From positions 1-33,487 of the forward strand of contig JAUNPJ010000042.1 in the NCBI GenBank assembly GCA_030536755.1: a stretch of DNA of 33,487 nt, given 5' to 3'. The translations under genes were made by a program, and so were the position numbers. The notes under the pieces are model-generated. The model was not told where the DNA came from. It worked only from the letters and a program-made list of their open reading frames with translations, and did not search any database. Below are positions 1 through 33,487 of this stretch, one piece after another. Source of the DNA: Eubacteriales bacterium. GTDB taxonomy: Bacteria > Bacillota > Clostridia > Lachnospirales > Lachnospiraceae. The first letter of the stretch is position 1, and every line of letters starts with the position of its first letter.

Positions 1-27
1 AGGCAATCTGGAATGAATTTTGGCTAA

Positions 28-54
28 GTTACTGTGAACGGAGTGAACAGTAAC
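28..54. repeat. 27-bp dyad repeat, copy 1
   Basis: Arms GTTACTGT (28-35) and ACAGTAAC (47-54) are perfect inverted repeats around an 11-base centre. A near-identical copy, with one change in the right arm that still allows a G-U pair, lies at 12545-12571 between map and infA. Two copies 12.5 kb apart in unrelated gaps suggest a dispersed palindromic repeat family. Its function is unknown; it may act as an RNA hairpin at transcript ends. Confidence 0.7.
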
Positions 55-88
55 CTGTGTATCAAAAAAAAAACAATTTTTTGAAAAA

Positions 89-117
89 AGCCCTTGCATT
101 TGCAGGGGCTTTCGTTT
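89..117 (+). terminator. Terminator of the gene upstream of the window
   Basis: A near-complete stem (89-110, AGCCC arm against GGGCT with one G-U pair) is followed by TTCGTTT. The T tract is broken, so efficiency is uncertain. An A-rich run lies just upstream. It most likely ends the transcript of the unseen upstream gene. Confidence 0.6.
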
Positions 118-126
118 ATACTACTA

Positions 127-322
127 ATTGCTGTGGCATTGATAGCAATGAAGCGTGAGGTTGCTGCCAATCTGGCAGGTTTTCCGTGGAGCGAATGTCA
201 AGTTAGGAAACTGACGACAAGTCACTGTACAAAGTAAATATCCATTAACATTGGAAACGGATGGAAATTACGTGTGAAGTTCTGAGACACACACGGGAAT
301 GTGTACAGTCACCGCTTGTCGT
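127..322 (+). promoter_or_regulatory. Structured 5' leader of the S10 operon (candidate r-protein leader)
   Basis: The 240 bases between the upstream terminator and rpsJ hold no ORF but many helices. ATTGCT (127-132) pairs with AGCAAT (144-149), and CTGCCA (164-169) pairs with TGGCAG (173-178). A long-range helix pairs ACGACAAG and ACTGTACA (214-231) with TGTACAGT and CTTGTCGT (302-322), interrupted by an internal loop. It encloses CGTGTG (271-276) paired with CACACG (290-295). S10 operons in other bacteria are autoregulated through such leaders, for example by L4. That this is one is inference from position and structure. I found no convincing promoter inside the region. Confidence 0.5.
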
Positions 323-358
323 ACTGATAATTAGTGCGAAAAGGAGGCGACTTTTTTT

Positions 359-676
359 ATGGCAAGTCAAGTAATGAGAATTACATTAAAAGCTTATGAT
401 CATCAGTTAGTTGATGCATCAGCAGCAAAAATTATTGAAACTGTAAAAAAGAATGGAGCTAAGGTGAGCGGACCGGTACCGCTTCCAACAAAGAAGGAAG
501 TAGTGACAATCTTAAGAGCCGTACACAAATACAAAGACTCCAGAGAACAGTTTGAGCAGAGAACTCATAAGAGACTGATTGATATTTTAACACCAACACA
601 GAAAACTGTTGATGCATTATCCAGACTGGAGATGCCTGCTGGTGTATTTATCGATATCAAAATGAAAAACAAATAA
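359..676 (+). CDS. rpsJ: 30S ribosomal protein S10
   Basis: S10 sits in the 30S head and, as NusE, binds NusB in antitermination complexes. At 105 residues it has the usual length. The N-terminal strand [13 protein letters not shown], the [19 protein letters not shown] loop and [18 protein letters not shown] are characteristic. The ATG at 359 follows AAGGAGG (342-348) at about 10 bases, the spacer being T-rich. It is the first gene of the S10 operon, after the structured leader. Confidence 0.97.
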
Positions 677-685
677 CTTTAGAAT

Positions 686-707
686 GATTACCTGGTAACA
701 GGCAATC
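686..707 (+). other. Intergenic GNRA hairpin, rpsJ-rplC gap
   Basis: GATT (686-689) and CCTG (691-694) pair with CAGG (699-702) and AATC (704-707) around the tetraloop GTAA, with one A/C mismatch. The ribosome binding site of rplC lies just downstream. No T tract follows, so it is not a terminator. A processing, stability or translational role is possible. Confidence 0.5.
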
Positions 708-728
708 CGCTGTAAGGAGGAAGTAACA

Positions 729-1364
729 ATGAAGAAAGCTATTTTAGCTACAAAAGTTGGAATGACTCAGATTTTCAACGACGAAGGCGTGCTGATTCCA
801 GTAACTGTACTTCAGGCTGGACCTTGTGTAGTAACACAGGTAAAGACACAGGAAAATGACGGCTATGAAGCTGTTCAGGTTGGTTTTGGTGAGAAGAGAG
901 AGAAACTCGTAAACAAACCGGAAAAAGGACAGTTCGACAAAGCTGGCGTATCCTGCAAGAGATATGTAAGAGAGTTCAAATTCGAGAATGCAGCCGAGTA
1001 CGAATTAGGACAGGAAATCAAAGCTGATATCTTTGCTGCAGGCGATCACATCGATGCAACTGCAATCAGCAAAGGTAAAGGTTTCCAGGGCGCAATCAAG
1101 AGACATGGACAGTCCCGCGGACCTATGGCACACGGTTCCAAATATCATCGCCATGCTGGTTCTAACGGTGCTTGTTCTGACCCGAGTAAGGTATTCAAAG
1201 GCAAAAAGATGCCAGGACAGATGGGTAACAAACAGATCACAGTTCAGAATCTTGAGATTGTACGCGTAGACGCAGAGAACAACTTACTGTTAGTAAAAGG
1301 TGCTGTTCCAGGACCTAAGAAATCTTTGGTAACAATCAAAGAGACAGTTAAGGCTCTGGCTTAA
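729..1364 (+). CDS. rplC: 50S ribosomal protein L3
   Basis: L3 is an early-assembling 50S protein whose long loop reaches towards the peptidyl-transferase centre. The 211-residue product opens with [19 protein letters not shown] and carries the signature [20 protein letters not shown], then [18 protein letters not shown] near the C-terminus. AAGGAGG (714-720) precedes the ATG at 8 bases. It is the second gene of the S10 operon, 52 bases after rpsJ and 23 bases before rplD. Confidence 0.98.
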
Positions 1365-1387
1365 TACAGGAAAGGAGGAGCACAGAA

Positions 1388-2008
1388 ATGGCAAACGTAG
1401 CTGTTTATAATATGGAAGGCAACGAAGTTGGCACAATTGAGCTGAACGATGCAGTGTTTGGTGTTGAAGTAAACGAGCATCTGATTCATCTTGCAGTAGT
1501 TCGCCAGCTTGCAAATAAACGTCAGGGAACACAGAAAGCAAAAACACGTTCTGAAGTTCGCGGCGGTGGAAGAAAACCATGGAGACAGAAAGGAACAGGT
1601 CATGCTAGACAGGGTTCTATCCGCGCTCCACAGTGGACAGGCGGCGGTGTTGTATTTGCACCAACTCCTAGAGATTACGAAGTAAAAATGAACAAGAAAG
1701 AGAGAAGAGCTGCTCTGAAATCTGCTCTGACCTCCAGAGTTCAGGATAATAAATTAGTAGTTCTTGATGAGCTGAAATTAGATGAGATCAAGACAAAAGA
1801 AATGCAGAAAGTTCTGACAAACCTGAAAGTAAACAAAGCACTGGTAGTTATGCCGCAGCTTGATCAGAACGTTGTACTGTCTGCAAGAAACATTGAGAAC
1901 GTTGCAACAGCAACAACAAGCACAATCAATGTATACGATGTAATGAAATACAGCACAGTAATCCTGACGAAGGACGCTGTAGCTTCTATCGAGGAGGTGT
2001 ACGCATAA
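1388..2008 (+). CDS. rplD: 50S ribosomal protein L4
   Basis: L4 lines the nascent-peptide tunnel with its extended loop; in E. coli it also represses the S10 operon. The 206-residue protein shows the tunnel-loop region from about residue 45 ([20 protein letters not shown], then [15 protein letters not shown]) and the globular C-terminal part with [21 protein letters not shown] precedes the ATG. The stop TAA overlaps the rplW ATG by one base (2008), which implies translational coupling. Whether L4 binds the leader here cannot be told from sequence alone. Confidence 0.98.
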
Positions 2009-2307
2009 TGGCTAACATTCAATATTATGATGTCATTCTCAAACCAGTAGTAACTGAGAAGAGTATGAACGCAATGGCTGAGAAAAAATACACATTCCTG
2101 GTACATCCGGAAGCAAACAAAGCTCAGATTAAAGAAGCTGTTGAGAAAATGTTCGAAGGAACAAAAGTAAAAAGCGTAAACACAATGAACAACGACGGTA
2201 AGAAAAAACGTCGTGGTATGACATTCGGAAAAACAGCTAAGACAAAGAAAGCAATCGTTGCTTTAACAGAGGACAGCAAGGACATCGAAATTTTTGAGGG
2301 TCTTTAA
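2008..2307 (+). CDS. rplW: 50S ribosomal protein L23
   Basis: L23 lies at the tunnel exit and is the docking site for trigger factor and SRP. At 99 residues it has the normal bacterial length. It contains [20 protein letters not shown] at the start and the [14 protein letters not shown] loop. The start overlaps the rplD stop by one base, and the binding site GAGGAGGTG (1992-2000) lies inside rplD. Confidence 0.97.
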
Positions 2308-2328
2308 TCCGAAAGCAACTGACACTAT

Positions 2329-2342
2329 ATGCTGGAAAGCAT
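2329..2342 (+). other. Small hairpin, rplW-rplB gap
   Basis: ATGCT (2329-2333) pairs with AGCAT (2338-2342) around the tetraloop GGAA, which fits the GNRA pattern. It sits upstream of the rplB binding site. It is short, and only noteworthy because similar capped hairpins recur in other gaps of this operon. Confidence 0.35.
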
Positions 2343-2371
2343 GATAATTAAATTCGAAAGGAGAAAGAGTA

Positions 2372-3217
2372 ATGGGAATTAAGACATATAACCCATATAC
2401 ACCTTCCAGACGTCACATGACAGGTTCTGATTTCTCTGAGATTACAAAATCCACACCTGAGAAATCACTGGTAACCTCTTTAAATAAAAATGCTGGACGT
2501 AACAATCAGGGTAAAATCACAGTAAGACACCGCGGAGGCGGCAGCAGAAGAAAATACAGAATTATCGATTTCAAGAGAAAGAAAGACGATATTCAGGCAA
2601 CAGTAATCGGTATCGAGTACGATCCGAACAGAACAGCTAACATCGCACTGATCTGCTATGCAGATGGTGAGAAAGCATATATCTTAGCTCCAGAAGGATT
2701 AAAAGTTGGCGCTAAAATCATGAACGGCGAGAACGCAGAGGTACGTGTAGGTAACTGCCTGCCATTATCTGCTATCCCGGTAGGTACCATGGTTCATAAC
2801 GTTGAGCTGTATCCTGGAAAAGGCGGACAGTTAGTTCGTTCCGCTGGTAACGGAGCTCAGTTAATGGCTAAAGAAGGAAAATATGCGACATTGAGATTGC
2901 CATCCGGAGAAATGAGAATGGTTCCAATCATTTGCCGTGCTTCCATCGGAGTTGTTGGAAATGGTGATCACAACCTGATCAACATTGGTAAAGCTGGACG
3001 TAAACGTCACATGGGAATCAGACCTACAGTTCGTGGTTCCGTAATGAACCCGAATGACCATCCACACGGTGGTGGTGAAGGTAAGACCAGCATCGGTCGT
3101 CCTGGTCCATGTACACCATGGGGCAAACCTGCTCTTGGTCTGAAGACTAGAAAGAAAAACAAACAGTCCAACAAGTACATCGTAAGAAGAAGAGATGGTA
3201 AAGCATTAGCAAAATAA
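2372..3217 (+). CDS. rplB: 50S ribosomal protein L2
   Basis: L2 is a core 23S rRNA-binding protein needed for subunit association and peptidyl-transferase activity. The 281-residue product has the RNA-binding OB and SH3-like regions ([20 protein letters not shown] near residues 42-61) and the highly conserved C-terminal segment [20 protein letters not shown]. The His residues there are those linked to peptidyl-transferase function in E. coli. AAAGGAGAAAG precedes the ATG. The gene is co-transcribed with rpsS, 13 bases downstream. Confidence 0.98.
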
Positions 3218-3230
3218 AGGAGGTTAGAAC

Positions 3231-3515
3231 ATGGCTCGTTCACTGAAAAAAGGACCATTCGCAGATGCCAGCCTGTTAAAAAAGGTTGACGCTTTAAACG
3301 CTGCAAATGAAAAATCCGTTATTAAAACCTGGTCACGTCGTTCCACAATCTTCCCTCAGTTCGTAGGACATACAATTGCTGTTCATGACGGAAGAAAGCA
3401 TGTACCGGTATACGTTACAGAAGATATGGTAGGACATAAACTCGGTGAGTTCGTTGCAACAAGAACTTACAGAGGACATGGAAAAGACGAGAAAAAATCA
3501 GGAGTTCGTAGATAG
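3231..3515 (+). CDS. rpsS: 30S ribosomal protein S19
   Basis: S19 forms a complex with S13 in the 30S head and contacts tRNA. The 94-residue product begins [20 protein letters not shown], which is diagnostic, and carries [20 protein letters not shown] near the middle. AAAGGAGGT overlaps the rplB stop region. A structured 78-base gap follows before rplV. Confidence 0.97.
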
Positions 3516-3525
3516 ATTGGTGATT

Positions 3526-3567
3526 GCCCCGTAAGGGGGTAGCCACCAGGCTACTGCCGAAAGGCAG
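3526..3567 (+). other. Three consecutive hairpins between rpsS and rplV
   Basis: Three stems stand back to back: CCCC-GTAA-GGGG (3527-3538), TAGCC-ACCA-GGCTA (3540-3553) and CTGCC-GAAA-GGCAG (3554-3567). The first and third have GNRA tetraloops. The rplV binding site (AAAGGAGGG, 3577-3585) follows immediately. No T tract is present, so a terminator is unlikely. This could be a protein-binding or processing element; the function is unknown. Confidence 0.55.
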
Positions 3568-3593
3568 CAACATTTGAAAGGAGGGCATTACTC

Positions 3594-3983
3594 ATGGCTA
3601 AAGGTCATAGAAGCCAAATTAAGCGATTAAGAAATGAGAATAATAGAGATACAAGACCATCAGCAAAATTGTCTTATGCTAGAATGTCCGTACAGAAAGC
3701 TTCTTATGTATTAGATGTTATTCGCGGCAAAGATGTACAGACAGCACTTGGTATCTTAACATACAATCCACGTTACGCTTCCAGCGTACTGAAGAAACTG
3801 TTGGAGTCAGCAATTGCAAACGCTGAGAACAACAATGGAATGAGCGCAGACAACCTCTACATTGCAGAGTGCTACGCAAACAAAGGACCAACAATGAAGA
3901 GAATTCAGCCAAGAGCACAGGGTAGAGCGTACAGAATCGAGAAGAGAACAAGTCATATCACTATCGTGCTGGATGAAAGATAA
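3594..3983 (+). CDS. rplV: 50S ribosomal protein L22
   Basis: L22 contributes the beta-hairpin that narrows the exit tunnel next to L4; changes there affect macrolide sensitivity in other bacteria. The 129-residue product has [20 protein letters not shown] near residue 29, and the hairpin region [19 protein letters not shown] near the C-terminus looks complete. It is 11 bases upstream of rpsC. Confidence 0.97.
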
Positions 3984-3994
3984 GGAGGCAAAAC

Positions 3995-4651
3995 ATGGGA
4001 CAGAAAGTTAACCCACATGGTCTTAGAGTCGGAGTTATCAAAGACTGGGATTCCAAATGGTATGCTGAAGCTGACTTCGCCGACAATCTGGTTGAAGATT
4101 ACAACATCAGAAAATACCTGAAGAAGAAATTATATACAGCAGGTGTTTCCAAGATTGAGATCGAGAGAGCATCTGAGAGAGTAAAAGTTATTATCTATAC
4201 AGCAAAACCTGGTATCGTAATCGGTAAAGGCGGAGCTGAGATCGAGAAAGTAAAAGCTGAGTTACAGAAATATACAGACAAAAAGTTAATCGTTGACATC
4301 AAGGAAGTAAAGAGACCAGACAAAGACGCTCAGTTAGTAGCAGAGAACATTGCACTTCAGCTGGAAAACCGTATTTCTTTCCGTCGTGCTATGAAATCTA
4401 CTATGAGCAGAACAATGAAAGCTGGCGCAAAAGGAATTAAAACTGCTGTATCCGGACGTCTTGGAGGAGCTGATATGGCTCGTACAGAGTTCTACAGCGA
4501 AGGAAACATTCCGCTGCAGACATTAAGAGCAGATATTGACTATGGATTCGCAGAAGCTGACACAACTTATGGAAAAGTTGGTGTAAAAGCTTGGATCTAC
4601 AACGGTGAAGTACTTCCTACAAAAGGAACTAAGGAAGGGAGCGATAAATAA
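3995..4651 (+). CDS. rpsC: 30S ribosomal protein S3
   Basis: S3 sits at the mRNA entry channel and has helicase-related activity with S4 and S5. The 218-residue protein starts [20 protein letters not shown]. It carries a KH domain with the [14 protein letters not shown] motif near residue 75, and the conserved C-terminal domain [16 protein letters not shown]. The stop TAA shares one base with the rplP start (4651), indicating coupling. Confidence 0.98.
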
Positions 4652-5088
4652 TGTTAATGCCAAAAAGAGTAAAACGTCGTAAACAATTCCGTGGCTCCAT
4701 GAGAGGAAAAGCCCTGAGAGGAAACAAAATCAACTACGGTGAGTACGGTCTTGTTGCAACAGAGCCTTGCTGGATCAGATCCAATCAGATTGAGGCAGCC
4801 CGTATCGCGATGACACGTTCTGTAAAACGTGGTGGTCAGGTATGGATCAAGATTTTCCCAGATAAACCAGTAACAGCAAAACCAGCAGAAACTCGTATGG
4901 GTTCCGGTAAAGGTGCCTTAGAATACTGGGTAGCAGTTGTAAAACCAGGTCGTGTAATGTTTGAGATCGCAGGTGTTTCTGAAGAAGCAGCTCGCGAAGC
5001 GTTGCGTTTGGCTATGCACAAGTTACCATGTAAATGTAAAATCGTTTCTCGTGCAGACTTAGAAGGCGGTGATAACAGTGAAAATTAA
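4651..5088 (+). CDS. rplP: 50S ribosomal protein L16
   Basis: L16 organises the A-site region of the 50S subunit near the elbow of tRNA. The 145-residue product begins [20 protein letters not shown]. The ATG at 4651 is preferred over the one at 4657 because Firmicute L16 proteins usually begin ML-PKRVK. The signature [20 protein letters not shown] lies near residue 90. The 3' end overlaps rpmC. Confidence 0.97.
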
Positions 5089-5287
5089 TAAATTCGTAGA
5101 AGATTTAAAAGCAAAATCAGCTGCAGAATTACAAGAAGAATTAGTAGCTGCTAAAAAGGAACTCTTTAACTTGAGATTTCAGAATGCAACCAATCAGTTG
5201 GACAATACAAGCAGAATCAAAGAGGTTCGCAAAAATATTGCCAGAATTCAGACTGTAATTACTGAAAAAGCAAACGCAGCTGAATAA
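5078..5287 (+). CDS. rpmC: 50S ribosomal protein L29
   Basis: L29 is a small helical hairpin protein beside L23 at the tunnel exit. I chose the GTG at 5078 (product [19 protein letters not shown]..., 69 residues), because AGAAGGCGG (5061-5069) is then correctly spaced. A GTG at 5069 would overlap its own binding site. The signature [20 protein letters not shown] is present. The gene overlaps the end of rplP by 11 bases. Confidence 0.95.
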
Positions 5288-5313
5288 TTTCAGAAATATA
5301 GGAGGCAGAAATC

Positions 5314-5568
5314 GTGGAGAGAAATCTTAGAAAAACCCGTGTGGGTAAAGTAGTAAGCAATAAGATGGACAAAACCATCGTAGTTGCAATCGAAGATCAC
5401 GTAAAACATCCTCTTTACAAAAAAATCGTAAAGAGAACATATAAATTAAAAGCTCATGACGAAAACAATGAGTGCAGCATTGGCGATACAGTTAAAGTAA
5501 TGGAGACCAGACCGTTATCCAAAGATAAGAGATGGAGACTGGTTGAAATCGTAGAGAAAGTGAAATAA
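5314..5568 (+). CDS. rpsQ: 30S ribosomal protein S17
   Basis: S17 is a primary 16S rRNA-binding protein with an OB fold. The 84-residue product includes [20 protein letters not shown] and the conserved [19 protein letters not shown]. The start is GTG at 5314 after TAGGAGGC (5300-5307). It lies in the usual rpmC-rpsQ-rplN order. Confidence 0.97.
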
Positions 5569-5584
5569 TTAGGAGGATACAAGC

Positions 5585-5953
5585 ATGATTCAACAGGAAA
5601 GTAGACTTAGAGTCGCTGACAATACTGGTGCAAAAGAAATCCTTTGTATCCGTGTATTAGGCGGTTCTACGAGAAGATATGCAAATATTGGTGATATCAT
5701 CGTTGCTACGGTCAAAGATGCAACACCAGGCGGCGTTGTTAAAAAAGGTGACGTTGTAAAGGCTGTTGTTGTTCGTACTGTCAAAGGTGCCCGTCGTAAA
5801 GATGGTTCTTATATCAGATTCGATGAAAACGCTGCTGTAATTATCAAAGACGATATGACTCCAAAAGGAACTCGTATCTTTGGACCAGTAGCAAGAGAGC
5901 TGCGTGAGAAAAAATTCATGAAGATTGTTTCTCTGGCTCCGGAAGTATTATAG
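5585..5953 (+). CDS. rplN: 50S ribosomal protein L14
   Basis: L14 forms part of the inter-subunit surface and contacts L19 and 16S helix 14. The 122-residue protein has the normal length. It starts [20 protein letters not shown] and has [20 protein letters not shown] near residue 55. AGGAGGAT precedes the ATG. Eleven bases separate it from rplX. Confidence 0.98.
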
Positions 5954-5964
5954 GAGGGTGCATA

Positions 5965-6276
5965 ATGTCAGCTATGAAAATTAAAAAAGGCGACACTGTG
6001 AAAGTAATCGCTGGTAAAGATAAAGACAAAGAGGGCAAAGTAATTGCTGTCAATGTTAAAAACAATACAGTTTTAGTTGAAGGCGTGAACATGGTTACAA
6101 AGCACTCCAAACCTTCTATGGCTAACCAGCAGGGTGGAATCATTACAAAAGAAGCTCCAATTCATGTTTCTAACGTAATGTACCTGCACAAAGGAAAAGC
6201 AACAAGAGTTGGTTACAAGATGGATGGAGACAAAAAAGTTCGTTTCGCTAAAGCAACAGGCGAAGTTATCGATTAA
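5965..6276 (+). CDS. rplX: 50S ribosomal protein L24
   Basis: L24 is an assembly-initiator protein near the tunnel exit. The 103-residue product has a KOW motif at the start ([20 protein letters not shown]). The ATG at 5965 follows TAGGAGGG (5951-5958). An internal ATG at 5974 would remove three residues and is less well spaced. Confidence 0.96.
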
Positions 6277-6298
6277 TTGAGAGAGGAGGCAAATACAA

Positions 6299-6838
6299 GT
6301 GACTAGACTTGAAGAGTTATACAAGAATGAGATCATGGATGCCATGACAAAGAAATTTGGATATAAAAATGTAATGGAAGTGCCAAAACTCGCAAAAATC
6401 GTTGTGAACATGGGTGTTGGTGAAGCAAAAGAAAACGCAAAAGTTCTGGATGCTGCAATCGCAGATATGGAGCTGATCACAGGACAGAAAGCGATTGCAA
6501 CAAAAGCTAAAAAATCTGTTGCTAACTTCAAATTAAGAGAAGGTATGGCAATTGGATGCAAAACTACACTCCGCGGAGATAAGATGTATGAGTTCGCTGA
6601 TCGTCTGATCAATCTGGCACTGCCACGAGTACGTGACTTCAGAGGTGTAAATCCTAACGCATTTGACGGCAGAGGAAACTACGCTCTGGGTATCAAAGAG
6701 CAGTTAATCTTCCCGGAAGTTGAGTATGACAAAATTGACAAAGTAAGAGGTATGGATATTATATTCGTAACTACTGCTAAGACTGATGAAGAAGCTCGTG
6801 AATTATTGACATTATTCAATATGCCATTCGCTAAATAA
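6299..6838 (+). CDS. rplE: 50S ribosomal protein L5
   Basis: L5 binds 5S rRNA and contacts the P-site tRNA and S13. The 179-residue protein has [20 protein letters not shown] near residue 22, [20 protein letters not shown], and a C-terminal [17 protein letters not shown]. It starts with GTG at 6299 after GAGAGGAGGC (6280-6289). Confidence 0.97.
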
Positions 6839-6856
6839 TTAGGAGGTAGAGTATTC

Positions 6857-7042
6857 ATGGCTAAAACAGCAATGAAAATCAAACAGCAGCGCAAACAGAA
6901 ATTCTCTACTAGAGAGTACAACCGCTGCAGAATCTGTGGTCGTCCACATGCATACTTAAGAAAATACGGAATCTGCAGAATCTGTTTCCGTGAGTTAGCA
7001 TATAAAGGACAAATTCCTGGTGTTAAAAAAGCCAGCTGGTAA
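6857..7042 (+). CDS. rpsZ: 30S ribosomal protein S14, zinc-binding (type Z)
   Basis: S14 lies in the 30S head near S3, S10 and S19. This is the short zinc-ribbon form. Cys24 and Cys27 (CRIC) and Cys40 and Cys43 (CRIC) form two complete CxxC pairs, and the protein is 61 residues long. No zinc-independent paralogue is in the window. AGGAGGTAG precedes the ATG. Confidence 0.97.
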
Positions 7043-7063
7043 AATTCAAGGAGGTAAACATTC

Positions 7064-7465
7064 ATGACTATGAGCGATCCTATTGCAGATATGCTTACAA
7101 GAATCCGTAACGCAAATACTGCAAAACATGATACAGTAGATGTTCCTGCTTCTAAAATGAAAATTGCTATTGCTAACATTCTCGTGGACGAGGGTTACAT
7201 CGCAAAATACGATTTAGTAGAGGACGGAAGTTTTAAAACAATCCATATCACATTAAAATATGGTGAAGATAAAAATCAGAAAATCATCACAGGCTTAAAG
7301 AGAATTTCTAAACCAGGTCTGCGTGTTTATGTTGGCAAGGATGAGCTTCCAAAAGTTCTGGGTGGACTTGGAATCGCTATTCTTTCTACAAACAAAGGTG
7401 TGATCACCGACAAACAGGCTCGTAAAGAGCAGGTAGGCGGAGAAGTTTTAGCATTTGTATGGTAG
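7064..7465 (+). CDS. rpsH: 30S ribosomal protein S8
   Basis: S8 is a primary 16S rRNA-binding protein and, in E. coli, the translational repressor of the spc operon. The 133-residue protein contains [20 protein letters not shown] at the start and the C-terminal signature [18 protein letters not shown]. The ATG at 7064 follows AAGGAGGT; an alternative ATG lies at 7070. An unusually long 114-base gap follows. Confidence 0.97.
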
Positions 7466-7519
7466 GCTGAAAGCAACTTAGTGCGAGGCCCTACACGCCC
7501 GTCTATGCAACTGAAAACA

Positions 7520-7545
7520 GAAGGGAACCACATAAGCGTCCCTTC
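7520..7545 (+). other. Hairpin in the rpsH-rplF gap
   Basis: GAAGGGA (7520-7526) pairs perfectly with TCCCTTC (7539-7545) around a 12-base loop. It lies in the 114-base gap ahead of rplF. Only a few T residues follow, so termination is unlikely. The rplF binding site AAGGAGGA starts about 17 bases later. Confidence 0.5.
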
Positions 7546-7579
7546 CGAGAATTTAAGTTAATTAAGGAGGAAATCTGGT

Positions 7580-8119
7580 ATGTCACGAATTGGAAGACTG
7601 CCTATCGTTGTTCCGGCTGGAGTAGAAGTAAAGATCGCTGAGAATAACGTAGTGACCGTAAAAGGCCCAAAAGGAACTCTTGAGAAAGAGCTTCCACACG
7701 AGATGGAAATCAAATTAGAAGATGGACACATTGTTGTCACAAGACCAAATGATCTGAAGAAAATGAAATCCTTACACGGATTGACAAGAAGCTTACTGAA
7801 CAACATGGTTGTTGGTGTAAGCGAGGGATATAAGAAAGTTCTGGAAGTAAACGGTGTAGGTTACAAATGTGCAAAACAGGGCAAGAAGTTAGTTCTGAAC
7901 CTGGGATACTCTCATCCGGTAGAAATGCAGGATCCAGAAGGCCTGGAAGCAAAAGTTGAAGGTAACACAATTACCGTTGAAGGTATTGATAAAGAAAAAG
8001 TTGGCCAATACGCTGCTGAGATCAGAGACAAGAGAAGACCTGAGCCATACAAGGGCAAAGGTATCAAATATGCTGATGAAGTGATCAGACGTAAAGTTGG
8101 TAAGACTGGTAAGAAATAA
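7580..8119 (+). CDS. rplF: 50S ribosomal protein L6
   Basis: L6 is a two-domain protein near the GTPase-associated centre and the sarcin-ricin loop. The 179-residue product starts [19 protein letters not shown] and ends with the signature region [20 protein letters not shown], then [16 protein letters not shown] precedes the ATG. It is followed 17 bases later by rplR. Confidence 0.98.
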
Positions 8120-8136
8120 TTAAGGAGAGTGTGAAA

Positions 8137-8505
8137 ATGATTAAAAAAGTATCAAGAGCGGATGTTCGCCAGAAAAAGCATAGAAGAATGCGCAATCGCA
8201 TCAGCGGAACAGCTCAGGCACCACGCTTGGCTGTATTCAGAAGCAACAATCATATGTACGCGCAGATCATCGATGACACCGTTGGACACACTTTAGTATC
8301 TGCTTCTACTCTTCAGGCTGAGGTAAAAGAAGGTCTTGAGCATACCAACGATGTAGCTGCAGCTACAAAATTAGGAACTGTCATCGGCAAAAAAGCAATC
8401 GAAGCTGGTATTAAAGAAGTAGTCTTTGATAGAGGCGGCTTTATATATCACGGAAAAATCAAAGCACTGGCAGATGCTGCCAGAGAAGCTGGATTAGATT
8501 TCTAA
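8137..8505 (+). CDS. rplR: 50S ribosomal protein L18
   Basis: L18 binds 5S rRNA and anchors it to the central protuberance. I take the ATG at 8137 (122 residues, [20 protein letters not shown]...), which is 9 bases after AAGGAG (8122-8127). A GTG at 8131 would add two residues with poor spacing. The C-terminal [20 protein letters not shown] is characteristic. Confidence 0.96.
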
Positions 8506-8524
8506 CAAGGAGGGAAGATCACAC

Positions 8525-9034
8525 ATGAGACGTAATCTTATTGATGCTAGTCAGTTAGAGTTAGAAGATAAAGTAGTATCAATCAAACGTGTAACCAAGG
8601 TTGTCAAAGGTGGACGTAACATGAGATTTACAGCTTTAGTAGTTGTAGGTGACGGAAACGGACATGTTGGTGCAGGTTTGGGAAAAGCAGCTGAAATTCC
8701 GGAAGCAATCCGCAAAGGAAAAGAAGATGCGATCAAAAAATTAGTTACTGTTGCAAGAGATGAGAACGGAAGTATTACACATGACTTCGTTGGAAAATTC
8801 GGAAGTGCTGAAATGCTTCTGAAGAAAGCTCCGGAAGGTACTGGAGTAATCGCTGGTGGTCCTGCCCGTGCCGTAATCGAGTTAGCAGGAATCAAAAACA
8901 TCCGTACAAAATGTATGGGTTCCAGAAACAAACAGAATGTAGTTCTTGCTACAATCGCAGGTTTAAGTCAGTTAAAGACTCCTGAAGAAGTAGCTAAACT
9001 TCGCGGAAAATCTGTAGAAGAGATTCTGGGTTAA
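8525..9034 (+). CDS. rpsE: 30S ribosomal protein S5
   Basis: S5 lies at the mRNA entry site and affects translational fidelity. The 169-residue protein has the N-terminal dsRNA-binding-like domain ([20 protein letters not shown], then [20 protein letters not shown]). The C-terminal domain includes [29 protein letters not shown] precedes the ATG. Confidence 0.98.
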
Positions 9035-9047
9035 GGAGGACTGAAAA

Positions 9048-9230
9048 ATGGCAGAGAAATTAAAAATTACATTAGTAAAATCTACAATCGGTGCCATTCC
9101 TAAACACAAACAGACAGCAGCTGCACTGGGACTTCGCAAACTGAACAAAACAGTTGAGATGCCAGATAACGCTTCTGTTCGCGGAATGGTAAAACAGATT
9201 CAGCATTTAGTAAAAGTTGAAGAAATTTAA
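9048..9230 (+). CDS. rpmD: 50S ribosomal protein L30
   Basis: L30 is a small 50S protein present in most Firmicutes. The 60-residue product, [20 protein letters not shown] followed by [15 protein letters not shown], matches the family over its whole length. TAAGGAGGA overlaps the rpsE stop. It sits between rpsE and rplO, its standard place. Confidence 0.96.
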
Positions 9231-9260
9231 TCTTAATTATTGATAAAGGAGGTGCCAAAG

Positions 9261-9701
9261 ATGGAGTTATCAAACTTAAGACCAGCAGAAGGTTCTAAGC
9301 ACAGCAATAATTTCAGAAGAGGTCGTGGTCACGCTTCCGGTAATGGAAAAACAGCCGGTAAAGGTCACAAAGGTCAGTTAGCTCGTTCTGGAGCAAAGAA
9401 AGCAGGCTTCGAAGGTGGACAGATGCCTTTATACCGCAGACTCCCGAAACGTGGATTCAAATGCAGAAATTCTAAAGACATCGTAGCCATCAACGTAAGC
9501 GAGCTTGAAAGATTTGAGGATGGTGCAGAAGTAACAGTTGAGACATTACTGGCTACAGGTACTATTACAAATCCTCGCGATGGCGTTAAAATTCTTGGAA
9601 ACGGTGAGCTTACTAAAAAACTTACTGTGAAAGTAAACGCATTTAGTGAAAGCGCTAAAGCAAAAATTGAAGCTGTAGGTGGAACAGTAGAGGTGATCTA
9701 A
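9261..9701 (+). CDS. rplO: 50S ribosomal protein L15
   Basis: L15 is a late-assembly 50S protein. I chose the ATG at 9261 (146 residues, [20 protein letters not shown]...), 8 bases after AAAGGAGGT (9245-9253). An in-frame upstream ATT/ATG extension would run through the binding site. The Gly/Lys/Arg-rich N-terminal part ([20 protein letters not shown]) is typical. The stop TAA overlaps the secY ATG by one base. Confidence 0.97.
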
Positions 9702-11047
9702 TGCTAGAAAGCGTAAAGAATGTATTTCGTGTAAAAGATCTGCGCAAAAGACTGTTCTTTGTCCTGATGATGATAGTTGTGATCCGTCTGGGATCACAGC
9801 TTCCCGTTCCGGGAACGGACAGTGAGTACTTTAAGCAGTGGTTTGCCAGCCAGTCTGGTGACGCTTTTAACTTCTTTGACGCGTTTACAGGAGGATCTTT
9901 TGAACAGTTCTCAATTTTCGCTTTAAATATCACTCCATATATTACTTCATCCATTATTATTCAGCTGCTCACAATTGCAATTCCAAAACTGGAAGAGATG
10001 CAGCGTGATGGAGAAGATGGTAGAAAGAAACTTGCTGCTATCACACGTTATGTGACTGTAGCACTTTCTTTAATTGAGGGTATTGCAATGGCAATCGGAT
10101 TTGGACGTCAGGGACTGATCCCTGTACTTTCTTCCGGTTCCGATGCAGGTACACTGGAAAAAATATTTGCGGCAGTTGTTGTGGTAACCTGCCTGACAGC
10201 TGGTTCAGCGATGCTGATGTGGATTGGTGAGCGAATCACGGAGAACGGTGTTGGAAATGGTATCTCTATTGTGTTGACAGTAAATATTGTATCCAGAATG
10301 CCGAGTGATTTTACAGCACTTTATGAAAGCTTCATCAAGGGCAAAACAATCGCAAAAGGCACTCTGGCAGCACTGATTATTGCAGCCATTGTATTAGCAG
10401 TAGTAGTATTTGTACTTGTTTTAAATGGCGCAGAGAGAAGAATTCCCGTACAGTATTCCAAGAAGATGCAGGGAAGAAAGATGGTAGGCGGACAGTCTAC
10501 ACATATTCCGCTGAAGGTAAATACCGGAGGCGTTATTCCTATTATCTTCGCATCTTCCATTATGTCTTTCCCAAGTGTGATCTCCACATTTACGGGTAAA
10601 GGAAATGGAGGTGGAATTGTAACAGAGATTTTGAAAGGTCTTTCTTCCAACAACTGGTGCAATCCAGATCAGCCGATTTATACAATTGGTCTTCTGGTTT
10701 ATATCGTACTGGTTATTTTCTTCGCTTATTTCTATACTTCCATTACATTTAATCCGTTGGAAGTAGCGGATAATATGAAGAAACAGGGCGGATTTATCCC
10801 AGGTGTAAGACCTGGAAAACCAACGTCCGAATACTTGACTAAAATCTTGAACTATATTATTTTTATCGGAGCAGCCGGACTGATCATCGTAGCAGTGATT
10901 CCGTTCTTCTTCAACGGTGTATTTGGAGCAAATGTTTCCTTTGGAGGAACATCCATTATCATCGTAGTGGGAGTTGTTCTTGAGACAATCAAACAGATTG
11001 AATCCAGAATGCTGGTTCGTAACTACAAAGGATTTTTAAACGATTAG
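9701..11047 (+). CDS. secY: Protein translocase subunit SecY
   Basis: SecY is the channel of the SecYEG translocon in the cytoplasmic membrane. The 448-residue protein has about ten hydrophobic segments. It shows the N-terminal KDLRKRLFFVLMMIVVIRLG, the plug and second helix region FSIFALNITPYITSSIIIQL, and the long cytoplasmic loop with QYSKKMQGRKMVGGQSTHIP. The start overlaps rplO by one base, so it is coupled to ribosomal-protein synthesis. A hairpin repeat follows the stop. Confidence 0.98.
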   Translation: MLESVKNVFRVKDLRKRLFFVLMMIVVIRLGSQLPVPGTDSEYFKQWFASQSGDAFNFFDAFTGGSFEQFSIFALNITPYITSSIIIQLLTIAIPKLEEMQRDGEDGRKKLAAITRYVTVALSLIEGIAMAIGFGRQGLIPVLSSGSDAGTLEKIFAAVVVVTCLTAGSAMLMWIGERITENGVGNGISIVLTVNIVSRMPSDFTALYESFIKGKTIAKGTLAALIIAAIVLAVVVFVLVLNGAERRIPVQYSKKMQGRKMVGGQSTHIPLKVNTGGVIPIIFASSIMSFPSVISTFTGKGNGGGIVTEILKGLSSNNWCNPDQPIYTIGLLVYIVLVIFFAYFYTSITFNPLEVADNMKKQGGFIPGVRPGKPTSEYLTKILNYIIFIGAAGLIIVAVIPFFFNGVFGANVSFGGTSIIIVVGVVLETIKQIESRMLVRNYKGFLND

Positions 11048-11053
11048 TTTACG

Positions 11054-11081
11054 AGGGACGTTAGCGAAGCGCTGCGTCCCT
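11054..11081 (+). repeat. REP-like hairpin in the secY-adk gap
   Basis: AGGGACG (11054-11060) pairs with CGTCCCT (11075-11081), and inside it AGCG (11063-11066) pairs with CGCT (11070-11073) around AAG. No T tract follows. The compact palindrome resembles intergenic repeats common in Clostridia. It probably leaves a stable hairpin in the message between secY and adk. Confidence 0.5.
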
Positions 11082-11120
11082 ATCGTGGATTAAATAACTT
11101 TTTTGGAGGAGGTAGCATTT

Positions 11121-11762
11121 ATGCGTATTATCATGTTAGGAGCACCTGGTGCAGGAAAAGGAACACAGGCAAAAAAAATTGCTGAGAAGTACAACATTCC
11201 ACATATTTCTACGGGAGATATCTTCCGTGCGAATATTAAAAACGGAACAGAGCTTGGTGTAAAAGCAAAATCCTATATGGATCAGGGATTACTTGTTCCA
11301 GATGAATTAGTAGTAGATCTGGTTGCAGACAGAATTCAGCAGGATGATGCCAAAGCAGGATACGTTCTGGATGGATTCCCACGTACGATTCCGCAGGCAG
11401 AAAGCCTTGACGCAGCTCTTGCAAAAATGGGTCAGAAAATTGATTATGCCATTGATGTAGAAGTGCCGGATGAGAATATCATCAACCGTATGTCTGGAAG
11501 ACGTGCCTGCGTAAAATGCGGCGCTACATATCATTTACAGTACGCAAAGCCGAAGGCTGACGGCGTATGTGATGTGTGTGGTGAGCAGTTGATCCTTCGT
11601 GATGATGATAAGCCTGAGACTGTACAGAAACGTCTTAGCGTTTACCATCAGCAGACACAGCCGCTTATCGACTACTATGAGAATCAGAATGCATTAAAAG
11701 AAGTAGACGGTACCAAGGATATGGAGGATGTTTTTGCTGATATCGTCTCAATCTTAGGATAA
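11121..11762 (+). CDS. adk: Adenylate kinase
   Basis: Adenylate kinase interconverts ATP + AMP and 2 ADP in the cytosol. I chose the ATG at 11121 (213 residues) after GGAGGAGGT (11105-11113). The P-loop [10 protein letters not shown] covers residues 7-16, and the AMP-site region [12 protein letters not shown] starts near residue 29. The LID domain has a complete zinc site, Cys130/Cys133 and Cys150/Cys153, as in Gram-positive enzymes. It follows secY as in most Firmicutes. Confidence 0.98.
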
Positions 11763-11778
11763 TAAGCTGGAGGCAATT

Positions 11779-12534
11779 ATGTCAGTATCTGTTAAATCAC
11801 CAAAAGAAATTGAAAAAATGAGAAAAGCAGGGCATCTTCTTGAGCAGGTCCACAATGAACTTGCAAAAATGATTCGTCCTGGTGTAAGCACATGGGAAAT
11901 TGATCATGAAGGTGAGAAAATCATCCGGGAATTGGGATGCATTCCTAATTTCCTCAATTATAATGGTTTTCCGGCTTCTTTCTGTACAAGTATTAATGAT
12001 GAAGTGGTCCATGGAATCCCTTCAAAAGAAAGAGTTCTTCAGGAAGGAGATATCATTAGCCTGGATGCAGGCCTGATTTATGAAGGCTATCATTCCGATG
12101 CTGCACGTACCTACGGCGTGGGAGAAATCTCCAAAGAGGCACAGCAGCTCATTGATGTCACCAGACAGAGCTTTTTTGAAGGCATCAAATATGCAAAAGC
12201 AGGTCATCATCTCCATGAAATTTCTGCAGCGATCGGTGCTTATGCTGAAAAATTTGGCTACGGCGTGGTCAGAGACCTGGTAGGACATGGAATCGGAACC
12301 AGTCTTCATGAAGATCCACAGATTCCAAACTTTGCGCAGAAACGCAGAGGAATTCGTCTGCAGCCCGGTATGACGCTTGCAATCGAGCCTATGATCAATA
12401 TGGGCCGCGCAGATGTATGCTGGCTGGATGATGACTGGACAGTCGTTACAGAAGATGGAATGTTATCCGCTCATTATGAGAACACAGTTCTTATAACGGA
12501 AGGTGAACCGGAACTCTTAACTCTGACAAAATAA
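11779..12534 (+). CDS. map: Methionine aminopeptidase, type I
   Basis: MetAP removes the initiator methionine from nascent proteins using two divalent metal ions. The 251-residue protein shows all five ligands: Asp96 and Asp107 (LDAGLIYEGYHSDAARTYG), His170 (VGHGIGTSLHEDPQIPN), Glu203 (AIEPMIN) and Glu234 (AHYENTVLITE). His79 corresponds to the conserved substrate-site His. CTGGAGGC precedes the ATG. It lacks an N-terminal zinc-finger extension. Confidence 0.97.
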   Translation: MSVSVKSPKEIEKMRKAGHLLEQVHNELAKMIRPGVSTWEIDHEGEKIIRELGCIPNFLNYNGFPASFCTSINDEVVHGIPSKERVLQEGDIISLDAGLIYEGYHSDAARTYGVGEISKEAQQLIDVTRQSFFEGIKYAKAGHHLHEISAAIGAYAEKFGYGVVRDLVGHGIGTSLHEDPQIPNFAQKRRGIRLQPGMTLAIEPMINMGRADVCWLDDDWTVVTEDGMLSAHYENTVLITEGEPELLTLTK

Positions 12535-12544
12535 TAGATAGAAA

Positions 12545-12571
12545 GTTACTGTGAACGGAGTGAATAGTAAC
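12545..12571. repeat. 27-bp dyad repeat, copy 2
   Basis: This copy matches 28-54 at 26 of 27 positions. The single change in the right arm converts a G-C pair to G-U in RNA. It lies in the map-infA gap, ahead of the infA binding site. The compensated change suggests that the hairpin itself matters. Confidence 0.7.
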
Positions 12572-12588
12572 GATAGAAGGAGAAGACT

Positions 12589-12807
12589 ATGTCAAAAGCA
12601 GATGTAATCGAAGTAGAAGGCACTGTACTGGAAAAACTGCCTAATGCGATGTTCAAAGTAGAATTAGAGAACAAACACGTAGTTCTTGCCCACATCAGCG
12701 GCAAACTTCGTATGAATTTCATTCGAATTCTTCCTGGTGATAAAGTAACGATTGAATTATCACCATATGATCTGAGCAAGGGAAGAATTATCTGGCGAGA
12801 CAAATAG
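12589..12807 (+). CDS. infA: Translation initiation factor IF-1
   Basis: IF-1 occupies the ribosomal A site during initiation. The 72-residue OB-fold product matches the family throughout ([20 protein letters not shown], then [19 protein letters not shown]). GAAGGAGAAG precedes the ATG. It is the last gene of its transcription unit; a terminator follows within 20 bases. No KOW-domain gene lies between map and infA, unlike in many related Clostridia. Confidence 0.98.
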
Positions 12808-12826
12808 AATCAATCGAAAAAGAAAT

Positions 12827-12862
12827 ACAGGGATATGGCTGCGGCTGTATCTCTGTTTTTTT
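12827..12862 (+). terminator. Terminator after infA
   Basis: ACAGGGATA (12827-12835) pairs with TATCTCTGT (12848-12856), with one G-U pair, and is followed by a run of T residues to 12862. It separates the S10-spc unit from the rpmJ promoter downstream. Confidence 0.8.
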
Positions 12863-12910
12863 CTATATAAAAAGATCAGAAAAAAATAAAAAAATTCCAG
12901 AAAAAAGTGC

Positions 12911-12939
12911 TTGCAAATCCTGCCAGGTAATGCTATTAT
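12911..12939 (+). promoter_or_regulatory. Sigma-A type promoter for rpmJ and the alpha operon
   Basis: TTGCAA (12911-12916) and TATTAT (12934-12939) are separated by exactly 17 bases. The pair sits just after the infA terminator and about 80 bases before the rpmJ start. It would drive rpmJ and probably the downstream rpsM-rplQ genes. Confidence 0.75.
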
Positions 12940-13018
12940 ATTATGCGGACGCTTGTGTAGATAAGATACGTGCGTCCGGAAACTACAGATTAGCAGAATT
13001 ACGGAAGGAGGATTTCCC

Positions 13019-13132
13019 GTGAAAGTAAGATCATCTGTAAAACCGATTTGCGAAAAATGCAAGGTTATTAGAAGAAAAGGAAGCATCAGAGTAATCTGTG
13101 AAAATCCTAAACACAAACAGCGCCAGGGTTAA
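13019..13132 (+). CDS. rpmJ: 50S ribosomal protein L36
   Basis: L36 is the smallest 50S protein. The 37-residue product, starting from GTG at 13019 ([20 protein letters not shown]...), carries the zinc site Cys-x2-Cys then Cys-x4-His (ICEKCK and ICENPKH). It ends QRQG. GGAAGGAGGA precedes the start. This is the zinc-binding form. Confidence 0.96.
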
Positions 13133-13176
13133 TGTAACCGTCATTTCATATGACCCAGGCATGCCGGGAAACTCTA

Positions 13177-13208
13177 TTGACAGTGTAAATATAGAAACAG
13201 TGTATATA
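13177..13208 (+). promoter_or_regulatory. Possible internal promoter upstream of rpsM
   Basis: TTGACA (13177-13182) is a perfect -35 box. The best -10 candidates are TGTATA (13201) at 18 bases and TATATA (13203) at 20 bases. The -10 match or the spacing is imperfect. If used, it would start a leader of about 270 bases before rpsM. Confidence 0.35.
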
Positions 13209-13246
13209 GATAACAGGCATCCGTTTGTGTAATTTTGTGCGGCTGC

Positions 13247-13373
13247 AGTACGAACCACCAGGCGGTGTTGTTCGACTGTTAAAATAAACATACCAAATAA
13301 ATCCGCCTAATACCGAGCAGAATCGGAAAGGCTGCGATCAGGCAGCTGGGTGTGGAAGAGCACCCCAATTAGG
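13247..13373 (+). promoter_or_regulatory. Structured leader of rpsM-rpsK-rpsD-rpoA-rplQ (candidate S4-type leader)
   Basis: The 349-base gap between rpmJ and rpsM contains a strong hairpin: AGT, CGAAC and CACC (13247-13259) pair with GGTG, GTTCG and ACT (13264-13277). A multibranch unit follows. CCTAAT (13306-13311) pairs with ATTAGG (13368-13373) and encloses CCGA/TCGG (13313-13326), GCTGC/GCAGC (13331-13346) and GGGTG/CACCC (13348-13365). Alpha operons encoding S4 are autoregulated through leaders in several phyla, and S4-type leaders have been described in Clostridia. The assignment is inference. Confidence 0.5.
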
Positions 13374-13481
13374 AAACTATTAATAAAAAGCAGAATGATG
13401 AGACTCGTCCCATTTCACCGTACACAAGTACGTGACGCAGGTTATCAGGATGCTGAATGTAGAAAATGGAGGAAAAATTAC

Positions 13482-13850
13482 ATGGCTCGTTTAGCTGGTG
13501 TAGACTTACCAAGAGACAAACGTGTAGAGATTGGTCTGACATACATTTATGGTATTGGAAGAACAAGCGCTGCTAAAATTCTTGCAGATGCAGGTGTTGA
13601 TCCTGACACACGTTGCAGAGATTTGACTAATGAAGAAGTAGATAAAATTCGTGAAGTAATGGATGCAGGTTATGTTGTAGAAGGTGATCTTCGTAGAGAA
13701 ATCGCTCTGAACATCAAGAGACTTCAGGAAATCGGATGCTATCGCGGAATCCGTCATAGAAAAGGACTTCCTGTTCGTGGTCAGAAGACTAAGACAAACG
13801 CAAGAACAAGAAAAGGTCCGAAGAGAACAGTAGCAAACAAGAAGAAATAA
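13482..13850 (+). CDS. rpsM: 30S ribosomal protein S13
   Basis: S13 forms bridges between the 30S head and the 50S central protuberance. I chose the ATG at 13482 (122 residues, [20 protein letters not shown]...), 7 bases after GGAGG. Longer in-frame readings run back into the structured leader and have no family match. The C-terminal signature [20 protein letters not shown] is present. Confidence 0.97.
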
Positions 13851-13901
13851 TAAATAGAAACAGATAATTCGATTAAAAGGAAAGTGTAGGTTAGTTTTAA
13901 A

Positions 13902-14297
13902 ATGGCAAAAGTGACAAAGAAAACGACAGGTAAACGTCGTGTCAAGAAAAACGTTGAACGCGGACAGGCACATATTCAGTCATCTTTCAATAACACAATC
14001 GTAACTCTTACAGATACTGAAGGAAACGCTCTTTCTTGGGCAAGTGCTGGTGGTCTTGGATTTAGAGGTTCAAAGAAATCTACCCCTTATGCAGCTCAGA
14101 TGGCAGCTGAGACAGCTACAAAAGCAGCATTAGTACATGGTTTGAAAACTGTAGACGTATTTGTTAAGGGACCAGGTTCAGGTAGAGAGGCAGCAATTCG
14201 TGCGCTTCAGGCTTGTGGATTAAATGTAACAAGCATCAGAGACGTGACTCCGGTACCACACAACGGATGCCGCCCACCAAAACGCAGAAGAGTCTAA
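13902..14297 (+). CDS. rpsK: 30S ribosomal protein S11
   Basis: S11 lies in the 30S platform near the E site. The 131-residue protein has the conserved [20 protein letters not shown], the [19 protein letters not shown] region and the C-terminal [13 protein letters not shown]. The upstream binding site (AAAGGAAAG) is weaker and further from the ATG than in its neighbours, about 16 bases. Confidence 0.97.
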
Positions 14298-14364
14298 TTA
14301 CAGTTATTGGATATAGATTGGATAGTTTACAGTTAACGGATACAATTAGGAGGTATAGTGCAAA

Positions 14365-14958
14365 ATGGCAGTAAATAGAGTGCCTGTTCTGAAAAGATGC
14401 AGATCTTTGGATTTAGATCCTGTATATTTGGGAATTGATAAAAAATCAACAAGACAGTTAAGACGTGCCAACAGAAAAATGTCTGAGTACGGTCTTCAGT
14501 TAAGAGAAAAACAGAAAGCAAAATTCATCTACGGAGTTCTGGAGAAACCTTTCAGAAACTACTACAAGAAAGCTGATAAAATGGCTGGTATGACAGGTGA
14601 GAACCTGATGACTATGCTTGAGAGCCGTCTTGACAACGTAGTATTCCGTCTTGGATTTGCAAGAACAAGAAAAGAAGCAAGACAGATCGTTGACCACAAA
14701 CATGTACTGGTTAACGGCAAACAGGTAAACATCCCATCTTACCTTGTAAGTGCTGGTGATGTAATCGAAATCAAAGAGAACAAAAAAGGTTCCGAGAGAT
14801 ACAAAGGTATTCTGGAAGTAACAGGTGGAAGACTTGTTCCGGAATGGCTGGATGTTGATCAGGAAGCATTAAGAGGAACCGTAAAAGAGCTCCCAAGCCG
14901 CGAAGCAATTGATGTTCCGGTTAACGAGATGCTCATCGTCGAGTTGTATTCTAAATAA
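14365..14958 (+). CDS. rpsD: 30S ribosomal protein S4
   Basis: S4 nucleates 16S rRNA 5'-domain assembly and represses the alpha operon in E. coli. The 197-residue protein has the S4 RNA-binding domain (residues about 88-150, LESRLDNVVFRLGFARTRKE then ARQIVDHKHVLVNGK). The shorter N-terminal part lacks the four-Cys zinc knuckle seen in some S4 proteins; only one Cys is visible there. It would be the natural ligand for the leader upstream of rpsM. Confidence 0.97.
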   Translation: MAVNRVPVLKRCRSLDLDPVYLGIDKKSTRQLRRANRKMSEYGLQLREKQKAKFIYGVLEKPFRNYYKKADKMAGMTGENLMTMLESRLDNVVFRLGFARTRKEARQIVDHKHVLVNGKQVNIPSYLVSAGDVIEIKENKKGSERYKGILEVTGGRLVPEWLDVDQEALRGTVKELPSREAIDVPVNEMLIVELYSK

Positions 14959-14987
14959 TTAACTTGATGAAAAAAGGAGGAGCCTGA

Positions 14988-15947
14988 ATGTTTGATTTTA
15001 ATAAACCTAAAATTGAGATAACGGAAATTTCCGATGATAAGAAATATGGTAGATTCGTTGTAGAACCTCTGGAAAGAGGCTATGGCACTACATTAGGTAA
15101 CTCTCTTAGAAGAATTATGCTGTCATCTCTTCCGGGTGCTGCAGTCAGCCAGGTTAAGATTGACGGTGTGTTGCATGAATTCAGTTCCATTCCTGGAGTG
15201 AAGGAAGATGTAACAGAGATTATCATGAACTTAAAGAGTCTGGCCATCAAGAACACAAGTATGGACAATGAGCCAAAAGTTGCGTACATCGAATGCGAAG
15301 GCAAAGGTGTGGTAACAGCGGCAGATATCCAGGCAGATCAGGATATCGAAATCATGAATCCTGATCAGGTAATTGCCACACTGAATGGCGGAAGCGACTG
15401 CCATCTCAGCATGGAGCTGACCATTACAAAAGGTCGTGGATATATCGGTGCAGATAAAGCCAAAACAGAAGATATGCCAATCGGTGTTATCGCAGTTGAC
15501 TCTATCTACACACCGGTAGAACGCGTAAACCTTACAGTTGAGAATACTCGTGTGGGCCAGATTACAGACTTTGATAAATTGACTTTGGATGTTTGGACCA
15601 ATGGTACATTGGATCCGGATGAAGCAGTCAGCCTGGCTGCAAAGGTATTAAGCGAGCACTTAAGCCTGTTCATCGACCTGTCTGAGAATGCGAAGACAGC
15701 TGAAGTTATGATTGAAAAAGAAGACAACGAGAAAGAGAAAGTTCTTGAAATGAGCATTGATGAACTGGAATTATCCGTTCGTTCTTACAACTGCCTGAAG
15801 AGAGCCGGTATCAATACCGTTGAAGAATTATGTAACAGAACTTCCGACGATATGATGAAGGTTCGTAACCTCGGACGTAAATCACTCGAAGAAGTTCTTG
15901 CGAAACTGAAAGAGCTCGGTTTGCAGTTACAGCCAACCGAAGAATAA
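14988..15947 (+). CDS. rpoA: DNA-directed RNA polymerase subunit alpha
   Basis: Alpha dimerises to nucleate RNA polymerase and contacts UP elements and activators. The 319-residue protein has the N-terminal assembly domain ([20 protein letters not shown] near residue 29), an acidic linker around residue 240 and the C-terminal HhH domain ([20 protein letters not shown], then [15 protein letters not shown]). AAAAGGAGGAG precedes the ATG. Confidence 0.98.
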
Positions 15948-16026
15948 AAATATAGTGGACCGCTAGGCAGGATCCGGTAAGACCGTAAGCGCGCGGGTTC
16001 TGTTCCCACAGATGGAGGATTTTAAA

Positions 16027-16563
16027 ATGGCGAAATATAGAAAATTAGGTAGAACATCTGATCAGAGAAAAGCTCTGCTGAGAAACCAGGTAACAAATCT
16101 GTTATATCATGGAAAAATCGTTACAACTGAGACAAAAGCAAAAGAAGTTCGCAAAATTGCTGAGGGCTTAATTGCTATGGCAGTTCGCGAGAAAGACAAC
16201 TTTGAGACTGTAACTGTTACAGCAAAAGTTGCTCGCAAAGATGCAGAAGGCAAGAGAGTAAAAGAAGTTGTTGACGGTAAGAAAGTGACTGTATACGATG
16301 AAGTTCAGAAAGAAATCAAGAAAGATATGCCTTCCAGACTTCATGCAAGAAGACAGATGAACAAAGTTCTTTACCCTGTAACAGAAGTTCCGGCGAAAGC
16401 TGCTGGAAGAAAGAAAAATACAAAAGAGATCAACATGACAGACAAACTCTTTGACGAAATCGCTCCAAAATACGTTGACCGTAACGGTGGTTACACAAGA
16501 ATCATCAAAATCGGACCTCGTAAAGGCGATGCTGCAATGGAAGTTGTTCTTGAGTTAGTATAA
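16027..16563 (+). CDS. rplQ: 50S ribosomal protein L17, long form
   Basis: L17 lies at the 50S solvent side near the tunnel exit. I chose the ATG at 16027 (178 residues, [20 protein letters not shown]...) after TGGAGGA. The N-terminal core and the C-terminal [20 protein letters not shown], then [20 protein letters not shown], match the family. The protein is about 55 residues longer than the common 120-residue form because of charged, Lys-rich inserts between about residues 62 and 135. This is typical of Lachnospiraceae as I recall. Confidence 0.96.
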
Positions 16564-16576
16564 TTTAAAAAAGGTC

Positions 16577-16616
16577 AGACCTCTGAACTGAACATTCAGT
16601 TTGGGGGTCTTTTTTT
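16577..16616 (+). terminator. Terminator ending the alpha operon
   Basis: A 15-pair stem with a few G-U pairs (16577-16591 against 16596-16610) around the loop ACAT is followed by seven T residues. This is the strongest terminator in the window. It closes the ribosomal supercluster. Confidence 0.93.
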
Positions 16617-16622
16617 GGAAAA

Positions 16623-17534
16623 ATGATTATGGATAAAAATAAAAAAACAAGCAATCAAAAATACAAGGGATTTCTTCTTGTCATGGCAGCCGCCTCTCTG
16701 TGGGGAACGCTCCCCATTTTCAGTAATTTCAGTTACCGGATGGGAAGTGATGCCATGACGTCTGCCGCTATGCGCTGTTATCTGGCAGCCGCTGTGTTTT
16801 TTATCTGGATGCTTGCAAATGGAAGTTTGAAGACATTGAAGATTCGGGAACTGCCGTTTTATTTGATGTATGGAATCATGGCGGGAGGCGGAACCTTTAT
16901 CTTTTATATGCTGGCAATCGAACAGCTCAGCACCGCGATGGCAGCAATTCTTCTTTATACAGGACCGGCTTTTGTGATCATCTTCAGCAGGATCCTTTAC
17001 AAAGAATCAATTACGAAAGCAAAGTTTATAGCGTTATGCTGTACGTTTCTGGGGAGTTTTCTCGTTGTGCGGGGATACGACCTTGCCTCTGTCTCAGCAA
17101 ACGGGAAAGGGCTTTGTTTTGGTATTTTATCGGGAATCAGCTATTCCATGACAACCGTCATGGGAAGAAAGGCAAATCAGCTTCACGATGGACAGATGAA
17201 TGCTGCTTTGATGACGATTTTTGTGATTCCTCTGTTTTTGCTGCTCAAACCGGCGTGGTCCATTCAGGTTCCGGTATCCGGACTGTGGCCTCTTTATCTG
17301 GCGCTGGCACTGCTGGGAACGGTTCTTCCCTATACCTTTTATTTAAAAGGATTAAATACCGGAATTGACGGAGGAATGGCCAGTATCACTGCGACACTCG
17401 AGCCGGTTGTGGGCACGGTGCTCAGCGTTCTGATCCTCCATGATACATTGGAATGGCCGCAGATTCTCGGTGTGGCTGTTGTCATTGCTGGAGTATCCAT
17501 TCCGGTCTTATCCGCCAGAAAAACAGGAAAATAA
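16623..17534 (+). CDS. DMT-superfamily (EamA) transporter
   Basis: This is a 303-residue membrane protein with about ten hydrophobic segments arranged as two EamA repeats. Repeat 1 runs from about residue 15 to 145 (GFLLVMAAASLWGTLPIFSN at its start), and repeat 2 from about 160 to 297 (GKGLCFGILSGISYSMTTVM at its start). EamA proteins export or import small metabolites, often amino acids or nucleotides; the substrate cannot be predicted. The start could be 16623 or 16629, as only GGA (16617-16619) is available as a binding site. It begins immediately after the rplQ terminator, so its promoter is not obvious. Confidence 0.85.
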   Translation: MIMDKNKKTSNQKYKGFLLVMAAASLWGTLPIFSNFSYRMGSDAMTSAAMRCYLAAAVFFIWMLANGSLKTLKIRELPFYLMYGIMAGGGTFIFYMLAIEQLSTAMAAILLYTGPAFVIIFSRILYKESITKAKFIALCCTFLGSFLVVRGYDLASVSANGKGLCFGILSGISYSMTTVMGRKANQLHDGQMNAALMTIFVIPLFLLLKPAWSIQVPVSGLWPLYLALALLGTVLPYTFYLKGLNTGIDGGMASITATLEPVVGTVLSVLILHDTLEWPQILGVAVVIAGVSIPVLSARKTGK

Positions 17535-17558
17535 AAGAAAAAAATCAAGGAAAATTTC

Positions 17559-17587
17559 TTGTCTTATAAATATCATTTTTATATAAT
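17559..17587 (+). promoter_or_regulatory. Sigma-A type promoter for the LytTR gene
   Basis: TTGTCT (17559-17564) and TATAAT (17582-17587) are separated by exactly 17 bases. Transcription would start near 17594, about 40 bases before the chosen start of the regulator gene. Confidence 0.75.
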
Positions 17588-17634
17588 AAGTTTATACTTG
17601 CCGATATGAAGCACTGATGGAGATGAGCGTTAGA

Positions 17635-18348
17635 ATGATACGAGTGGCGATTTGTCAAAAAAAGAAAGATATGCGCGAGTATATCAAAGCGGCATTGGAA
17701 ATGATGGAAGAAGAATTCCAGATGGTAGAGTTTTCGAATTTGGATGACCTCAAAGAAAATATGGATTCACAGTGGACTTCATTTGATATGGTTGTGCTGG
17801 GTACGTCTGTACAGAAAAAATGCGATGGACTTTCGTTTGCTGCAAAATTGCGCAGCAAAAACAAGTCAGCAGGCATTGTGTTTGTTACAGAAAGCAAAGC
17901 ATATTACGCCGAAGCATTTCGCGTGTTTGCGCTGGGATATCTGCTCTATCCGTTTGATGTAAAAGAATTGCAAAACTGTGTTTATTTCTTTAATCATAAG
18001 CCGTATGCAGAGCGGCGTTCCACATGGATGATCAAAGAAAAGGGGGCAAACTGGTGTCGGATTTACTGCCGTAATATTGTTTATATTGAGAGCCACAACA
18101 GAGATATTGTCATCCATCTCGAGGATGGGACGCAGAAACACAGCCGGATTAAGCTCAATGATGCGGAGAATCGGCTGGCTGCTTACAATTTTCTTCGATG
18201 CCATCAGAGCTATATCGTAAATCTGCATTTTGTGGATGAAATGCTCAATAACAGCTTTCATGTACAGTCCAGAGAGATACCGATCTCGCGCAAATATCAG
18301 AAGCAGGTAAAAGAAGCCTATTATAATTATATGTTCTCGAAAATGTAA
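17635..18348 (+). CDS. LytTR-family transcription factor with degenerate receiver domain
   Basis: The 237-residue protein has a receiver-like domain (residues 1-120) and a C-terminal LytTR DNA-binding domain (about 132-232; RIYCRNIVYIESHNRDIVIH, then FLRCHQSYIVNL and IPISRKYQKQVKEAY). The receiver fold is recognisable (MIRVAIC, FDMVVLG, IVFVTES, YLLYPFD) but key residues are changed. The acidic pair is Gln8-Lys9, the phospho-acceptor Asp is Gly56 and the conserved Lys is Tyr105; only Thr85 remains. It therefore cannot be phosphorylated in the usual way. The ATG at 17635 matches the domain start; ATGs at 17617 and 17623 are possible. It precedes a degenerate GHKL-like gene and the pilus genes and probably regulates them. 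Confidence 0.88.
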   Translation: MIRVAICQKKKDMREYIKAALEMMEEEFQMVEFSNLDDLKENMDSQWTSFDMVVLGTSVQKKCDGLSFAAKLRSKNKSAGIVFVTESKAYYAEAFRVFALGYLLYPFDVKELQNCVYFFNHKPYAERRSTWMIKEKGANWCRIYCRNIVYIESHNRDIVIHLEDGTQKHSRIKLNDAENRLAAYNFLRCHQSYIVNLHFVDEMLNNSFHVQSREIPISRKYQKQVKEAYYNYMFSKM

Positions 18349-18396
18349 AAGCGTGACTTTTGCGTATAAAAAAGTCTGTTATTCAGACGCAGAGAT

Positions 18397-18407
18397 TTTC
18401 GTTTGCC
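18397..18407 (+). promoter_or_regulatory. Single copy of the TTTCGTTTGCC motif upstream of the pilus genes
   Basis: TTTCGTTTGCC at 18397-18407 is identical to the sequence at 23919-23929, in the repeat array downstream of the pilin gene. It lies about 50 bases before a weak promoter candidate (TTGATA at 18452-18457, 17 bases, TGTTAC at 18475-18480). The core TTCGTTTG(G/A) matches most of the published LytTR half-site pattern. It is a candidate operator only. Confidence 0.3.
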
Positions 18408-18516
18408 TTTTCTATACCAAAAAAGTAAAAAAAACCGTCAAATTCTACCTTTTGATACTTTTTTCAAGCATTTGTGTTACACTACAGAAAAAATCAAAAG
18501 GGAAGGAGGGCGTGTG

Positions 18517-18975
18517 ATGTCTGCGAGGCCACAAAAGTTAGCGAAAAGCGGCGATGTGTCTTCTGTTATGCAGCGTTATTATACGGCCTATGAGGAAGTA
18601 AATGTGCTGTTGAATGCTTACGCACAGCAGGCAAAAGATGAGAAAATCCAGATGTCGATTGACGGCGGTGGATTTCGTGAGAATGTATTAAATGAAAGGT
18701 TTTGTGATATTCTTAGGTGTGCGATCACACAGGCTTTTGTAAACTGCAGAAAGATGAATCCGCCTCAGAAACGGTACATTAAGATTACAAGCATGGATGG
18801 GCAGCATAAAGTTTTTGTGAAGATTTCTTATCCTTGCGAGGAAGAAGAATGTGAGGATACGGATTGTCTGTCTCCGTCTATCAGCAGCGTGCTGAAACGC
18901 GCAGAAGGATATTTTAAAATACAGAACATAGAGATGGAGCAGGTCATTATGATTGCTGTTCCTTATGAAACATAG
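18517..18975 (+). CDS. Soluble protein resembling a degenerate GHKL ATPase domain
   Basis: The 152-residue protein has no signal or membrane segment. Residues about 28-105 align by eye with the ATPase domain of LytTR-partner (AgrC-like, HATPase_c_5) kinases: VLLNAYAQQAKDEKIQMSI, FCDILRCAITQAFVNC and KRYIKITSMDGQHKVFVKIS. The N-box residues are replaced: Asn by Cys68, Asp by Thr71 and Asn by Gln72. No glycine-rich ATP lid is visible; an acidic, Cys-rich stretch (CEEEECEDTDC) takes its place. It should not bind ATP normally. GGAAGGAGGG precedes the ATG at 18517. It lies between the LytTR gene and pilB, so a regulatory partner role is plausible. The assignment rests on recalled family patterns. 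Confidence 0.55.
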   Translation: MSARPQKLAKSGDVSSVMQRYYTAYEEVNVLLNAYAQQAKDEKIQMSIDGGGFRENVLNERFCDILRCAITQAFVNCRKMNPPQKRYIKITSMDGQHKVFVKISYPCEEEECEDTDCLSPSISSVLKRAEGYFKIQNIEMEQVIMIAVPYET

Positions 18976-19005
18976 ACGGGACAATACCCTGGAGGAAGAT
19001 ACATC

Positions 19006-20688
19006 ATGAAATATAAGCGTTTGGGTGACCTGCTCATTTCGGTAGGCCTCATCAACGAAGACCAATTAAATCAGGCACTGCAGATTCAGAAAACCTGCAG
19101 GGATCGTCTTGGAAAAGTACTCATTGACAATGGATTCATCACAGAAGCGCAGCTGATCGAAGCTCTGCGTATGCAGCTTGGTATCGACTTTATCGATCTG
19201 ACATCTATTGTTATTCCGGCATCCATGGTAGAACAGCTGCCAAAAAATATTGCGAAAAAACATGGGGTTGTTCCTGTGAAAATGGAGAAAGACCGCCTTT
19301 ATCTTGCCATGAAAGACCCGCTGAATTTCATGGCGATTGAGGAAGTTCGTGCAGCCACCAGAAAACGTATCATTCCGATGATCGCCTCAGAAAATGCGGT
19401 GGACAGAGCGATTAATACGCTGTATGGAAATGAAGGTGCAGCCAGAGCCATGGCGCAGATGCGTCAGGAGGCCGGCTATGTGGAGGAAGCGCAGGAAAAA
19501 AATCAGGAAGAACTTACCGATGCGGCAAGCGCACCTACGGTACGTCTGGTAAATTCGATTATTGAACGTGCGGTCACAGAGGGAGCCAGTGATATCCATC
19601 TGGAGCCGGGAACGGGAGAGATGTCCATTCGAATGCGAATTGACGGCCGTCTGCATAAAATACTTGAAATTCCGCGGGATCTGCAGGATTCCGTTATCTC
19701 CCGTATGAAGATCATGGGAAATATGGACATTGCAGAGCGAAGGATTCCTCAGGATGGACGTGCGCAGATGAAGCTCAAAAGCAGAGATGTGGATCTGCGT
19801 CTTTCTACTCTGCCGACCATCTATGGAGAAAAAGTCGTAATCCGTATTCTCAACAGAGAGGCCTCCATGCTTGACCGGGCCGGAATCGGAATAACGGCGG
19901 AGGATTCTAAGAAATTTGACCGCCTGTTAAGCCATAACAGCGGTGTCATTCTCATTGTGGGACCGACCGGAAGCGGTAAGTCTTCTACCATGTACACGAT
20001 GATCCGGGAGCTGAACAAAGAAGAAGTCAATCTGATTACGCTGGAGGATCCGGTGGAATATCAGGTGGAAGGCATCAATCAGGTACAGATCAATGAAAAA
20101 ACGGGTATGACCTTTGCCAGCGGCCTTCGTGCTATTTTGCGCCAGGATCCGGATATCATCTGTGTAGGAGAGATCCGAGACGGCGAGACAGCAGAAATCG
20201 CCATGCGGGCAGCTATGACCGGTCATCTGGTTATTTCCACTCTTCACACAGAGGATGCAGTTTCTGCGATTGACCGTCTGCGTGATATGGGGGTGGAACC
20301 CTACCTGATTGCAGGTGGATTACGGGGGATCATTTCTCAGCGACTGGTGAGAAAAATCTGCAAAAGCTGCCGTGCACCATATCAGCCTGAGCAGGACAAA
20401 TGCGAAATACTTGGAATCAAAGAGGCAGAGAGCAAGACGTTTTATCACGGCAAAGGCTGTCCATTGTGTTTTCATTCCGGATACCGCGGACGAAGCGGTG
20501 TATTCGAAATCCTGATCATGAATGAAGAATTGCGGGAGTGCATTGTGGAGGAAAAGGACAAACGCGCACTGCGGCAGGCTGTCAAAAGTTCCGGTTTTGT
20601 ACCGATGGTGGAAAATGCCCGCCGATTGATTGAGAATGGAGTTACTACGGTAGAAGAAGTGTGCAGGACGATCAGCCGCACCGATTAA
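19006..20688 (+). CDS. pilB: Type IV pilus assembly / type II secretion ATPase PilB (GspE family)
   Basis: PilB is the cytoplasmic hexameric ATPase that powers pilus extension. The 560-residue protein has an N-terminal MshEN-type domain (about 1-150, RLGDLLISVGLINEDQLNQA), a linker, and the secretion ATPase core. Walker A GPTGSGKSS spans 319-327, followed by the Asp box LITLEDPVEYQVEGINQVQI, Walker B with DIICVGEIRDGETAEIA, and the His box ISTLHTEDA. A complete zinc site, Cys452/Cys455 and Cys485/Cys488, is typical of PilB. GGAGGA precedes the ATG. It is followed 17 bases later by pilT. Confidence 0.95.
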   Translation: MKYKRLGDLLISVGLINEDQLNQALQIQKTCRDRLGKVLIDNGFITEAQLIEALRMQLGIDFIDLTSIVIPASMVEQLPKNIAKKHGVVPVKMEKDRLYLAMKDPLNFMAIEEVRAATRKRIIPMIASENAVDRAINTLYGNEGAARAMAQMRQEAGYVEEAQEKNQEELTDAASAPTVRLVNSIIERAVTEGASDIHLEPGTGEMSIRMRIDGRLHKILEIPRDLQDSVISRMKIMGNMDIAERRIPQDGRAQMKLKSRDVDLRLSTLPTIYGEKVVIRILNREASMLDRAGIGITAEDSKKFDRLLSHNSGVILIVGPTGSGKSSTMYTMIRELNKEEVNLITLEDPVEYQVEGINQVQINEKTGMTFASGLRAILRQDPDIICVGEIRDGETAEIAMRAAMTGHLVISTLHTEDAVSAIDRLRDMGVEPYLIAGGLRGIISQRLVRKICKSCRAPYQPEQDKCEILGIKEAESKTFYHGKGCPLCFHSGYRGRSGVFEILIMNEELRECIVEEKDKRALRQAVKSSGFVPMVENARRLIENGVTTVEEVCRTISRTD

Positions 20689-20705
20689 AACAAAGGAGAT
20701 AACCT

Positions 20706-21752
20706 ATGCATATCGAACAACTGATTCTATTGGCGAAAAAAATGGGCGCCTCTGATATTCATCTGGTAGCGGGGCTGGAACCCAAATGCCGTGTGGACGG
20801 CAAGCTCACCAGTATGAATCCGGAAAGGCTGACACATGAGCAGTGTGAAGAATATGCCAGAGAACTGGCAGGCAGCCGCTATCAAGACATAAAGGAGATA
20901 GGAGAGCTGGATCTGGCACAGACGATTGCAGATGAACGAGTCCGTATCAATCTGTTTCGGCAGCAGGGTCATGTATCTGCGGCACTGCGTATTCTCAGCA
21001 ATCGAATCCCGAAGCTGGAGGATCTGGGCCTTCCGCCGATTGTAAATCAGTTTCCGTCCTGGCAGAAAGGAATCATTCTGGTGACCGGGGAGACGGGAAG
21101 TGGAAAATCGACCACGCTGGCAGCGATTCTGGATCGTATCAATCACTCCAGAACAGATCATATCATTACGCTGGAGGATCCGGTGGAGTACATTTATGAG
21201 CCGGATCAGTGTGTCATCAATCAGAGAGAGGTTGGCAAAGATACAGAAAGCTACGATTTGGGCCTGCGTGCCATTTTGCGAGAGGATCCGGATGTCATCC
21301 TCATCGGAGAGATGCGAGATCTGAGCACGATTGAGACGGCATTGACGGCAGCGGAGACGGGACATCTGGTATTTGCAACACTGCATACCAATTCAGCGCC
21401 GGATGCCATTGACCGAATTGTCGGTGTTTTTCCGGCAGAACGCCAGCCGCAGATTCGCATTCAGTTATCCACGACGCTGAGAGCTGTGTTGGCGCAGCAG
21501 CTTCTGCCGAAGCGAAACAATCTCGGAAGAATCGCAGCCTGTGAGGTAATGGTGGTGACACCGGCAATCCGAAATCTCATCCGTGAGGGCAAAACGCCGC
21601 AGATGTTATCGGCGATGCTCAGTTCTGCTTCCGAGGGCAGCGTTACGATGGACAATTTCCTGATCAAGCTTCTGCGTGAGAAAAAAATATCACCGGAAGT
21701 GGCAGTGGAGGCAGCTTACGATAAGATTTATGTAAACAAACATACCATTTGA
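20706..21752 (+). CDS. pilT: Type IV pilus retraction ATPase PilT
   Basis: PilT powers pilus depolymerisation and twitching. The 348-residue protein has the N-terminal PAS-like domain (SDIHLVAGLEPKCRVDGKL), Walker A GETGSGKST (128-136), the Asp box ITLEDPVEYIYEPDQCVINQ, Walker B DPDVILIGEMRD, the His box FATLHTNSAPDAIDRIVGVF and the C-terminal AIRNLIREGKTPQM motif, which marks PilT rather than PilB. Its presence argues for a retractable pilus rather than a simple secretion pseudopilus. AAAGGAGAT precedes the ATG. Confidence 0.95.
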   Translation: MHIEQLILLAKKMGASDIHLVAGLEPKCRVDGKLTSMNPERLTHEQCEEYARELAGSRYQDIKEIGELDLAQTIADERVRINLFRQQGHVSAALRILSNRIPKLEDLGLPPIVNQFPSWQKGIILVTGETGSGKSTTLAAILDRINHSRTDHIITLEDPVEYIYEPDQCVINQREVGKDTESYDLGLRAILREDPDVILIGEMRDLSTIETALTAAETGHLVFATLHTNSAPDAIDRIVGVFPAERQPQIRIQLSTTLRAVLAQQLLPKRNNLGRIAACEVMVVTPAIRNLIREGKTPQMLSAMLSSASEGSVTMDNFLIKLLREKKISPEVAVEAAYDKIYVNKHTI

Positions 21753-21791
21753 CAATATAGTTAGTCTGGAAGAAAGGGGGAAACAAAACCC

Positions 21792-23000
21792 TTGATTACT
21801 TATCAGTACAAGGCATTGTCGCCGGATGGCGCCAAAGTCAGCGGTGTGGTGGAAGCAATGGACGAATTTTCCGCTGTAGATCAGATCAAAGTCACCTGCC
21901 CGATTGTTCTGAAAATTGAACCGGTGAAGGAGAAATCCGGTCTTCTCACCAAGGAGATTGGCGGCAAAAAGATTGACACCAAGGCTTTGTCGGTCATGTG
22001 CTCCCAGTTTTCGATCATTCTGCAGTCAGGCGTCACCATTGCACAGGCTATGGAGATGATTTCCAGTCAGACACAGGATAAGCGGCTGCGGAAAACGCTT
22101 GAAAAATCAGCCGAGGATGTGGCACAGGGAAATGGCGTAGCAGTCAGTTTTGAGAAAAACTGTCCGGAGCTTCCGGCCACCTTTATTGAGACCATACGGG
22201 CAGGAGAATATTCCGGTACACTGGAGAACTCTTTTGCCACACTGGAAAAATATTATGAAAAGTCGTACAAGAACAAACAGAAGGTAAAACAGGCCATGAC
22301 GTATCCTATTTTCGTAGTCATCGTGGCAATTGTCGTGCTGGCCGTGGTCATGATCAAGGTAATTCCTACCATATCAGCCGTTTTTTCCGATCTGGGCGGA
22401 GATCTGCCCAAGATGACGCAGATGATGATACGTGTCTCGGAGTTTTTCCAGAGGAACTTCCTGTGGATGCTGCTGGTCTTGATTTTCCTGGTCATTGCAG
22501 GAAAGATTTACTGCAGTACAGAGAAGGGGCGCTATCAGTGGAATGGGCTGATGCTGAAAATACCGGTTCTTGGCAAGATCAATCAGCTCAATGGATGCAG
22601 CCAGTTTGCGAATACGATGACAGCCCTTCTGGAAGCAGGAATTTCCGTGGGGGATGCCCTGGAGATCACCGCCAAAGTCATGGACAATTATGTGCTCAGC
22701 GTTGAGACCGAAAAGATGGTCGGAAAGATTTCCGAAGGCTACCGACTGGGCGACTGTATGCGAAAATGCGACTATTATCCGACAACCTTGACGGAGATGT
22801 GTGCCATTGGAGAAAATACAGGAGAATTGGAACACACGCTGGAGACGATTGCTACCTACTACGACAACGAGGCCGACCACGCAACCAAACAGGCGATCAG
22901 CAAGCTGGAACCTACAATTATGGTATTCCTGGCAATCTTTGCCGGATTTATCGTCATTTCCATTTATTTGCCAATGTTTACCATGTATGGTATGATGTAA
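21792..23000 (+). CDS. pilC: Type IV pilus inner-membrane platform protein PilC (GspF family)
   Basis: PilC is the polytopic platform that couples the ATPases to pilin assembly. The 402-residue protein opens ITYQYKALSPDGAKVSGVVE and has two T2SSF domains (about 68-191 and 271-394; LSVMCSQFSIILQSGVTIAQ and CSQFANTMTALLEAGISVGD). Three hydrophobic segments lie near residues 170-195, 220-240 and 375-400. The start is TTG at 21792 after AAAGGGGG, the only suitably spaced codon. Confidence 0.94.
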   Translation: MITYQYKALSPDGAKVSGVVEAMDEFSAVDQIKVTCPIVLKIEPVKEKSGLLTKEIGGKKIDTKALSVMCSQFSIILQSGVTIAQAMEMISSQTQDKRLRKTLEKSAEDVAQGNGVAVSFEKNCPELPATFIETIRAGEYSGTLENSFATLEKYYEKSYKNKQKVKQAMTYPIFVVIVAIVVLAVVMIKVIPTISAVFSDLGGDLPKMTQMMIRVSEFFQRNFLWMLLVLIFLVIAGKIYCSTEKGRYQWNGLMLKIPVLGKINQLNGCSQFANTMTALLEAGISVGDALEITAKVMDNYVLSVETEKMVGKISEGYRLGDCMRKCDYYPTTLTEMCAIGENTGELEHTLETIATYYDNEADHATKQAISKLEPTIMVFLAIFAGFIVISIYLPMFTMYGMM

Positions 23001-23062
23001 GTATGGTTTCGGGAGAGTCCGTAAGCCGGTACACTAGGCTCTCTTGATATAGAAACAAGGTA

Positions 23063-23102
23063 TCTGTTCGGTACATAAGATTCCATAAAGTTATGGAACA
23101 GA
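23063..23102 (+). promoter_or_regulatory. Overlapping alternative hairpins upstream of the pilin gene
   Basis: TTCCATAA (23081-23088) pairs with TTATGGAA (23091-23098). TCTGTTC (23063-23069) pairs with GAACAGA (23096-23102). The two helices share bases 23096-23098, so they compete or stack. Another stem, GAGAG..CTCTC, lies near 23013-23043. Such structures could protect the pilin message or regulate it. There is no T tract and no promoter between pilC and the pilin gene. Confidence 0.4.
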
Positions 23103-23152
23103 TGCAAAACGAATTCAAAAGAAAAATTTATTGAAGGAGGAAACAAAAAAAC

Positions 23153-23647
23153 ATGAACACTTTGAAGAAAAAAATGAACAAAAAAGGCTTTACGCTGGCG
23201 GAGCTGCTGATTGTAGTAGCGATTATTGCAGTATTGGTTGCTATCAGCATTCCTATTTTCACTACGCAGTTGGAGAAGTCTAGAGAGGCAGTAGATGCTG
23301 CTAATATTCGTGCTGCTTATGCAGAGGTTGCTGCGGCTGCATTAACAGACAGTGCAACAACTAATGACTATTTCAAGGAAATTGAGATGAAACAGAGAAA
23401 GCAGGCATGGTCTAATGGCGCAAATGATTTTGCCCCTGAAATCCTTGCACCTGGTGCAACTTCCTCTACTGGTGCAACATTCCAGTCAACTCTTCCTAGT
23501 GAAACAACTATTGCAACTGGTGCTGATGATGCTACTTGTGCCGTAGTTTACCATCATGGTACAGCTACTACAGCTGCCTATTTTACTATTGAACATACTA
23601 CTCCAACAGCAGCAACTGGAGTTATTGATGTAGATACTTTAAATTAA
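23153..23647 (+). CDS. Type IV pilin-like protein (major pilin candidate)
   Basis: The 164-residue prepilin has a short basic leader, MNTLKKKMNKKG, and the class III signal. Cleavage is predicted between Gly12 and Phe13 of KKGFTLAELLIVVAIIAVL, with the essential Glu at mature position 5. The hydrophobic helix is followed by an alpha segment rich in Ala and a C-terminal half very rich in Thr, Ala and Ser. A single Cys occurs near residue 127, so no C-terminal disulfide loop is possible. GAAGGAGGA precedes the ATG. It closes the visible pilB-pilT-pilC-pilin cluster; PilD would have to be supplied from elsewhere. Confidence 0.9.
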   Translation: MNTLKKKMNKKGFTLAELLIVVAIIAVLVAISIPIFTTQLEKSREAVDAANIRAAYAEVAAAALTDSATTNDYFKEIEMKQRKQAWSNGANDFAPEILAPGATSSTGATFQSTLPSETTIATGADDATCAVVYHHGTATTAAYFTIEHTTPTAATGVIDVDTLN

Positions 23648-23663
23648 GGTAAGACCAAGGGCA

Positions 23664-23743
23664 GTGACTGGGGGACAGGTACATAGTCACCCATAATCAC
23701 AACATACCGCAACTGCCAAGCACCCGGGAAGGCAAGGTAGTTG
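23664..23743. other. Hairpins downstream of the pilin gene
   Basis: GTGACT (23664-23669) pairs with AGTCAC (23085+600, that is 23685-23690). CAACTGCC (23710-23717) pairs with GGTAGTTG (23736-23743), with one G-U pair. Neither is followed by a T tract. They begin a 582-base stretch without a convincing gene between the pilin and the gene at 24230. Confidence 0.45.
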
Positions 23744-23775
23744 ATTCGAAAATCATTCATGAATGAAAAGCAGCA

Positions 23776-23814
23776 AGCCGTCACATCGACGAATCAAACG
23801 TTGGTGTGGCGGCT
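23776..23814 (+). terminator. 16-pair hairpin, possible terminator of the pilus operon
   Basis: Bases 23776-23791 pair with 23799-23814 without a bulge, including four G-U or U-G pairs, around a 7-base loop that contains CAAACG overlap. The following sequence (TCTTCGCG) is not a T tract, so intrinsic termination is doubtful. The G-U pairs favour the plus-strand RNA form of the hairpin. Confidence 0.45.
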
Positions 23815-23918
23815 TCTTCGCGTTCCGGTGCTAATGACGAAGATGCTTTTTGAGTTGCTGACATTGTATCAAAAATCTAAATTGGGCATGAATTGCCAAA
23901 ATCTGATGACGTTATTTA

Positions 23919-24039
23919 TTTCGTTTGCCGAGGGCATTTTTTGTCTTGCCAAACGATAATACTCTAGCCAAACGAAATTAAGGCCTCGACAAACGAAAAA
24001 AGCTCTAGTCAAACGAAATTATGATTATCGTTTGGCAAG
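23919..24039. repeat. Phased CAAACGA array bounded by a 16-bp inverted repeat
   Basis: CAAACGA occurs at 23950, 23969, 23990 and 24010 in direct orientation, spaced 19, 21 and 20 bases, and in inverted orientation (TCGTTTG) at 23921 and 24028. The first and last of the inner five lie in a perfect 16-bp inverted repeat, CTTGCCAAACGATAAT (23945-23960) with its complement at 24024-24039. Two inner units share CTCTAG(C/T)CAAACGAAATTA. The period is close to two helical turns. The pattern suggests a protein-binding array; no coding sequence explains it. Confidence 0.75.
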
Positions 24040-24156
24040 GGAGATTATTTAAAGATTTCGAATGCTAACAGATTATTTTATCCGAGTTTTTTGAGGGTTA
24101 TGTCCGGTGCATATATTTACCAGTTTCTTGTGCTCTCTTTTAGTACATCTGATGAA

Positions 24157-24184
24157 TTGCTATTTCCCCTAAAAGTGATATAGT
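24157..24184 (+). promoter_or_regulatory. Probable promoter of the gene at 24230
   Basis: TTGCTA (24157-24162) and TATAGT (24179-24184) are separated by 16 bases. Transcription would start near 24191, giving a 5' untranslated region of about 40 bases. The CAAACGA array lies about 120 bases upstream. Confidence 0.5.
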
Positions 24185-24229
24185 TCTATAACTAACAAAG
24201 GCCATTAGGCAGAAAAGGGGATTAATATT

Positions 24230-24844
24230 ATGGTAAATAAACAAGATTCATACTGGATGGAATGTTCACTTGATGAAATCGTAGATCAGAAGGTTTGTGA
24301 GTATTTGAGAGGACATCACGCAGAGTATCGTAACGCAAAACAGAGAATAATGGAATTGCTGGAGCAGTATCCGAATGTACATGCCGTGTTTGAGACGGAG
24401 GATGAGGTTACGCTGACAGCAGAAGATCATAAGATATTACACACATATTTTGAACTGGAAGATAGAGTGGAAATGATAGAGAGAGAATATCATTTCTATA
24501 TGGGGCAGTCCATGATGTTTTCCTACGGAAATATGCTTGCAAAATTGAAGAAAGAAATCATGAATCCGGAAGAAGGAGTAACAGGCCATCTTCTGGATTT
24601 TTTCATGAAAACAAGATCGGACGAGCTAGAAAATGAATTAATAGAACAGAATCAGCAGTACAGGGAAGCGATTGACGAGATTAAGAAATACGAAGAAGAG
24701 ATACAGAAATTGAACCTTCCCAAAGCGGTGAGAGTTCAAATAGACCGTTATGTGAGTGCAGTAAACTGGCGGTGGGTACTATGCTGGGATTTTCTATACA
24801 GATCGGGTATGAAGGATATATTGCTTCTATTCGAGAATAGATAA
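24230..24844 (+). CDS. Uncharacterised coiled-coil protein, probably mobile-element associated
   Basis: I cannot assign a function. The 204-residue protein is soluble, acidic and mostly helical. It begins MVNKQDSYWMECSLDEIVDQ. A probable coiled coil covers about residues 125-165 (SDELENELIEQNQQYREAID, then EIKKYEEEIQKLNL), and the C-terminal part is aromatic (VNWRWVLCWDFLYRSGMKD). AAAAGGGGAT precedes the ATG. It lies between the pilus cluster and a truncated serine recombinase, on a segment with other mobile remnants, so it may be cargo or an accessory gene of the same element. Confidence 0.7.
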   Translation: MVNKQDSYWMECSLDEIVDQKVCEYLRGHHAEYRNAKQRIMELLEQYPNVHAVFETEDEVTLTAEDHKILHTYFELEDRVEMIEREYHFYMGQSMMFSYGNMLAKLKKEIMNPEEGVTGHLLDFFMKTRSDELENELIEQNQQYREAIDEIKKYEEEIQKLNLPKAVRVQIDRYVSAVNWRWVLCWDFLYRSGMKDILLLFENR

Positions 24845-25032
24845 TATTTTGTGTATCCGTTCCCAAATAGCCAACTACATTGTTGCAAACCTTAAAGGGT
24901 GTGCTGATAGACACTGAACGTTTCCCACTTGATTAGATGGAAGTGCTACAAGATTTTTGTAAATGGGTTATGATATTCACACAAGATGAATACCGCAAAA
25001 TAGTGACATGACAGAAAGAAACTTAGGAAAGG

Positions 25033-25057
25033 GGCCGATGATCGGTCTTTTTCTTTT
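25033..25057 (+). terminator. Terminator downstream of the gene at 24230
   Basis: GGCCGA (25033-25038) pairs with TCGGTC (25042-25047) around TGA, and TTTTTCTTTT follows. It lies about 190 bases after the stop of the gene at 24230. The rest of the 333-base gap (24845-25177) shows no gene. A TATAAT at 25092-25097 lacks a properly spaced -35 box. Confidence 0.65.
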
Positions 25058-25132
25058 GCATGATTTACAGAAAACGGAAAAAAACTAATTGTATAATATT
25101 GCTGTAAATTCCGGGCAGTACTCCACACTTGC

Positions 25133-25153
25133 ACGGTGTATTAGCCACACCGT
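25133..25153. other. Hairpin just upstream of the truncated recombinase
   Basis: ACGGTGT (25133-25139) pairs perfectly with ACACCGT (25147-25153) around ATTAGCC. It lies near the point where recombinase similarity begins and could be part of an element end or of a deletion junction. No function can be stated. Confidence 0.4.
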
Positions 25154-25177
25154 CACGGAAACAAAGAAACGAGCATA

Positions 25178-26617
25178 TTGATACAAACAGATGTGCCTGA
25201 GTATGGCAGAATTGCCCATCGCCAGAAAATTGAGAGTAAACGTCTAAGTTCCCAGAACTGTACATTCGGTTACAGGTGGAGTAAAGAAAAAGGTGATATG
25301 ACTATTTGTGAGGAAGAAGCGGAAATTATTCGTCAGTTATTTGAACTGCTTGTCTTTAAGGATTATGGCTCCAAGGAACTTCGGGAGTTTCTGGCAAAGG
25401 AAAAGGGGATTAAGGTTGCGGCAAGAACAGTCAGACTCTGGATGCAAGAAACGGCGTATATTGGTACTTTTCATATGAATAAAAAAGGTTCCATACTTGG
25501 TGTTGGACAAGGGCAGAAAACTAAGCATTATATGAAGTCAAAAGAGGAATGGGTTGCTGTTGAAAGACCAGACCTTGCTATCGTGGACAAACGGCTGTTT
25601 GACCTTGCTCAGAAGATTATGGAAAGCCGTAAAATTGTATATGATGCGGATAAAAATGGTACGATGCAGGCTCGCTTTAAGGGTACCCATCTGTTTTCAG
25701 GCAAAGTATTTTGCGAAGAATGTGGAAAGTCTTATACACATTGCTGGGTTGATCGGAATAAGACCGTTGCTGCATATCGCGATTCCTATGTGCAGAAAAG
25801 GCGTGATGCATCCACTTCCTGTAATAATAAGGATTATTCCAGAATCTATGAAGATGAACTGGCGGAGATAGTACGTCAGTCCATCAATTTATTTATCAAG
25901 GAACATATGAGATGCTTTGATATGGTACTGCAGTCCCTGAAGGTAGCGATTGCTGAAGAAATTGCAAATGGAGATGAAGAAAAGAAGAAGCGTAAGCAGT
26001 TAGAAAATCTGAATGTGGAAGCAGAGAAGATTCTACAGACTTATCTCGAAGCAACAGGAGCAATCAGGAATGCGTTGTCTAAGAAATATGAAGAAATTAC
26101 ACAGAAGATTTCGGAATTAAAAGAAGAACTTGCACAGATAGAACATAATGTCTTTCAGGAAGAAGAACTTGAACGCAGGATACAGGTTATCAGTTCTGAG
26201 ATGGACAAACTCAAGGAAATTGAGGTATTAGACCGGAATATCGTAGAAAACTTTGTTGATAGGATTATTATAACTAAGGAAGGTAAGATTAAAATTATAC
26301 TGAAAGTCGGTGAAATACATATAGAACAGTTACGGACATGGCAGGAGCAAAAGGAGAGGAAGCGGATTCTGAAAAAAGAATCCGCTTCTATTTTTTATGT
26401 ATATTCTCAAGATCAAAGATATGAGATTGTGGTTGAACTGGAAACAGATAGTGACAGAAAGCAATCCAATGGCGTGTTTGGCTATTGGGACAAGGTGATA
26501 TGGGTATTGAAGTATTGGATTATTTTGGTTGAAAATAAAAAACGAAAAAGGAAAAGATATAGTTTTATTAATCGGCCAGTAGAAGTTTGGGTAGGGATAT
26601 TATATGACACAATTTAG
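25178..26617 (+). pseudogene. Large serine recombinase lacking the catalytic domain
   Basis: The open frame gives up to 479 residues. From about residue 28 it matches large serine recombinases: a Recombinase domain (FGYRWSKEKGDMTICEEEAE, then ARTVRLWMQETAYIGTFHM), a zinc-ribbon domain (KVFCEECGKSYTHC followed by a distant CNN), and a long coiled coil (about 265-365), ending VDRIIITKEGKIKI. The N-terminal resolvase domain of about 150 residues with the catalytic Ser is missing, and no in-frame or shifted copy is visible upstream. The first about 27 residues are not recombinase-like. I read it as the 3' remnant of an integrase from an integrative element. No good ribosome binding site precedes it. 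Confidence 0.8.
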
Positions 26618-26931
26618 ATTTTTTGATTGGTGTTGGATATGAATGAGGAGAATCTATAAATTGTGACTGATACCAGACCAGTTTTTATGAGCACAGACTG
26701 ATAGTGAGAATAATAAAAAATACTATGCTGCATTTACTGAGTACAAGGGATGAATTTTATGGGCGATGTTTGTGTTACTCTGCATATATGTCCGTTTAGG
26801 GTAAGATGCTGGTAATTATAAGATTGTATAATTTATGAAAAATAAAAAGCTGTGATATATATTTGTAATATAATTGATGTATAATACCACAAATGAGCAA
26901 ATTCAAAAAATTGCACAATAAGTTTACGCTA
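26618..26931. other. 314-base AT-rich gap
   Basis: Between the recombinase remnant and the decayed transposase I see no ORF of note, no clear promoter and no strong hairpin. The sequence is AT-rich. It may hold the decayed end of either neighbouring element. Confidence 0.5.
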
Positions 26932-27597
26932 CTAATGCCAAAAAATCATCAAAAAGAATGTGCCTTGTTTTACACTGGTAGATGAAATGAAGTCGTCTTC
27001 ATACCGGTAAACATAATATCTCCGGTTGCCAACGGTCACGAGGTTGACAGCAGCATCTGTTTTCCGTAAATGAGGGGCAAACTCACTTACCTTCTGCTTT
27101 ATGCCGTAGGGATACCAGCTACCGCAAAGAAAATAAGAGACTACTGGCGGTATGGGCAGTTCCTTTGCAATTTCCTGCACGATTTTTACTTTTAACATGG
27201 ACTTGTCGTACATGACAAGGGCATAGTTAAGGACAATTCTTTTGCAGGAGGGCATGATAGCCACAGCCTGATGTCTATAGTCCTGTTTTCGCTTGAGGTG
27301 GTACTGGTGGAAATAAGCATCTTTAATCGGATGCAAAGCCCGTAACGAAGGCTTTGTTTTGGAAGAGGTGATATCATCCCATTTTCCTTTGTTGAGAAAA
27401 TGGGTAACGGAGGTACGGTGACATGGACTATATTTTTCAAAATCAATGGTTTTTCCATGATATCCAAGAGAAAAGACGGATATCAGTATCTCCATGATAT
27501 GCTTCATGGTCGTCTGGGGAAAGACCAGGCACAAATTTAATTTCTTAAAGCAGTTGTAAAGTAATTCTGAATGGTATATACTGTTTTCTATAAGACA
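26932..27597 (-). pseudogene. Decayed DDE transposase (IS4/IS701-like) remnant
   Basis: Read on the minus strand, the frame contains segments I recognise from a DDE_5/IS4-type transposase common in Lachnospiraceae: MKHIMEILISVFSLGYHGKT, CHRTSVTHFLNKGKWDD, RALHPIKDAYFHQYHLKRKQ and PPVVSYFLCGSWY. The segments are joined abruptly. KGKWDD runs straight into TSSKTKPS where the first catalytic Asp block is expected, and CGSWY runs into PYGIKQKVSEF. The frame then ends in non-homologous sequence, with the C-terminal DDE part missing. The only ATG-like start of the long frame is TTG, and in-frame similarity continues upstream to about 27597. It is certainly inactive. The family name is from memory. 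Confidence 0.65.
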
Positions 27598-27791
27598 TCA
27601 TCCTTTGAGGTTTATTTTGTTTGGGTTCAGAAACAGTGTACACCTAAAAAGGAGTGATGTCTTTATTTTTAGGCAATTTAAAGTAACTTTGGTAAAATTT
27701 CAGATTTACTCATTTATAGTATAATAAAAATAATTAATCGTTTGTGGATTTGTTGGAATTTCACAAAAAATCATTAGGGAGGAGATGGAAG

Positions 27792-27819
27792 CATGAAGAG
27801 GAATATTTTGTGATTGATT
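27792..27819 (+). pseudogene. Broken signal-peptide start interrupted by the IS630 pair
   Basis: AGGGAGGAG followed at about 9 bases by ATG (27792) looks like a real gene start. It encodes MKRNIL, then TGA. If both IS elements and one TA are removed, the frame reads on past the stop as LILVSILFTAL, then TAG (30324-30350 region). Together this resembles a secretion signal with two stop codons. A TATAAT at 27720-27725 lies upstream without a clear -35. I infer a decayed gene for a secreted protein that predated the insertions. Confidence 0.35.
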
Positions 27820-27907
27820 CTAGTACTTCATCCGGTTAGTAACAATACTTTACAGTGCTGAAAAAATTTGCTATACTCCATTAAAAACGGTATTGGAGGA
27901 CGCAGAT

Positions 27908-28360
27908 ATGCCACGCTACATTGTCACGCTGACAAACGATGAAATACAGGAGCTGAAAGCATTAATACAAAAAGGCGGAAAGGGTTACCGCATAAAGCAT
28001 GCGCAGATACTGTTAAAGTTGGACCAGAAGCCTGAAAACAAGGAATGGACATATGACCGCATCAAAGATGCGTATGGAGCCGCCCGTTCCACCATTGCAG
28101 GTATTGCGCAACGGTTTGTCATGGGAGGGATGGAGGCAGCCCTTGGGCGGAAGGTACAAGAAAACCGCCGTCGCAAGGTGACGGGCGATGTGGAAGCCCG
28201 GATATGTGCCATAGCCTGTTCGGAACCGCCGGAAGGAGCCTCACGCTGGACTATGCAGGCAATCGCGGATGAACTGATTCGCCTGGAAGTGGTCGATTAC
28301 ATTACGGACAGTACCGTCTGCGAGGTTATGAAAAAAACGAAATCAAGCCGTGGCTCGTAA
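27908..28360 (+). CDS. IS630-family transposase A, N-terminal frame (HTH)
   Basis: This frame encodes the DNA-binding half (150 residues, MPRYIVTLTNDEIQELKALI...). A helix-turn-helix region lies near residues 45-75 (WTYDRIKDAYGAARSTIAGI), followed by a linker and a second HTH-like part (SRWTMQAIADELIRLEV). The ATG at 27908 is 7 bases after GGAGGA. A run of seven A residues (28331-28337) near its end allows a -1 shift into the DDE frame, giving a fused protein of about 370 residues. Without the shift it ends at 28360. Confidence 0.85.
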   Translation: MPRYIVTLTNDEIQELKALIQKGGKGYRIKHAQILLKLDQKPENKEWTYDRIKDAYGAARSTIAGIAQRFVMGGMEAALGRKVQENRRRKVTGDVEARICAIACSEPPEGASRWTMQAIADELIRLEVVDYITDSTVCEVMKKTKSSRGS

Positions 28361-29022
28361 AGGAATGGTGCATTCCGGAAGCAGACGCCGAGTTCGTAGC
28401 GAAGATGGAGGACGTGCTGGAGGTATATCAGCGCCCGTATGACCCTCTCCGTCCTGTCGTCTACATAGATGAAACGAACAAACAGCTCATAAAGGAAACA
28501 CGTATTCCCTGTGAACCAGGCCAGCCTGAAAAAGTAGATTCCGTGTATGCCCGCAACGGTGTTGCAGATGTCTTCATGATTTCTGAACCCTTGGCAGGCA
28601 GGAGGGAAACGGTTGTGACACAGACCCGCACAGCATTGGATTTTGCAGAAATTCTCCGGTATACTTCCGACACCCTGTACCCACGGACGGAAAAAATAGT
28701 TCTTGTTACCGACAATCTAAATACCCATTCTCCAGCTTCATTATATAAGGCTTTCCCACCGGAAGAAGCACGCAGGCTTGCAGAACGCTTTGAATGGCAT
28801 TACACGCCAAAACATGGTAGCTGGCTGGACATGGCAGAGATAGAAATCGGCATCATGAGCCGCCAGGCCCTGGGGAAGCCACTGCCAGATTTGGAAAGCT
28901 TTAAACAACAGGTTCGTACATGGACTATCAGGCGTAATGCAGAATGTGCAAAAATCAACTGGCAGTTTAAGACGCAGGATGCACGAATTAAATTGGCCAG
29001 GTTGTATCCGGTTATAGTTTAG
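28336..29022 (+). CDS. IS630-family transposase A, catalytic frame (DDE), by -1 frameshift
   Basis: After a -1 slip on A7 the frame continues NEIKPWLVKEWCIPEADAEF and then the DDE domain. The three acidic positions are visible: Asp in VVYIDETNKQL, Asp in VLVTDNLNTH and Glu in HGSWLDMAEIEIG. A separate ATG at 28405 lies in this frame without a good ribosome binding site. The catalytic domain is intact to its end, LARLYPVIV, so the element may be active if frameshifting works. Confidence 0.85.
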   Translation, partial: NEIKPWLVKEWCIPEADAEFVAKMEDVLEVYQRPYDPLRPVVYIDETNKQLIKETRIPCEPGQPEKVDSVYARNGVADVFMISEPLAGRRETVVTQTRTALDFAEILRYTSDTLYPRTEKIVLVTDNLNTHSPASLYKAFPPEEARRLAERFEWHYTPKHGSWLDMAEIEIGIMSRQALGKPLPDLESFKQQVRTWTIRRNAECAKINWQFKTQDARIKLARLYPVIV

Positions 29023-29098
29023 AAACTAACCGGATACAGTACTAGTGTATCGGCAAGTTGATTTCTAAAGCAAAAATATTCTCAAGTCTGACCCATTT

Positions 29099-29779
29099 TC
29101 ATGAGTCAAACTTTGGATATAATGAACGAAGTTTTGTCCTTGCATCTTCTGCTGTGAAATGCCAATTGACACTCCTGCGATTTCGGTTTCGTCTGCTTTC
29201 CCATGCAGAAAGTTCTTCTGATAATTTCTGGATATCATCAATCCTTCGGTCAAGACATTGTCTGGTCATAGCATTTAATTCAATTTCTGCGATATTTAAC
29301 CAGCTCCCATGTTTTGGTGTATAGTGGATTTCGAGACGATTTGCCAGTGCAGCGGCTTCCGGGGCAGGAAAACTCTGATATAAAGATGCTTTGGTATGTG
29401 TATTCAGATTATCCATGACAAGAATTATTTTTTCATAATCTGGATAAACTTCTGTGAGAAGATAACGGATTTCTTCCGCCCAGTCCTGTCTGGTCCTCTG
29501 CCGACGGACGCTGACATGGCGGTAATCCGCAAGTGTCTCTGTGAATACAAAAATACTGCAGGTTCCACAACGGATATATTCAGAATCCAGCTTTTTGACA
29601 TCTCCGGGTTTGATTTCCAGAGGTTCCCTTGCTTCTCCGAGAAGTTGATATGGTTTTTCGTCCATGCAAACAACCGGAAGATTTTTGTTATACGGAAGAG
29701 AATATATATGAAGGATGTCCTCCATACAGGCCACAAATTCGGCATTTTCTTTGGGTGGGATACACCAGTATTCGTTCAT
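29099..29779 (-). CDS. IS630-family transposase B, catalytic frame (DDE), by -1 frameshift
   Basis: The frame carries the DDE domain: Asp in VVCMDEKPYQLLGEAREPLE, Asp in ILVMDNLNTHTKASLYQSF and Glu in HGSWLNIAEIELNAMTRQ. It ends RSLYPKFDS. The ATG at 29779 overlaps the stop of the upstream frame (ATGA). A -1 shift on the eight-A run (T8 at 29796-29803 on the plus strand) would read NELKPHMNEYWCIPPKENAE and fuse both halves. All catalytic residues are intact. Confidence 0.86.
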   Translation of the reverse strand: MNEYWCIPPKENAEFVACMEDILHIYSLPYNKNLPVVCMDEKPYQLLGEAREPLEIKPGDVKKLDSEYIRCGTCSIFVFTETLADYRHVSVRRQRTRQDWAEEIRYLLTEVYPDYEKIILVMDNLNTHTKASLYQSFPAPEAAALANRLEIHYTPKHGSWLNIAEIELNAMTRQCLDRRIDDIQKLSEELSAWESRRNRNRRSVNWHFTAEDARTKLRSLYPKFDS

Positions 29780-30240
29780 ATGAGGCTTAAGTTCATTTTT
29801 TTTAACATCACACGAATGGTTTCCTTACTGACTGGTTCAGCTACGCCCTTTTTGTTCACTTCTTCTGTCAGCAGTTCCAGTGTCCAGCGGGCATGACCTT
29901 CTGGCGCTTCGCCGCATGCAAGTTGGATCACATGGGCCTCCAGTTCACCATTTGTTTTACGTGGACGAACAGACGAAGGATTAAAATGATGAGAGATCGC
30001 AGAATCCAGTCCGTTCTGGGAATAATTACGTGCCGTTGCTACAATCGTAGTTACGGTTGTGTTTAATGCGGAAGCAATCTGTCTGTGGCTTAAATTGGAA
30101 TTGTTTTTATTATCCAGAGCCAGAAGAATCAAAACACGTTTGGAAACACGTGCAGACAGAGTATTATCGTTGCTCATTGCCAAAAGTTTTTCTTTCTCTT
30201 CCTGACTGAGAGAAACTGTATATTGAGTATGACGTCCCAT
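29776..30240 (-). CDS. IS630-family transposase B, N-terminal frame (HTH)
   Basis: The 154-residue frame starts MGRHTQYTVSLSQEEKEKLL and has a helix-turn-helix near residues 50-75 (LSHRQIASALNTTVTTIVAT), then SVRPRKTNGELEAHVIQLAC and a second HTH-like part. It ends MLKKMNLSLI just after the A8 slip site. GGAAG precedes the ATG on the minus strand. Confidence 0.86.
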   Translation of the reverse strand: MGRHTQYTVSLSQEEKEKLLAMSNDNTLSARVSKRVLILLALDNKNNSNLSHRQIASALNTTVTTIVATARNYSQNGLDSAISHHFNPSSVRPRKTNGELEAHVIQLACGEAPEGHARWTLELLTEEVNKKGVAEPVSKETIRVMLKKMNLSLI

Positions 30241-30503
30241 ATAAATTTCCTTCTTTCGTAAATGGATTTGGATATATATATGGTACCATACTTTGCTTTA
30301 GAAATCAATTTGTCAGTACACTAGTGTCCATACTTTTTACAGCCTTGTAGATGAGATTGATGTATTTTGCTTTGATGAAATGTACAGTTTGTGACGAAAG
30401 TTTAATAAAACAGAGGCAGGTTTGAGAGGTATTTTTTGTTAGGAAGTTCAGGTTATAGGTGAAAAAAGATAATACTATAGAAAACAATATAAGGAGAACA
30501 GTT

Positions 30504-32600
30504 ATGAAAGATAAGTTAAAACGACTAATAGCACTAGTAATATCATGTATAATGTGCGTTGGATTATTGCAAACAACTGTATTGGCAACAGAAATTACAG
30601 AATGGAAAGATGGAGCAATACCTTCAGGGTATATTATGGATGAAGAAGATGAGAACAATAAAGATATTGTTTTTTTTGATGGTACAGAGAGTGAAGCTGT
30701 AACGAAAACAGAAGATATAGAATCACTTGAAATGGATATAGACGAGTTTACGTCTGGCGATGAGTTGGACAATTCGACTTCTTTTTTTTCTGGAACAGTA
30801 GAAGTGCCTACTGTTGTACCAGCAGATGCGGTACTTTCTTTTTCAGAGAGTTATTCAGGGGCGGTAGGAGAGCAAGTTGCGATAACTGCAACTTTTGTAT
30901 GTACAGAAGCACCTGATAGTTTTGTGTGGGAGTGCAATGAAGAAAACGCAATTACATTTAGTCAAACTAGTGTGATGGGACCTGTTGAAACAGGGGTGGA
31001 AAATACATATTGGGTTTCTACTATGCTAACAGGGGTAAAAGAAGGAAATTACACGGTTACACTTACTGTAGGTGGAAGTATCGCAAAAACAGTATCGGCT
31101 AGTACAAATTATACCGTAACAAAAGCATTAACAACTAGATATATTGCATTGGTTTTAGATGCATCAGGCAGTATGTCAGGGAATCCGGCAAAAGAACAAA
31201 AAAAAGCTGCTAAAAAATTTTGTGCATCTGTTTTGAATTCTACTGGTATTAATTATATTGCAATTGTTAAGTTAGGCTATTCTGCATCTGTTGGATGTGG
31301 ATTCACTAATGATCTGAGTATTTTGACAAACTATATTGATTCTTTTCCTGCTAATGACTCAACAAATACAAATCACGCATTAGAAATTGCGGGAAATCTT
31401 CTTGATAATATTTCAGATACTAGTAATAACTTGTCGAAAAATATAGTTATCTGTTCAGATGGTCTTCCGCAAAGTGGAAGTTCTACAGTAAATGGTCCAT
31501 ATACTAGTCAGGATATATCTTATTATTTTTCATATGCGAATTCTTGTTATAATACGGCAGTTGCTTTGAAAGAAAAAGGGTATTTGATTTATTCACTTGG
31601 GTTTTTTCATAGTTTATATGGTACTGAATTAACTTTTGCAAAGAGATTTATGTCTGATTTAGCGAGCGAAAAATGTTATTATGAAGTCGTAAACGCGGAT
31701 GATTTGGAGTTTACTTTTGGAGAAATTGCAGAGGATATTACTGTAGAACCTATATCTATTGATATTAGTGATATTAAGAAAATTTCTGAAACAGATAAAG
31801 AAATCACATACTCGATTCATGTTCAAATTACAAATAATAGCAAAAGTGTAGCACTTACAAATGTGTTTGTGAATATTGATGAAGGTGACAATGCTTCAAT
31901 TGTGGAAAGTGAATGGAAGCAGTCAGTGGCTACTTTAGGAGTAAATGAATCTCAAGAGTTTATCTGGAATATTAAGATTGATAGAACCAAATATTATGAT
32001 GGAGGATCACACATTTTCACTGTTTATGCAGGATCTGATCAGACTGTGACAGCTTCAAAACAAGAGTCTATAGCTCTGGAAGCAGTGAATGAACGGAGTA
32101 ATGAATTAAAATTTGAAACGGATGTTTGGAATTTTCACAATTTTTCAGAAAATAAAATTGATGAAACCCATAGAGAGCCTCATCCGATTACAGATAATGA
32201 TAAGAATGCTTTTTTGTCCGGATTAAGTGCCTCGGATAGGGCAGCAGTCTCAGAAATGTTCTCAAATGGTTCTAATGGTCATTGCTTTGGCATGGCGTTG
32301 ACATCTATTTTGAATAAAATGAATATATTTCACATTTCAGACTATTCAGATGTAAGTTCTTTAAGAGAAGCTAATTTAAATGACAGAATATGGTCTATAC
32401 TTTGCTATTATCAAAATCTCCAAAACTTCAAGAGTTATTCGAGTATAGAAACGGATTTCATAGAAAATTATTCAACAGAAGAACAGATATCTATTTTGCA
32501 TTCAAAGGCAGATGCAGTAAAAGAAGGAGGATGTCCAGTCTTATTTACATTTGGCTGTAATGGTTGGGGGGGGACATGCAGTAGTGGCATATGCATCTGA
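30504..32600 (+). CDS. Secreted Ig-like / von Willebrand A / cysteine-peptidase-like protein, frame interrupted at G8
   Basis: The first frame gives 698 residues from the ATG at 30504, after AAGGAG. A signal peptide MKDKLKRLIALVISCIMCVG... ends near TVLA-TE (about residue 29). An acidic segment and an Ig-like region (about 90-210) follow. A vWA domain starts near residue 213 with a MIDAS motif DASGS at Asp219, and a second site is IVICSDGLPQSG. After a CARDB-like region (about 430-530) comes NGHCFGMALTSIL, with Cys594 as a candidate peptidase nucleophile. The frame stops at 32600, shortly after a run of eight G (32566-32573). In the frame one base away, the sequence continues GGHAVVAY. The native protein almost certainly reads on, so this is a switched-off or broken form. 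The substrate is unknown; adhesion or surface proteolysis is plausible. Confidence 0.75.
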   Translation: MKDKLKRLIALVISCIMCVGLLQTTVLATEITEWKDGAIPSGYIMDEEDENNKDIVFFDGTESEAVTKTEDIESLEMDIDEFTSGDELDNSTSFFSGTVEVPTVVPADAVLSFSESYSGAVGEQVAITATFVCTEAPDSFVWECNEENAITFSQTSVMGPVETGVENTYWVSTMLTGVKEGNYTVTLTVGGSIAKTVSASTNYTVTKALTTRYIALVLDASGSMSGNPAKEQKKAAKKFCASVLNSTGINYIAIVKLGYSASVGCGFTNDLSILTNYIDSFPANDSTNTNHALEIAGNLLDNISDTSNNLSKNIVICSDGLPQSGSSTVNGPYTSQDISYYFSYANSCYNTAVALKEKGYLIYSLGFFHSLYGTELTFAKRFMSDLASEKCYYEVVNADDLEFTFGEIAEDITVEPISIDISDIKKISETDKEITYSIHVQITNNSKSVALTNVFVNIDEGDNASIVESEWKQSVATLGVNESQEFIWNIKIDRTKYYDGGSHIFTVYAGSDQTVTASKQESIALEAVNERSNELKFETDVWNFHNFSENKIDETHREPHPITDNDKNAFLSGLSASDRAAVSEMFSNGSNGHCFGMALTSILNKMNIFHISDYSDVSSLREANLNDRIWSILCYYQNLQNFKSYSSIETDFIENYSTEEQISILHSKADAVKEGGCPVLFTFGCNGWGGTCSSGICI
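32566..32573 (+). other. G8 homopolymer tract at the frame break
   Basis: Eight consecutive G residues lie in an AT-rich gene. With seven (or ten) G residues the upstream and downstream frames join as GWGGHAVVAY. It is a candidate slipped-strand phase-variation tract, or a site of sequencing error or mutation. Confidence 0.6.
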
Positions 32601-33487
32601 ATCGGGTTCTTGGACGTATGATGGAGAAACTTATGATCATAGAATTTTGATTTATGATAGTAATGCTGCAAATGGAAAGAATATTCCAGTTCTTAATCCG
32701 ATCTGGAACGAAGATTATTGTTTATATTTCAATGAAGGCACGAATGAATGGATTATTCCTGCGTATGCCACCTATATAGATGATGACACTAAGGAGATAT
32801 TTCCTTGTATGACATCTACAAATTCAAATGCGTCCTTATATAATGCGTGTAATGAACTTGATAAATTGGATATTAAAAATTATAATGCTGGTTTCTATAA
32901 TTATGTAGCTGAACTCAGATGTCAGAATGAAACCGCAATGCGTCTGGAAAATGGAACTAAGCAGTATGTGATTATGGGTAATTCTGGATCTGCCGATGGT
33001 CTGACTACTTATTATGAGGCAGAGACTATTTCTAATAGAAGTAATCCAGGTACACTTCATGTAATTCTCCCTGATGATAGTGAAGAGTATGTGATATCTA
33101 CATTGTCTGGAAATGCGGAAGAATTAGATTTCAATATCATGTATAAAGATAAATTTATTTCCATTGCTGCCTCTTCCGCGGATGGCGCTCAATTTAGTCC
33201 AAATGGTGTTTTAAAGTTAATCGGTAATGAAGAAGATTTTAAAATTATTATAGCAGACGATGAGATTTCAGACGGAAAATTTGATACATACACATTCACA
33301 GGGGGTAATACAGGTGATATTACCGTAAATGTCACAAATGAGGAAGTTTTTGCAGAAGGTGAAAATTTGAGAGGACTCAAAATTGAAGCTTCGGAGAAAG
33401 ATATAATTACTACGCTTGAAATTGAAAACGATAGTTCTGATGTCAGAATAGAACAAGAAGGTACAACGCTAACACCAATAGAAACAC
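32575..33487 (+). CDS. Continuation of the vWA/cysteine-peptidase protein in the shifted frame, 3' partial
   Basis: From 32575 this frame is open for 304 codons to the end of the window without a stop. It starts HAVVAYASESGSWTYDGETY and continues DHRILIYDSNAANGKN. His at 32575 and the Asp of IYDSN are candidate catalytic partners of Cys594, as in papain-like folds with GHAV and YDSN-type motifs. Beta-rich sequence follows with repeats of Asn, Asp and Gly (TFTGGNTGDITVNVTNEE). It has no start of its own, so it is the C-terminal half of the gene at 30504. The end, including any surface anchor, is outside the window. Confidence 0.72.

Follow-up and report, generated by a model that had tools for sequence, protein, structure and literature searches.

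Among signalling proteins, pseudo-receivers and pseudo-kinases have each been described singly, and standalone GHKL domains serve as protein-binding regulators with feedback in SpoIIAB and RsbW, which bind ATP, phosphorylate their partner and bind sigma factors. In systems of the AgrC/AgrA type, an HATPase_c_5 kinase is combined with a LytTR regulator. In AlgZ(FimS)-AlgR of Pseudomonas aeruginosa, according to the part of the published account drawn on here, a LytTR-type regulator together with an atypical kinase without the usual motifs controls type IV pilus genes, with AlgZ being a predicted membrane protein and AlgR carrying an Asp54 that, when changed in the D54N form, leads to loss of twitching (PMC4064291). 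Aspartate-less receivers (ALR) such as RitR are also described, in which the Asp is absent and the output domain kept; their DNA-binding outputs are mainly of the OmpR and LuxR types, with LytTR/LytR not mentioned in the main text of that account (PMC4395418).

The window, by which we mean the whole stretch of DNA analysed here (33,487 nucleotides from a Eubacteriales bacterium of the Lachnospiraceae; assembly GCA_030536755.1, contig JAUNPJ010000042.1), carries on its forward strand a gene for a LytTR regulator with a pseudo-receiver (17617..18348), assigned from Pfam, a residue table and its clade. Starting 168 bp 3' of it is a gene for a predicted standalone GHKL pseudo-ATPase (18517..18975, + strand; ATG at 18517, stop at 18975), which encodes a CA-only protein of 152 aa and has a good match to a ribosome site, GGAAGGAGG, just 5' of its ATG. 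We give about an even chance to the reading that this pair is a remodelled two-component system, now acting as a regulator with feedback that works without phosphate. Compared with the AgrC/AgrA type, the pair is alike in ATPase fold, LytTR output and, for some operons of the family, gene order, but it is without the membrane part, the DHp domain, the ATP-site residues and the phospho-Asp. With SpoIIAB/RsbW it shares the standalone GHKL regulator, but not the ATP binding, the partner phosphorylation or the sigma factors as targets. The nearest known parallel, as far as the consulted part of its account goes, is AlgZ(FimS)-AlgR, where twitching needs Asp54, whereas the pair here has lost both phosphate ends. 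Its LytTR protein is like the ALR in having a receiver without Asp and a retained output domain, and the pair is unlike them in that the ALR account, in its portions used here, gives no paired pseudo-kinase (PMC4395418). We found no such doubly dead LytTR-GHKL pair in the titles or abstract openings of the open-access literature, with the subscription literature lying mostly outside that search.

With regards to the family of the small protein, a Pfam scan of the single window sequence gave HATPase_c_5 at 14.3 bits (E 0.039), below the cut-off of 22, so that the window protein alone would not prove the family, and PDB sequence searches with the small protein gave no useful match. Searching 397 genomes of the same bacterial family with the window protein found two more standalone proteins, in G036 (31% identity) and G026 (28%), followed by eight weak matches; the reading frames of seven of these span 432-741 aa, and that of the eighth 234 aa. 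A profile built from four sequences (A3: window, G036, G026 and L045) gave, over the 397 genomes, members of the small family at 220-249 bits and the next matches from 41.7 bits (E 3.6e-10), with matches at E<=0.01 in 121 of the genomes. Thirteen of the 27 best non-family A3 loci (L050-L076) were read, and all 13 had the GHKL domain at the C-terminal end, the remaining loci being known by frame length alone (mostly 400-760 aa). Using 11 of those 13 as a kinase GHKL set (A6), hhalign aligned the small-protein profile with it at 98.7% over 138 columns, a comparison that is not fully independent because the kinase set was chosen with the same profile; controls having either side reversed gave 0.8% and 2.7%, and the LytTR profile gave 0.1%.

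An AlphaFold model of the small protein (4 sequences; pLDDT 73.1, pTM 0.71; residues 1-16 unreliable) had the secondary-structure order H-E-H-E-E-H-E-E, with Staphylococcus aureus AgrC (6e95) as its first Foldseek match (E 3.8e-7, TMq 0.68), and all 50 Foldseek matches listed were histidine kinases or kinase-like proteins. Model and Foldseek matches together give the small protein the CA fold of histidine kinases, and by descent and fold it belongs to GHKL/HATPase_c_5, of AgrC type. A membrane segment is not expected, since the most hydrophobic 19-mer averages only 0.82. A sequence-only reading of this DNA had described a soluble protein resembling the ATPase domain of AgrC-like kinases, and this agrees with the AgrC top match, the profile alignment and the lack of a membrane segment; the fold obtained was of HATPase type, and no unrelated fold was seen.

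The pair was found in five genomes, with the LytTR gene followed by the small gene in all five. At least three of the 397 same-family genomes have it, a fourth species (L045) came from a pattern scan of named genomes, and a fifth pair, found via its LytTR protein, lies in G488, which belongs to another family of the same order and came from a draw of 373 order genomes overlapping with the family draw. These counts are lower bounds, because no more than 7 or 9 first-look candidates were scored in each genome. The G488 small protein (L137) was spotted by position and matches A3 at 96.4% (E 1.3e-9), while L137 alone against the kinase profile gave 2.7%, which is no match. On the LytTR side, six proteins form one clade, which is present in 96% of bootstrap trees and has a support of 94/91, just below the usual 95; the small protein lies directly downstream in five of the six. 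The exception is L044 (10001-10714, genome G397), without an adjacent small protein; A3 gave only a long-frame, kinase-like match in G397, and the window PilB as query gave one partial match there, a Com-type ATPase by inspection. The linkage of LytTR and GHKL genes is thus conserved in five pairs, and an absence of linkage was not what was seen. The order of the genes in the pair is the same as in operons having an AgrC-like kinase after a LytTR gene, seen in three of six neighbourhoods read (L127, L128 and L129, the last judged by eye), these three having been chosen because both searches matched one contig; L130-L132 have a LytTR gene without an adjacent AgrC-like kinase.

Two side observations belong to these surveys. 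At L130 (3372-4169, genome G263), an Asp-to-Asn LytTR protein is encoded directly after rplQ and without a small gene, close to where the pair sits in the window, and a second Asp-less LytTR protein of G263 is found at L131 (2732-3454). Weak profile matches in frames of 173-184 aa (G134:C14:50014-50424, G153:C7:5693-5851 and G283:C119:6656-6850) may represent further standalone GHKL domains, or may reflect contig effects.

LytTR regulators use two half-sites close to the promoter, with a spacing of about 21 bp. In the gap between the LytTR gene and the small gene, cross-locus comparison placed two 9-bp half-sites, 21 bp from start to start, the upstream one being ACCAAAAAA (18416..18424, + strand) and the downstream one lying in GTCAAATTCTAC (18437..18448, + strand), with a putative -10 element, TACACT (18478..18483, + strand), following at 41 bp from where the second half-site starts. 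That distance is also 41 bp in L046, L047 and L137, and 42 bp in L045. In the window, the half-sites share only four of nine letters, so the status of the upstream one rests on the comparison between loci, and a repeat finder run on the window did not report the two. The repeat was first noticed by eye; a later block search over four gaps, run without that knowledge, returned the same block at 42.7 bits, compared with 34.9 +/- 1.0 in shuffles, of which none in 60 reached 42.7, the four gaps not being four independent draws since L045 and L047 are closely related, with 54% identity between their small proteins. In leave-one-out matrix scans of both strands, the own site ranked first at each of the four loci, and the whole site of the window, scored with the matrix from the other three loci, ranked first of 66,834 positions.

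Two further sites were spotted by eye prior to scoring. The site in the G488 gap, which was outside the matrix, ranked first of 24,960 positions, and when the -10 was scored too, none of 2000 shuffles reached it; as half-sites alone it was reached by 13 of 2000 and led its locus narrowly (11.9 vs 11.6). With the -10 counted, the second-best position at L013 (G026) was before the minor-pilin/pilB operon (0 of 2000 gap shuffles), falling to fourth, at 13.5, with half-sites alone; on these scores, a second copy of the site likely precedes the G026 pilus operon. Downstream of that second site, TTGAAA-17-TATAAT (11/12) lies upstream of the L046 minor pilins, and this plain promoter-like match could serve the operon without LytTR. 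An IUPAC form of the site had 4, 3, 2, 1 and 1 matches in G000, G026, G036, G398 and G397, and had none there when the pattern was reversed; the pair promoters account for 3 of these 11, the own site of G036 being off the pattern by one letter, and two of the other eight that were viewed (L082, L085) had no pilus gene seen within 3 kb. Paired half-sites of LytTR type were thus found at five small-gene promoters and one pilus promoter. We infer that this two-part site is a candidate LytTR operator, though it does not fit the AgrA consensus, and the putative LytTR-style site conserved in the small-gene promoter is what is new in this work.

Downstream of the small gene, all on the + strand, are pilB (19006..20688; Pfam T2SSE 4.2e-133, MshEN 5.8e-22) and, by inspection, genes for a pilT-like ATPase (20706..21752, with a partial match to pilB), a pilC-like platform protein (21792..23000) and a prepilin having the motif KGFTLAELL (23153..23647). 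The small gene and pilB are probably co-transcribed, since the 30 bp gap between them leaves little room for a promoter. Such closeness could mean that the small protein serves the pilus machine as a co-transcribed accessory, for example as a cytoplasmic binder of PilB or PilT, and does not act on LytTR; a type IV pilus gene is indeed the next gene after the pair in four of the five cases. In agreement with this, genus g37 has the pair in two of four genomes and a pilus-type PilB in the same two, and one of the two genomes searched from the genus of the window has pair and PilB and the other (G136) neither. Against it, the constant neighbour of the small gene is the LytTR gene, in five of five, and in G488 the pair has no pilus gene beside it and PilB was not detected at E<=1e-10, this being a draft genome of 94% completeness. 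PilB (E<=1e-80) is moreover present in 165 of the 397 family genomes, where the pair was found in at least three. We consider the accessory role unlikely, if worth serious attention.

The G488 case means that the pair is linked to pili in four of five cases and not always. Of the earlier proposal that it controls pili, a link to pili is supported by the four pairs that adjoin a pilus gene and by the conserved promoter site, but control of pili alone is not. No pair was seen by eye in the 1.5 kb 5' of 25 pilB loci (L097-L121, the best of the 165 genomes), among which L097 is from G026, whose pair lies farther upstream than the 1.5 kb read, and none was found in the 7 kb upstream of pilB in G162 (PilB 68% identical).

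As for the nucleotide site, codons 68-72 of the small gene (18718..18732, + strand, by alignment) cover the positions where the N-box has been lost. In a joint alignment with full-length kinases, Cys68, Thr71 and Gln72 fall in the N, D/E and N columns of the N-box, in the very places where they had been assigned from the sequence before. Neither N-box Asn is kept in any of the five pair proteins, and the acidic position is Glu in two (L003 and L137). The G1 region has an Asn that does not vary among the 11 aligned kinase GHKL domains; in the pair proteins it is Tyr in four and Phe in one, being Tyr105 in the window (18829..18831, + strand, by alignment). In the same joint alignment, the letters of HGxGL are substituted in the pair proteins and 11-14 ATP-lid columns are gapped. 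By sequence, the N-box Asn pair, the G1 Asn and the HGxGL motif with lid that a functional GHKL ATPase has are therefore missing. The pair proteins (140-159 aa) also have no conserved His, and the model has no helix pair ahead of the domain, that is no DHp domain and no phospho-His of a histidine kinase. With its ATP-site residues lost, the small protein is predicted to be a standalone pseudo-ATPase.

One could then ask if the pocket has been reshaped for another small molecule, making the small protein a ligand sensor for LytTR. The residues Y22, T23, Y25, Q96, K98, F100, K102, Y105 and E108, invariant in four of the five pair proteins, would agree with such a pocket, but L137 keeps only part of this set, and the aromatic residue at the G1 position, with the 11-14 gapped lid columns, suggests a filled or closed pocket. 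We hold a ligand sensor to be quite unlikely. Separately, a Cys/Glu-rich stretch had been noted in place of the lid; it exists, at residues 107-117 of the window protein only, and a role as metal or redox site was dropped, the stretch being absent from the four relatives and thus not conserved among the five proteins.

The LytTR regulator, whose length is 243 aa if it starts at 17617 and 237 aa if it starts at the ATG at 17635, matches Pfam LytTR at 1.6e-17 (positions 4-96 of 98) and Response_reg at 3.7e-10, and thus has the LytTR DNA-binding domain. Its receiver has Gly for the phospho-Asp, as the earlier description of a dead receiver next to the small protein had it. Across the six clade members, the position is G, S, A, S, N and N, so that the phospho-Asp is kept in none, with a basic residue within the acidic pair in all six and the KP lysine kept in three. 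The phospho-Asp is kept by 23 of 27 other LytTR matches from the same search; its loss alone is therefore not unheard of in this family. It is highly improbable, in our judgement, that signalling here is ordinary, with a distant kinase still phosphorylating LytTR and the small protein being a cut-down working kinase module. The LytTR and receiver folds that Pfam finds intact, the KP lysine in three clade members and the N-box Glu in two small proteins would fit with that, but the absent phospho-Asp and the basic residue in the acidic pair, both in six of six, and the small proteins lacking DHp and conserved His, speak against it.

In a comparison of four small genes (L137 left out), pN was 0.27-0.52 and pS 0.74-0.85, with silent sites near saturation, and the small protein is still under selection. 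That the gene is a decaying, functionless kinase remnant is scarcely credible, in spite of the lost ATP-site Asn residues and an identity of 23-29% to relatives, given that the frame is open in five of five genomes, amino-acid changes are far fewer than silent ones, the promoter site is conserved and the ribosome site is clear in three of the five genes (window, L045 and L047; weaker in L046 and L137).

We thus return to the remodelled, phosphate-free pair. The sequence-only reading had suggested a non-phosphorylating switch, and of that suggestion the fold, the loss of the ATP site and the linkage to an Asp-less partner, in five pairs, have stood up. Starting from what was computed, namely fold, residue losses, linkage, conserved site and gene order, we infer binding of the site by LytTR, transcription as an operon, contact between the two proteins and the sign of the feedback, as follows. 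The pair would descend from an ordinary LytTR regulator and an AgrC-type kinase and would no longer use phosphate; it probably regulates without it because both the kinase domain and the gene switch have lost that chemistry. The LytTR protein would be made from its own promoter and likely be always present, a possible sigma-70 promoter being TTGTCT-17-TATAAT (17559..17587, + strand; 10 of 12 consensus positions), where matches as good are no commoner than chance (4 in the region vs 4.4 in shuffles). Without phosphate, it would bind upstream of the small gene, at the two half-sites with their 21-bp spacing, and turn on that gene plus the pilus operon that follows. In this scheme the small protein, a kinase ATPase domain separated from the membrane and histidine domains and having an aromatic residue in place of the nucleotide-site Asn, would as a soluble partner bind the pseudo-receiver and feed back on LytTR activity; it is best placed as the feedback partner because it is made from what would be the target promoter of LytTR. 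The feedback would be damping rather than boosting by a slight preference, which is a guess. That both partners lost phosphate chemistry together, and that the shell of an ATPase fold became the feedback partner of a transcription factor inside its own regulon, is a proposal we would neither bet on nor bet against.

The pair matters for having its chemistry lost on both sides while being linked across two families of one order and sharing a promoter site. Being small, soluble and made up of two proteins, it offers a model of how regulation by signalling proteins may continue once phosphate transfer is gone, and it is a candidate regulator of type IV pili in the family of the window, with the frequency of PilB given above.

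Some further features were observed in the window and related loci. A c-di-GMP or other riboswitch before the pilins was considered and rejected, as an Rfam scan of the window, L045, L046 and L047 gave at gathering score only S10 and S4 leaders; these are S10-Clostridia and S4-Clostridia, known ribosomal protein leaders, at window 140-220 and 13326-13373. The leaders of the prepilin genes (window 23040-23135; L045 11420-11500; L047 11380-11480) share TGCAAA(A/G)C near stems that differ in letters, a stretch that has no Rfam match, L045 11340-11560 giving none at E<=1, and that may be an undescribed RNA element. Repeats similar to CAAACGAAA, some of them inverted, are clustered 3' of the prepilin gene at window 23940-24030. 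Beyond the pilus locus, inspection revealed two convergent split transposase-like gene pairs (27893-30240) and, at 30459-32600, a gene for a secreted-looking protein of 713 aa having a von Willebrand A-like stretch.
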